From Escallonia rubra (taxonomy: Eukaryota; Streptophyta; Magnoliopsida; Escalloniales; Escalloniaceae), in assembly GCA_033065855.1 (NCBI GenBank), contig JAVXUO010001690.1:62001-126000 (forward strand): a DNA stretch of 64,000 nt. The letters run 5' to 3'. Under the pieces are notes generated by a model. That model was not told the DNA's origin. It was given only the letters and a program-made list of their open reading frames with translations, and made no database searches. The translations under genes were made by a program, and so were the position numbers. Within the stretch, counting starts at the first letter, position 1, and the number at the start of each line of letters is the position of its first letter. Shown here in pieces: positions 1-64,000 of this stretch.

Positions 1-300
1 CCCCGCCCCCACTCCGAACCGCAACTTGCGGTTCTCTGAGACTACTTTTTTCTTGATGGCCCCCACCCCCCACCCCCCCCCCGAACCGCAACAAGGGGTT
101 GCGGTTCTCTATGCCGTGGCTCCCACCCCCGAACCGCAACAAGGGGTTGCGGTTCTCTGTGCCGTGGGCCCCCACCCCCGTGGGCCCCCACCCCCCCCCC
201 GAACCGCAACTTGCGGTTCTCTGAGACTATTTTTTTTCTTCGTGGCCCCCAGCCCCCAGCCCCTTCCTCCCCCACCCCCGAACCGCAACAAGGCGTAATT
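1..300. repeat. Palindrome array, left part of element A
   Basis: This G/C-skewed DNA (runs of CCCCCACCCCC on this strand) carries repeated hairpin units of the form GAACCGCAAC-spacer-GTTGCGGTTC, at roughly 17-37, 91-116, 130-155 and 199-220. Some have the long spacer (AAGGG) and some a very short one (CGCAACTTGCGG). The array is the mirror image of 9900-10215 in copy B. Long proline/glycine-rich open frames occur on both strands, but they are by-products of the repeat and not genes. Confidence 0.85.
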
Positions 301-1330
301 GTTGCTAAAGGCGTAATTGTCACTAAAGGTGAAAATTAATTAGACAATTTTTCACGAATTTATAAAAAATAGCTAGAGCTAGATTTTGCCAAAGTACAAA
401 AAATAGACCCTAGTTATTTTTAAAAGATCTGTATCAGGGAAAATTTTTAAATTTTTCCAAAGACTGGAAAGGGGTTAACTGATACGCGGAACCTTGTAAC
501 TTTGCAGTGTAATTTAAAATATCAAACTAGCGCGATTTCGAGCGAAACTTTTATGATAACCCTAGAATGTTGGGAAGTTCCATTTCCCAGGAATTCGGGC
601 AATTCTGAAGCCGTTACCTATTTTTTTGGCCGAACGGGTTTTTAATCGCTCGATCCGGACACCGGTTCGGGATTTTTGGGCGAAAAATCCCGAAAAATAC
701 TTTTTCGATAATGAATGAATTCAGGAAGCCTGAAATAGCATTTTAAAGCACTTTTGAGATTTTCTGAAACCAGGGGGCATTTTTGGTAATTTGCCACCCT
801 GAGAGTGGTGTTTTGGTAATTTTCCCGGTAAAGTTTTTCAAAGGACTTCTTAATCCAGAAATGTAAGTAAAACACCTGAAATGTTATTTTGAAGCTGACT
901 GCGGGGCGTTAGGGTGCTAATGATGCCCCGGGGGCATTTCGGTAATTTGTCGCTCAGCGGGGGTATTTTGGTAATTTAACATTGTAAAATTTTTCGACTT
1001 ACTTTTAGTTCGGGAAGGGGTGTAAGACACCCGGAAAGTTATTTTTTCAATTGTTCTGAGATGTTTGTTGGGGCGATGGCTGTCAGGGGGTATTTTGCAT
1101 AAGTTGGGGGTGTTTTGGTAACTTTCCCCCTTAAAATACCCTGAGGAAATATTTGGTATATAATTGACGTAATACCTTTAAAAAGTGGTTTTTTAAAGCG
1201 AGTTTGTGGAGTTGGTAGTGTTGCAGACATCGGGGGGGGGTATATTGGTAAATTGTCACGTTGGCTCTAAATTTTAGAAAAATAGAGTAATTAAGCATTC
1301 AGAGCGGTGGGAAGTGAGGAATTGTTTTAA
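301..1330. repeat. Subterminal block of element A
   Basis: Non-coding and mirror image to 8885-9895 in B. It contains short recurring motifs of the type GGGGGCATTTTGGTAATTT at about 770-800, 925-975 and 1085-1130, and a segment near 600-700 (GGCCGAACGGG...GGACACCGGTTCGGG). That segment reappears in the opposite orientation at 5155-5230, 5770-5830, 9530-9580 and 10760-10815. These internal repeats are part of the long terminal region of this MULE family. Confidence 0.75.
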
Positions 1331-1461
1331 TACATTTAAATAATGAGATAATGACTATTGCTAACCCGTTGGTAAGCTAGGTTTAAGATACTGTTTTATT
1401 TTTGGAATGTATATATTATGGACGTTAAGTTGGTTTACGATTATATTTTGTTCTTAGAGAT

Positions 1462-2694
1462 ATGGATTTCAACCCCGGACCTCATGATACATCAATCCTA
1501 TACGATGACGATGACCACGTCGCGAGGTACGTATTTGACGGTGTCGATAGGGGTGTTTTCGAAACAATTCAAAGCACAACTCACCTCGAAGAGTGGGTAC
1601 TGAACGAGGAACAAATACAACTATTACACCGTCAAAATTTGGCCATGTTCACCGATCCCGGGATTTTGTCTCGGCATGACGATTGCCTTATATCCGCTCT
1701 AGTTGAACGATGGAGGGGCGATACGAACTCATTTCACTTCCGGTTTGGTGAAATGACTATTACATTAGAGGACGTCAGATTTATACTTGGAATCCCATGT
1801 CACGGCAAACCCATTACTTGGAGCAAAACGTCTGCATCCATATTAAAGATGGCTAGGCAGTATTTCCCGGGAATCCCGAGGGAAGCTCTTACGTCTAATG
1901 GCATAAAACTTAAATGGCTGAGAGAGCAGTACGGCGTGCTACCGGATGAATACACTCCTCATGATTTCGTGACGTATACGAAGGCATTCCTTCTGTATAT
2001 TATTGAAGCCATATTACTTCCGACGCATTCGAAAAACACGGTGCATCCGAAGTATATGGTGTTCTTGGAGGATCTTGAGGAGGTATACTCGTATTCGTGG
2101 GGTTCAGCTGTTCTTGCGCACCTATATCGAGCACTGCATAAGGCTACGAGATTGGATGCCAAGTCTATTGCCGCCTGCCTGACTCTATTACAGGTATGAG
2201 CATTTATATTCTTGTTTTGACGTGTCAAAGTATTCGTGATTATTTACTAATTCCATATAATGTTTGCATTCACAGGTTTGGTCTTACGAGAGGCTACCCA
2301 CGGGACGTCCACAACCGCGGGAATATTATGATGACCAGTGGCCTAGGGTGTGGGCCTGAGGGCCCGGGAGACCAACCGGAAGAGACGGGTAAACCCTCAC
2401 CACCATCTACAGTTCTATCGGGGGGAACTAGATATGCTGGATGCACCCCAGGTGACGTGGCAGCCATACGGCAAGGTGATGCATCAGTTGGATGAGTATT
2501 GTTGGCAACTTCCGGTAGTCGCTCAACGCCTGACGCGTACAACTCTCAGCCCCAGAGTCAGGGCCTGGGGGAGCCGTCTAGTCGCTTGCCTTCTTACGCG
2601 TCTTCACCGTAGAGCTATGAATTCTGGGAGCCGTATAGTCGCTTGCCTCCTGACGCGTACGACTCTCAGCGCCAGAGTCAGGTTCCCCAAGTAG
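1462..2694 (+). pseudogene. Plant mobile domain (PMD, aminotransferase-like) gene of element A, broken in exon 2
   Basis: Exon 1 (1462-2193) encodes about 244 residues with the PMD signature: a WRGDTNSFHF segment followed by GEMTITLEDVRFILGIPCHGKPI, and later a conserved ...LTLLQ/VWSYERLP junction across the intron. The intron is 2194-2275 (GT...AG), and exon 2 starts in frame with VWSYERLPTGRP. A stop at 2357-2359 ends the frame. B lacks this stop and reads on into NRKRRVNPHNHLQFYRGELD. In A that sequence is found in another frame (2350-2694). PMD proteins are found in plant transposons and as host silencing factors (the MAIL1/MAIN family). Here the gene lies inside a MULE, convergent with its transposase, so I read it as element cargo. 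A further open stretch (2764-3042) may be its tail and runs antisense through the transposase 3' end. Confidence 0.8.
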
Positions 2695-2890
2695 GAAGCA
2701 AGGCCTCGCGCCCAAGTCTGGTCGGACAAAAGACAAGCGACGAAGCCATTAAGGCCGGACAAGATGGGTTGGATCGACCGGCACTACTTCGGGCATGAGT
2801 CTGTCGATTCAACAGACTTTCCTCTTGCGACATTCATAGGTCATGAGGATATCAGAACGTTGGCACTGGAGACAGATATTTCAAATTTTG

Positions 2891-4769
2891 TCATGAATGC
2901 TTACATAGATCTGCTCCGGATTGCTCGAAATCGACTGAAACATTGGGCACGTAAGGAATGTGACCGTGGACTCTATTGGCTTCCTTCGTCCACCGATCCA
3001 AGATATACTCTGGAGGGATTTCACGAGCATTCTTGGCGCTAAAAAACCTCAACGCGTGTCGACAGAGTATACCTTTATGCTCAAACAGTTGACAGTTGCA
3101 ACTAACACCCCCGGTCTCCATACACACTGCTACGGTAAAATGTCTTCTGTTCTTCGGAGCCGACGAAGAGCACGGATTGGCAAAATTCGTCACATTTGTC
3201 AAAGCATAAACCTTGAGATATCTGTTGCATAGCTCGCGCAACTTTGTCATGCTATATTGATTCGACTTTAGTAGTTCATCCTGAAACTGTCTAAACATTT
3301 CCTTGGTATAGACTTGAGCCGCATGAGCCTCCAAAGGTGAAAAAACTAATATTTGTCTTTCTCTGTAAACTGTAGCCGCGTCGGCTTCTCTCTCAAGGTG
3401 AAATTGCCTGTCAAGGGCTTTCTGCATCTCTAGTACGAAATTTCTTATACTTGAAGAAGAGCGTACGTACCCATCAAAGAATGAATTCATACCTTCGCTT
3501 CTCGAGGTCGTAGTCATTCCGGCTGCAAAATTTTTTTTGGTGTAGGCACCGATCCACTGTGTCCTGATCTCATACAACGCTTGCAGCCATTCATGACTGT
3601 GCAAATAGTAGTCATCCATTAACTTGGCCCACCTCTCCTCGAACACGTCTACCGTCAACGATTTCTTCACACATGTATTAAAGTCACTCTTAAATGTCGG
3701 ATGGTTTGCATATACATTGTGAAGCCGTTCGGGATATTTGTTGCTTATGTGCCATGTGCACAGGCCATGGTGAGTATCTGGAAGGACCTTAGCGATTGCA
3801 TTTTTCATTGCCAGATCTTGGTCGGTGATGATGGTCTTTGGAGGAATATGATACATTGCTTCAAGCCACGTTTCAAATAACCACGTAAATGACTCTTCCG
3901 TCTCATCCCTAAGCAGGGCAAAGCCAAACAAGATTGACTGATAGTGGTGGTTCACCCCGGTGAACGGCGCAAAAGGCATAGAGTACTTATTTGTGCGGTA
4001 TGTGGTGTCAAACGTCACAACATCGCCAAAATTTTGGTAAGCAGCTCTAGAACGGGCATCCGACCAAAATATATTAGTAATGCGGTTCTCGTCATCCAGT
4101 TGGAGACTATAGAAAAAGCCAGAATTCTCACTCTGAAGGCGCCTGAAGATATCAAGTGTAGCTTGAGAATCACTCCTACAGGAAGACTCTCTCCTCTGAG
4201 CACGAAATTCATTTCGTAGGTCTACTTCGTTGAAGTTCAACTTGTCAACCCCCCCCCCCCAAGCCCGGCTTGAGAAAACCCCAATCTTTTTCGAAGGTTG
4301 AATTTTAGCCTCGGCCATTGTAAATATCAGTTCTCTGTGTGCCGCGACGCGCTTATTTCTCGGTGCTGATGAATTTGACCAATCCTATTAGGGGTCATCA
4401 ACTGATGGTTATGGCTCAACTCCACTCCCGTCACAACCCAATGGTTTTCATTTTTTTTTTTTTTTTCATACACATGGGCCTTGTGGCCGTTACTCGGAAA
4501 TGTGTCCCGTCTTCTTTGTCTTGATGGCCCTTCGTCACTAATTCGAACAACCGGGGGTACATGCGGGCTCCTCTATGACACTCAAATAGTCTTCCACAAA
4601 TTTGATCTGTATTGGCCCGTTTTCTAGTCGTCTTAATTCTAATACCGAAACCTATCGTTTTCGAATATGCTCTATAGTATGCTTCAACTTCGTCCAGTGT
4701 TTGATAAACTTGACCCAAGTAAGGTGGATCAGAATCTTCACAAAAAATATTTCCTCCAGTTGCATCCAT
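2891..4769 (-). pseudogene. FAR1-type MULE transposase of element A, frameshifted in its N-terminal third
   Basis: The start is at 4769 (MDATGGN), just after a polypyrimidine-AG acceptor, suggesting a 5'-UTR intron as in element C. The first piece (4769-4431) carries the FAR1 DNA-binding domain (YYRAYSKTIGFGIRIKTTR, ECHRG). An 18-base T run at about 4449-4466 breaks the frame, another single-base shift lies near 4325, and a run of ten C sits at about 4250. From 4318 a 475-residue frame gives the MULE domain. Counting from that frame's start, D104 (VTFDTTYRTNKY), D166 (ITDQDLAM) and E275 (SRSEGMN) form the likely DDE triad. The SWIM zinc finger CNC...GILCRH is complete. It is very similar to element C's intact protein, so only small indels in homopolymers separate it from an open gene. 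The stop at 2891 falls inside an opposing open frame. Confidence 0.85.
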
Positions 4770-4859
4770 ATTTATACTGAAATCTAAAAAATAAAAATTA
4801 TATCATTCTCAACAAGTCATAGAATTAAATAAAATATGTATAAAAATTATTTCCTGCAG

Positions 4860-6732
4860 TTGTGTGGAAACTTTTGACAGGAAAATTACCAAAATACCCC
4901 CGATGAGCGGCAAATAACCGAAATGCCCCCGGGGTTCATTATCACCCACTCCGAACCCCAAATCAGCTTCAAAACAGCCTTTCAGGTGTTTTACTTAGGT
5001 TTCTGGACAAAAAAGTCGTTTGGAAAACTTAACATTGTAGAATTACCAAAATACCCCTATCGGGGTGGCAAATTACCGAAATGCCCCCTGGCATCGAAAA
5101 ATCTCAAAAGTGCTTTGAAATGCTATTTTAAGCTTCCTGAATTCATTCTTGATCTAAAAAGTATTTTTCGGGATTTTTTGCCCAAAAATCTCGAACCGGT
5201 GTCTGGATCGAGCGCTTAAAACCCCGTTCGGCCAAAAAAATAGCTAACGACATCGGAATGGCGCAAATTCTGGGGAAACGGAACTTCCCAACATCCTAGG
5301 GTTCTCATTAAAGTTCCGCGCGAAATTGCGTTAGCTTGATATTTTAAATTACATTGCAAAGTTACAACGTTCCCCGTATCAGTTGACCCCTTTCCAGCCT
5401 ATGGAAACATCTCAGAACAACTTTAAAATAACTTTTCGGGTGTCTTACACCCATTCCCGAACTAAAGGCCAATAGGAAAATTTTGACAAGAAAATTACCG
5501 AAATGCCCCCGTTGGGCGGCAAATTACCGAAACGCCCCCGGGGGTTCAATATCATGCTATATTGTCGTGCAACTTTTAGGTGTTTGACTTAACTTTCTGA
5601 AAATTATAGTCGTTCTAGACTTAACAGTGTAGAATTAGCAAAATACCCCTCTCGGGGTGGCAAATTACCGAAATGCCCCCTGACATCGAAAAATCTCAAA
5701 AGTGCTTTGAAATGCTATTTTAAGCTTCCTGAATTCATTCTTGATCTAAAAAGTATTTTACAAAAGTTTCACCCAAAAATCCGGAACCGGTGTCCGGATC
5801 GAGCGCTTAAAAGCCCGTTCGGCCAAAAAAATAGCTAACGACATCGGAATGGCGCAAATTCCGGGGAAACGGAACTTCCCAACATCCTAGGGTTCTCATA
5901 AAAGTTTCGCGCGAAATTGCGGTAGTTTGATATTTTAAATTATACTGCGAAATTACAAGGTTCCCTGTATCAGTTGACCCCTTTCCAGTCCAGGGAAAAT
6001 CTGAAAGTTTTCCCTGATATACATCTTTTAAAAATAACTAGGGTCTTTTTTTTTTGTACTTTGACAAAATCTAGCTCTAACTATTTTTTATAAATTCGTG
6101 AAAAATCCAAATTTTTACGCCCTAAAAAAATGACTATTTTTTGACTTCGAATGAATATTCGCTAATAAACGCTAGTTCAATCCCTAATTTCAAACTCTCA
6201 AAAAACACGAATTTTAGACTATGGTAAGAACAATTTAAGCTAAACACAATTTAAACAAATCATTGGTAAGAACAATTTGAAATTAACATTGAATTATAAG
6301 AAAATTCAAAATACTTACTTGTTTTAACTTGATATATTGCTCAAGAAAAATCCACCGATCTTCTAGCGTAATTTTTTTTGTAAGTGAGATATGGAGTATG
6401 AAGTGTGTGTTGGTAAAGATGATGGGGAGTGGAAGAAAGGGTTCGGGGAGAAGGGTTTATAAAGAGGAAAAAATGAGGGAGAGAGATGAAAGAAGGTAGA
6501 GAAAAAAGGAAAAAGGATGGGGAACCGGGCACGTGGCAGGGGGGCCGCAAAATGGGGGGGGGACCGCAACACCTTGTGTTGCGGTTTGGGCAGGGGGGCC
6601 ACGTGGCAGGCAGGAAGGGGGACCGCATGGTGGGTGGGTGGGTGTAAAAAAAATTAATGATACGGACCGCAACTAGGACTCCTAGTTGCGGTCCGGTGGA
6701 TATTATCCACCGGTAGACCCCGATCGGTCCCC
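4860..6732. repeat. Long right terminal region of element A
   Basis: Non-coding. It holds at least four short blocks of the type AAATTACCGAAATGCCCCC (about 4875-4935, 5040-5090, 5493-5545, 5630-5690) and two copies of a segment of about 200 bp (5100-5300 and 5690-5900, ending CTAGGGTTCTCAT). An AT-rich part follows, then a G-rich end with palindromes built on CCGCAAC/GTTGCGG (about 6571-6590 and 6664-6693). 5640-6732 matches 10600-11836 in the same orientation, which is expected if one is the right end of A and the other the left end of the inverted copy B. The last bases are ...CCGGTAGACCCCGATCGG plus TCCCC. Confidence 0.8.
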
Positions 6733-6738
6733 ATATAT

Positions 6739-7323
6739 GATGGGTACGTACGCTCTTCTTCAAGTATAAGAAATTTCGTACTAGAGATGCAGAAAGCCCT
6801 TGACAGGCAATTTCACCTTGAGAGAGAAGCCGACGCGGCTACAGTTTACAGAGAAAGACAAATATTAGTTTTTTCACCTTTGGAGGCTCATGCGGCTCAA
6901 GTCTATACCAAGGAAATGTTTAGACAGTTTCAGGATGAACTACTAAAGTCGAATCAATATAGCATGACAAAGTTGCGCGAGCTATGCAACAGATATCTCA
7001 AGGTTTATGCTTTGACAAATGTGACGAATTTTGCCAATCCGTGCTCTTCGTCGGCTCCGAAGAACAGAAGACATTTTACCGTAGCAGTGTGTATGGAGAC
7101 CGGGGGTGTTAGTTGCAACTGTCAACTGTTTGAGCATAAAGGTATACTCTGTCGACACGCGTTGAGGTTTTTTAGCGCCAAGAATGCTCGTGAAATCCCT
7201 CCAGAGTATATCTTGGATCGGTGGACGAAGGAAGCCAATAGAGTCCACGGTCACATTCCTTACGTGCCCAATGTTTCAGTTGATTTCGAGCAATCTGGAG
7301 CAGATCTATGTAAGCGTTCATGA
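6739..7323 (+). pseudogene. 3' fragment of FAR1-type MULE transposase (element B)
   Basis: Opens at the A/B junction. The first in-frame Met is at 6787 (MQKALDRQFHLERE) and the frame runs 178 residues to the stop at 7323. It is almost identical to the last part of A's protein and contains the complete SWIM finger (CNCQLFEHKGILCRH). It lacks the FAR1 DNA-binding domain and all three catalytic residues, so it cannot be an active transposase. The final residues differ slightly from A (CKRS instead of CKHS). Confidence 0.85.
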
Positions 7324-8751
7324 CAAATTTTGAAATATCTGTCTCCGGCGCCAACGTTCTGATATCCTCATGACCTAGGAATGTCGCAAGAGGAAAGTAT
7401 GTTGAATCGGTAGACTCATGCCTGAAGTAGTGTCGGTCGATCCAACCCATCTTGTCCCGCCTCAATGGCTTCGTCGCTTGTCCTTTGTCCGACCGGATGC
7501 TTGGGCGTGAGGCCTGGATTCCTACTTGGGGAACCTGACTCTGGTGCTGAGAGTCATACGCGTCAGGAGGCAAGCGACTATACGGCTCCCAGAATTCATA
7601 GCTCTGCGGCGAAGACGCGTCAGAAGGCAAGCGACTAGACGGCTCCCTCAGGCCCTGACTCTGGGGCTAAGAGATGTACGCGTCAGGCGTTGAGCGACTA
7701 CCGGAAGTTCCCAACAATACTCATCTAATTGATGCATCACCTTGTCGTATGGCTGCCACGTCACCTGGGGTGCATCCAGCATATCTAATTCCCCCCGATA
7801 GAACTGTAGATGGTTGTGAGGGTTTACCCGTCTCTTCCGGTTGGTCTCCGGCCCCCAGACCGACACCCTAGGCCACTCCTCATCGGAATATTCCCGCGGT
7901 TGTGGACGTCCCGTGGGTAGCCTCTCGTAAGACCAAACCTGTGAATGCAAACATTATATGGAATTAGTAAATAATCACGAATACTTTGACACGTCAAAAC
8001 AAGAATATAAATGCTCATACCTGTAATAGAGTCAGGCAGGCGGCAATAGACTTGGCATCCAATCTCGTAGCCTTATGCAGTGCTCGATATAGGTGCGCAA
8101 GAACAGTCGAACCCCACGAATACGAGTATACCTCCTCATGATCCTCCAGAACACCATATACTTCGGATGCACCGTGTTTTTCGAATGCGTCGGAAGTAAT
8201 ATGGCTTCAATAATATACAGAAGGAATGCCTTCGTATACGTCACGAAATCATGAGGAGTGTATTCATCCGGTAGCACGCCGTACTGCTCTCTCAGCCATT
8301 TAAGTTTTATGCCATTAGACGTAAGAGCTTCCCTCGGGATTCCCGGGAAATACTGCCTAGCCATCTTTAATATGGATGCAGACGTTTTGCTCCAAGTAAT
8401 GGGTTTGCCGTGACATGGGATTCCAAGTATAAATCTGACGTCCTCTAATGTAATAGTCATTTCACCAAACCGGAAGTGAAATGAGTTCGTCTCGCCCCTC
8501 CATCGTTCAACTAGAGCGGATATAAGGCAATCGTCATGCCGAGACAAAATCCCGGGATCGGTGAACATGGCCAAATTTTGACGGTGTAATAGTTGTATTT
8601 GTTCCTCGTTCAGTACCCACTCTTCGAGGTGAGTTGTGCTTTGAATTGTTTCCAAAACACCCCTATCGACACCGTCAAATACGTACCTCGCGACGTGGTC
8701 ATCGTCATCGTATAGGATTGATGTATCATGAGGTCCGGGGTTGAAATCCAT
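7172..8751 (-). pseudogene. Plant mobile domain gene of element B, broken in exon 1
   Basis: Exon 1 runs 8751-8021, the intron 8020-7939 (GT...AG on the minus strand) and exon 2 starts at 7938. Exon 1 matches A's up to about residue 195 (HPKYMVF). A one-base loss near 8140 then shifts the frame. Exon 2 is better than in A: VWSYERLPTGRPQPRE through NRKRRVNP and QFYRGELDML to a stop at 7648. A second open stretch (7630-7172) carries repeated SRLP.DA motifs and a GWIDRHYF segment. It ends antisense to the SWIM region of the transposase fragment, so the two frames share about 150 bp on opposite strands. Whether this tail is joined to the PMD protein by splicing or frameshift is inference. Confidence 0.75.
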
Positions 8752-8884
8752 ATCTCTAAGAACAAAATATAATCGTAAATCAACTTAACGTCCATAATAT
8801 TTACATTCCAAAAATATAACCGGATCTTAAACCTAGCTTACCAACGCGTTAGCAATAGTCATTATCTCATTATTTCAATGTATT

Positions 8885-9895
8885 AAAATAATTCCTCACT
8901 TCCCACCACTCTGAACGCTTAATTATTCTACTTCCCTAAAATTTAGAGCCGATAATTTACCAATATACCCCCCGATGGCCGCTACACCACCAACACCACA
9001 AAATCACTTTTAAAACCACTTTTTAAATGTATTACGTCAATTATATACCAAATATTTCCTCAGGGTATTTTAAGGGGGAAAGTTACCAAAACACCCCCAA
9101 CTTATGCAAAATACCCCCTGACAGCCATCGCCCCAACAAACATCTCAGAACAACTGGAAAAATAACTTTCCGGGTGTCTTACACCCCTTCCCGAACTAAA
9201 AGTAAGTCGAAAAATTTTACAATGTTAAATTACCAAAATACCCCCGCTGAGCGACAAATTACCGAAATGCCCCCGAGGCATCATTAGCACCCTAATGCCC
9301 CGAGATCAGCTTCAAAACAACATCTCAGGTGTTTTACTTACATTTCTGGACTAAAAAGTCATTTGAAAAACTTTACTGGGAAAATTACCAAAACACCCAT
9401 TTCGGGGTGGCAAATTACCAAAAATGCCCCATGGCTTAAGAAAATCTCAAAAGTACTTTAAAATGCTATTTTAAGCTTCCTGAATTCATACATGATCCAA
9501 AAAGTATTTTTCGAAATTTTACGACAAAAAAACCCAAACCGGTGTCCGGAACCAGCGATTAAAAGCCTGTTCGGCCAAAAAAATAGGTAACGGCTTCAGA
9601 ATTGCCCGAATTCCTGGGAAATCGAACTTCGAAATATCCTCCGGTTTTCATAAAAGTTTGGCGCAAAATCGCAATAGCTTGATATTTTAAATTACACTAC
9701 AAAGTTACAAGGTTCTGCGTATCAGTTAACCCCTTTCCAGTCATTGAAAAAAATCTGAAATTTTTACCTGATATTGATCTTTTGAAAATAACTAGGGTAT
9801 GTTTTTTACACTTTGGAAAAATCTAGCTCTAGCTATGTTTTATAAATTCGTGAAAAATTGTCTAATTAATTTTCACCTTTAGTGACAATTACGCC
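8885..9895. repeat. Subterminal block of element B
   Basis: Mirror image of 301-1330. Non-coding, with the same short ACCAAAATACCCCC and ACCGAAATGCCCCC motifs and a GGACACCGGTT-type segment, here reading AACCGGTGTCCGGAACC near 9538. It ends in AT-rich sequence shortly before the palindrome array. Confidence 0.75.
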
Positions 9896-9897
9896 TT

Positions 9898-10555
9898 TAG
9901 CAACAATTACGCCTTGTTGCGGTTCGGGGGTGGGGGAGGAAGGGGCTGGGGGCTGGGGGCCACGAAGAAAAAAGTAGTCTCAGAGAACCGCAAGTTGCGG
10001 TTCGGGGTGGGGGGTGGGGGCCCACGGGGGTGGGGGCCCACGGGGGTGGGGGCCACGGCACAGAGAACCGCAACCCCTTGTTGCGGTTCGGGGGTGGGAG
10101 CCACGGCACAGAGAACCGCAACCCCTTGTTGCGGTTCGGGGGTGGGGGTGGGGGGTGGGGGCCATCAAGAAAAAAGTAGTCTCAGAGAACCGCAAGTTGC
10201 GGTTCGGAGTGGGGGGTGGGGGCCCACGGGAACCGGGGGTGGGGGCCACGACACAGAAAGTTGCGGTTCGGTGGGGGTGGGGGCCCACGGGAACCGGGGT
10301 GGGGGGTGGGGGCCACGGTACAGTGAACCGCAACCTCTTGTTGCGGTTCGGGGGAGAGGAAGGGGGTGGGGGCCCACGGGGGTGGGGGAGGAAGGGGGTG
10401 GGGGATGGGGGCCACGAAGAAAAGGCAACTGCTTGTTGCGGTTCGGGCTGGGGGGTGAGGGGCCCACGGGAACCGCGGGGTGGGGGGTGGGGGCCACGTA
10501 AGAAAGAGAAAAGAAAAAAGGGCAGGGGGTGGGGGGCCACGAAAAAAAAGAAGAA
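9898..10555. repeat. Expanded palindrome array of element B
   Basis: G-rich on this strand, with at least eight hairpin units GAACCGCAAC-spacer-GTTGCGGTTC or shortened forms, separated by GGGGGTGGGGGCCACGG-type spacers. Two adjacent units near 10060-10140 repeat with a period of about 47-48 bp. Two spacer classes alternate: one contains GCACAGA and the other a GAAGAAAAAAGTAGTCTCA stretch. The many long proline/arginine/glycine frames on both strands come from the repeat and are not genes. The G runs could also form quadruplexes (inference). Confidence 0.85.
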
Positions 10556-10559
10556 GCGC

Positions 10560-11836
10560 AACACTATTTTAGACTTAACATTGTTGAATTAACATTGCAA
10601 AAATTTAACAGTGTGGAATTAGCAAAATATCCCTATCGGGGTGGCAAATTACCGAAATGCCCCCTGACGTCGGAAAATCTCAAAAGTGCTTTGAAATACT
10701 ATTTTAAGCTTCATGAATTCATTCTTGATCTAAAAAGTATTTTACAAAAGTTTCGCCCAAAAATTCCGAACCGGTGTCCGGATCGAGCGCTTAAAAGCCT
10801 GTTCGGCCAAAAAATAGCTAACGACATCGGAATGGCGCAAATTCCAGGGAAACGGAACTTTCCAACATCCTAGGGTTCTCATAAAAGTTTCGCGCAAAAT
10901 CGCGCTAGTTTGATATTTTAAATTACACTGCGAAGTTACAAGGTTCCCCGTATCAGTTGATCCCCTTTCCAGTCCAGGAAATAATCTGCAATCTTTCCCT
11001 AATATACATCTTTTAAAAATAACTAGGGTCTCTTTTTTGTACTTTTGCAAAATCTAGCTCTAGCTATTTTTTATAAATTCGTGAAAAATTCAAATTTTGA
11101 CGCCCTAAAAAATGACTATTTTTTGGACTTCGAATGAATATTCGCTAATAAACGCTAGTTCAATCCCTAATTTCAAACTCTCAAAAAACAAAAATTTTAG
11201 ACTATGGTAAGAACAATTTAAGCTAAACACAATTTAAACAAATCATTGGTAAGAATAATTTGAAATTAACATTGAATTATAAGAAAATTTAAAATACTTA
11301 CTTGTTTTAACTTGATATATTTGTATCAAGAAAAATCCACCGATCTTCTAGCGTAATTTTTTTTTCGTTTGTATTGTTGTGGAGATTTTGTAAGTGAGAT
11401 ATGGAGTATGAAGTGTGTGTTGATAAAGATGATGGGGAGTGGAAGAAATGGTTCGGGGAGAAGGGTTTATAAAGAGGAAAAAATGAGGGAGAGAGATGAA
11501 AGAAAGTAGAGAAACGTCGGAAAAAGGACGGGGAACCGGGCACGTGGCAGGGGGGCCACAAAATTGGGGGGGGGGGGGCGGCAAAATGGTGTTGCGGATT
11601 TGGAGGTGACCGCAAAATGGTGTTGCGGATTTGAGGGGGGGACCGGAGGGGGGTGCCACGTGGCAGGCAGGGAAGGGGGACTGGGGGACGCCTGCCACGT
11701 GGCAGGCAGGAAGGGGGACCGCATGCCGGACTGTTGAGGGGTGGGTGGGTGGGTGTAAAAAAAATCAATCATGCAAACCGCACCCCCGAGATGCGGTCCA
11801 GTGGATAATATCCACCGGTAGACCCTGATCGGCCCC
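10560..11836. repeat. Terminal region of element B
   Basis: Matches 5600-6732 in the same orientation. It shares the CCGGATCGAGCGCTTAAAAG segment, the AT-rich stretch with AATATTCGCTAATAAACGC, and the GC-rich end with CACGTGGCAGG repeats and a CCGGTAGACCC terminus. It has insertions relative to A's end near 11580-11720, where extra GTGTTGCGGATTTG and CCACGTGGCAGGCAGG units occur. No coding capacity is recognised. Confidence 0.75.
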
Positions 11837-12720
11837 ATATATATATATATATATCAAAAGAATAATTAAAAGGAAAAAAAAACTACTTACCTTGAAAAGA
11901 AAATATCAATCTATTGGGTACGAACTAATCAACAAAATATTTATATGGATGACATGGAACAATAGTGGTGTAAAACCCATTAACATAACGTAAAAATAAA
12001 CAATATGATTCCAACCATGTCACTTGTATACACAAAATAGAAAGTATCCACGTTGAAAACAAAAATCTAAAAGTATCCACTGGAAAAAAAAAAATCGAAT
12101 CATCCAATGTCTCCTACACACAAAGAACGAAAACTTTCATGAAAAGTAGTCGTCCAAGATATAAAAAGATTGTAAATGTCTAAAGATATATGAAGAATAC
12201 ATAAGTGCTTGATGAACTTACCGGATCATGCCCAACAAAATGTATGGAGCAAGTGAGGTTTATGTGAGAAGGGTGAGAGAATTGTGAGAGACATGTTATG
12301 TCAGAAGCATTAGAATTTAAAATCTAATAAAAGAGAAAACATGGTAATGATGATGACGTTAAAAGAGGAAACGTTTGACATTGTGTTATGATGAATCTAA
12401 AAAAAGGAAAACTTTGAAATTATATCACGGAAGATAGATTAGGCTTAACAATTTCGGTTAAATAATTTCATATTTATAAATCCTATATTACAGGCATAAC
12501 AATTTCATAAATATGAAATTGTTAAGGATACAAACTATAGTATCCGATTTCACATTTAAGTTTAGTGGTAAATGTTAAAGTTTAGGCTTTAGAAGATGTG
12601 GATTCATTTGTATTTGGAATTTGGATAGAGACATTTTTTTTTCCTAAAAAGGACATTATAATAGCAACCTATAATGACATAATAAAAATTAATATAAAAA
12701 AGTAAAAATAAAGGGAGTAA
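11837..12720. other. AT-rich spacer, no gene seen
   Basis: It begins with (AT)9 at the end of element B. The rest is AT-rich without a convincing open frame. Near 12494-12520 a near-perfect palindrome (AACAATTTCATA...TATGAAATTGTT) is the only structure I noticed. Confidence 0.6.
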
Positions 12721-12728
12721 TCCACATG

Positions 12729-13814
12729 TAGGGCTATATACGAACCGAGTTCGAGCCGAATATGGGTGTGTTCGAACTCGGTTCGTTTAAGTTTTGGTAT
12801 GTTCGAGCTCGGCTCGTATTCGTTAAGAGCAAAAAATTCAATGTTCGAACTCGGCTCGAGTTCGTGACTGAAGAACTCGGGCTCGACTCGCTTGACTCGT
12901 TTAACAATACGAGTCGAACTCGTGTTCCGAAACTTGGCTCGTGTTCGAGTTCAACATCCAACAAATCCCTAAATCTATAAAAAGGAAATCCTCAAATCTT
13001 TCAATCTAATCAAGCTAAAATGAATTAAAAGCGATATTATAGAATATACAAAGAGGGATGCAGAATAAAACACTACAAATTAAATAAATTATTGGAGATC
13101 TTGATCTATTGGAGATGAAAACAAAGAAATGGCGTCGTTGATGCATGCGCGGGCGACGGGGAGACGATTACTTCAAAGACATACGCCAGTGACGGTTAGA
13201 TGAAGACTTCGAAGAGATGCGACGGCGAGATGATGACTTCGAAGAGATGCGATGATGGCATCATAGACAGGCAGAGACCGGCGTTGTAGATAGCGTCGTT
13301 GACGGCGTCGAAGCCATGATGTGCATGCGTGGAAGAGAGAGGCGGGGTGGAGGGGGTATGTGCAATCTGTGAGGCGTGTGTGTGTGACGGGAAAAGGGAT
13401 GGAGAGCAGACAGCTGCGGCAGTGGTCTGTGTGTGCTTTGTATGTGTTTAGGTTAGGTTTTAGTTTATATACTTAGGGTTTCTTAGACGTTGGGCTTCAC
13501 AGATTGGGCTAATCCCACGAAGCTTGGGGTTTTGTGCTAATTAACTTTAGGGCCTTAGTTTAAATTATTAATTTGTATTATTATGAAAATGTTAATTTTT
13601 TTAATATATTATAATTTTTTTATTTATTTATTTAGACGAGTTGTTCGCAAACACGTTTGCGAATATTTTGGAGTGTTCATGTTTGGCTCGTTTAATAAAC
13701 GAGTTCTATAAACTAGTTCATGTTCGGTTCGTATATTATATAAACGAACGCGAACGAATTTTAAGGAGGGCGAACCGAGCCATTCGTGAACGGCTCGGTT
13801 CATTTGCAGCCCTA
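12729..13814. mobile_element. Non-autonomous hAT element with perfect 8-bp target duplication
   Basis: The ends are TAGGGCTATATACGAACCG and, as the complement of the right end, TAGGGCTGCAAATGAACCG. They are flanked on both sides by TCCACATG (12721-12728 and 13815-13822). The 8-bp duplication and the TAGGGCTG start are typical of plant hAT elements. Subterminal DNA is crowded with GTTCGAACTCGG and GGCTCG-type motifs in both orientations, as expected for transposase-binding sites. The 1086-bp body has no transposase frame, so the element depends on a partner in trans. The central part, 13100-13400, is G-rich, repeats GACTTCGAAGAGATGCGA-like units and does not look coding. Confidence 0.9.
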
Positions 13815-13822
13815 TCCACATG

Positions 13823-14556
13823 CACAGATGTAGAAGGAAGAGAAACTCCTAGTAAAAGCCTAGTTGACAACTTTTTCTTAGTTTGGTTTTATAACGAATA
13901 TATTAATTTGCAAAATAACCACTCTAACTGATCTTGAAAGAATATTTACATTGATTTCAAGATGTTAGATAGAGTTGCAATTAAGGATGTAATTGCATAA
14001 ATTTATATCCTTTTGTCAATTAGATTAGATATTTCAAGAAAAAAAAAATTGAAGATAATCATGGCTGAAAATTGAGGAAAATGCAAGATTTTAGAGGCAG
14101 ATAGAGAAGCTCGGAATGGAAGAGAGAAAATAAGGAGATAAGTCAAGATTTTAATTAGGGGAAAGATTTGAGGGCTTCGGGCTTAGGAAAAGGAAGAAAG
14201 TGAGTGATGAAATCCCGAAATTGATAGTCTAGTTTTGAATTTCAATTTGCCTGTGCGTGAGAGATAGGGGAAAAAGATGAGGTTGCCTATTCGAGACTTA
14301 GGAAATATTTGTGGAATCAAATTTTAATTAGATTAATGAGAAAATGATATTTGTGGACACTTGATTGAGGTGTTATAACTTCAAGTTACTTTTGAAATTT
14401 AAACTGATAAGATAAAATTTAACTGAATTCAAAGGTAGAAAGTCATAATTGTTAGTATTTAAAATTAGTTTCATTTAACATTAAATAAAATCCACGTGGC
14501 GAAATGATAGAGTGTCGACATAGGCAATAATGTAGTCACTTTCTCTCAGCTTCGCC

Positions 14557-14605
<49 letters not shown>

Positions 14606-14689
14606 GATTTGTTATTCTAGAAGTTACTTGGTCTCATAAAATTTTATCCCAAATTTTGGGTCCCAATAAAGTTGAAAACTACTCCTTTG
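13823..14689. other. AT-rich spacer, no gene seen
   Basis: It contains no supported coding region. An (AT)20 microsatellite lies at 14561-14600. The sequence after it leads into a repeated AT-rich unit whose second copy starts at about 38196. Confidence 0.6.
14561..14600. repeat. (AT)20 microsatellite
   Basis: Forty bases of uninterrupted AT dinucleotide, directly visible. Confidence 0.95.
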
Positions 14690-15014
14690 TGAAATATCGT
14701 ACAATTACACACTATAGTTAAAGATAATATTAAAAGAACGATCATGCGATTCTTTTCTATTAATTATTATACTACCATGTGATTGAGTAAAGGATATATA
14801 TGTCAAATGAATAAAAACTTTGTCATGTCTAGTTTATCGTATAAATTGTGATAGAAGGGGCTGCAATGATGTAGTGTTAAGAAATTCTTTTATACGTTCA
14901 CTTACTTTATGTTTTTGCTTTGTAGATTGTTGATTGAATTCTAATTTTATAATATATTCAGCTGATTATAGTTATGTCTAAGTTCTAATATTTTCATTTA
15001 TTGACTAAGAGTAT
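14690..15014. repeat. AT-rich 2.7-kb repeat, copy 1, left fragment
   Basis: It matches 38196-38520 over its length (for example TAGTTAAAGATAATATTAAAAG and GATAGAAGGGG...GCAATGA). It is interrupted at 15014 by the gypsy element and resumes at 35290. The 5 bases AGTAT (15010-15014) are the left target duplication. Confidence 0.8.
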
Positions 15015-15804
15015 TGTTTTCAACCCATTTTGGTCGCACCCAAGAGCTCACCTGGGACCCCTGTTTTGCGCGACACGTCACATATTCAACGGTCAAATTT
15101 TCAATGCTATCAACCGGTCAAAATGCGCACGCTCAAGTCACATTCATTTTTCATTAACTTTTCGAGGCAATTCATGACTAAATTTATTTTTGTCGCCAAT
15201 GTAGCGACTATGGCGCCACCAACACTTAGGAAAATACGCAAAAGTAGGCTTGGCATGACTTCCACCTAAGGGGGTCGGCCACCTCTCTTACTTTTGGAGC
15301 TCGCGGCCATCTTTCTTTTTACACATTCTAGCATCATATCTGAAATGCTCACTCATCATCACGACCGTACGACGTCCGTTGCAGCCCATACGCTGTCGCC
15401 GTAATGACTTTCTCTAGTGGTCGCGCGCGCACCATCGCCTGCGCTTGCCCGCCGACTCCGCGACCCCCGTCGCTCACGCCTGCGCTTCGTCCATGCACTC
15501 CGCCGCGTCCATGCGCCGCGCCGCTGATACAACCATGCCCCTAGGCTCTCTGTCACAATATCGTGCCCCTGACAGCAGGTATTGTCTCGCAACCTTCGTC
15601 GCCACGCCCATGCATCACAATCATGTCTGGTGCCGCTGGCACCGTGCCCATGCGCCATAATCATGTCTCGTGCCGTTGACATCATGCCCATGCACCACAA
15701 TCATGTTATGTACTCCGGGCACCACACTCATTCACCATAACATGCGCCCCCGCCATGGACGTGGAACATGCTTCGACCCACTCTCCGGAGTGTGCAACAT
15801 TCCG

Positions 15805-16065
15805 AGGGGCTCCATTCGTAGTGCTCCGACACGAGGACCCTTCGCAGTGGGATATGTGTGATACCATAGAAGCTATTGTTGTCTTCATTCTGGGGGGGCT
15901 CCGCTCGTAGTGCTCCGGCACGAGGACCCTTCGCAGCAGGATGGGCTCGCTACAGAAGCCATCGCCGTCTTTATTCTGGGGGGCTCCACTCGTAGTGCTT
16001 CGGCACGAGGACCCTTCGCAACAGGATATGCTCATTACCGCAGAAGCTATCTCCACCTGGGGCGA
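15805..16065. repeat. 86-bp tandem repeat inside the 5' LTR (three units)
   Basis: Units begin with GGGGCTCC(A/G)(T/C)TCGTAGTGCT near 15808, 15894 and 15980, each followed by CACGAGGACCCTTCGCA. The 3' LTR has four units (about 34183, 34271, 34358 and 34445). Confidence 0.85.
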
Positions 16066-16229
16066 CTTGCATGACACTAGGCACGCCTGAGCTGTGACCA
16101 CGTCGCACTCACGTTACCGGTAATCATCGGTGCCCCCAGGACAATGACCCTCGGGTCACTCCGAAATAGGAGCAAGTCTTTGGAGGGCATCGCGCCTAGT
16201 CCGTCTGACAGTTGGCCAGAGGGACCTTC

Positions 16230-17957
16230 TGTAATACCCCAAATAATATGTAGCTAATTATTTTAATTCTTGGGTTACTTTTTCAAATTTTAAGTATATT
16301 TTGGAATTCCTTTTGAATAAGTAACATATCTTTAGGGGCCTTTAGAGTAATTTACCAAATTTAGAGAAATAAAAAGACTGGTTAGTTGTGTTTTATCGAT
16401 AAATTGAGTCTGGTCTTTCAGAGAGAGGAGAAGAAAGAGAAAATTAGGGCTTGAGGATTTCAACCTTCTACTTACAATTGGTAAGAATCTTGAACCCACT
16501 TTGGATTATAAGGATGAATTAGATCATATTAGAATTGTTCTTGTTAAGATTTTAACGTAAGTGGGTTAATTATAATATCTAGGTTTTGAGGTTTTTGGAA
16601 ACGATCGCAATTTGGTGAAGACTATTATATAGATTTGAGGTAAGAGTTTCATGTACAGATCTGCATCACATCATTATGTCACGGTATTTCGATTTTGAAT
16701 CAAAATGTATCTTTTATTAAAATTATCGTTGATTGCTTCGATGTTGTATTTTTGTTTTTATCGAATTAGTACCGTATCCATCTCAGAATTATTTTTGTAT
16801 CGTTAGTCGTTTGCTGCATACAATGATTACGATCGCTGTTGTAGTCCGTTGCCTGGTACAGTTTAGCCGTAGTGCAGTTCCAACTTCTTTTATTTTCTCT
16901 GCACGGTGGTTGCCCAGTAATATTCTGAAATCTGAAAACACATCATTGCCATATCATTAATTGCTCCAAGTTCAAATTCTTTGGTTAAAAGAACAACCAG
17001 CCGTGCAATGGAAAAAGTGGCTTTGCCACGTGTCACTTTTTAGTTGGTGTAATAATTTTGTCTTCCTTTTACTCTCCGTATTGTTATTTTATAATCCCGT
17101 GCTTATACGGGCTCGGTTTAAAGCGATTTTGCTTCCGTTGCACTCGTCTTTTAATACTCTTCGATTTGAGTCTAATATCGAGTATTTTCTGAAATCGTTA
17201 AGCTACCCTACTTGAGCTATTTTGAAGTTTATCGGACCCCTTTGAATTGAACTAATGTTAGAACCTTCACGTGCTTAGGTTAACGTGATGCCATGACATG
17301 ATATGGCAATTGCTACCGGTATGCAACTTTGAACTTAGAACCTCCGCGTGCTTAGGTTAACGTGCTTTACAGTCACGTGTTACGTGATTGTATTGTTTTG
17401 ATTATTAGTTCAATTATTTGATTATGACCTTTTGACTTTGATTCGACCTTTGATGGGTTAATATCCCGTAATGAGATTTGTCGTGCCAAGATTTACTATC
17501 GTCTTTGCACCTTGTTTTCATATGTTTCGTTTTGACTCAGCTACATATTATTGGATACCTGCGTTGTACTCTGTGGGTGTGTGCGTGTGATCTTTACTGG
17601 GCTTTGTGCTCACCCCCCCTTTCTCCTCCCATTTCAGGTATTTAAGCTGAGACATCAGTAGAGGAGTTATCTATAAGCATGAGTCAGAATTGTTCTTTAA
17701 TTGTAGACTCTTTTTAGTTACTTGAAAACGAGAACTTGTAATAGTTTGATTAAGTAGCTTTTGGTAACCCCAATGTTTGGGAAGTGACTATTGTTATTAG
17801 ATTTCCGCTGCATTTATTAGACTTTGATACATTTAGAGCTCTGATTATCATTTTGAGGTTATGTTCTTGGTAAAATTCTTTGGGTATTATATTTCTAGTA
17901 AGCAGGAATATTTTGAAATAGTAGGTGTATGTCTGCCTCCCGGTCGAGGGCGTGACA
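16230..17957 (+). mobile_element. Solo LTR (gypsy-type) nested in the 5' LTR
   Basis: Starts TGTAATACCCC and ends GGGCGTGACA, with CCTTC on both sides (16225-16229 and 17958-17962). The 3' LTR shows the uninterrupted site at about 34672-34682 (GGGACCTTCCC). TG...CA ends, a 5-bp duplication and no internal domains together indicate a solo LTR left by recombination between the two LTRs of a former element. It has no coding capacity. 17570-17640 contains a TCTTTACTGGGCTTTGTGCT stretch commonly seen near the promoter or R region of such LTRs (inference). Confidence 0.9.
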
Positions 17958-18569
17958 CCTTCCCTCAACGCTGTCAAGTTCTCAGCATCTCTCGACTCAT
18001 ATTTATGGGATTCAATAAAGGCTTGGACCAATGGTTAGGGCAACGGGCTTACTCTGATCATGCCTCTGCTGTGGTGTCAGTCTTCTCAGACAGATAGAGC
18101 GACGCTGTGTGGGGCAGGCAATGCAAATTTTGGAACTGACATTCCAACGGAGAATCGATATTTTTGGACCCCCTGATGACGTGTCACTCTCCGGGGATGA
18201 CATGTGTCAGCTGATGACACATGCACACTTTTTCCTTTAAGTAGAGGACTTTGGATTTCATTTTCAAGAGAATTCTCCCATTTGAAATTTTCACTTTCTC
18301 ACTCTAGAATTCAAATTTTCTGGAACTCTAGAGAGAAACATAGTTGGACCCTGACTAGGACCCTAGCTGGAACTGTCGACTGCCGGCCCTATTCGTTTCT
18401 GCCTTGTCTCCATAGCACTGTCAGCCCTTACGGCCTGTCTGGGGAACCTTGCTCTCTGCCCTTACTCCACCCTCACTGTCTCTTACTTTGCACAGATGGC
18501 AGCTAACTCGGACTGCATCCTTTGTTGCACCTCTACGTAGGTACGAACCCATTTTCCTTGGCATCATTT

Positions 18570-18587
18570 TGGCGACTCCGCTGGGGA
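18570..18587 (+). other. tRNA primer-binding site of the Tat element
   Basis: TGGCGACTCCGCTGGGGA starts four bases after the 5' LTR end. Position and the initial TGG fit a PBS complementary to a tRNA 3' end. From memory, Tat/Ogre elements use a tRNA-Arg primer with a very similar site. I could not verify which tRNA fits here. Confidence 0.8.
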
Positions 18588-19480
18588 GGTGAGCATTGTA
18601 CTGCAGTCCACCTGTCTTCCACACTTAAGCACCATGCCTATACAACGGAGAGCTACAAGGACAACCAGTCAAGGCCCCAACCCTACTGTGTAAGAAGAAG
18701 ACCATCCTGGCGACCATGAAGAGACCAGTGCCACACGACTCCAAGACTAGCCACCAACCGTTGCACCCGATGTGCAAGTGGTTGTCAGTGCAGCCATCCA
18801 GCAACTTACTCCGACCATAACCAACCTACAAGATTCTCAGACCACTCTTATGGCCACCATCATAGAAATCTAAAGATCTATACAGATGTTGGTCTCCCAA
18901 TAAGCAACTTCAGAGATCTAGCCTTCAAGACCTAAACCGGCTCTTGACGCTGCCCAGGCCCTAGTGTTGCGACCACCGCCACTTCAAGCATCCAGACTTT
19001 TGGTGGTAGGACTCGCGACATCTTTACCACCCATAGCCGATCTACCTCATTCTGTGGTGCCATCCCACAGACCACACATGGATCTCGGACCAGTGTTGTA
19101 GTAGGTCCTTCCCTCGCCACAGTATCCAGACCGGTGTCGGCATAAAGCTTTTCTAAAACCCATGACTCCAACGAGATGGAACCCAATCCTTATCCAACCT
19201 ACCAATACCAAACCACTGGCCAAGTGGTGGATGTGTCTCGCCCGGCTACTCATGCCCCCATACAGTTGCCGCTGCCCGTCCCCATCATATGTCAACCCTC
19301 CCTCACCCTCGTCTAGCAAGTTGTCCCATATGGGGGCTCACAGCGCTATAACCAACTATCATCCCCCGACTGGCCACGAAGATCCATCCCCTCACTGTGT
19401 TAGTAAGTCAGACTTGGAAGCTTGCGTTCACCGCCTGTCAAAGAATTCTGAACCCGACTCCTCAACCTGTCTAATAGGCC
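18588..19480 (+). other. Leader / gag N-terminal region of the Tat element, no intact frame
   Basis: Proline- and threonine-rich short frames in changing phases (for example 19162-19560) suggest a decayed gag N-terminus, but no domain can be named before about 19480. Confidence 0.45.
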
Positions 19481-20580
19481 TTGCACCATATGCCAGCGAC
19501 ATCTCTATCACATCCTACCCACTCAAGTATAAGCAATTGACCTTTGTGCTCTTCAACTGACGCAAGGGCAACGCCCGTGAGCACCTAACTAGATTTGCAG
19601 GCTCGTTAGAGCAATATTTTTCGGGGGACAGTTTGAAGCGGAGGGAATTTCATAAGCCCCTCACAAGCCTTGCCTACACTGGTACCACCAGATCCCTACA
19701 GGGACTGTACATTCGTGGAGTGACATGGTGCATCTTTTCTTGGACAAGTTCCACTATGAAGCTCAGAGGGTCACTATTGTTGATATTGTCAGCATACACC
19801 AGAATCCCGGGGAGGACTTAAATAAATATGTGCACTGCTTTCACCTCAAGTGCCTACATTGTACAGACTTTAGAAAGGATGAGACATTGGTTCCAATATG
19901 CATAAAAAACATGAATGATGTCTACAGGGTGCATATTGAAAACTTATAGTTGAGGTCATGGGGTCACCTCAAAGAGACAGCGCGTCGCACTTACAAGTTG
20001 ATCAGTCCCGTTAAGCCATGGAAGCCTCGCCCGCAGAACGCAATTCTTGCCACGACAGACACATCCAAAACTCAGAACAACAACAACTACAGCGGCTACA
20101 AGCATCAGTTCGAAGAGGGGGACCGACGCCCCCAAAAAAGAAGGCAACGAGAGCCTGCCCTTGAATACCCATGTGACATAAAATACAATGAAGGAGCTTT
20201 TGGTAGATTGGGTGGAGAATGACAACAATTTCCAACTGCCTCTGATGAGGACAAATGTCATGGAAGCAAATAAAGCCAAGCCCAACTACTGCCCATACCA
20301 CCGAGGTGTTGGGCATCACTTCAAGGATTGCAATGGCCTAAGAGAAATTTTTGCAAAAAAGGTTACTACGGGCGACCTCAAGTTACGAAAGAACAATGAT
20401 GTTCGTTGGCACCCTTACCCACAACATGGCAACAACAATAGTCAGCACCAGGTTCTCATGCATGGCTGTCATCGACCATGGCGAACCTGTCATCATCGAA
20501 ACCTCGACGGAGGCCATCCTCACGATCGCACCTCCTGCACCTCCAGCTAGTCAGCCGACATCTTCCTTTGGGCAAAATGA
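19480..20580 (+). pseudogene. gag (capsid plus zinc knuckle) of the Tat element
   Basis: Pieces of a retrotransposon gag domain appear in several frames: SDISITSYPLKYKQLT, then MVHLFLDKFHYEAQRV...QNPGEDLNKYVHCF (19725-19949), matching the usual 'L...F...F' core of plant gypsy gag. A zinc-knuckle-like segment, NYCPYHRGVGHHFKDC, lies at about 20284-20331 (C-x2-H-x4-H-x4-C). Stops at 19948 and frameshifts between pieces make it non-functional. In a live element it would form the virus-like particle that packages RNA. Confidence 0.75.
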
Positions 20581-22199
20581 GAAAGATCAAAGTCGTCTTT
20601 GATGAATTGGGGCTTTCACTCGCCGCCAGGACCTATCTCTCCAACTGCCTGATCGAGGTCACCACTGGCCTCGGTCTCGAATGCTTTGTTGCCCAGGCTA
20701 AACTCCGACACATCCCTTCCACTGCATTGCTTTTCTTGGACGAAGACTTGCCGTCGGTTGAACATCATAACCGTCCTTCATTTTTGGAATATACTGTTAA
20801 TGGCATGGGCTTCCGTCGTGCCTTCGTGCACTGCGGTGCCTCGGTCACCATCATACCGCTTGTCACTTTGGAAAGGGCCTACATTCTTGCTAGAAAAATG
20901 ATACGTGACCCAATTAGATCACCGACTTCAGGCAAGATCCCCAGTCAATTCTCGACCATATCACTGTCGACCTTATGGACGGGACTGTACGTCGCGAGAC
21001 TATATTCCATGTGATAGGTAATGAGCCCGCATTTCATCTCTTACTTGGCCGACCATGGATTCATATCAACAGAGTTGCCCCCTCAACGTACCATCAATGT
21101 GTAAAACTGGTGGCTGGTCCTGCGTGATGTGAGGTAGCAGTGACAACCCAAACCACCAAAGGTCCATTCGAGTGTGCTGAATCATACTTTGTCGAGGCCT
21201 CTTTCTTTACGAAACATGACGAGGATGGTGAGAATGTAACCCACATCCACTCGACCAGGCTGCCAAACTGGGGCGAGTTGTGTGTAAACAAATCCCCCAA
21301 GTCTAAAGCCCAGAAGAATAGTAAGAACAAGGGGTCGACCTTCATGACATTGCCTGCTATAAAGACTAACTCCCCGCCTTCATCCCTAAAGTCTAAGAAA
21401 CAAAAAGGCTAAACCAATTTTTTAACGCATCATCAAAAATGGCAAAGTGATCTATCAGTTATGACGGTGCGGGGGGGGGGGGGGGAAGACTTCAGGTAAT
21501 CTATCATCTGATCCCCTGGACCCCGACCCATCCATGGAGGCCGAATGGTGTTGTACGGCCGAGCATTACCCGCCCGACCCCGAGCTCACCCCCGGTGCTG
21601 CTCCACCCTACTATGAAGATAGCCATCTACCGCAGGCCAAAGATCTTAAAGAAATTGACCTGGCTGACCCAGGGGAGGAACCCTGACTCACTTACATTGG
21701 CACAAAACTCACCCCGGATCGACGAGAGGAATTGTTTACTCTCCTTCGCGAATATTGCAATGTGCTGGCATGGAATTATAACGAAATGCATGGTTTGGAT
21801 CCTGCCCTTGTAACACACCACCTCAATATTACTACCGAATCCATCCCTGTCAGACAGCATCCGCAAACCTTTCGCCTCGAGCTCGAATTAAAAATCAAGG
21901 AAGAGATAGAATGCCTTCTACAGGCTGGCTTCATTGAGCCTATCACTCATCCCATCTGGCTAGCTTACGCCGTCCCCATATAGAAGAAGAATGGCCAAGT
22001 TTGCATTTGTATTGGCTTTCGGGACTTGAACATAGTGTGCGTAAAGACGACTTTCAATTGCCCAACATTGACATGCTTATGGAGGCCACTGCCGAACACG
22101 AAACCTTGTCTTTCATGGATGGTTTCGCCGGCTATAACCAAATATCGATGAATCCTGATGACTGTGCCAAAACTATCTTTCGCACTCATGTGGGTAACT
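20580..22199 (+). pseudogene. Protease and N-terminal half of reverse transcriptase, Tat element
   Basis: Protease region 20580-21010: NGMGFRRAFVHCGASVTIIPL stands where the family has a D-T/S-G-A active site, so the catalytic Asp is replaced by His. RT region from 21640: an AWNYNEMHGLDPALV and HHLN segment, then RQHPQTF, then KEEIECLLQAGFIEPITHPIW, with a stop at 21981. After a frameshift, ATAEHETLSFMDGFAGYNQI (about 22087-22145) is the block holding the first catalytic Asp. The frame ends at 22199, where a solo LTR is inserted after RTHVGN. A run of 17 G lies at 21470-21486. Confidence 0.85.
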
Positions 22200-25072
22200 T
22201 GTCATGACCCAAACCTACGGGTAAGCCCGTGTGCTAGGCACGTGACCGGCCGCATGCCCATTCAAACACATGCTGGTGCTCTGCCAGGCCTTACTACAAT
22301 CATATGACTCGAAATTTATTCTAACTTACAGACTTCCAAAAATTCAAATAAAACTCTCATTACATGACTTTAAAACTTATGAAGAAAACTCGAGGAGACC
22401 TAAGCTCCTTACATCAGTTCAAGCATGACGTTAATTAACATAGAACTAAAATGTTCGAACGGTGAGCACTCATTATTCTAAAAGTTCTCTTCGGGCATTA
22501 CTCCCCCGTGTGGCTCATACGGCTCCGCTTCCCTTGAGTCGTCACCTGAAAAATAAGGAATGAGCGAAAGCCCAGCAAGTACACTAGCCATGTTCCTAAA
22601 ATAAGTTTGAAGTTTCTAAAACATGCCATGGATTTTGTTTCAACAAATCCAACATTCGGTCATTATCATTCGTAAAACGTCCTTGAAATACATATACACA
22701 TATACATGAAGTTTCAAAAGAAAAGATTTTCAAATCTGAGTATAATCATCGTTCATTCCATTCACATCAACCACATATATTTCTTTTCATAGGTATGCCA
22801 CGGTCAGCGTACGAGCCCCCCTGACTAGGGCCCGAAATCCCTCCTACACCCGGGATAAAATAATCATGTGGACGCAAGGGCGCACCACCAGCCACAGTAC
22901 TGTGCATCAACGTATGAGCCCCGTTGACCAGGGCCCGAAATCCAACATTCCCTCGTTGGATATGGGGCACAGCAACCAAGACGAGTTTCATTGCTCATTA
23001 ACATGTACTCAGTAAAATTTTATGACTCACACGACATTCCATGACATTCTTTCAAATTACATTTCTCATCATATATTTTAGAAATAAAACATATGCAGAA
23101 TAAACCTTTAAACTTCAATTGATCAAATCATAAATACATATTATAGTTTTTGCAAATAAATATACGAAGGAACATGACAGGGGTACTTACCTTGCTCAAA
23201 ATCGGCTTCTGGTATTTCCTCAAATGCCGGCCCTAACTCTTGACTATCAAAACCTAAATAACAAATCATACGAATGTCATTTATTGTCGCTCGAACACGT
23301 TTAAGTATTATGTTTCTTTTAAATGAGTCAATTTTTTTGCACGCTTCCCGAGCTCCAAAAAAATCTAATTTTTTTTACTGTGTGCAGGTCTTGAAAAAAA
23401 TAAACCTAAGTTACTTCTTTGAGTCTTGTCCAAAAGATTTTCTAGATATATGTAAAAATTTAAGAAAGAAACTGTTTAAAAGAATAGCCGTCTTTAGCGA
23501 CACTTCTTTGTTAATTTTCTTAAAACTAGACTTTCCCTCTCTAAACACAGTGCCTTCTTCCCCACCATTAATCCCATTTGTCTCTTCCCACTTCACCAGT
23601 TTATATTACACCCTCACATACGTTTTATACCCATTTCTATACATCACTCATACACTTACTCCTCCCAAAGCTCAACACCCATTACAAGCACTCTTGCACT
23701 CCTGGACACACACACTAAACCACAGAGAAATACACGCATACTCTCACCACACTCATGCACTTCACAACTCAAATCTACACAACCACCACTTCCACCTTCT
23801 CTCGCAAGCACACAACAAGCCCCACATACAATACACACACACCCAGTACACTTACCTGCGCAGACTACACACCACCTTGTTCACACACACACACACACGT
23901 TCACCCTAATGGTCACAAACCAACATACCCACAATTCAATACCCCTTCCCTGTACACGCCCCATCATCCTTGTCAACCCACAGCAACACCATCAACTTAT
24001 ACACCATAAAATACCCAGTACAAGCACACCCCCACTACTGCCTTACGGCAGCTCATCTCCTTCCCCAGTTTCGTTTCTCTCTTGCTGTTACACTCACCCC
24101 TTTATCTCATCCAAGAAATATTACACTACACAGCACTCACGCACAGCTACAACTCACTCATATACCTACACAATGTCCCATATATTTTCCCACTGCAGTC
24201 CCCATATACAAGGCATACCCACCCGACACTATACCTCAGGTTTCTCTCTCTATCAGCCACGGTACTTCATACCGCAGCCATCACTGCACGACGCAAGGCA
24301 GCACCCCGCTGCTACTTTCTCTTCTTCTCTTTCACACACGCCCCCTTCACACCGCACATCCATGCAACCCAGCGGCCGCACCTCCATCCACTTCCATTCC
24401 ACGGTAGCCATGGCTATACGAGCCCATCAAGGCGCAATGGCGGTCACCGCAATCCCACGTATATATCTATACCCCTAGATATTACATCCGATCTTTATAT
24501 ATACACTAACAGCTAATTCATATCCAGGGAGACCCATGTACATCATAACATCAACTCATGTTAAACTTAACACCAAAGCAAAACTTACCGGGAAATGTCC
24601 TTCGATCGTCGGAGATCTCCCTCTAAGTGTTTCGCCGTTTCCAGATGGCTTTAAAATTCCTAGGGTCGGCTGATCTGGTATGGTCTACTATATATACAAG
24701 AAAGAAGAAAACCTAACTTGAGGAATTTCATATTAGCCCCCTAATTTTTGTTAGTTAATTAAATTTTCCCCGGCTTTCTATTATTGTCAAAGAAAAGACT
24801 CAAATAGCTACTTACGATATTTCACGAGTTAGATAAATTATTAACAAGTTGTTGCGTCACTCGCTTCATCAATTTGTCGCCAAAGTTGTTAAGAAAGTAT
24901 CTACGCTAACTCTAAAAAAAATGTCGCTAAAGATCATTATTATAATGCTTCCCAAATTCGTCGCTAAGAAGTATATCGATGTTAAGAGAAATAATAATAA
25001 GAATAGTAATAATTCATCATTAAAAAGTTAAATTAGCCCATAAAAATATATCGGGATTTTCAGGGTATTACA
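22200..25072 (-). mobile_element. Solo LTR (gypsy-type, minus orientation) splitting the RT domain
   Basis: Read on the minus strand it starts TGTAATACCCTGAAAATCCC (from 25072) and ends GGGTTTGGGTCATGACA (at 22200). TAACT flanks it on both sides (22195-22199 and 25073-25077). Joining the flanks continues the RT reading from GN into FCWKAMPFRLKN without loss, so the insertion was clean. The 2873 bp contain no retrotransposon domain. The 23640-24480 part, rich in CACACA and TCACAC, gives meaningless Thr/His-rich frames. Confidence 0.9.
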
Positions 25073-25935
25073 TAACTTCTGTTGGAAAGCCATGCCTTTC
25101 GCCTCAAGAATGCGGGTGCTACATATCAACGGGCAATGACAGCTATCTTCTATGATATGATACACTATATAGTAGAAAACTATGTCGACGATCTCATTAT
25201 CAAGTCCAAAAAGGAAAGTGATCACCTCACTGACCTTCAAGCTGTCTTTGATTGTTGTTGCCAGTACATCATGATGATGAACCCGCTAAAATGTGCCTTT
25301 AGAGTCTCCCCCGGCAAATTCCTCTGTTTCCTGGTCAGTCAACAGGACACCGATGTTGACCCGTCCAAGGCTGCCTCTATCCAAGACATGCCACTTCCGA
25401 AAAATACTAAACAATTGAAGAGCTTCCTCGGTAAGGTTTTTTACCTTCGCCGATTCATTCTTGCATTGGCCAAACTTATCACACCCTTCCAGCACTTAAA
25501 GCGTAAGAGCACACCGTAGAGTTGGGGTACGCCCTAATAGCAAGCTTTCGAACATGTCAACTCGGTCCTTATTTCGCCACAAACGATGGTCGTGCCATAT
25601 CGAGGTATTTCCCTCTTACTCTACTTGACCTCCACGCCCAGGTTAATTCATTGAGGCTTTGTTTGCCCAAGAGGTGGATGGGGTGGAGCGTCCTATTTAT
25701 TACCTCAGCCAGATGATCAAAGAACCCCGAAGCTAATTACACCGAGCTCGAGAAACACTGCCTAGCCTTAGTTTACGCCTCACAGAAGTTCAGACATTAC
25801 TTTTTGGCGCACCAGATCATACTTGTTATCAAGGCTGATTCGTTCCGCTATATGCTCACCTGCCCTGCCTTGTCTTGCCGACTTACCTGCTGGCTACTGC
25901 TCTCAGCAAAGTTTGGCTGATCTATCAAGAACCTT
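25073..25935 (+). pseudogene. C-terminal reverse transcriptase and RNase H, Tat element
   Basis: MPFRLKNAGATYQRAM and NYVDDLIIKSKK (25180-25215) carry the YVDD catalytic box. FLGKVFYLRRFI follows, then a stop at 25519. The RNase H part is spread over two frames: AL.ASFRTCQ...QLGPYFATND, then NYTELEKHCLALVYASQKFRHYFLAH (about 25737-25810). It starts at the TSD of the solo LTR. Stops and shifts make it inactive. Confidence 0.85.
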
Positions 25936-26044
25936 ATAGCTCTATGGAATCAAGCACTTGCCGACCTCTTGGCCTTCTTCCCACGCCAACATTACGAATT
26001 GACTTCGTTTAATTACCAGGGGAAACAACCCTGCTCACCGACAT

Positions 26045-26375
26045 AGATGAATTGCGGATGCTTGAGTTTGACAGTTCAGCCACCAGCAAAGGTCCCAATG
26101 GAGCACCCCTTTGGCAAGAGGGTGTCGGCATAGTCCTTCGAAGCCTAGCCGATGTTACCATCTCCCTATCCTTCAAGCTTGCATTCCCCGTGTCTAACAA
26201 CGACGCTGAGTACGAGGCGTTTGTCATTGGCCTCATGCTGGGCATCAGTATGGGGGCTAAGTCATTATGTGCAAAAGAAGACTCAAACCTGATTATGAAG
26301 CAAGCTGACGGGGAGTTCGCGGTCAAGGAGCCAGGCTTGGCACCTTATCGTGCCTTGGTGCAACACTTAGAATGA
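26045..26375 (+). pseudogene. Second (archaeal-type) RNase H domain, Tat element
   Basis: The 107-residue frame 26052-26375 has the pattern of the additional RNase H of Tat elements: EFDSSATSKG.NGAP at the start, NNDAEYEAFVIGLMLG in the middle, and KQADGEFAVKEPGLAPYRAL at the end, with the expected D, E and D-type acidic positions mostly visible. This second RNase H is the best lineage marker in the element. A stop follows at 26373-26375. Confidence 0.85.
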
Positions 26376-26959
26376 AGACTCGGCCAGTATGAACATCACA
26401 ACAGGTGCCACAATAGACATACATACAGCTTGGCCACGATCGCGACAAAGATAGAGGTTGATTGTGAACAACGACTGTTAATCATCATCAAGAGAACCAA
26501 ACCTTTTAGAGCGTTGAACTTAGTCCCGATGGTAACTACCGTAGACAATTGGAGGTAGCCAATCATGGACCAACTCATGGCACTATCTCTTGCTTATGCC
26601 TCTACCCTCACGGGCTCTTTGATTTTGGGAGATGTCTTGTATAGAGGATGTCCTGAGGCCCTCTAGCCAGGTGTTTGACACGGCAGAAGCAAAACAGAAA
26701 CTTCAACCCGGCCATCAGAAATGTTGCGGCCTCAACGGTCTCCCTCTACATCGTCATCTTTAGCGCATGGGCCTCTTTTGGCCATCCATGACCAATGATG
26801 CTTTAGATATATAATGGGATTGTCCCAAATGCCTATATGCCCGAGACAAATGTGGAAGCTCTTGTGATCGATGTCGAGGGCGACTGACACCATCCTTTCA
26901 TCCAGTACTTATCATACGAGATTCTACCACCTGGCCGCTGCCCCGCCAGGTCTATCAAA

Positions 26960-27860
26960 CAAAAATTGGCCAGATATTTTGTGATAGAATTCGAGTTATT
27001 TAGTAAATATTTTTCGGGACGCACCCTGCGATGCTTGCAAGGTGCCCAGGCAATACAAGTGATCAACGAGGTGCATAACAGGGGTTATAGTGAGCATCAA
27101 GGCTCTCAAAAGTTATATGCAAAGTTGCTAAGGCTGGGGTATTACTGACCGACTATGGAATCTGACTATATCTCTCATGTCCGACATTGTGAACCTTGCC
27201 AGTGGCACGCCGACAAGATGCATACGCTGGCATCTGACCTTCGCATGATCCTCTGGTCATTTCACTTTTGGGCTCTCGACCTCATCGACCCTATACACCC
27301 GCTATCCAGAGGTCACATATGGATCAGGATCGCGACTAAACGCTTTACAAAGTGGGTCGAAGCCATACCCCTACGGAGGGCCATGGGAGGAGTTATTTCT
27401 AACTTTTTATGCGACCATATCATCTGTCGCTTCGGCATCCTCATGTGTATCGTGTCCGAAAATGGTAGGCCATTCATCAACAGGGAAGTCCGAGCTCTCG
27501 TGGAAGGGTACAACATCAACCATGCCACATCCACTCCCTACTATCCACAATGCAATGGTCAAGCTGAAGCCTCCAACAAGACTCTGCTCCGCGTGCTGTC
27601 ACGGATGGTTCACGATGCCAGCAGGTATGGTCCAAAAAGCTAAGTCTGGCACTTTGCGCTTATAAAACCTCCAAACACACATCGACGAAGGCCACGCTCT
27701 TCTCCCTTGTCTACGGGGATGAGTGCATGGTACCTGCCGAGGATCGCGGTTGCCTCGGGTAGACTCTCTCTAAGCAACAATCTCAGCCCTTAAGGGCCTT
27801 AATGAATGAAGAGCCTATATCTTGTGCCGCATGAAGAAGTATCTTGAATAGCTCATGAAA
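26960..27860 (+). pseudogene. Integrase of the Tat element
   Basis: The zinc-binding region is EVHNRGYSEHQGSQKLY (about 27070-27115) followed by HVRHCEPCQWHADK. The catalytic core is ALDLIDPIHPLSRGH, then CIVSENGRPFINREV and YYPQCNGQAEASNKTLL. The second catalytic position reads SENG where the family has SDNG, an Asp-to-Glu change. The first Asp and the last Glu are present. A stop at 27641 and a shift follow, and the C-terminal part (27690-27860) is recognisable only as SLVYGDE-type remnants. Confidence 0.85.
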
Positions 27861-28640
27861 TCTTATGGGAAGACATTCAAGTCATGATCATTTGCTCAGG
27901 GCGACCTCATCCTCCAAGCCGCCAAGCATGTATGCACCAGCATGTCAGCCCCCAAGTTCACGCCGAAGTGGGAAGCCCCTCTCTAGGTACATGCCGCCAG
28001 AGACAATGGTTTCTATCTCCTGCTCAACCCTGACGACAGACATATCACGACCCCTATCAACGGCCGCTACCTAAAGAATGCATAGTCAGTTGTGGCCCTG
28101 TTCCCCCAGCATTACCCGCCCAAAGCATTGAACACTTGACCACATAGCATTTTTTGTATATGCATACCTGTTTATAAACTTGTAACTTTTTTTGCTTATT
28201 ACAAGTTCTTACTTTACTCATGTAATGGCATTTTGGCCCAAATACTATCAATGAAAAATCATCTCTTCGGCTCAACTCCTGTATTTAATACACCTTCTTT
28301 TTTTTATTTTCCCCATTTTTCACTGAGTAACCCGCTATTGACGGGGAAAGGGGAACACCAACGAAAAGACAACACACTCAAGTCATACAACCACAGCGCA
28401 AGATAAGCATAACACTACAACAAGTACAAGTACAAAAAACCATAAGACTACAATATGCATATCATCAACATAAATACTATCACAGAGTTGCAAGCTGCTT
28501 TCGAGCTCCGTGCATACAATAAAATGAAAATATACAAGCTAAACTAGCCTAGACAGCAATGACGTAACAAGATGGGAACTGAACACCTAAAGTGTCTGTC
28601 GCTGAGCCTGTAGATCGGATCATTCCACATCACACTCAGC
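27860..28640. other. Post-integrase spacer of the Tat element
   Basis: It holds the decayed integrase tail to about 28140 and then AT-rich sequence. A segment near 28195-28260 (TGTAATGGCATTTTGGCC...AATGAAAAATC) resembles a plant transcript end. No open frame is supported. Confidence 0.5.
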
Positions 28641-28648
28641 ATGTCGTC

Positions 28649-31600
28649 TCAGTCGGTCTGCCTCCCGCCCCTCAACCTCAGTAACCGCCTCTGTAGGTCA
28701 GCCACCTGCCTCTGTAGGTCGGCCAGCGGTCTGTCAACCGTGGCGAGCTCACTCAGAATCTTGGATCCCTGCTCCTCCAATGTTGTCCGCTGCCTTGCCA
28801 CCAGTGTCTCCCGCATGCACACCACAGCTAACCTCTCCCCCACATCACATCTCTCACTCTTCGATCTCAAGAAGCCCACCAACCAATCCAACCGCAGGCC
28901 CAATGATGTAAATAATGCAAATTCTAAAAGAGACAGTGATATGAACTCTGAAGTCCAGCCCATCGGTGGCACACTAGCAACGGGCACCAACCATTCCACG
29001 AACTCAGAATACACCCACCTCAAAATCTTCGGGTTCCCAACATTCACCCCCTCAAATGTCTGCGGGAACCTTGCCCTCACAAGCTCCAATAGGCGCACCG
29101 TCTTGGCAGGAAGCCCAAGACCTTCCCAGGATGTCACATATGCCTGCCCAACTGACCACCCTCTACTCGCATCTTTGACTGCTGCACTAACACCACCTAC
29201 TGAAGGAATATATGTCACTCATGCAGTCATCTGCACACCAACAGTAGCTAAATGCATCACCAGAAGAGTAGCCCCAGCATCGACCACAAAACCTGATAAT
29301 GTGTCCCAAGGACGCTCCTCAACTAGCTGCGTCAGAGTCTCGTGCTCATGCACTGGGGTTGTACCCACAGGCTCGATCTTCGTAGGCTCCCCACGGTCAC
29401 CTACAACTGCATATGTCTCCATGCTCGTCCACCAGTCACCACCGGCATCAAACATCGAAGTATAGCCCACACGTCCGCCATATAAAGCCTTCATTGTCTT
29501 CTCCAGGGCAGGCGATGGACTCGGTCATGTCTTCGGCTCCATAATATACTCAGCAGCCTCGGTCTCCTCAGCCACCTTGGCATATTGTGTCTCGATCTCA
29601 TCGGCCTTACCGGCTCCTACTGTCTTTATTGTCTCAGCTGCCATAGCCTCTTCTTCCTCGGCCTCGAAGTCCAGCTCGTTGTACTCCTCGCTGGCTCCTT
29701 CGTTGAGCTTCTGTCAAAACAACCATCAATCAATACATATATAAGACCAAAATACACATGCAACTAGAATTGATATAGAGAAGAAAATTGGCTAACCTTG
29801 GAGTCCGACTCATCTGACACATCACGCGGCCTCTTCGACCCTGATACACGCAGGGCTGACATGCCTGCACCGGCCTGGCAAGCAGTCTCAATCATCCCAA
29901 CTCGTAATGATGACAATGGACCCTTGTCGGCCTGTAATACCCTCAGCATCTCTCTCCGAGCTCGCAATAAAGCTCCCAGCAACTAGGGCTGGCATTCTAC
30001 ACTATCTAGCAACTGAGGTCGATATCAAGCTCAACGCTCTATCGCAAGCAAAAACATTAACACGCCGATGTGTGCCTGACGGCCGTGCCAACCACTCTAC
30101 CCAGTTATCTCTTAGCTACTCTCATCACTATGCGTACCCTACTATCACGACCCCAAATGACTGTGTACCAGGCTGCCTCCACTCTATCGTCGGTGCTGGC
30201 CACTGGCAGACTCTGTCATATCGTGTACTCGAAAGCAGTTACCACACTCCAAGGGCTACAACACCCATATAGGGGCTCCAAGTCATAATCAAAGGCCAAC
30301 GAAAGACGGTCAGGGTTGTACCTCGCAACATAGTACTGACACTCGGTGGGCTTCCCGCCATCATCTGTCAAAATAGGTAGCCAACCCAAAAAATAAAAAA
30401 CAAGTAGTATCAGCTGTCCAGGCCCCAGGTCCCCTCTCCTGGTCAGTACCATCGTAATATCATATACATGACCTCATGGTGGCACCCTATATGACGAATG
30501 CATGTCCATATATAACCGTGACAAGCACGCATCCCACCTATCTTGGACATGTGCCAAAGGATAATCCAGCCTCCTAATGTCTACCCATGCATATACCCAC
30601 TCACATAGTGCCATAATGGCACATGTCATGTATTGCCTGGCCGTGTAACTGTGCCCATCATCAGCGATGAATGCTCTAGAGGGTAACCTGTCGGCCGGTA
30701 GTCTGGATAACACTCGTACATGTACTTCTGCAAGAACATCCAGTCCACATACGTCACCACCTAATATTGGCCATGTGAACGCTTCACGTCATTCATAAAC
30801 TGATCCAGACGTGAATATAAAGTGCCCAGATGCACGGGAGCCAACCCGATGCGCCTACCCTGCGCCATCCAAATAGCAAGTGGGAACACCCTAGGGGCGA
30901 TGTCGTCCTCCGATGTCCCCTCAAATATAAACCTAGAAGTATAGACCGACAGCATCTATCAAAATTCTATCCTACAGTGTAGCGCATGGCAGAGTAAAAG
31001 GTTATCAATTACAAAGTTTTTCTAAGTACAAGTTTGACATATTATACATGGCAAGAGTGACACATACAACATATACAAGAATAAAGCAAGGCGACAGTAC
31101 TAACTTACCTTGACAAGAACATGGCTAGGAAGGCCACCATCTCGTATCTCTCCTTTCCATGGTACGGCCCCATCACGAAGTCGGTAGCATCACCCCACTT
31201 CTGTCCCGTCTTCGCCTGCGCAGCACCGAAGAAATGCTTGATCCACCCACTATATGTCCCCTTCTAGTGCCTCTTCGTCTCAGCCAGGATATCTAATAGC
31301 TGCGTCTGCAGCACCCGTTCTTCCCTACTCAGTCAGGTCACCCGTGCGTCCTCCTTCACGTGCACGAGTAGACCTGCAGTATCATAACATCAAGTAGCGT
31401 CGGCCTGATCTCTCCAAACTCTGTCACGAAGGTATGCGACTAGCTGGTCCACCTCGACAGGAGTAGGGTCATATGTGGCATATCCCTGTAGGGCTTCAGT
31501 CCTCTCACGATAATGTCTATGGCTGGTAACAACCCAAGTGGCCGCAGCATCCCCGTCCACTTCGGACACTCCACCATGTACTTGCACTAGAAATCCCACC

Positions 31601-31930
31601 CTATCAGCATCGCACTATGGCGCTTGAACACCATCGACGACCAAGGTATGTCCTCTATCTCAACCAACAAGGCGGGTATGTATCTCCGCGACACGACCGG
31701 TGCCTCTTTCTAGCTCGAAGATTGAACATAAGGTGATGGCACCCGCAGCTCCTCTCCCATCAACATACCACTCCATGGTAAATTAAAAGCTCCATTGGCC
31801 ACACATATGGACAACTCCTTCCATAGCTCCCGGTCTGGCATACTAGGCATGACCCCCTTCACTCCCAATAGAGTGTTCATCTTGCTTGACTTCGAATCAA
31901 ACGTCCACACCTACCATCATCAAATGTCAA
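28649..31930 (-). pseudogene. Antisense additional coding block (aORF) of the Tat element
   Basis: Minus-strand frames follow each other in a consistent order: 31910-31710 (MWTFDSKSSKMNTLLGV...), 31599-31390, 30955-30761 (SRFIFEGTSEDD...FPLAIWMAQGRRIGL), 30713-30474, 29494-29219 and 29218-28649 (189 residues). The last ends in a heptad-like coiled coil (LADLQRQVADLQRRLLRL). Residue composition is protein-like, unlike shadow frames. Plant Tat elements are known to carry extra ORFs, often antisense, between integrase and the 3' LTR, some with PMD-like or transposase-like domains. The middle part (large hydrophobic residues with LG.LYSRLDQF) faintly recalls that group, but I cannot name the domain. 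Many stops and shifts make it a pseudogene. Confidence 0.6.
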
Positions 31931-33318
31931 CGACACTCTCGACCTCCCGGCAGGCGTTGGCGCGGCCTCGACTCCCCGAGGCACCAGTGAGGGCACAGGC
32001 GCGGTGACGGTCGTGACACGCTAATCGTCGCACCTCGCAGCCTCGCCCACTGGTTCCACCTTACTTTCTTCACCACCTTTTCTGGCTCAGCATACTCGCC
32101 TCCCACCCCTTACTCGGCCGCAACCTCATCACCACGGTCAGCCACCCTGCCTCGCCCCTTGACCTTGCCATCTCTCCATGGCCCTCGGCCACTCTCTCTT
32201 CCCCTTGCCTTTACCCACTGAAGAACCCCTTACCCCGGGCGATCCCCTCCACACCAACCGACCCCTCTCGCCCGTCGACGGGGCCTTCGGCCATTCTTTT
32301 TCCCCTTTCTCTTCTCCCTCCACTATCTTTCCCCTTCCGCTTTTCCCCACTCCCTAACACCCCGGCCGAACCACCTCTACCATGGTCGACCTCCAAGGCC
32401 ACTGACGCCTTCGCTCGGCAGACCCCTCTCTTTTTCTCCCATCACTCCCTTCCCCTTTCCCCTCCCCTCTTCCCCCTCACGGCCCTCGGCCTCCCTACCA
32501 CGGCCGACGCCGACTGACCCACCCCCTACCCCCGCCGAAGAGCCCAAGCTAACCGACCCCTTTCTCTTTCCCCCTTATTTCTTCTTTTGTCCCCTCTCCC
32601 TCTCCCCTCCCTTTATTCTCCATCTCCCTCTCCCCTCTTCCCTTCTTCCCTCTCTTTCCCCATAAGCGTCGACCCCCTCCTCGGTGACCCTCGGCCACGA
32701 CCGAGTGCCTTAGGTTGGCCGAGTGGGTCACGCCACCACTTCTCTCCACTCCACACCCACTTACTCCACCCCCTTACCTCCCTTGTGTGCCATGTCTTCT
32801 CTTCTTCTTCTCTCTCTCTCTCTCTCTCTCTCTTTCTCATGTCTTGAAAGAAAGAACGAGTCAAGTAAAAGACTCTACCAACCCCCTCTCTTTATATATG
32901 TGGCTCAAGATTACATCTTGGCCACTCATTTGAATTTCTAACCAAAAAGGTTCCCCCCCCCCCCCTCCCTCCAAAAAAAAACCCAACTCTTTTTTAAACG
33001 CATACCCCATTTCGCGCTAACTTCTTTTTTTAAAGCTATCTTTATTGGCAACGATGTCACAAAAATTTTTGACATTAATCTTACCGCTACCAAAAAAAAT
33101 TCATGCACTCATATTTTGCTGTGCAACTTCCATTTTAGCGTTACCGCTCTCTTTTGTGCTACGCTACTAAAAACGCATCTCATGATTTTCCCTGTTATTC
33201 TTTTCTACAATCTACAACATTCGCGCTACTCATTTTTTGCGCTAAAAAAAATGGCTTCTACGCAACAACGTTTGTGCATGCGGCGCCCGCCCGGGTTGCC
33301 CCTTCGTGCACACCACAT
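31931..33318. other. Low-complexity 3' region of the Tat element
   Basis: C/T-rich from 32000 to 32860, including (CT)n at about 32808-32834, poly-C at 32951-32964 and GCGCTAC-type AT-rich DNA after 33000. Long proline/serine-rich frames here come from base composition. No gene is supported. Confidence 0.6.
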
Positions 33319-33330
33319 GTAAGGGGCTTA
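33319..33330 (+). other. Possible polypurine tract of the Tat element
   Basis: GTAAGGGGCTTA lies directly before the 3' LTR. The purine core AAGGGG is short and sits seven or so bases from the LTR start, so this call rests mainly on position. Confidence 0.4.
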
Positions 33331-35284
33331 TGTTCCCAACTCATTCTAGTCGCACCAAGGGCCCACCTGGGGCCCCCGTTTTGCACGACATGTCACATAT
33401 TCAATGGTCAATTTTTCAACGCTTTTAACCGATCAAAATACGCACGCTCAAGTCACTTGCATTTTTCATTGACTTTTCACGGCAATTCATGACTAAATTT
33501 TTTTTTCGCCAACGTAACGACTTTGGCGCCACTAAGACTTGGGAAAATATGAAAAAGTAGGCTTGGCGTGACTCCCACCTTAAGGGTGTCGGCCACCTCC
33601 CTTAGCACGTGTGCACGGGGGGGGGGGGGGGCGTTGGGGTTGGCCACCTCTTTTGAAGGGGGCGGGGGGGGGGGGGGGGGGCCACCCCTACCTTGCGAGC
33701 TCGGGGCCATCATTCTTTTTACAAATTCTAGTATCATCTCTAAAATGCTCACTCACTCATCAGCCACGATTGTATGATGCTCGTTGTTGCCCGTACGTCG
33801 TCGCCGTAATGACTGTCGCTAGCCGCTGCATGTCGTCGCTTGTGTCGGCACGCTAACTCCCCGACCCCGTCGCCCGTGCTTGTGTGCCGTCTATGGCACA
33901 CTCCACCGCGCTTATGCGCTGGGTCGTTGATACAGCCGTGCTCTCAGGCTCTCTGTCCCAAATATCGTGCCCCCGGCACTATACACACGTCGCCTTGCCC
34001 ACGCACCACTTCCATGACATATGCCCTTGGCACCATGTATTGTCTCGCGATAGACGTCGCCACGCCCATGCGCCACAATCATGTTATCTGCTCCGGGCAC
34101 CACACTCATTCACCACGCCATGCGCCCCCGCCATGGATGTGGAACATCCTTCGACCCACTCTTCAGCGTGTGCAGCATTTCGAGGGGCTCCGTTCGCAGT
34201 GCTCCGACATGAGAACCCTTCGCAATGGGATAGGCTCGCTAACACAGAAGCTGTCACCATTTTCATTCTAGGGGGCTCCATTCGTAGTGCTCTGGCACGA
34301 GGACCATTCGCAACGGGATAAACTCTCTACCACAGAAGCTCTCGCCGTCTTTATTCCGGGGGCTCCGTTCGTAGTGCTCCAACACGAGAACTCTTCACAA
34401 TGGGATAGGCTCGTTACCACAGATGTTATCACCGTCATCATTTTGGGGGGCTCCGCTTGTAGTGCTCCGGCACGAGGACCTTTCGAAGCGGGATATGTTC
34501 GCTACCACAGAAGCTTTTGCCGCATGGGGTGACTTGCATGATGCTAGGCACGTCCACTCACGTTACCTGTGATCATCGACACCCCCAGGACGATGACCCC
34601 CGGGTCACTCTGGGACTACAACAGGTTTTTGGAGGGCATCGCGCCTAGTCCGCCTGACAGTCGGTCACAGGGACCTTCCCTCACCGCTCTCAAGTTCTCT
34701 CCGTGTCTCTCGATGCACACTCGTGGGATTCAGTAAGGGCTTGGACTAGTGGCTAGGGCAACGGGCTTACTCTGATCATGCCGACGTTGTGTGGTTAGTC
34801 TTCTCAGACAGGTAGAGCGACGCTATGTGGGGCAGGCAACGCGAATTTGGGGACCGACAGTCCAACGGAGAACTGATATTTGTGGATCCCTGGTGACGTG
34901 TCACTCCCAGGGGATGACACGTGTCAGCTGATGATGCAGGCTTACTTTTGCCTATAAATAATGGACTTTGTATTTCATTTTCAGGAGATCGAATTCTCTC
35001 ATTAACAATTTCACTTTCACTCTAGAATCCAAATCCTCTGAAATTCTAAAGAGAAAAACATAGTTGGACCGTGACTTGGACCCTAGCTTGGATTGTCTAC
35101 TGTTGGCCCTGTTCATCTCTATCTTTTCTCACAGCACTGCCAGTCCTCACGGCCTGTCTAGGAAGCCTTGCTCTCTGCTCTTACTCCACCTCACTATCTC
35201 TCACTTTGTACAGCTGGCAGCTGACTCGGACTGCATCATTTGTGGCACCTCCACGTAGGTACGAACCCATTTTTCTTGGCATTA
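33331..35284 (+). repeat. 3' LTR of the Tat element
   Basis: Starts TGTTCCCAACTCATTCTAG and ends CTTGGCATTA, followed by the AGTAT duplication. It is 1954 bp, with four copies of the 86-bp repeat (34183-34520) and two long poly-G runs (33618-33631 and 33664-33681). It provides the empty site for the solo LTR at 16230. Confidence 0.9.
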
Positions 35285-35758
35285 AGTATAAAACAGTTTT
35301 ACATCCAGAATTATGAGTTGCAATATTTATTCTAACAATTACTAATATTTTTTTTGTATTTGAAGTTTGCTTAAGTGCTAGTAATCATATTAACTACTAG
35401 TAAGCTTCAATATTTATTTCAATACATAATTTTGTCTCTCAAGTTTTCACATTCTTTCTTATTTACAATTTTTCTAATGTGCAAGTAAAAGTACAAAAAA
35501 ACAATTATCTTTACTTATCTTAGATTTTTTGTTCTTATCTTGTTGAATACTTTAGGTGATAAAAGTCATAAGTAAATATCAATAATTTAGTTTACTAATT
35601 AAGAGATATAACATTTATTTTAATATATAATTTTATCTCTCATGTTTTTACATTATTTCTTGGGTAGACTTTTTCAAAAGCGCGAGTAATCTAATTAAAC
35701 CTTATCAGTTATTTTATCTATGACGCACAATGCTTATAACTTGAAAAATATATTTAGT

Positions 35759-35793
35759 TTTCTTCTTCTTCTTCTTCTTCTTCTTCTTCTTCT
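35759..35793. repeat. (TTC)n microsatellite
   Basis: About twelve uninterrupted TTC units within the AT-rich repeat, copy 1. Copy 2 has a poly-T run at the matching place (38897-38912). Confidence 0.95.
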
Positions 35794-36198
35794 TTTTAGC
35801 ATTTAAAAGTAGTATACGATTTCAGTTTGAGAGATTGAGGTAATCTAACTAAAAATTAATTTATGAATTTTTTTTTCTATTTTGGTATTTTAAAGTTTTT
35901 TTTAACATTAAGTCAAATAAGGTGTTATTCTTTTTCTTTGCATTTGGTAGGTTAATATGATTTTCATTTTAGAGTTTGAGCTATTTAGGTAAAAAAATAA
36001 TTCATGAAATAAACATCTATTTTGATATTTTGACATATTGTAGGGAATTAAGTAATTTTTGGTTTTTATATTGCATCCGTATATAAAAAAAGACATTTTA
36101 GCTTGTGAGTATAATCTTTAGATTCATACATGATTGTCGTAGTTTATTTAATTTTTTTAAAGTACTTTTGAGTTGTTAATAGTCAAAATAAAAGCCTA

Positions 36199-36202
<4 letters not shown>

Positions 36203-36271
<69 letters not shown>
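36203..36271. repeat. (GT)n microsatellite
   Basis: About 34 uninterrupted GT units. Copy 2 of the surrounding repeat has no such run at the matching place (about 39310), so the array expanded after duplication. Confidence 0.95.
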
Positions 36272-36272
<1 letters not shown>

Positions 36273-37695
36273 CCTAGAGTTTTAAGAGTTGTACGATTGA
36301 TTTTCTAGTTTTACAAAATTTACAAATATCAATGTAATTATACCAACGGATTTTTCAATAATAAATCGTAGTAAATACTTAATAAGTAGGGGATGATTTT
36401 ACTATTTTACCTTTGAAGATTTTATTTGTTATTTTAAAGTACTTTTAAAGTGTTAAAATTAAAATTAAGGCCTAATATATGAGTGTATTGATTAGGTAGA
36501 GTTTGAAAATGTGTAAAATTAATTTTCTAGTTTAACAAGGTCTACCAAAATTAGGCAGATTAGACCTATGATTTTTCTAATAAATCATATTAAAGTGTTA
36601 GTAAGTCGGGATAAAAAAAGAAAAAGACACGAAAATGTATACGATGACATGCCGCATAACTAGAAGGGGTGACGTGTCGACAAGTAGCGCAAGGAACATT
36701 CATGTTCGTTTGTTTCTAATTCATTAATCTTAAAAAATTGCTTGTGAAATTATATTGTTATTTATGTATTTTAACTACTTTTAAGAGTACTCAAGTCATG
36801 TTCATATTATTATTTTTTTACTTTGCATTTATTGGTGTATATAATTTACACAATTAAATTAATTGCTTGAGTAAATTGCTACATTGGTACTTTAATTTTT
36901 TTAAATTAAGTAAAATTCACTTTGTACATTATTTCTGCAAATAGAAAAGAATGGTCTTTATTTGTAAGTCATATTCACTTTGTTTCATTTTTTTATTTTT
37001 TTTTGTATTTATTGGGATATATGATTCCCAATTTAGAATCTGAGATAAATTTTATGACACGTCATCATGTTTGTTTTCAAGTCTTTTCCTTTTTTATTCA
37101 TATTTATTAAAATTATACATGCTTTGTGATTCTTTACTGTGATTTATTATTAAAAAATCATAGCTATTGTCCCCATAATTTTAGTTTACCTTATATGAGT
37201 AAAAAACAATTATACACTTCTAAAACTCTACTTAATCAATATATCCACATATGAGGACTTAATTTCAACTATTAACACCTTAAAAGCACTTTAAGATAAC
37301 AAAATAAACAGTCAAAAAATACAAAAGACAACGTAAAATATTATTAACAATTTAGTCATAACACTTTGTAAATTATTTTCAAAAGATCGAACCTAACTTG
37401 TGAATTTTTATCTTTGATTTCATACATGATTTTAGTATTTTACGTTTGTGTGATTTTATTTTATTTTAAAGTAATTTTGAGGTGTTAGCAGTGAAAATTA
37501 AGACCTAATATGTTTGTATATTGAATAGGTAGAGTCTTAGAAGGTGCAGAATTTGTTTTCTACTCTTATTAAGTTTAAAAAAATTATGCCAACAATACCT
37601 GTGAATTTTTTAATAATAAAATTATAGTAAGGAATCATAATGCATGTTTGACTTTAATAAGTAGAAGTGAAAAAAAAATGTGATACCAGAACAAA

Positions 37696-38195
37696 CATGA
37701 TGACGTGTAGCAGAAGTAAAAGGAAATGATGTGTCTCAAAATTAAAAGGGATAAAAAGGAAAAAAAACACTTAAAAAGTTTATATGTAGCCTCCACAACA
37801 CACGATGCTTCGTTTATTTATATATTTACTAGTCCAGTAACCCGGGCAAGACCCGAAAATGATATATTTAATAATTTATGTATCCGAACGTTTGAGTGTC
37901 ACTATATTTTGTATAGTTAAGTTTGGGTATTTAGGTGTTATATCGATAGTTTTGAACTAAGCTTTATTTATATTCGCGTGAAGTGAGTCATCAAATTCAA
38001 AATATGACAGATTCATGCATTTCGCATATAGAACTTAGCTAATATATTCGCGTGAAGTGAATCATCAAATTCAAAATATGTTAGATCATGCATTTTACAT
38101 ATAAGTATCATCATAATCAAAAGAATTTTAAAAAAAAATCACAAAGCTAAAATGTTCCAAAATAGTAAATATCAGTCTGATTCCTTATTATTACC
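37696..38195. repeat. Spacer between AT-rich copies, with a local direct repeat
   Basis: No gene. Positions 37970-38035 and 38046-38103 share ATATTCGCGTGAAGTGA and a following ATCAAATTCAAAATATG-type stretch, a tandem duplication with a period of about 75 bp. Near 37832-37852 the sequence CTAGTCCAGTAACCCGGGCA resembles the start of a dispersed repeat. Confidence 0.6.
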
Positions 38196-39397
38196 TTTGT
38201 ATAATACCGTACGATTATACTCGGTAGTTAAAGATAATATTAAAAGAACAATTATAGGTTCTTTTTTAGTAATTATTATACTACTATGTGATTGAATAAA
38301 AGATTTGTCAAATGAATAAAAACTTTGTTCACGTCTAGTTTATCGAATAGACTGTGATAGAAGGGGTCGCAATGACTTAAGGTTAAATAATTCTTTTATA
38401 TTGTTCACTTACTTTGACATTTTGCTTTGTAGATTGTTGATTGAATTCCAGTTTTATATTATATTCTGGTTATTACAAGAATGCCTAAATTCTAAAAGTT
38501 TTGATTTTTGTAAGAGTATAAAACAATTTTACATCCGGAATGAGCTACCACATTTATTTTAATTATTACTAATAATTTTTTTAAAATTGAAGTTTGTTTA
38601 CGTGATAGTAATCATATTAACTCCTAGTAAGCTTCAACATTGATTTCAATATATAACAGGTGATAAAAGTCATAATTAAATACCAATAATTTAGTTTATT
38701 AATTAATAGTATAAAAAAGATCTCCAACTTATGAGATATAACATTTCCTTCCATATATAATTTTGTCTTTCATGTTTTTACATTATTTCTTGGTTAGAGT
38801 TTTTTGGAAGCATAAGTGATCTAGTTAAATCTTATCACTTATTTTACTGATGACGCACAGTGCTTTTGACTTGTTACTTGTTTGAGTTTCAAATTTTTTT
38901 TTTTTTTTTTTGCATTTGAAAGGAGTATATGATTTTAGTTTGAAAGATTGAGGTAATCTAATTAAACATTAATTTGTGAAAGTGAATTTCTATTTTGGCA
39001 TTTTAAAGTTTTTTGAACATTAAGTTAAGTAAGGTATGATTCATTTTCTTTATATTTGTTAGGAGTATATGATTTTCATTTTAAAGTTTGAGCTATTTAG
39101 GTAAAACTAATCTCATAAATAAATATCTATTTTGATATTTTGACGTATTTTAGAAAATTAAGTCATTTTTGGTTTGTATATTCCTTCCGCAAAATGAAAA
39201 ACAAAACCTTTAATTTGTGAGTATAATGTTTAGTGTCATACATGATTGTCATCATTTTATTTAAAAATTTTAAATTACTTTTGAGATATTAATAGTCAAA
39301 ATCAGAGCCTAGTACGTAAATATATGTTTATAGCATAGAGTTTGAAAAGTCTTACAATTGGTTTTCTAATTTTATAAAATATCGGGACCATTATACC
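38196..39397. repeat. AT-rich 2.7-kb repeat, copy 2, left fragment
   Basis: Matches 14690-15014 and then 35290-36340, crossing without a break the point where copy 1 holds the gypsy element (AAGAGTATAAAACAATTTTAC at 38513-38533). It ends at ATTATACC (39390-39397), the left duplication of the hAT insertion. Confidence 0.8.
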
Positions 39398-42300
39398 TAG
39401 AGTTGTCAAAAGGGCTGGGCGGCCCAAAGGCTGGCACGACTCGGCTCGTTTTTGGCCCGGGCAGGCCTGGCCCTGTAGGTGAACAGTAGCGGCCCAATAA
39501 TTTGGGGCTTTAGACCAGGCCGAAGCATTCCCAGAAATTATCCAGGCCCGCCCCGGCCTTAAAAACCCCGGTCAGGCCCTAAAAAACGGGTTTGCCTGAT
39601 TTGGCCATGTTTCTTTGCCTAAAGTGGGTTGGCCCCACGGATTTTCAACCAAAATTTTCCCCCAACGGCCATATTCCCTATTATTTTTCTAAATTTCACT
39701 TTTACCCCTCTCTCCCACACCACCAATATAACGGTTAGTTTGGGGGGTATTTTGGTCCAACTTAATTTTTCCAACTCTTTTAAGATTTTTTACACTTTTA
39801 CCCTCCCCAACAAATATAAACGGCTAGTTTTAAGGGGCATTTTGGTCTTTTGTGGACTTTCAAAAATCTATAAATTCACACTCTTTCTTTCAAATTTTTC
39901 ACACCAATCTCCTTACTCTCTCTTATCTAAACATTCTACATTTCTACAAGCTTTGCTACTATTTTCCTCTCCAATTACTACTCTTGCTAATTACTACTCT
40001 TGTTTACTAATTATTACTCTTGCTAAATTCTAATTACTAACTACTCTGCTTATTCATTTGTTACTCTGTAATTCTTTTGTTTACTAATTAGTAATTAGTG
40101 AATTCTTATTTATTAAATACTATTACCAAATGCTTTTTAATTACTAACTCGCACCAATTTTTAATTACTAATTACTCTTATTCATCTGTTACTCTTTAAT
40201 TCTTATTTCTAATTACTTATTATTGCTCTAGTTTTATTTTTCAATCTAGTATAAAAGTTTAGCGTTAAATATGTCTGGATTACTGAAGGAATTGAAGTGT
40301 GGAGCATCATCACGAGAAACACCACCACCATCACAAACACCAATCCAAGCACCACCACAACCATTCCTTCCTGGACGAATGAGTACATGCTGTATGATAG
40401 ATACCCAAGCCAATTGGGAGTTCAATCAAAACATTCCAGCTATTGAATACACGCCTTCACAAGATAGCCCGCATTTTAGTCAAGGCCGCAGCTCGCTTGG
40501 CGAAGCTACTACTCTATGGCGTAATGTTAACCCGATGAGCGGTCGTGATGGAGAAGGGCCGAGCAATCCTTCTGGTAGTCCACCAGAAGTCCAAAAGGGG
40601 GAAAAAAGAAAGCCGAGTGTTGGAATCATTTTGATGAAATTATGGTGGACGGCGTCCGAAAGCTCGATGTAAGTACCATGCTCAATTATTTTCATTTGGT
40701 AATGGTAATGGTAATGGACATCTTAATAGGCATTACTCTCAGTGTGCACCTCGACAAGGCCACGTCGAACCTAGCTAAACGCAATTATCTTTTGACGGTA
40801 AGGTATTTGTTTATAATCAGCGAGAGCATAAAGACGATCTCGCTGAATTTGTTATTCAGGATGAACAAGCATTTAGTTTTGCCGATAATGCTAAGCATTC
40901 TAGATATGTGAACACATACGTGCAACTTTTGTACAAAAAGGTTCATAGAATCACAACTAGATCTGATGCACTCTGGCAGTATAATGCTGCTAAAGCACGC
41001 CTGATCGATTATTTTGATCATTTTGACGGTAAAGTTAGTCTTACTTATGATATTTAGCAATCTCCGTTTACTTTTGTTAGTTATGCTTGTGTGACGGCCC
41101 ATTCGATTGATGCAAATTGAATTATGAACAAGAGAATCATCACTTTCGAACTCTTTCCTTTTCCGCGTGACGGAATTAACGTTGCTACTACTATATTTAA
41201 ATCATGTACCACGTTTAAATTAAAGGATAAGATTATGACTATTAGTTTTGATAATGCAACTAACAATAAAGCTGCTGTTGCAGCTTTAGATGAGAGCCTC
41301 AAACCTGTACTTTCTAGTAAATTATTTCATGTTCGTTGTGTTTGTCATATAATTAATTTAATTGTTCAAGATGTTTTAGCTATTGCAGGAGATATTCTTC
41401 TCAAAACGAGGGTTATGACTACGTATGTTAATAATTCGGGTCCGAGAACACAACAATTTACACCGTTGTGTTCAATATAATATGCCTCGCAGGAGACCAC
41501 TTACAGATGTGGTCCATATGTGAAACTCTACATATCATACACTTTTACATATTCTGGCATACAAAGAAGTCTATACGCATTTTTTACTAACCTTGTTCCC
41601 AGCCGACTTGCCAACTCCCACAAAATGGCAGATGGCTACACACCTAGTTGAATTTTTGGAGGTATTTTACACATCTACCAATTTATTGTCTAGTACGTAC
41701 TATCCCACCTCTCCTGTCGCTATAATATAAATTCTCAAGATGGCACCAATGTTGACACAATGAAGATATATAGGACCATTTCAGCAAATAGTAAAAGTGA
41801 TGGATAAAAAGTTTAATAAATATTGGAGTAAATTGCCTGTTGTTTTTGCTGTGGCTACTTGTTTAGATCCTAGATTAAAGTTGGATAGAGTGAATGTATC
41901 GATACAAGAGATACCGAGATTAATGTGCTACCCATAAGTGGACACAACAGAACTCGCAACGGAAGTGAGCAAGACATTTGAGGAACTGTTCAACCTCTAT
42001 CGTAATTCTGCTGACGTGCGCGGACGAGCTTCATCATCTACTGATGAGATGTATTATGCGCCATACCTTAAGGGCTTTGAACATCTAGTAGCAAGACAAC
42101 TACCAGGTGAAAGGTACTTCTAATTCGGCATGTTCGTCTACTTTTTCCTCTTTTAATGAGATTGGTGTATATTTTAATTCTGATCATTATTCTGCTTTAT
42201 CAATGCAAGAACATGTTAATTTTAATTTGTTACAGTTTTGAAAACAAAATCAAAACATGTATAAAATTTTATCCCAAATTGCACGGGATGTACTGCCGAT

Positions 42301-43117
42301 GCAAGCTTTCACGATTGCTTTAGAGTCGGCATTTTCAGCGAGCGGGAGGGTTTTGAATAATAGGAGGAGTCGTCTTAACCCCGAGTCGCTCGAGCTATGT
42401 GTATGTTGGAAGAATTATCTTGATACGAAATACCACGAGCAAGATAAACCGATTGATGATAGGAGGAGCAGTAACTCGGACATTGAAGTACTTCTGGATG
42501 ATTAGGTAATTTCTTTTTATTTTTCTTTTCTCAAGTTTTTCAAATAACAAATTTCACAAAATATAGATTTTTTTCATATATATATATATATAATAAGTTT
42601 TTACAAGCAAGATAGATATTTTTTCATATAAATAAAAAAATAGGTAACTTCGCTTGTTTGTTTATAAGCAGCCGATCCTAAGCCCGGATAAAATGAGGAG
42701 GGCTTATGAACAAATTTATCTTCAATTTAACTCCATCAATTTAAATATTTCAATGCTAGAAATATTATTGTATACACACATATTACTACATATATGTGTG
42801 CGTGTCTAGGCATTTTTAGTTGTTTTACTTGCTTGCATAAACACATATTACTACATGTACAAATCTTATACTGCATTACAGAGAAATTGCCGCAATTTAA
42901 ATCTTTACTTTGAATAACAAGAAGTTGGGAAGAAAAAAAAAAGGGCCTGGCCCAAGCCCGACCTAAATATTGGGCCTAGAGTCAAGGCTTGGACTGAGCC
43001 TATAGACCCATTAATCTGGCTCGGCCCGGCCCTGTTTCCACCCTTCTGGCCCGGTCCCCGCCTGTTTTCATGAACGGCCCGCTGGGCCGGCCCAAGCCCC
43101 GCCCATTGACATCTCTA
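39398..43117 (+). mobile_element. Degraded autonomous hAT element (Ac/Tam3-like)
   Basis: The left end TAGAGTTGTCAAAAGGGCTG and the right end, complement TAGAGATGTCAATGGGCGGG, form imperfect inverted repeats. Flanks are ATTATACC and ATTACACA, 8 bp with two differences, consistent with an old duplication. Copy 1 of the host repeat shows the uninterrupted site near 36336-36344 (AATTATACC). Subterminal DNA on both sides is rich in GGCCCGG and GGCCTGG motifs typical of this hAT group. The 3720-bp length and the transposase remnants show it was once autonomous. Confidence 0.9.
40271..42505 (+). pseudogene. hAT transposase pseudogene
   Basis: The N-terminal piece 40271-40672 (MSGLLKELKCG..., proline-rich) runs up to a WNHF-like start of a BED zinc-finger region that is frame-shifted near 40610. 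Middle pieces around 40800-41470 include MTISFDNATNNKAAV and LFHVRCVCHIINLIVQDVL, the conserved H-x-R-C-x2-H-x2-NLIV block of hAT transposases. Stops lie near 41057 and 41120. The C-terminal piece 42257-42505 has the hATC dimerisation region: SQIARDVLPMQAFTIALESAFSASGRVL and WKNYL. Overall order and spacing fit a transposase of about 650-700 residues, now broken in several places. Confidence 0.85.
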
Positions 43118-44457
43118 ATTACACAAACGAATTTTTTAACAATGAATCGTATTAAGGAGTTAATAAGTAAGAAATGATTTTAGTATTTACCTTTGAAGAT
43201 TTTATTTTGCTATTTAAAGTAGTTTTAAAGTGTTATAAGCTAAAATGAAGGCCTAGTATATGAGTATATTGATTAAGTAGAGTTTTAAAAGTTGTACAAT
43301 TAGATTTCTAGTTTTATAAAGTATTCAAAATTGGGCAAATTAGACCTACAATTTTTTTTAATAATAAATCATATTAAAGAGTTAGTAAGTTGGGATAAAT
43401 AAATAAAAAAAAGACACGAAAATAAATAGGCTGATGTGTCGCATAATTAGAAGGGGTGACATATGTCACGTAAGTCGCACAATGAACATTCATGTTTGTT
43501 TCTTTAATTTATTAATCTTAGAAACTATTTGTGAAATTAAACTGTTATTTTTGTATTTTAACTATTTTTAAGAGTTAAGTCATATTCATTTTGATTCTTT
43601 TCTAGTTTGCAATTATTGGTGTATGTGATTCCCAACTTAGTAGTTGAGGTCACACAATTAAAATCAATTGCTTAAGTAAATTGCCACATTGGTATTTAAA
43701 TTTTTTTAATAGTTAAGTCATATTCATTTTGTACATTATTTCCGTAAATAGAAAAGAAAGATTTTTATATTCTCTTTCATTCTTTTTTTTTTTTTGCATG
43801 TATTAATGTATACAATTCTCAATTTAGAGTTTGAGGTCAATTTTGCGACAAATCATCATATTTGTTTTCAAGTAATTTTTCTTTTTTATTTATATTTATT
43901 AAAATTATACATGCATCATGATTCTTTACTTTAATTTAATATTAAAAATTCGTAAATATTGTTGCCATAATTTTAGTTTACCTTATATGAGTAAAAAAAA
44001 CTAATTGTACATCTTCTAAAACTCTACATTATCAATATATCAACATATTAGGACTTAATTTCAACTACTAGAACCACAGACACTTTAAGATAACAAAACT
44101 CAAAAATATTAAAATAACGTAAAATATTTTTAAAAATCAAGTCATATCACTTGTAAATTATTTTGGAAAGATCTTAATTTGTAAATTATTTATCTTTAAT
44201 CTCATACATGATTTTCATGTTTTAGTTTTGTGAGATTTTATTTTGATTTTAAAGTACTTTTGAAGTGTTAGAAGTTAAAATAAGACTTCAAATGTAAGCA
44301 TATTAAATAGGTAGAGTTTTAGAAGGTACAAAATTAGTTTTTAACTCTTATGCCAATAATATCTGTAAATGTTTAAATAATAAATTATAATAAATAGTGA
44401 TATTGCATGTTTAACTTTAATAAGTAAAAGTGAGAAATGAATGTGATAATAAAACAA
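43118..44457. repeat. AT-rich 2.7-kb repeat, copy 2, right fragment
   Basis: Matches 36345-37695 (for example AAGACACGAAAAT...GGGGTGAC and GCATGTTTAACTTTAATAAG). Similarity stops at about 44457, and sequence matching the 3' flank of the DUF247 gene begins within a few bases. Confidence 0.8.
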
Positions 44458-44462
44458 GCGTC

Positions 44463-45000
44463 GAATACGCACCGGGTACCCTACACTGGACTAACATTGT
44501 CAAGAATGCAACCATGAGGAGAACATCGGTCCCTGGGTCGCAAAAATTAAACCAGTCATGGGGATTCGCACTTTTAATTCGCACATCAAAAGTGCGGGAC
44601 TTTTAGAGCTTTATAGCATATCAAAATGGGGATTCGCACTTTTGATTTAATTGCTGAATGCTGAGGGGCTGAGGCTAATCAAGAAAGACAAGAACTACTT
44701 GCGGTTCAAGCCAGTAATGAAGACTTCAACAGTAGTTTATTACTTACACAAATTTGGTCAAAGCACATTTATTCAAACTGATCTTACAAAAGCTACAGAC
44801 CGGTAGGGAACCAAGGATAGTCATCGTCCACATTTATTCAAACTGATCTTACAAAAGCTACAGACTGGTAGGGAACCAAGCACAGTCATCGTCCACATTA
44901 CTTGATACGCTTGAACCAAGAATAGCATTGCTGAGGATCTGTGACTACGCGGAAGAACGGACGCCGTAGACGGTTTGTAGCACATTAAGAGCAAAAAGGA
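44463..45000 (-). pseudogene. Stray copy of the DUF247 gene 3' end
   Basis: Matches 55388-55830: the 3' flank, the stop codon and about the last 15 codons (reading ...VLQTVYGVRSS before the stop, against VVQTVYSVRSSS in the intact gene). It stops at 45000, where a MULE-like element begins, and no further gene sequence follows that element. A 65-bp stretch (CACATTTATTCAAACTGATC...) is tandemly duplicated at 44764-44893, against one copy in the parent. This is a fragment and not a gene. Confidence 0.85.
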
Positions 45001-46203
45001 GGATTAATTTTACGCTACACTCTATACTTAGGAGTCAATTGCACCCAGCACCCTGTAGTTCTAAAATTGACATCCAGCACCAAAAAATTTAAAAACTTGG
45101 TACCTAGCACTATTTGACGGTCAAAATGGCCTTTGATCAGACGTCAGTTAAATTTTTCAGGGCAAAATGTTCTTATCATCCATGAAATCCTAGTCAGCTC
45201 CAACCCCCTAAGCCCAACGTCATTTCTCTCTTTCTTATTCTCTCTCTCTCTCTCTTCTATTTCTCTCGGTGCCCCCAACCACCGTGCACCAAGAACCCGC
45301 CTCTAGCGTCGCCGCGATCTTTGGCATCCAGCGTGGCCCCACGCTTTCTTCACCTAGCCTGACTTGTCACTCTCACCTTCGATTTGGACCACTGATTATG
45401 TGGTGATGATGTTGTGCAGTGGCTGATTGGGCTCACCGGAGATCAATGGGGAGATCGCGTGATGGGGTGATTGGGTATGTTGTGATTACGGTGGTAGGTA
45501 GGGGGAGTGTCTGATGGTCGTTCGATTGGAGGCGATAATGGCTCGTTGAATGGTCACCGTTGGTAGAACGCCCGTTATTGGTGGTCGTCATTCGGTTTGA
45601 GGTGGTGACCGTGGGTGAGGGAGGGATTGGTGGTTGTGGGTGGTCGTGGGTGAAGGATTTGTGGCAGAGGCGGCGGTCATCAATGATAGGCGTTGGTGGC
45701 TGCGATTCAATAGGATGGGGTGTCGTGGGTTTCGGGATTGGTGGTTGTGGGTAGTTATGGTTGGTCGTGGGTGGCCGATTCTGGTGGGTCATGATGATGG
45801 GGAGAATGGTGGCGGGGATGGTGGCACAACGGGCAGTGGCTTCGGTTAGAGGCGATGGCTCGTCAGGCAGTGGTTTCGGTCGAAGGAGGTGGCCGCGCGT
45901 TTCGATATTGGTTGGGAAGATGAATAGTTTGGGAGAGAAAAAGGGTGAGGAAATGACGTGGAGGGTCTGATGTTAATTATTGGGGCCATTTGGAGCTAAC
46001 GTGGACGAAAGGTGGATATAACAGGTAAAAAGATTATTTTGCCCCTTAAAAAGTAACAGACGTATGGTCAAAGGCCAGTTTGACCGTCATTTGGTGCTGA
46101 ATACCAAGATTTTAAAGATTTTGGTGCTGGGTGCCAAAATTAGAACTACGGGGTGCTGGGTGCAACTGACCCCTAAGTATGGAGTGTAGCGTAAAATTAA
46201 TCC
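45001..46203. mobile_element. Non-autonomous MULE-like element with long terminal inverted repeats
   Basis: The ends GGATTAATTTTACGCTACAC and its complement form inverted repeats of about 150 bp with few mismatches, including CACCCAGCACC and GACGGTCAAA blocks. The inner part is G-rich on this strand (45560-45960) with TGGTGGTCGTGGGTGG-like repeats and no real gene. Repeat length suggests a Mutator-type element, but I find no convincing target duplication (CAAAAAGGA on the left against TTATATTTT on the right). It ends the DUF247 fragment exactly. Confidence 0.75.
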
Positions 46204-47390
46204 TTATATTTTTCTCTTCCTTATGTTAATTTGTTAAGAAACCATAGACCAACAGTTCATCTCTAGAATTCTTGAGAGAAAGGATAACAAACACAAAAAC
46301 GGATGAAGATGATCTTACATAAGTATAAAATATTGGGTTGTCCGTGATTAATGCTATCGATCACTCAGAATTGTTGCATCTTTTGTACAATAACACCTTA
46401 TACAAGTGTCGACAAGCATATGAGTTCAAAAATAGGCGCTCAAATAAATCTAATGTAAGTAAAATATTTACTCCGTCTATGATATGGTGGATAAAAAAGG
46501 AGTCAAGTTCAACTATTTTTGTGTTGAAAATTTTTCAACAAATCTTTTTTCACGATGTTCTTATGTTGTGAGTGTTTAAACACTTAAGCAGTCTAAATTC
46601 TACCCTAGTAATTACCAAATATTAGGTTTTATTTTAAATTTTCACGATTTTCTTATGTTGTGAGTGTTTAAACACTTAAGCAGTCTAAATTCTACCCTAG
46701 TAATTACCAAATATTAGGTTTTATTCTAACTTTTATGCTCCTAAAGTCACTCTCTTAGTTAGCAATGTTAGTTAAAGTGACTCTCTATTAGTTATATGAA
46801 AAGCAAAGTTAGCTATCTTCAAAACATAATTACATATAAAATCTAGGAAGATATTAGGAATATATTATGATTAAGTTAGTATTCAACTTAGATCGAAGAT
46901 TGTACCATATTGAAAATAAATCTAATTTAATAAGCATTCAAAAAAAAAAATTGTTCAATGTTATTCTACAATTTGGTTAAACTGTTTAAAGCTTATAAAA
47001 CTGTCTATCGCAATAATGTATTGATCTTACTATTTTCTCTGAATTTTTTATTGGTGGTTTCAATATACTTCTAAAACCGTTACGCATCATTGTTTAATTA
47101 ATTTTGATAAACCACGTGAGATAAAGAAAAATATTGACCCAAAATTTTCTCTATAAAAATTAAACTAGCATGTAATTAACATTATGAGCATGCCATTAAA
47201 TGTACAAACATCTTTTAAAAGATCCTTACACAAGTACAATAAAATTATCTTGTGTAATAATAAATTGTTCTCAATTTTGTCTATGTAATTTTCTAAATAA
47301 ATCTATAATATTTGTTCGTGTATATGGTTACCAAATCAAGATTAACTAAATTCGCAACGATATTGCCTATTGCTATTTCACCACAAGTGT
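46204..47390. other. AT-rich spacer, no gene seen
   Basis: Only short frames. It contains the 92-bp tandem duplication noted separately and otherwise nothing I can name. Confidence 0.55.
46561..46744. repeat. 92-bp tandem duplication
   Basis: TTATGTTGTGAGTGTTTAAA starts at 46561 and again at 46653. The two units are nearly identical, including a GTTTAAAC-centred palindrome in each. Confidence 0.9.
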
Positions 47391-48172
47391 TAGACCCCGC
47401 ATATTTAAATACATATATAAAAAAAATAGAGAGTTTTGAGGAAGTAATGATTATTTTGAAATTCTGATTTTTATAGGAATATAATATATTTTTAGGTATA
47501 TTCTTAAAGAGACAAGAAATTCAAAAGAGCCTCTAAAGCATCTATAAGAAGAGACCTTTTGAAATTTTGATCGTCACTTTAAGATAAAAGCATATTTTTG
47601 ATTTTGGGATTTAAGTTCATTGTAAGAATCACATGAATTATTGCCATTGATAGAATCCAATTGAAAATTTGGATATTATGATATTAAGTTCTGGCATAAT
47701 TTGATTTGAGAGGATATGATCAAGACTTTGGATTAAATCGCGAAATCAAAGATAAGAAATTACTATTTTTAAAATCTGAATTAGCGTTGGACCGATCAAT
47801 CGTAGTTATGCCCCTTTTGATAAATTCTAAATGGATTCATTTTTGTTGTTAACACCAAGCGGCAGTGACTCATCTTACCCTATGTTTTCATGTCCAGATC
47901 GATGAAGCATGATCTTATTTTTGTTGAATTTGCTATCACTATTTTTATTTGATCAGTGCTCCACGGCTTGACTGCACTGGCATTCTTTGTCATGTTAATT
48001 GGTTTGATGAATGCAGTCTCATTATCTCGAATTTATTTCGTTGTCCTTCTTCAAAAACTATGACATCATCATAGAGTATTTTCTTTCTCTAAAAACACTT
48101 CTCGAGTCTTTCAGCCATTCTAGTGCCAAGAACAGCCGTGGCACACCCTTGGGGCCCGCCAACTGATTATTA

Positions 48173-48211
<39 letters not shown>

Positions 48212-49247
48212 TATATGCTGATATTTGGACTTGTGTTTGCAAAATTCCGATTACAGGAGCTTGAAGTTTTGCCCAATTAAATTATTGATATACTGTATGT
48301 ATCTGTTTCATTTACTAAAAACTAGTATGTAATTTTGTTGTATTGCAACGTCTGACCTTTTCCATTTGTTTCATGTCTCTCTAAATTAGTCAAAATCTCA
48401 CTAAAAATTGATTTTGTCACGTTATTCAAACACAATTATTCCATCACGTGACTTTGTATAATCTTGTTGGCGTGAGGTTTTTTTTTTTGGTGGAGTTACG
48501 TTGTGTAATTTTATGAGTCATGTCACAGTATACCCGACTTTTCAGCTTCTGATTTACCTACGTGAATTGGAACATGCGCTTGCTCAGTGGAATGAGTTAT
48601 AAATCGCGATCTCATTTTCTGGATCTTGTCTCGTTTGTTAGTGATGGCATGTGTGACTTTATTTTGAATGACTTTCTAGTTTGTGTCTCTTTATAAAAAT
48701 ATACTCAAACCGGGTTCCAATGAATGAGGACGTTGTTGCCGACGTGGCCGCCATGGCAGGGGGTGGCTAGTTTGGGCTGAGGTGTGTGGAGGATATGGGA
48801 GTGGAAGTTTGTGAAGTGTGTGTTGGGAAAAAGTATGGCTTTGTGTATACTTGTGCAGAAAAACAGCTAAGTACGAAAATATTGAAATGTAGTTTACTAA
48901 ACAGAACAAACCGTATTAGCAAGAACAATTAAAATTAACTCACAGCAAAATCAAACAAACAGCAATGGAGAACCGAGGCGTGAATTTAGTTCACTGTCCT
49001 TAAAACTTTATTCTTCCTGCAACGGTGCTAACGGTCTCTTGACGAAAAAAGCCTCCCAGGAAACAACGGTAGTACGTCTGAAAATAGAAGAACTCCAAAT
49101 TTGCGGACCCGGCGAACCAAAACAATGGCACATAACTCTTTCGGACACATGAAAAACGTATAGAAAAAACGAGACATAAGAAAATTTGGAAGTTAATTAA
49201 TTTTTTCTGTAACCGACTCGTTTTATAATTCACGGAGAGATGCAACT
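47391..49247. other. AT-rich spacer with possible decayed LTR start, no gene seen
   Basis: TGTTAGACCCCGCATATTT at 47391 looks like the start of a gypsy LTR, but I find no matching end or duplication. An (ATT)n microsatellite lies at 48166-48210. Short frames near 48691 and 49000 have no recognisable similarity. Confidence 0.4.
48166..48210. repeat. (ATT)n microsatellite
   Basis: About fifteen ATT units, directly visible. Confidence 0.95.
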
Positions 49248-49255
49248 CTTCACAG

Positions 49256-50000
49256 CTGCTGGAAAGTCCGATGGGCCCAAGCCCAAGCCCAAGCCACGGC
49301 CACGGGACCGAGGCGCATGTGGTGGATCTTGGGTCAACCTAGTCCTCCCTCCTTACAAAACATGGGTACCCCCAAGGCCTAACCCTTAGCTCAAGGCTAG
49401 CCTTATAAGGAGATAACATTAACTTTATCTCTTCAATGTGAGATACTCTTTTCCCTTCAAGGTGAACCACCAATTTTAACTTCAATTGTGGCCGTTGGAT
49501 GGAGGGAGTGAATCCATCTGAGGGATGTGGGAGTCTAGGCCTTATCTGGTTCAGGTTATGTGACATTGGGCTGCTTTTCACTGGTCTGCAGTTGAATGGG
49601 ACATTGGATGATGATTTGTGGTTGACATGAAATGAGGAACATATATACTTATACCTCTGTAGGACCATCTTCATCCCATTGTTTTTAAGCACAGGACCAG
49701 CAGCATCTATGTCCAGTAGAATTCTAAATTTACAATTTTTAAGATTCAGGTTGTTTAACAAACTGTACAGTATGAGTAAGTAAGGGTTTTGACACAAACT
49801 GCGGGGAGCGACGTAAGGTTTATTTCTCGAGCTTGTTTCTTTAAGTCTGAAATTAGAAACGTTTCGACACATTATTCGATGTTTCAATCTTGTTTTAGTT
49901 CATTTCGAAGATTCTGCATAAGAATTTAAAAGGAAAATTGTTCCTAAAGTTTTGTTTCTGTAGCGCTGAATACATCAGCTTTCAGCCGATGGATGTGCCA
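49256..50000. other. Possible copia-type LTR remnant
   Basis: TGCTGGAAAGTCCGATGGGC followed by repeated CCAAGCC, then CCTTATAAGGAGATAACATT and CAATGTGAGATACTC, resembles the start and promoter part of many plant copia LTRs. I see no matching 3' end, duplication or polyprotein, so this is a weak call. Confidence 0.25.
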
Positions 50001-50174
50001 AAACTGATACACAGTAACCTAAGGACAAGAGAAAAACTGGAGGAGTGACATAATATCATACACCATCTCTTTTCATCCCTGTCTCTTTTTTATTTAATTG
50101 AAAACTCTAGAAATCACAATGGGACCTTAGCAGGAGACAGGGAGGGAGCTTTACTGACCTAACTAGCTAACGTG

Positions 50175-50191
50175 CCCGTGCAATGCACGGG
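50175..50191. repeat. Short palindrome CCCGTGCAATGCACGGG
   Basis: A 17-bp palindrome with one central base, preceded by AACTAGCTAACGTG. I recall similar CCCGTGC...GCACGGG motifs at the edge of many plant dispersed repeats. The rest of such a repeat is not delimited here. Confidence 0.45.
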
Positions 50192-50850
50192 ACGTGATGC
50201 AATTTGGTTTAGTATCAATAAGGTACTTTAATATTGTTGATTCAGTTCAAACTTCCAAAAGACAAAGAAAGCTAATTAATTTCAAAGGCAAATGAGCTAT
50301 TTAATTTATACACCTTAAACGTAATAAATGACATTACTCAGGTATGTAAGTTTTTCTAATAAATTAGTTAACTGCCTAACATATAAAAATCATAGCAAAA
50401 CAGAGAGAACCTTTAAGCCTAAACTTTGATTATAGACCATTTTATCATCTAAAATTACTATTAAGGGAAAAGATGTATGACATATTTCACCAAAATTCTG
50501 TTTTTGAGTCCTTTTATCCTCATTAACTCTTTTGTGAACCAGAATCTAGTAAAGAATATTTGCACATTGTATATAATGATAGATAGTCTCTTTTAGTGAC
50601 AAAAGGATGTGAGCTTATTGAAAAAGGGTGTTGATTTACTTTCACTTGTTCTCTCTCCTTTGTGTAAAATATTACACATAATATATTCTTTGATGAGAAG
50701 TATGGTATTACATGTGCTTTTTAGATCAGTTCATTCCATTAAGAAATTGTTCAAACCTCAAAAATGACCACTTGAGCAAAGATAACTATTGGATAATTGT
50801 ACATAGGTACCAAAACATGATTGGGAGAAAAGCTGCTCTAGTGAAAGCAA
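50192..50850. other. AT-rich spacer, no gene seen
   Basis: No supported frame or structure. Confidence 0.5.
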
Positions 50851-51250
50851 TAAGGGTGTGTTTGAATATAAGATTTGAACTGAGGATTTGACTTTGGTAG
50901 GATATTTATAAATCACTTAGACAAAATATCTTATTTAGATAGTTTAAAAGAAAATTTTTGAAATTTCGGAGTGATTTGAACTGTGAATTTAGGGTCTCCA
51001 AATTCACAGTTCAAATTACAGTTTGAACTAGTTATTTGTCAAATCCATTTCAATTAGTAATTTACAAATCCACAATAACTAGTTCCCTATTTTTTAGGAA
51101 TCTTGTCTCCCACCTTTTTTAACAACATTTTGCTTCCTTTCTTCCAAACAAAATATTTCAAAATGATAGAATTTGTAAATCAGAGATTTCAAAACGAGGT
51201 CATTTAGAAATACCTAGTATTTCAAAATCTCATATCCAAACACACCCTTA
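50851..51250. mobile_element. MITE-like foldback element
   Basis: TAAGGGTGTGTTTGAATATAAGAT at the left and its near-complement CTCATATCCAAACACACCCTTA at the right form terminal inverted repeats. A second inner inverted repeat, TTTGAACTGTGAATTTAGGG against CCAAATTCACAGTTCAAA, sits near 50977-51017. The 400-bp length and lack of coding frame fit a MITE. GGGTGTGTTTG ends occur in both hAT and PIF/Harbinger types. No clean duplication is visible, so the class is open. Confidence 0.7.
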
Positions 51251-53282
51251 GAGTTCATAGTCCTAGTACAACTCGTGCAAGTTTTGTCGAATTCGCCGCC
51301 ATTACTACCATTACCACCGCCACTTCCATTGTATTCCTACTTGCATGTACATTTAACATTGTTGCAATCAATCACCACTACTTCAAACCACAATCAACCC
51401 CATTACCAAACATATAATACCATTCACATGTGCAACATCGCTTGAAACTTTACTGCTGACGCCACGTCTACCCCTATTTTTTGCTAGCATTAAGAATTGT
51501 AATTTTTGTAATGGAGTTAAAATTTGTCTTAGATCTCATTACCTTACATTCTTTCTATTCTCCAAAATTCTTCTGACCGGAACTACTTGTTCTCCCATCA
51601 AACTCAATTACTTATTGTAATTTAATTTAAGAAAGGATCGGTTTTAAATCAAGTATAACATGTTAGACTTAAAAGATTATTGCATGACACCATAAACTTA
51701 CGAAAAAGCTTACAAAAACATATAATTTTATCCAAAGTTACTTTTAGCAATCTCAATAGAGCAAATGTTGCTCTACTTTAAATCTCTTAGAGTTTCTAAG
51801 CCTTTTTTTTTTCATTATTCTGGAATGAAATATATGACAGACACTACAATTAGATATATAGCAATGAATTAATAGTTAATGACACGATCACCCACCATGT
51901 ATAATAGATAAATAGTCTCCAGAGATCCGAAAATCTTGATTATGTTCAGAACATACTTTATATTATGTTCTTCCAAAAGTTATCTACAATTTAATTGATA
52001 TTATATGGACCGCATATAGAGTGTTCGATCAAGGTGTCAATAGGTTTACTTTTAAAATGTTACAAACATTTGATACAATCACTCAAGGCCCGAGTCTACC
52101 TTCCCATGCCTTTGGATTAATGGAGTTTGTCATTCTCTTTCCTTTAAACAATCCATATTAGTGCATTTTCTGAACCCAACATATTTGTTAATCCAATTAA
52201 CTTAATCCATGAAAGCAGGCGGTAACACACTTTAAACATTTAATTTACAAATGTTTTAGAGGAATCTTTATGATCACTTAATTGCCTTTCTTTCATAGCT
52301 TTTAGCAACAATAGTGAAATGTGAAGGTTCTAAAGCAACAAACAGAGAGTAGAGAGGAAATAAAAGAGGCTCTAAGGCATTCAGTTTTGTCAATTTTTAT
52401 TGCCTATATGCACACCGGAGCAGCATATACTTTCAACATATGGACTTTATTACCGTCTATTTCTAAAAACAGGTTAGTGTCTTTCATCAACCAACAATAT
52501 CTTTGTAAATTTGATAATAAGCGGCTAGATGTGATTTTTATTATTACCATCTACTTTGTTTTTGAATCTAGAGAATTGACACTTACTTTTATCACCTAAA
52601 TGTTCTCCTTGTAGTTCCATGCTAATTAGCTTTATATCTAATTGCTAAAAACCATGAAAAGCATCTTATGTGTCCTCGACCATATATAAAATCTACTCAT
52701 ACAGATTATCATACTTGCTGAAAGTTTTAGGCTCTTAATTATTAAGAGTTGATGTTCGTGCCTTGGCTTGGATTCTCATGCACATAATGTTAGGTTTGCT
52801 TCTATCTTTTATTGGCTAACTGGTAGTATGCCTACATCAAAGCATGACTATTTCAAATATTTTTCCTTTTTCTCTTTTTGGCTTGCCTTCTAAAGATTTC
52901 ATATAAGTGGCAAAAGAATAAAAGTTCGTGATAGTATAGATAAGAGTGATAACATCGAAAAACTCACATTAGATTGCAAATTGTATACATAATAGTCATA
53001 GTAGATCAAAACGCATATTCAATTTTTATTCATACATGTGTCTAAGATATTCTAATACTACTTTACACGTACTATGCCTCTGGATGGTATTACAATAAAC
53101 AATATTGAAATATTAGTTAAACTAAAAAGAAAATCTGAGCAGCCAATAATAAAAAAATAGAAAACTAAATTTACATAATAATTAACCTGAATCACTAATA
53201 TATGTTTGAAAGATATTTAAGCTTGAGCAAGACCCAATCATATTTGTTGGGCATGTTTATCATAATTTCTGTGATGAAGTTC
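51251..53282. other. Gene-free AT-rich stretch
   Basis: The longest open frame (52321-52599, 92 residues) has no recognisable domain and an ordinary AT-rich composition. I see no repeat boundary in this stretch. Confidence 0.5.
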
Positions 53283-53478
53283 GGTTTCAGTAAAGAACAA
53301 AAGATCAATGAACATATTAAAGACTTACCCCCATATCCTTGACTGGAGGAGGAATTCTACTCCTTTTGGTGGTGCTGTTGGGTTTCAGTAAAGAACAAAA
53401 GATCAATGAATATATTAAAGACTAACCCCCATATCCTTGACTGGAGGAGGACTTCTACCCCTTTTGGTGTTGCTGTTC
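53283..53478. repeat. 98-bp tandem duplication next to the AAA-ATPase remnant
   Basis: GGTTTCAGTAAAGAACAAAA starts at 53283 and 53381. Both units continue through CATATCCTTGACTGGAGGAGG and CTTTTGGTG. The duplicated DNA includes the exon remnant's last readable part, so it arose within the dying gene. Confidence 0.85.
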
Positions 53479-53479
53479 T

Positions 53480-54150
53480 TGGACTATCAAGAGAGAGGGA
53501 GCAATCAATGTCCTCCACCATAATGATTGACCAATTAGCCGTCCTAATCAGCAACCTCCTAAGATCAGAGTCGGTCCTTACGGCAGTAAGCTCCAAGTCA
53601 TAAACATCAAAACCAAGGTAATTCGCCATGGCTGCAATCAAAGTCGAATTCATGGTTCCGGCTACCCATACAACAAATAGCCTCGCCTCCAGGCCTTCCT
53701 AGCCCTCCGGTAAAAATTCTTCCTCTGCACAAACCTATCCAGATCATTAATTATATCCATCTTCATATTCAAATCCATCGCCAATGTATCAAACGTGGCC
53801 ATATGGTTGAAATTCACCGATTCCCATCAATATCCATCGAGCCTCACCATTCCATTTTATTTAAGATGTGAGCCAAGTAGTCATCAAACACCTTTATGCT
53901 TCCTGTGGAACCTCAACTCCAAGGAACGCACAGTGGACTTGGAATTGGGCTCCTTTCTTTTCTTGACCATTTTCCAAGCAAACTGAATGTATCAGTGATC
54001 TCTTCATTCTGCTCGACAAAAAATTTGATGAGCACTTGAGGAAGAAGCTGTTGCACTATGCTGGATAGTGTAGTGAAGGCTTAAGGTCTTACCGATATTT
54101 TGCCGGCAATGCATGGTGCTGCTATTCTAGCGCTAGGCATGATATGTAAT
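53480..54150 (-). pseudogene. AAA-ATPase (BCS1-like, plant AAA-ATPase family) pseudogene
   Basis: Minus-strand pieces match this family in order: EQNEEITDTF and KWSRKE near 54020-53950, RKHKGV.DDYLAHILN near 53905-53850, DIINDLDRFVQRKNFYRRA near 53760-53705, then RGYLLYG. The open frame 53653 downward reads MNSTLIAAMANYLGFDVYDLEL and ANWSIIMVEDIDCSLSL. The Walker A motif is destroyed: the expected GPPGTGKSS region is interrupted by stops and reads into MNSTL. The Walker B region (IIMVEDID) is kept. Several frameshifts and stops separate the pieces. The C-terminal half is missing beyond the duplicated segment at 53283-53478. It once encoded a membrane-anchored AAA protein. The parent locus is not in this window. 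Confidence 0.85.
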
Positions 54151-55385
54151 CAACTAATCATGGAGAGAAAGCAGAAGAAAGAGAGGATATGCCATGGTTT
54201 TATCAGTTGATAAAGATTGATTTATGACGTTTTTGTCATTGATTAGGAGACTAAATTAAAGTTACACATAATTTGATCTCTTAGTTGTTCAAAGAGGAGT
54301 CCAAGCAAACCGGGGGTCTCTCAGGATGAAAGTTGCAGCTGATTTGGCACATGGAGAAGACTCCAAAAAGCTGAAGTGGCGTAAATATAGAGCTTTGAAA
54401 ATCCTATGTGTCGTAATTCTAAGCGAAGGTTTCAGATATATATATATATATATATATAGATTACAAGTTTTTAAGTTTTGGTCTGCCTAATGCGGATTAC
54501 ACTATGTTCACCATAGGTGTGGATTTTCCGTTGGTGATAGGTGGCATAAGTTCATTGGCTGTCAATATTGATAATCCTTCTCACCTAAAAATCTCTCCGA
54601 CATATGAAAATTAAAAGCTTCATTTACATAACCAGGTCACTTTTCTTGTAAAGAGAGACCATCATTACCAATAAACTTATTCAAGCCTTTATGCAATCTG
54701 ATATCAAGTTTACTCCATATATGTCACTGCAATGTGATACTTCATCCATTCTCAAATTTAAATTGTTTTTAAGATTTAGCTTATTTTAAAACAAAGTTTG
54801 TAATACACAAAAATTGAATTAGATTCGTAGTAACAACAAAGGTCAAAATGGGAGTTGAATTAATGGGGATTAGGAGAAAAAGTTTAGCCTGCATGTCTCT
54901 TATGTACAGTAGGCTCTTCTCAACAGTCAGCATAGATCACTTTGTCTTGTAAGGCAATGCAACTGAGTACTGTGACCATGGATCATTGTTCTGTTCACAT
55001 CTTCATTTTTGCTTAGATAGGGGATGTATGCAGCGTAAGAATATAGAGCAAAGAGGAGAAACTGGTGGAACTGCTGAATTGGCTTGTGCCATTCGAAATT
55101 GTAGAGGCAACTCTGTCCTGCTCGGTAGAAAGACTCCGATCGTTGTGGCTAACATCTTACATGGCTCAAGATCTTTAGAGAACGCTTCAGGTGTTTGTGC
55201 AGTAGAACAACTGCTTTCCTTTTTTCACTGCAAAAACGTCTCTGCCATTTTGAGAGTTTTGTGTCAAACATTACTGCATGGCTTTAGCCAAAGTCATGCT
55301 AATACAAGACAACATTTGAAGAAGTGGAATGAATTGTTAGTCCATCCCTTTTTGTGTTTTTGTTTCTTTAAGTATGGAATCATGG
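54151..55385. other. Spacer, no gene supported
   Basis: (AT)12 lies at 54436-54459. A 167-residue plus-strand frame at 54986-55489 has Cys/His-rich composition but no domain I recognise. Its 3' third lies in the DUF247 3' flank, so it is probably not a gene. Confidence 0.5.
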
Positions 55386-55387
55386 CC

Positions 55388-55770
55388 CTGCCGGGCACCC
55401 TGCACCCGACTGACATATTTAAGAACACAACCATGAGTAAAACATCAGTCACTGGGTTGCAAAAGGTTAGATTCTCTCATAAGTCCTAAAAATGTCGGAT
55501 TTAGAGCTTTATAACACATCAAAATGGTGAATTCGCTCTTCTGATTTAATAGCTAGGGCCTGAGGCTGATCAAGAAAGACAAGAACTACTTACGGTGCAA
55601 ACCAATTATGAAGACTTCAATAGTAGTTTATTATTTATTCAAATTTGGTGAAAGCAAATTTATTCAAACTGGTCTTACAAAAGCTACAGACTGGTAGGGA
55701 ACCAAGCACAGTCATCGTCCACATTACTTCATACGCTTGAACCAAGCACAGCATAACTGAGGATCTATGA
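55388..55770. repeat. 3' flank of the DUF247 gene, shared with 44463-44960
   Basis: This segment downstream of the stop codon is duplicated 11 kb away (GACAAGAACTACTT, AAAGCTACAGACTGGTAGGG, AAGCACAGTCATCGTCCACA). It probably contains the gene's 3' UTR. Confidence 0.8.
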
Positions 55771-57525
55771 CTACGAGGAAGAACGCACGCTGTAGACTGT
55801 TTGTACCACAGTAAGAGCAAAAAGGATCAAGGCAGCAACGACCGATATGCCTGACCATGGATTACTAAAATAATTACGTCTTAGCGATGCTAAACTTCTA
55901 GGCCAGGGGCGGTTGTAGTAGTCATCTACGTGCTTCCATTGGATGAAGAAGAAGAACTTTCCCAGAGCAACTTCTTTGCAAAGATTGTTGAAGAGATCGG
56001 AAGCATCTTCACTGGAACCCAGATTGTTCTCTATGACTCCCGCATTTTCAAGCAAATGAACATCTTCTTTAGAGTCAATGAGAGTATCCATGAGGTAGGC
56101 ATAAGACGTGATATGCCGCTGCTCGATATCAGTACAACATTGCTCGAAAGCAATGAGGTTCCTCAAGAAGGTCTCCGTGGTGTCAAAAATGCCTAATTTC
56201 GGGATTTCAAAGCGACTTCTACCAAATAGCTGACAAAACCAAGAGAAGCAACAGCATTGACGTGATCTACTGGGGTCGTATACGCAATATGTTGGGATTT
56301 CAGAATTTGCTCTAGTACCACACAGCCAATCAAACCAACAAGAAGTATTGAATTTCAAGTCTAGGTAGTCGTCTCCCATGCCGGTGACGGAGTTTTTTTT
56401 CGGCGAATAGGCCACGAAGTTGACTCCGGCTCTGTCAAGTTCGGTTGCAGAATGTTTGTTGATATGCTGGTATTCATTATTGTTCTCTTGCGGAGCCGAA
56501 GAAGGCCGGTAGCAGCTGTGCAGAAGACCCAGGATATGACAGTCACTCGTTGTTGTGTCTTTCTTTTTCATCTCTATGTCTTCAAAGATGTTCAGAGTCT
56601 TAAAGAAATGAAGGACCAAATCTGTCAAGGAGGAAGGATAACCTTTGATTCGTTTCAGCGTGCACTCAAATAATTCCTCAAGAACAAACAAAGGGATTTG
56701 GTTCTCGAGCAGCACCAAGTCATGTATGATGTCAAGGTGAAAAAGAAGGTTGCTGAATATGGGGTCACCGCCGAACTCCTCCTCCTTGCACTTGTACAAA
56801 AGTTCGAGCACAAAGCAGCCATCAAGAAGTAACATCTCAGCAAACTTGACTTCATCATCATCACACAATCTGTGACTTGCTGCGTAGCTAGCCCTCGCCC
56901 TGTCCACGATCCCCAACATAGCATCAACGCATTCATTCGCTGCTTTCACTACATCAGGTTCTACTGTTTCATCTGACCTCCTGGTTCTTCGAAACAGGCT
57001 GTGCATATAACTCTTCTTGTGCTCCTCAATGACTTTGAGCAGGTGCTCGTCATCCTTGTGAAGAGGGCCAATCGACACGGCACGAGGGGTGTAAGCACTT
57101 TCCTTCAGCTTACGGAGCTTGTTGGGGACTTTGAAAATACTCGGGGCTGGTAGCTGGACAGACCCTCTAGCTGCGGCATGTATCTTCGCAGCATCTTCGT
57201 TGATCATTTGCCCGACGGAGAGTAACAGCTCGTCCCTTTTGGGTGCAGGATCTTCAGTTTTCTTTCCATTTTCTTCACTCGGGGCAGAACTTGGCATCCT
57301 GTCTAGCGCCATCACCAGTCCTTTGTACACGCAAAACGGCTTGGTGTAAATACGAGGGATGTTTTGGTCTTGACCTTGAAATTGAGAATCGGCATTGATG
57401 ATTTCGCCCACGGATATGATGAGCTCTTCCCCTTCGGAAAGTAGGCCTTCGTCTTCCCGGACCATCGCTTGGTTCCAGTTGTGGGCATGTTTCGTCTCTG
57501 CCGCCATCGCCAAGCCCTTCGCCAA
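55771..57525 (-). CDS. DUF247 (UPF0481) protein, intact single-exon gene
   Basis: The 584-residue open frame has the plant DUF247 pattern: FKVPNKLRKLKESAYTPRAV and SIGPLHK near residues 131-157, LLLDGCFVLELL, DLVLLENQIPLFVLEEL, FRNLIAFEQC-like LRNLIAFEQCC, and a C-terminal membrane helix, SGISVVAALILFALTVV, near residues 557-573. The family is plant-specific with no known enzymatic role. Members are membrane-anchored, and two are tied to the grass self-incompatibility loci. Unusual here is an N-terminal extension of about 125 residues made of a tandem duplication: KGLAMA...EELIISVGEIINAD (residues 3-46) and KGLVMA...DELLLSVGQMINED (68-111). Each unit ends near an I-Y/F-K motif, so the normal domain start seems copied. 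The start at 57525 is the first Met. A second in-frame Met (residue 7) is possible. Copy 44463-45000 duplicates only its 3' end. Confidence 0.9.
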   Translation of the reverse strand: MAKGLAMAAETKHAHNWNQAMVREDEGLLSEGEELIISVGEIINADSQFQGQDQNIPRIYTKPFCVYKGLVMALDRMPSSAPSEENGKKTEDPAPKRDELLLSVGQMINEDAAKIHAAARGSVQLPAPSIFKVPNKLRKLKESAYTPRAVSIGPLHKDDEHLLKVIEEHKKSYMHSLFRRTRRSDETVEPDVVKAANECVDAMLGIVDRARASYAASHRLCDDDEVKFAEMLLLDGCFVLELLYKCKEEEFGGDPIFSNLLFHLDIIHDLVLLENQIPLFVLEELFECTLKRIKGYPSSLTDLVLHFFKTLNIFEDIEMKKKDTTTSDCHILGLLHSCYRPSSAPQENNNEYQHINKHSATELDRAGVNFVAYSPKKNSVTGMGDDYLDLKFNTSCWFDWLCGTRANSEIPTYCVYDPSRSRQCCCFSWFCQLFGRSRFEIPKLGIFDTTETFLRNLIAFEQCCTDIEQRHITSYAYLMDTLIDSKEDVHLLENAGVIENNLGSSEDASDLFNNLCKEVALGKFFFFIQWKHVDDYYNRPWPRSLASLRRNYFSNPWSGISVVAALILFALTVVQTVYSVRSSS

Positions 57526-57594
57526 ATATGAAGTACTACTACCAGAAGTGTGGAGACCGAAGAGATTGATATTCTCGGTGTCTTTGGTACTTCA

Positions 57595-57636
57595 AATTTT
57601 CCATTATTTTTGGTAGTCCAAAAATAATGGAAAATT
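57595..57636. repeat. Perfect 19-bp inverted repeat upstream of the DUF247 gene
   Basis: AATTTTCCATTATTTTTGG, loop TAGT, then the exact complement. It lies 70 bp upstream of the DUF247 start codon, in its promoter or 5' UTR. It could be a hairpin in RNA or a recent snap-back mutation. Confidence 0.9.
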
Positions 57637-57668
57637 AATCACAAGGGTATTCTTTTTGTTATTTTAAC

Positions 57669-57679
57669 AATATATATCA
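57669..57679 (-). promoter_or_regulatory. Possible TATA box for the DUF247 gene
   Basis: TGATATATATTG on the minus strand, about 150 bp upstream of the start codon. This is the only TATA-like match close to the gene. AT richness makes chance matches common. Confidence 0.3.
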
Positions 57680-58327
57680 TGCTTTAACGCTTTTCTGTAA
57701 GCTTGCCATGCCTATGTGTTCTAATACTCGTGGAAAAACAAATTAAATTAAGTTGCACCACCATCAAGCGCACAAACTCTCGTGTAAGCTCCTCACGTGA
57801 AAGGTTACACAGTGCATCACCACTAGTTGTAAAAATAAACATAGCGCTAGCTGCACCATAACCATAATATAGGGAGACCAAGGGAGATAATTGAGTTCAA
57901 GACCTTGTTAAAACTAGAAGCCTGACAACACACTAAGCTACCAATTACTCTAAGAATCTAAACCGCTAAAAAATGAACCAATAATGTAGAACATGATAAT
58001 GTTTTAAAGCGCGTTTTTGGGAAGGCAGTACATGGGAAAGTTAAACAACCAACGATGCCAACCACGAGTGTAAAATTGCTGGGAGATGCCATGCTTCTCC
58101 TTTCCCTCGTCCTGGGATATGGGAAATGCTATTATTGGAATTTTCGGATGGGACAAATCTATCATTCTCTTTCCAAAGATAGGTGGAAATTCCATAATAA
58201 TTACTGCTAAAAGAAGTGATGGACCTAAGTTGGAAGGAGTGGGTACAAGTTTCCCCTGAACATTTGTAAACTTCTTCAAAAAATAATATTTCCCTTAGTA
58301 TATATTAGTATTAACCATTTTTAATTA
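57680..58327. other. Intergenic stretch, no gene seen
   Basis: Short frames only. No repeat was recognised, and it ends at the LTR boundary. Confidence 0.5.
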
Positions 58328-59444
58328 TGTGGGACACAGCAAGGGTGAAGTAAGGGCAGAGATCAAGGGCTTCCCAAACAGAGCTTGAGGGTGGCAGTGC
58401 TGCGAGGGCGATGGCGCAGGGTGAATACACGACGACAGTCACAGTCCAATGCTTAGGTCCAGAGTCAAGGTCCTGTATATTTCTCTCTAGGATTCTAGAG
58501 TGAGAAAGTGAAAATGTTCTAAAAATGTCCAACCTCCTCAATGAATTCTCAAGACCTATATTTATAGAGATTGAGATGATGATGTCATTAACCGACACGT
58601 GGCGCTCCCCGGGAGTGACACGTCACCGGGGGGTCCACGGGTGCCGGTGCTCCACAGACTGTCGGATCGCATATTCACCCGGCCTGCCCCGCACATCGTC
58701 GTTCTATATGTCTGGAAAGATTGGCTCTCACAGCGTCGGTGTGGCCAGAGAACCCCCTTGATCTAGCCTCCAATCCAAGCCCTTGCAGAGTCCCACAGGC
58801 CTGGCAGCGGTGAGGAAGACCCGACGCCCAACTGCCAGGTGAACTAGGCGCGATGCCCTCCGAAGACCTGCTCCCGTCTCGGAGTGACCTGGGGGTCATA
58901 GTCCCTAGGGGTGCCGACGCAAGCCCCCAGTGCCGGAGCACGTAGGCCAGTCACGTAGACACCCTGGCGGAGATAGTGTCCCGAAGTTATGTCCGGGCGA
59001 TGGGATCGCGGAGGGATGTCGGGGCGACGGGGGCGCGGAGTGATGGGTGGTCCCTTGAAGAGTAGTGAAAATGCTAAGTATGGAAGCCAAAGGCCAACCC
59101 TTGGGGGAAGGCCAAGGCCAACCTCAAGGGGAGGCCGAGGCCGACCCCAAGGGGGAGGCCAAGGCCGAGGCTGACCCCAAGGGGGAGGCCAAGGCCATCC
59201 TCCTTGGGCAAGTGCCATGGCGCGCCGACGGGCGATGTGCGACGGTAGGAGCGTGATGAGCAGTCGCGCAAGGATGAGTTTCTTGGTGACGAAGTCACGT
59301 AGAAGAAGTAAGAAGTGCACGTGACTTGAGAGTGCACGCTTTGACCGGTTGTGAGTGTTGAATATTGACTGTTGCTTGTACGGACCTGTCATGCAAAATG
59401 GGACCATAGTGGGCCTTTGGGTGCGACCTGAATAGGTGGGAACA
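58328..59444 (-). mobile_element. Solo or truncated LTR related to the Tat element LTR
   Basis: Read on the minus strand it starts TGTTCCCACCTATTCAGGTC and follows the LTR at 33331: AGGTCGCACC, GGGCATCGCGCCTAGTYC, GACGTGTCACTCCC and CACTTTCTCACTCTAGAATC-like blocks occur in the same order. It lacks the last 100 or so bases and the CATTA end of the Tat LTR, stopping at GTCCCACA. It also lacks the 86-bp repeats and instead has GGCCAAGGCCGAGGC-type repeats (59090-59200). No convincing 5-bp duplication was found (AATTG before the start, TAATT after the end), so it may be truncated. Confidence 0.75.
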
Positions 59445-59448
59445 CAAT

Positions 59449-59540
59449 TTTATCTAAGTGTGCTCTTTCCATTAATTCAATATTATTTTTTTCTAATAAA
59501 AAAAAATATTGAATTAATGGAAAGAGCACACTTAGATAAA
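59449..59540. repeat. Near-perfect 43-bp-arm hairpin
   Basis: TTTATCTAAGTGTGCTCTTT... (59449-59491) pairs with 59498-59540 with one mismatch and a 6-bp loop. It abuts the LTR end at 59444. Confidence 0.9.
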
Positions 59541-60025
59541 TTTGCATATTGGAATTAAGGTGATAGAATGAAGAGTCAATGAAGACAATATATGCAGTAG
59601 TTCTAAATAATCGATACCACTAATTCCTGATCCTACATTATTTTATTAACATTTACCCATCTGAACGCATGATTTTGGTAAATCAACAAGCTAACTGGTT
59701 AGGTGAAATTGCAGGTAAGACTTAGCCGGGGTGGGTCACATTTGTTCAAAGTTGAATGTGAGATTATTACTATCTCATTAAATGGTAGGGTCCCACTAAA
59801 GACAGATGATTACTTTACAACATATTAAATAATTTTAAAAAATTAGAATTATTCTTTTAGCATTATTTATTCTTTTAAATGACAACATCAGAAGTTAAGA
59901 CGTCGCTCGGAATCAATTTCATATCTCTTGGTATAAAAAAATGAATCTTTACCACTAAAACCAATCGCTACCGTCCAAGTCTGAATCAATGTTTTTTTTT
60001 AGATGAATCAATGTTTGTTGGACAT

Positions 60026-60030
<5 letters not shown>
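59541..60030. other. AT-rich spacer before element C, no gene seen
   Basis: No supported frame or repeat. Confidence 0.5.

Positions 60031-60068
<38 letters not shown>
60031..60068. repeat. (AT)19 microsatellite at the left edge of element C
   Basis: It directly abuts GGGAGCTGATCCG, taken as the end of element C. Confidence 0.9.
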
Positions 60069-60070
<2 letters not shown>

Positions 60071-60164
60071 GAGCTGATCCGTTGAGAGCGTGGGCAAAAT
60101 AGGAGAAGTTGCAAGCGCGATCTGACCGTCCATCCCGAAAGATGGACGGCCCAGATCGCGCCTT

Positions 60165-60510
60165 TTTCGAAAGCTGTCAGCCGTCCACCATACAGTATGG
60201 CGGACGTTTTTTTTTTACCTTATTGCCCCTCCGCGCCTGTCCGCTACACTGTATGGCGGAGGACATTAAAGTCCTGATGGGAGACAGCAAAAAGACGTCC
60301 GTGATACTGTATAGCGGACGTCTCCCAGTCTCCCAGGCTGACACCTTCCTGACAAAAAAAAAAAAAAAAGGTATCCGCTATACAGTGTATCGGACCTCGC
60401 CTAGGCTGACAGCTGTCAGGTCCTGTCAGGACCTGACTTTCAGGGACTTTATTTCTGCACGTGTCAGAGTGTCGGGAATAATTTCCGCTATACAGTATCG
60501 CGGACAGGCT
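60165..60510. repeat. Left palindrome set of element C
   Basis: About five diverged palindromes of the form TCCGC(T)ATAC-A-GTATAGCGGA occur near 60181-60207, 60240-60262, 60299-60321, 60372-60395 and 60486-60507. An extra palindrome, CCGTCCATC...GATGGACGG, lies at 60126-60149, inside a longer GCGCGATCTG...CAGATCGCGC inverted repeat (60116-60161). Confidence 0.8.
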
Positions 60511-60647
60511 TTTCCCGTATACCCCAAAGTTCCTGATTCTCAACTCTTTCGGCAAAATTTTCTTCTCCTTCAGATTCACTTGCTTCCATTTTCGGCTCCC
60601 CTCAAGCTTCGAGTAAAAATTGCTTCAATCTTCTTCACTCAAGCAAG

Positions 60648-61076
60648 GTAAGTTTCTGATCTCAAATATTTTCTGGGTGGATTGACCGATAAAGTATATA
60701 TATTTTTTTTGGGCAAAAAAATATAAATTTTTGATGATGTTCTAGAAATTAATTTGTTAACTTTAAAGAAGTTTATTGTAGTTAATTTTAATTTTTTTGA
60801 GGGGCGCTAACTTCGGCACATCTATCCTATTGCCTTGCGAATTTTTTGAGATACGTTTGTTTTATTTTGGCATGATAAATTTGTCTAACGCTCTTAGTAA
60901 TTTTAATTTGTTATGTTCAATAAATCTATAATTAGCAAAATGGGAGACTTTTGAAATTATGTATATGGTATATTTGTCATCTTAAATTTGTCTATTCGTC
61001 AAGATAATTTTTAGGTAATATTTTCAGTTGAAAATGTCATTTGATTGTTAAGCGTAGTCTATATTTCTACATATAG
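60648..61076 (+). other. Probable 5'-UTR intron of the element C transposase gene
   Basis: Donor AAG/GTAAGT at 60648 and acceptor ...CTACATATAG at 61076 leave 14 bases before the start codon. The interval is AT- and T-rich like a plant intron. Element A shows an acceptor at the matching place (TTTTTTAG before 4783, minus strand). Confidence 0.6.
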
Positions 61077-61090
61077 GGAGCTATTTCACA

Positions 61091-63388
61091 ATGTCTGATT
61101 TCGTGTCGAGCTCCAACACCCTCGTAGATGCTAGTGATCCGTATCTAGGACGAACCTTTCAAACATTGGAGGAAGCTGGAGAATGTTTCCGAGCGTATTC
61201 ATTGAGGGTTGGATTTGGCATTAGAATAAAGACTTCAAGAACAAGCAACATAACGAGAAAGATATGCTCTCGCTTATACGAGTGCCATAGGGGCAGAAAC
61301 CTAGTGCAAAATGAGACACGCGTAGGCAACGATGACAGTGATGACGAAATAGGATATTCGCGCAGAAGACAGGACTTCTTTGCGCGAACGAATTGCCAGG
61401 TCAAGATGTTCATAAGCTATAAAGCCAAGCAAGATCATTGGCTTATTACCAGCCTGGAACTGGCACACAATCACCCGTTAGTAACCCCTTCTAAGGTGAG
61501 TCAGATGCATCAACACAAGAAGATGGGAAAGGTCGCGAGGAGCCTCATTCACACAATGAGCGATGCGCGGCTAGGACCTACCGACATGATTAATGTTCTT
61601 GCTGAACAGGCCGGGGGAATTCAAAATTTAAACTTTAACACGACAGACGTTCTCAATGCGGTCCGAACCCATAGACGAGCCGCGTATGACCTCAATGATG
61701 CTCAAGCCACAATGAGCCTATTGAAGCGGATGCAGATGGAGGACCCGCAGTTTACCTTCGATTATAAACTTGACGACAAGCATCGAGTTAGCACAATTTT
61801 ATGGGTCAACGGTCGTTCAAGGCTTGCTTATAAGCATTTTAGGGATGTCGTGACTTTCGACACCACATACCGTACCAACAAGTACTCGATGCCGTTTGCC
61901 CCTTTCACGGGGGTCAATCATCATTATCACTCCATCCTGTTCGGGTTCGCCTTGTTAAGGGACGAGAGCGAGAGTTCTTTTGAATGGTTGTTTAGTGTGT
62001 GGCTGGAAGCCATGAACTTCAAAGCACCCAACGTTATCATCACCGATCAAGATTTGGCAATGAAGAAGGCTATTGCCACCGTCTTCCCAGATACTCGACA
62101 CAACTTGTGCACTTGGCACATAAGCAACAAATACCCCGAACGTTTGCATCACATGTACGTAAAGTTTCCAGACATGAAAGAGGATTTTGACACGTGCGTT
62201 AGCAAGTCGTTAACGATTAAGGAATTTGAGGAGAGGTGGGAAAAGCTTGGTGAGGATTACTCATTGCAAGACAACGGGTGGCTCCAGCACATGCAGGAGC
62301 GCAAAGAGAAATGGATTGGCGTTGACACGAGGAGGAATTTTTCCGAGGGCATAAAAAGGGCGGGCAGGAGTGAATCTATGAATGCCATGTTCGATAGTTA
62401 CGTGGGTACAGCTACCAATTTGAAGAGTTTCGTCACATCCGCACAGAAAGCAGTTGCGTCGTTGTTCGTGAAAGAAAGGGCTGCGGACTTTGCAACCACG
62501 TACAAACAGAGGAGAAGGTTGCTTGAGACCCCGCTGGAGCTGAACGGTGCCAAAGTCTATACGAAGGAGATCTTCTTGCTGTACCAAGTAGAGCTGCAGA
62601 AATTGGGACGGTACTGTATAAACAAGGTGGCAGAAAAGTCTACGCGTGAGTACAAGGTTTATTCGCTCGTGAATGACCTCGTTCCTGAGAAGCTGCGCAG
62701 AATGTATACGGTGAGCCACGACACACTGACGAACTCGGTGACATGTGTTTGCAAGAAGTTTGAGTTACATGGCATCCTGTGTAGAGACATTCTGCGCTTT
62801 TTCACCCAGAAGAATATCAGGACAATCCCCGATAAATACGTCTTGCCACGGTGGACGAAAGGTGCTAACAGGTTGCACGGTACCATTGCCTTTCCGGAGC
62901 ACCCGTATACTGACTTTGAAGAATCGGAGACGTTACGGTATAATCATCTGGTGACGAGTTTCACCCGTTTGTCCGTAAAGGCTGCTGCTTCAATGGTCGG
63001 TTATAAACATCTCCTCGAGGTAGCTCAGCAGCAAGAGCCCATCGTTGACCAGTTGGAAGCTGCTTCAGTCACCAATGCGATTGACACCGAGCCTACGACG
63101 GGGGTATCAGAAGATGACGAGCCGGGGGAGGAAGACGACAATGATATCCGGCCGTTGGATCCAATTATATCGCAAACGAAAGGTCGCAAGAGATCTACGC
63201 GGATGAAAAGCTCTATTGAAACGGCAACTCAACCTAAAAAGCTGCGAATGTGTGCATTGTGCAACAAAATGACCGACCACGACAAGCGGAACCATTACAA
63301 GGCACTGGGGATAAGTTCAGGGGGTTTGCAAGACGGGGAAGAAGGTGACGCCGAAGATGAGGACGAACAAGCTACAGTGGACCTTTAA
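61091..63388 (+). CDS. FAR1-type MULE transposase, intact
   Basis: 765 residues without a stop. The FAR1 DNA-binding domain is about 20-135 (CFRAYSLRVGFGIRIKTSR, LYECHRG, HWLITSLELAHNHPL). The MULE domain is about 240-440, with likely catalytic D257 (VTFDTTYRTNKY), D319 (ITDQDLAM) and E428 (GRSESMN). The SWIM region is about 550-570 and reads CVCKKFELHGILCRD: the three cysteines are present, but the fourth ligand, His in elements A and B, is Asp here. An acidic tail, a basic KGRKRSTRMK stretch and a CALC...DHDKRNH cluster near 722-736 end the protein. It would cut and insert element C and relatives. The family is also the source of the host regulators FHY3/FAR1. The flanking repeat arrays argue that this is a transposon gene and not a domesticated one. 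The start follows a splice acceptor. Confidence 0.9.
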   Translation: MSDFVSSSNTLVDASDPYLGRTFQTLEEAGECFRAYSLRVGFGIRIKTSRTSNITRKICSRLYECHRGRNLVQNETRVGNDDSDDEIGYSRRRQDFFARTNCQVKMFISYKAKQDHWLITSLELAHNHPLVTPSKVSQMHQHKKMGKVARSLIHTMSDARLGPTDMINVLAEQAGGIQNLNFNTTDVLNAVRTHRRAAYDLNDAQATMSLLKRMQMEDPQFTFDYKLDDKHRVSTILWVNGRSRLAYKHFRDVVTFDTTYRTNKYSMPFAPFTGVNHHYHSILFGFALLRDESESSFEWLFSVWLEAMNFKAPNVIITDQDLAMKKAIATVFPDTRHNLCTWHISNKYPERLHHMYVKFPDMKEDFDTCVSKSLTIKEFEERWEKLGEDYSLQDNGWLQHMQERKEKWIGVDTRRNFSEGIKRAGRSESMNAMFDSYVGTATNLKSFVTSAQKAVASLFVKERAADFATTYKQRRRLLETPLELNGAKVYTKEIFLLYQVELQKLGRYCINKVAEKSTREYKVYSLVNDLVPEKLRRMYTVSHDTLTNSVTCVCKKFELHGILCRDILRFFTQKNIRTIPDKYVLPRWTKGANRLHGTIAFPEHPYTDFEESETLRYNHLVTSFTRLSVKAAASMVGYKHLLEVAQQQEPIVDQLEAASVTNAIDTEPTTGVSEDDEPGEEDDNDIRPLDPIISQTKGRKRSTRMKSSIETATQPKKLRMCALCNKMTDHDKRNHYKALGISSGGLQDGEEGDAEDEDEQATVDL

Positions 63389-63534
63389 CCGAATGTATAA
63401 GTTTGACATTTGTAATAATTTTCGGAGGGATAATTTTTCCACCGAATACTGGAATTTTTTAAAAATGGACCTATGAGAGGCCATCGAATTAAATCTATAG
63501 TCTTTATTTTTTTTTATTTTTTTTTGTAAGCCCC
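63389..63534. other. 3' UTR region of the element C transposase gene
   Basis: AT-rich with long T runs (63505-63525). No gene. Confidence 0.5.
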
Positions 63535-63708
63535 GTCCGCTATACAATGTAGCGGACGTCATCACAGGCAAACTTTTGGTCTTCTTTTATGTCCGCTATA
63601 CAATATAGCAGACGTCATCGATGAAAAACTTTTGGTATTCTTTTATGTCCGCTATACAATGTAGCGGACGTCATCGCAGTAAACTTTTGGTCTTCTTTTA
63701 TGTCCGCT
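63535..63708. repeat. Right palindrome array of element C, 56-bp period
   Basis: GTCCGCTATAC-AA-T(G/A)TAGC(G/A)GAC starts at 63535, 63591 and 63647. A fourth unit starts at 63702 and is cut after GTCCGCT by the CACTA element. Spacers are GTCATCRCAG..AAACTTTTGGT-type with CTTCTTTTAT. Spacing is 56, 56 and 55 bp. Confidence 0.9.
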
Positions 63709-64000
63709 CACTACAAGAAAAAGTGTCATTAATGACAACTTTTTTAATGACAATATAAAAGTTGTCACTGTTGGTCACCAACTGTGACAAGTATAAAGGT
63801 CGTCATAATTGGTCTGATATAGTATACTATCTAGTGATAAGAATGAAATTGTTACTCAATTTCGTCATTAATTGTTTGACGAAATAATTTTGATGAAGCT
63901 ACAGTGACAACTTTAAAAATGTTATCACTGTTTTAACTATGAATAGTGACAAAACTAAAATGTTGTCACTTTTGAAAAAGGAAAATGAATTTTGACAAAG
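63709..64000. mobile_element. Left end of a CACTA (En/Spm-type) element, continues past the window
   Basis: Starts CACTACAAGAAAAAGTGTC, the classic CACTA terminal sequence. The following 290 bp are filled with subterminal motifs GTGACAAC / GTTGTCAC in both orientations (about 63735-63990), as expected for transposase-binding sites. The expected 3-bp duplication would be GCT (63706-63708). Its partner lies outside the window. Confidence 0.9.

Follow-up and report, generated by a model that had tools for sequence, protein, structure and literature searches.

Introduction

A 64,000-nucleotide stretch of the Escallonia rubra genome, referred to here as the window (C2127:62001-126000) and nuclear to judge by its genes and elements, contains MULEs whose non-coding DNA carries many short palindromes. 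What are these palindromes for? To our knowledge, DNA recognition by FAR1-type plant MULE transposases has been little studied, and the transcription factors FHY3 and FAR1 descend from transposases of this type. A first-pass annotation of the window proposed that the palindromes are either transposase dimer-binding sites or hairpin signals, co-evolving with the FAR1 domain of each transposase. Our analysis of the window, and of the genome searched (566 Mb, 3,222 contigs), suggests that they may be operator-like sites to which an element-encoded protein binds as a dimer, the FAR1-type transposase being the likeliest candidate; we give this reading about an even chance.

Results

Elements A and B

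Elements A and B do not belong to separate families. They represent a single MULE with a PMD gene, present in two inverted copies; window positions 6-3476 of A and 10215-6738 of B are 95% identical over 3.5 kb. Their features are as follows.

1-300, minus strand: palindrome array on the left side of A, running on left of the window; dyads at 16-34, 83-107, 131-155 and 201-219
1462-2800, plus strand: PMD (plant mobile domain, PF10536) gene of A; ORF 1462-2199, E = 5.7e-44; later part approximate
2891-4318, minus strand: MULE transposase of A (PF10551, 2.4e-33; SWIM)
6563-6585, no strand: right-end dyad of A, ACCGCAAC-N7-GTTGCGGT, that is, CCGC-N13-GCGG
6663-6695, no strand: right-end dyad of A, 33-bp palindrome CGGACCGCAAC...GTTGCGGTCCG, that is, CCGC-N17-GCGG
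6728-6738, no strand: right terminus of A, ..TCCCC, ending at about 6732, then ATATAT
6738-10215, minus strand: element B, partial inverted copy of A, cut at 6738 inside the transposase gene
Starting at 8751, minus strand: PMD gene of B (Pfam)
9898-10555, no strand: palindrome array of B with G-rich spacers; 5 complete dyads, 3 half-sites and 8 G4 motifs
10563-11836, minus strand: long TIR of B; CCGC-N11-GCGG dyads at 11610 and 11778; terminus at about 11836, adjoining (TA)n
L032:3391-4660: left TIR and terminus of A

The left end of A lies in the DNA directly left of the window (L032), where (TA)n is followed by GGGGCCGATC, the TIR and the array; it is 97% identical to B 11854-10222. A therefore spans both ends, is about 8.3 kb long and has TA repeats on both sides. 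Long terminal inverted repeats, a feature of MULEs, are present in A, with left and right TIRs that are 90.6% identical over 1.0 kb and 78% identical over the outer 150 bp. The FAR1-like part of its transposase (4763-4354) has shifted frames in the window copy. Judged by eye, the left and right termini of A and the termini of B and of a further element, D, adjoin (TA)n, and the ends of A, B, C and D begin with GGG(G). Because the ends seen lie in (TA)n, a target-site duplication of 8-11 bp would be masked. Ninety of 3,779 A-type candidates were scored, and those other than A of the window are 87-98% identical to it; stop-free transposase frames occur among the A-type copies. One A-type transposase match (G000:C2172:16136-17503) lies within a 2,208-aa open frame and is possibly a fusion. 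The 3.5-kb inverted repeat formed by the two copies (1-3476 and 6738-10215) holds a partial transposase and the PMD gene, with a 3.2-kb spacer. A long hairpin transcript from this repeat could act as a silencing locus, for which maize Mu killer is a parallel.

The palindromes of A and B do lie in G-rich spacers, as originally described. The array of B comprises two dyads with 9-bp arms and a 1-bp loop (9985-10003 and 10187-10205), three with 10-bp arms and a 5-bp loop (10065-10089, 10113-10137 and 10325-10349) and three half-sites with the right arm alone (at 9916, 10260 and 10435); the inverted copy A adds four further palindromes within window 1-300. Eight G-quadruplex motifs lie between the dyads of B in 658 bp, all on one strand; the other DNA of the window has 10 in 52 kb, on both strands. 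The array of B sits ~1.3-1.9 kb inward of the terminus (about 11836), between the long TIR and the PMD gene, and that of A is placed likewise, away from the tip in L032. Judging from splice-like sequences (ACAA/GTAAGT in the TIR and TTCTTAG before the PMD start), the array probably lies within a 5' leader intron of the PMD gene. The long TIR of B presumably comprises promoter and leader.

Between A and B, four dyads show 0 changes in 88 positions, as compared to 137 in the 3,164 arm positions that lie outside the array. At the latter rate 3.8 changes would be expected, and the chance of none is about 2% (a Poisson estimate). However, the array spacer has itself changed little, with 4 changes in 211 positions and 18 gap columns, and measured against it the dyads show no clear advantage.

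Element C

Element C, at the right of the window, has a transposase with a MULE domain of the same Pfam family as that of A, and dyads of its own.

60069-60508, plus strand: left end of C; terminus GGGAGCTGATCC after (TA)n at 60030-60068
60182, 60238, 60296, 60374 and 60484, plus strand: five left dyads, upstream of the transposase gene
61091-63388, plus strand: transposase, 765 aa, with FAR1 (PF03101) and MULE (PF10551, 2.3e-32) domains
63534-63669, plus strand: right dyad array with a 56-bp period; dyads at 63534-63558, 63591-63613 and 63647-63669
63702-63708, plus strand: first letters of a fourth right dyad, split by a CACTA element and resuming at L033:4370
L020:4471-4936 and L068:471-1664: further genes of C, namely one with a B3 domain and two short ORFs

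The dyads thus flank the transposase gene on both sides, with the 56-bp period on the right that the first-pass annotation had reported. Its placement of the palindromes close to the ends fits the left side of C, where they lie ~110-440 bp from the terminus at 60069, and fails for the A/B arrays, 1.3-1.9 kb inside. Nor are the C palindromes perfect, as had been claimed, for all eight in the window contain 1-3 mismatched or wobble pairs. The CACTA element inside the fourth right dyad (CACTACAAGAAAAA ... CTTTTAGTG) is about 4.66 kb long (window 63709-64000, on to L033:4369) and is flanked by the 3-bp duplication GCT; inverted GTGACAACTTT-type motifs stand at its start.

C is known from its left terminus inward, its right terminus being outside the sequence reached; TIRs were demonstrated for A. 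It is a larger, multi-gene MULE. In 29 of 30 loci the right array is followed by a B3-domain gene; the 30th locus is that of the window, where this gene is found on the far side of the CACTA insert, divided between L033 and L070. The B3 match (PF02362) scored 35.3 bits against a cut-off of 30.1 in the one copy scanned. Downstream of this gene are two short ORFs and further dyads, including three GTCCGCGAAACTATATCGCGGAC units in L068. The B3 protein and the short ORFs are possible accessory or anti-silencing factors.

From 4,702 first-look candidates, 59 C copies were scored, the window copy included; the other 58 match it at 94-96% identity, and internal stops are absent from 53 of the 59. Palindromes are present on the right side in 30 of 30 copies fetched (3-8 each) and on the left in 28 of 30, with up to 7 mismatches allowed per dyad and with neighboring elements contributing to the high left counts. 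Absence from most family members, which the first-pass annotation had named as a refutation of its reading, thus does not hold for C. In the two left-side misses, the flank is cut at 597 bp by a contig end (L012) or has no dyad in 1,500 bp (L027). The left terminus adjoins (TA)n in 21 of 21 copies with the terminus motif, among 30 examined, 9 of which have no such motif. Elements of different families also adjoin one another across (TA)n (L003/L034, L064 and L056), with C beside D twice and a C-type dyad near an A-type end. A search with the C transposase found no relatives in viral_contigs or genome_contigs.

A Shared Site with Near-Constant Spacing

The palindromes were at first described as private to each family, with differing sequences. 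Their flanking sequences do differ, but the half-site CCGC/GCGG and an 11-bp spacing are common to A/B and C. The window holds 11 exact CCGC-N11-GCGG matches, all inside A/B (7) or C (4). When the spacing k in CCGC-Nk-GCGG is varied from 1 to 25, the other matches are four at k = 5 (the short A/B form), one each at k = 13 and k = 17, two at k = 21 and one at k = 16, the last outside the elements; the remaining values give 0. The k = 16 match is the sole one in 48 kb of window background. In 1,000 dinucleotide shuffles per region, the mean numbers of exact N11 sites were 0.011 for the A array, 0.016 for the B array and TIR, 0.002 for C left and 0.000 for C right, as compared to 2, 5, 2 and 2 observed; the right end of A has 0, with a shuffle mean of 0.006. 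In the non-coding DNA of 30 C copies (47 kb), there are 229 matches at k = 11, 18 at k = 21 and one at k = 13, and none at any other k from 0 to 30. The coding sequence of 28 of the 30 copies holds an exact CCGC-N11-GCGG as well, which has no further symmetry and is taken as one inherited coincidence. A possible likeness of the half-site to the GCM site is not used as evidence.

Genome-wide counts, which take in sequence matches anywhere in the genome, within MULEs or outside them, extend this pattern. The form GAACCGCAAC-N5-GTTGCGGTTC with up to 3 mismatches matches 2,219 sites (backwards control, 7). The A-type pattern ACCGCAAC-N{1,25}-GTTGCGGT matches 1,334 (control, 1), and the C-type pattern CCGCTA-N{1,25}-TAGCGG matches 16,316 (control, 371). 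Among the 50 matches listed for each type, which are the first places and often neighbors in one array, 49 A-type sites have N5 (an 11-bp core gap) and one has N9; all 50 C-type sites have N7, that is, N11 between the CCGC cores. The backwards controls and the shuffles rule out chance or base composition as the source of the palindromes, and the claim that they exist in many copies is borne out by counts far above the shuffle means.

The spacing is nevertheless near-constant rather than absolute. The right-end dyads of A in the window have gaps of 13 and 17 bp, four A/B dyads have 5 bp, and one A-type copy has 10 bp. In the upstream stretches of 16 A-type copies, 7 contain CCGC-N11-GCGG palindromes, for example GGACCGCAACTCCTAGTTGCGGTTTG (L058) and GAACCGCAATTCCTTGTTGCGGTTC (L054), and one of the 7 (L056) has a 10-bp form as well; the stretches of the remaining 9 lack a recognizable (TA)n-GGG terminus motif. 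N11, and not the N13 or N17 of the window, is thus the commoner spacing where the end is visible.

Among the papers listed in literature searches, none gives an account of the site as judged by titles and the beginnings of abstracts; overlap with a paper on Mu-like antisilencing co-evolution, cited in the accessible part of PMC13317346, is possible. When the dyad sequences themselves were used in a text search, the matches listed hit a 10-letter string alone, and none is on plant transposable elements by title.

Symmetric Change of Both Half-Sites in D

Element D (L034) lies across (TA)n from a C copy (L003) and starts with GGGGCGCGATTCACACC. Four TCGC-N11-GCGA sites at 207-370 are followed by a PMD gene, the protein of which is 87% identical to that of A. 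As compared to CCGC..GCGG in A, both half-sites have therefore changed symmetrically to TCGC..GCGA, and the layout is kept. This change agrees with two parts of the first-pass annotation, namely, that one plan recurs in several families with related transposases (A/B, C and D) and that symmetry outlasts sequence change between families.

The D site AATCGCAAC-N5-GTTGCGATT occurs 129 times in the genome, and its backwards control gives 0. Among the 50 matches listed, pairs of sites 10.9-13.1 kb apart with mirror-image loops occur on six contigs (C144, C252, C390, C869, C1004 and C1041), as expected of the two ends of one element; a pair on C827 has the identical loop at both sites. In a further palindrome of D type, AATCGCTGCTAAGAGCAGCGATT at the end of C1412, N11 is kept and the inner arms differ. 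In a two-by-two table of A and D half-sites with AACCGCAAC-N5-GTTGCGGTT as the reference form, the cells counted were the D form and the half-changed forms, which number 24 and 22 in the genome. The TCTTT/AAAGA loop, dominant among the D sites listed, is found in 1 of these 46 half-changed sites. Most of them therefore look like decay of A sites and not like steps toward D.

Arm Covariation within C

If the arms were maintained by pairing with each other, changes in one should be matched in the other, as the first-pass annotation anticipated. The C dyads examined for covariation, 59 distinct ones on the left and 38 on the right, were chosen for having at most 7 mismatches to a palindromic consensus; re-dealt arms served as the control. 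Both arms show strong conservation at positions 2-6, 8 and 10; the variable positions are 1, 7 and 9 on the left and 9 on the right. At left position 7, pairing is 0.37 observed versus 0.33 expected (p = 0.29), with T-C (34), T-G (21) and G-A (21) mismatches among 157 sites. The corresponding values are 0.51 versus 0.62 at left position 9, 0.89 versus 0.85 (p = 0.12) at right position 7 and 0.58 versus 0.59 at right position 9. Position 11 of the right dyads is a non-pairing C-A in 183 of 193 sites. Pairing at the level of re-dealt arms means that no arm-to-arm compensation is seen within C. The compensatory changes that had been anticipated are absent at positions 7 and 9, and the view that C palindromes are kept as paired arms is not borne out, since the variable positions show no covariation.

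Genome-wide, pair 7 of C-type sites is T-A in 16,316, C-G in 831 and mixed in 1,058 and 1,055, with backwards controls of 371, 34, 10 and 11, respectively; the T-A count allows spacers of 1-25, and 50 of the 50 matches listed have N7. By our own arithmetic, the symmetric excess corresponds to an odds ratio of about 12. However, 38 of the 50 C-G matches listed are one 19-mer or its reverse complement, which suggests that the excess mostly reflects a few symmetric site types multiplied by descent. One inner pair is paired in 39 of the 50 C-type matches listed versus 26 expected; among their 12 distinct sequences the figure is 7 versus 5.3, which is not significant (p = 0.32).

Transposases and FAR1 Domains

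The transposases of A (L036) and C (L003) are 47% identical in the FAR1 domain, 74% in the catalytic domain and 49% in the SWIM region; in full-length alignments, A-type copies align to the C FAR1 region at 37-43%. A and D (C1412) are 93% identical in FAR1, 94% in the catalytic domain, 85% in the spacer and 86% in the SWIM region. With FAR1 at 93% and the catalytic domain at 94%, FAR1 is not fast-evolving in the A-D pair. Accelerated FAR1 evolution was accordingly not seen there, and the proposed FAR1-specific co-evolution finds no support in this one pair. Close to the first zinc ligand, three residues are substituted: I to M, I to T (GIRIK/GIRTK) and G to A (ICGR/ICAR). All three changes occur in C1412, the one copy of the three in which palindromes were read, these being of the D type, and in C1443, which has a D-type PMD gene; L052 carries the first two. 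The substitutions are only candidates for such co-evolution.

Structural searches added little. A PDB sequence search returned a single match of no use (E = 0.79), and the AlphaFold models of the FAR1 region are of low confidence, with a mean pLDDT of 36.5 alone and 47.2 with a 12-sequence alignment. The accessible part of PMC6000157 describes FHY3/FAR1 proteins as binding DNA as homo- or heterodimers and gives their site as CACGCGC, from which the shared MULE core CCGC/GCGG differs; it also reports that FRS12, a FAR1-family protein, binds TATATATATATATATATAT. If the transposases of these MULEs, being of the FAR1 type, read TA repeats, this could account for their preference for (TA)n targets.

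Discussion

A near-constant spacing with a varied loop, a conserved half-site core, a symmetric change between A and D, and copies beside ends and gene starts together fit binding by a dimeric protein. The site would consist of two half-sites with the core (C/T)CGC...GCG(G/A), held 11 bp apart and repeated in the non-coding parts of related MULEs sitting in (TA)n. The binder would be a dimer of an element-encoded DNA-binding protein. A encodes a transposase and a PMD protein and C a transposase and a B3 protein; the transposase, of the FAR1 type, is the likeliest binder because it is the only kind of protein identified in both, and the dimeric DNA binding of FHY3/FAR1 proteins (PMC6000157) speaks for it as well. 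Clusters beside the ends may gather transposase for end recognition. Other dyads precede the transposase gene or lie upstream of a second gene, B3 in C and PMD in A, and clusters beside gene starts may let the transposase control, or keep open, the promoters of the element itself. End recognition alone would not call for an A/B array far from the tip or for C dyads between internal genes; both are more than it needs. Further points against the dimer reading are the ordinary FAR1 divergence between A and D, the different FHY3/FAR1 motif, the poor FAR1 models, the exceptions to the 11-bp gap, the equally well kept array spacer of A/B and the exact site inside the C coding sequence. Dimer binding, the transposase as binder, the promoter positions and a role in transposition or expression are what we infer from these arrangements.

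Precedents for element-encoded proteins acting on repeated, family-diverging motifs are provided by two systems, as far as the available portions of the cited papers describe them. VANDAL elements, Arabidopsis MULEs with VANC proteins (PMC5735166, PMC10398659), likewise have several genes per element and non-coding repeats of a short motif that differs between families, and such a motif is found in A, C and D. In contrast, the VANC21 and VANC6 motifs are 8-9 bp with no dyad described in those portions, and here a core and a geometry are common to the families. CACTA (En/Spm) elements with TNPA (PMC2613891) also have repeats near both ends, an element-encoded binder and divergence between families. 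They belong to another superfamily with another binder, whereas the unit here is a palindrome with a near-constant 11-bp gap, and A and C carry MULE transposases and GGG(G) ends rather than CACTA termini and a CACTA transposase.

Other MULEs share parts of the architecture, again according to the accessible sections of the papers. MuTAnT, SaTar, Micron and TAFT lie in (TA)n microsatellites (PMC4486113, PMC5907723). GGGG-type ends beside (TA)n and a Jittery-like transposase recall MuTAnT, and modular stacking across (TA)n with clusters of adjoining families recalls SaTar; no fixed-spacing dyad array is described in those sections for any of the four. Foldback MULEs such as Tm1 of root-knot nematodes (PMC3169594) have complex TIRs of tandem short motifs and a Mutator-type transposase, but the Tm1 motif is a 13-15 bp tandem repeat and not a dyad. 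PMD MULEs of grasses and Amborella (PMC5418596) also combine a MULE with a plant mobile domain; those are reported as PMD-transposase fusions, whereas the PMD of A is a separate convergent gene. In the window, a hAT-like non-autonomous element (12729-13814; TAGGGCT...AGCCCTA, 8-bp duplication TCCACATG) has, by eye, AACTCGGCTCG-type palindromic motifs near its ends, a similar plan in another superfamily.

The VANDAL precedent suggests the strongest alternative, that the palindromes are anti-silencing sites at which an accessory protein, PMD in A and B3 or a short ORF product in C, binds the repeated motif and removes silencing marks. Consistent with this alternative are the dyads in several intergenic regions of C, those ahead of the PMD gene in A and the B3 gene in C, and the DNA-binding nature of the B3 domain; the available part of PMC5418596 speculates that a MULE-captured PMD serves anti-silencing. 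However, A and C share the site and not the accessory gene, so that two unrelated proteins would have to recognize one CCGC-N11-GCGG, and Pfam scans, compared by family name, returned no VANC-named family. We regard anti-silencing as improbable, though it deserves serious consideration.

Less probable still is a mutational origin, in which template switching makes the palindromes, tandem duplication and element copying spread them, and palindrome correction instead of selection gives the symmetry. The 56-bp units of C look tandemly duplicated, and their spacer is fairly conserved too (0.88, versus 0.98 for the arms, in a test that picks units by dyad similarity, which favors the arms and deserves little weight). 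The same origin would account for an A/B array spacer with just 4 changes in 211 positions beside unchanged dyads and for one 19-mer making up 38 of the 50 C-G matches listed; the 33-bp palindrome of A (N17) also resembles a templated expansion of the N11 form in other copies. Such a process would leave unexplained the 11-bp spacing and core in three families, the varied loops and the scarcity of other spacings. Correction would moreover create arm covariation, which is absent within C.

It is highly unlikely that the palindromes bind a host transcription factor, its sites having been co-opted by several MULE families to drive the elements. The dyads do adjoin inferred leader and TATA regions, and MuDR TIRs hold promoters and cell-cycle enhancer motifs according to the accessible part of PMC3310237, but the symmetric change between the closely related A and D is not what binding by a host factor would predict. 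Hairpin signals, whether extruded DNA cruciforms or RNA hairpins (small-RNA precursors, or substrates as in single-strand transposition), have the least chance: five single dyads fold well as RNA (-9.8 to -28 kcal/mol) and MuTAnT has a foldback structure (PMC4486113, as far as available), but the variable C pairs are often mismatched and do not covary, and the loop length is nearly fixed, although a hairpin needs no fixed loop. The conserved half-site core and the lack of covariation favor a protein dimer over a hairpin. Of the two functions first proposed for the palindromes, binding of a dimer thus gains from the 11-bp spacing, and the hairpin loses.

DNA recognition and family specificity are open to direct testing by a few binding assays in these elements, which offer a short site of hardly varying spacing, present in thousands of copies, together with many intact transposase frames and a natural symmetric variant (A versus D). 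Speculatively, and with less confidence than in dimer binding itself, this FAR1-type MULE clade may use an operator syntax that sets two CGC half-sites at a distance of 11 bp and makes the letters flanking them a family-specific address, changing symmetrically with the transposase of the family. The ~17,000 addresses in the genome (16,316 matches of C type and 1,334 of A type, after subtraction of 371 and 1 for the controls) might then constitute a binding sink and a regulatory network for element-encoded, and perhaps domesticated, FAR1 proteins.
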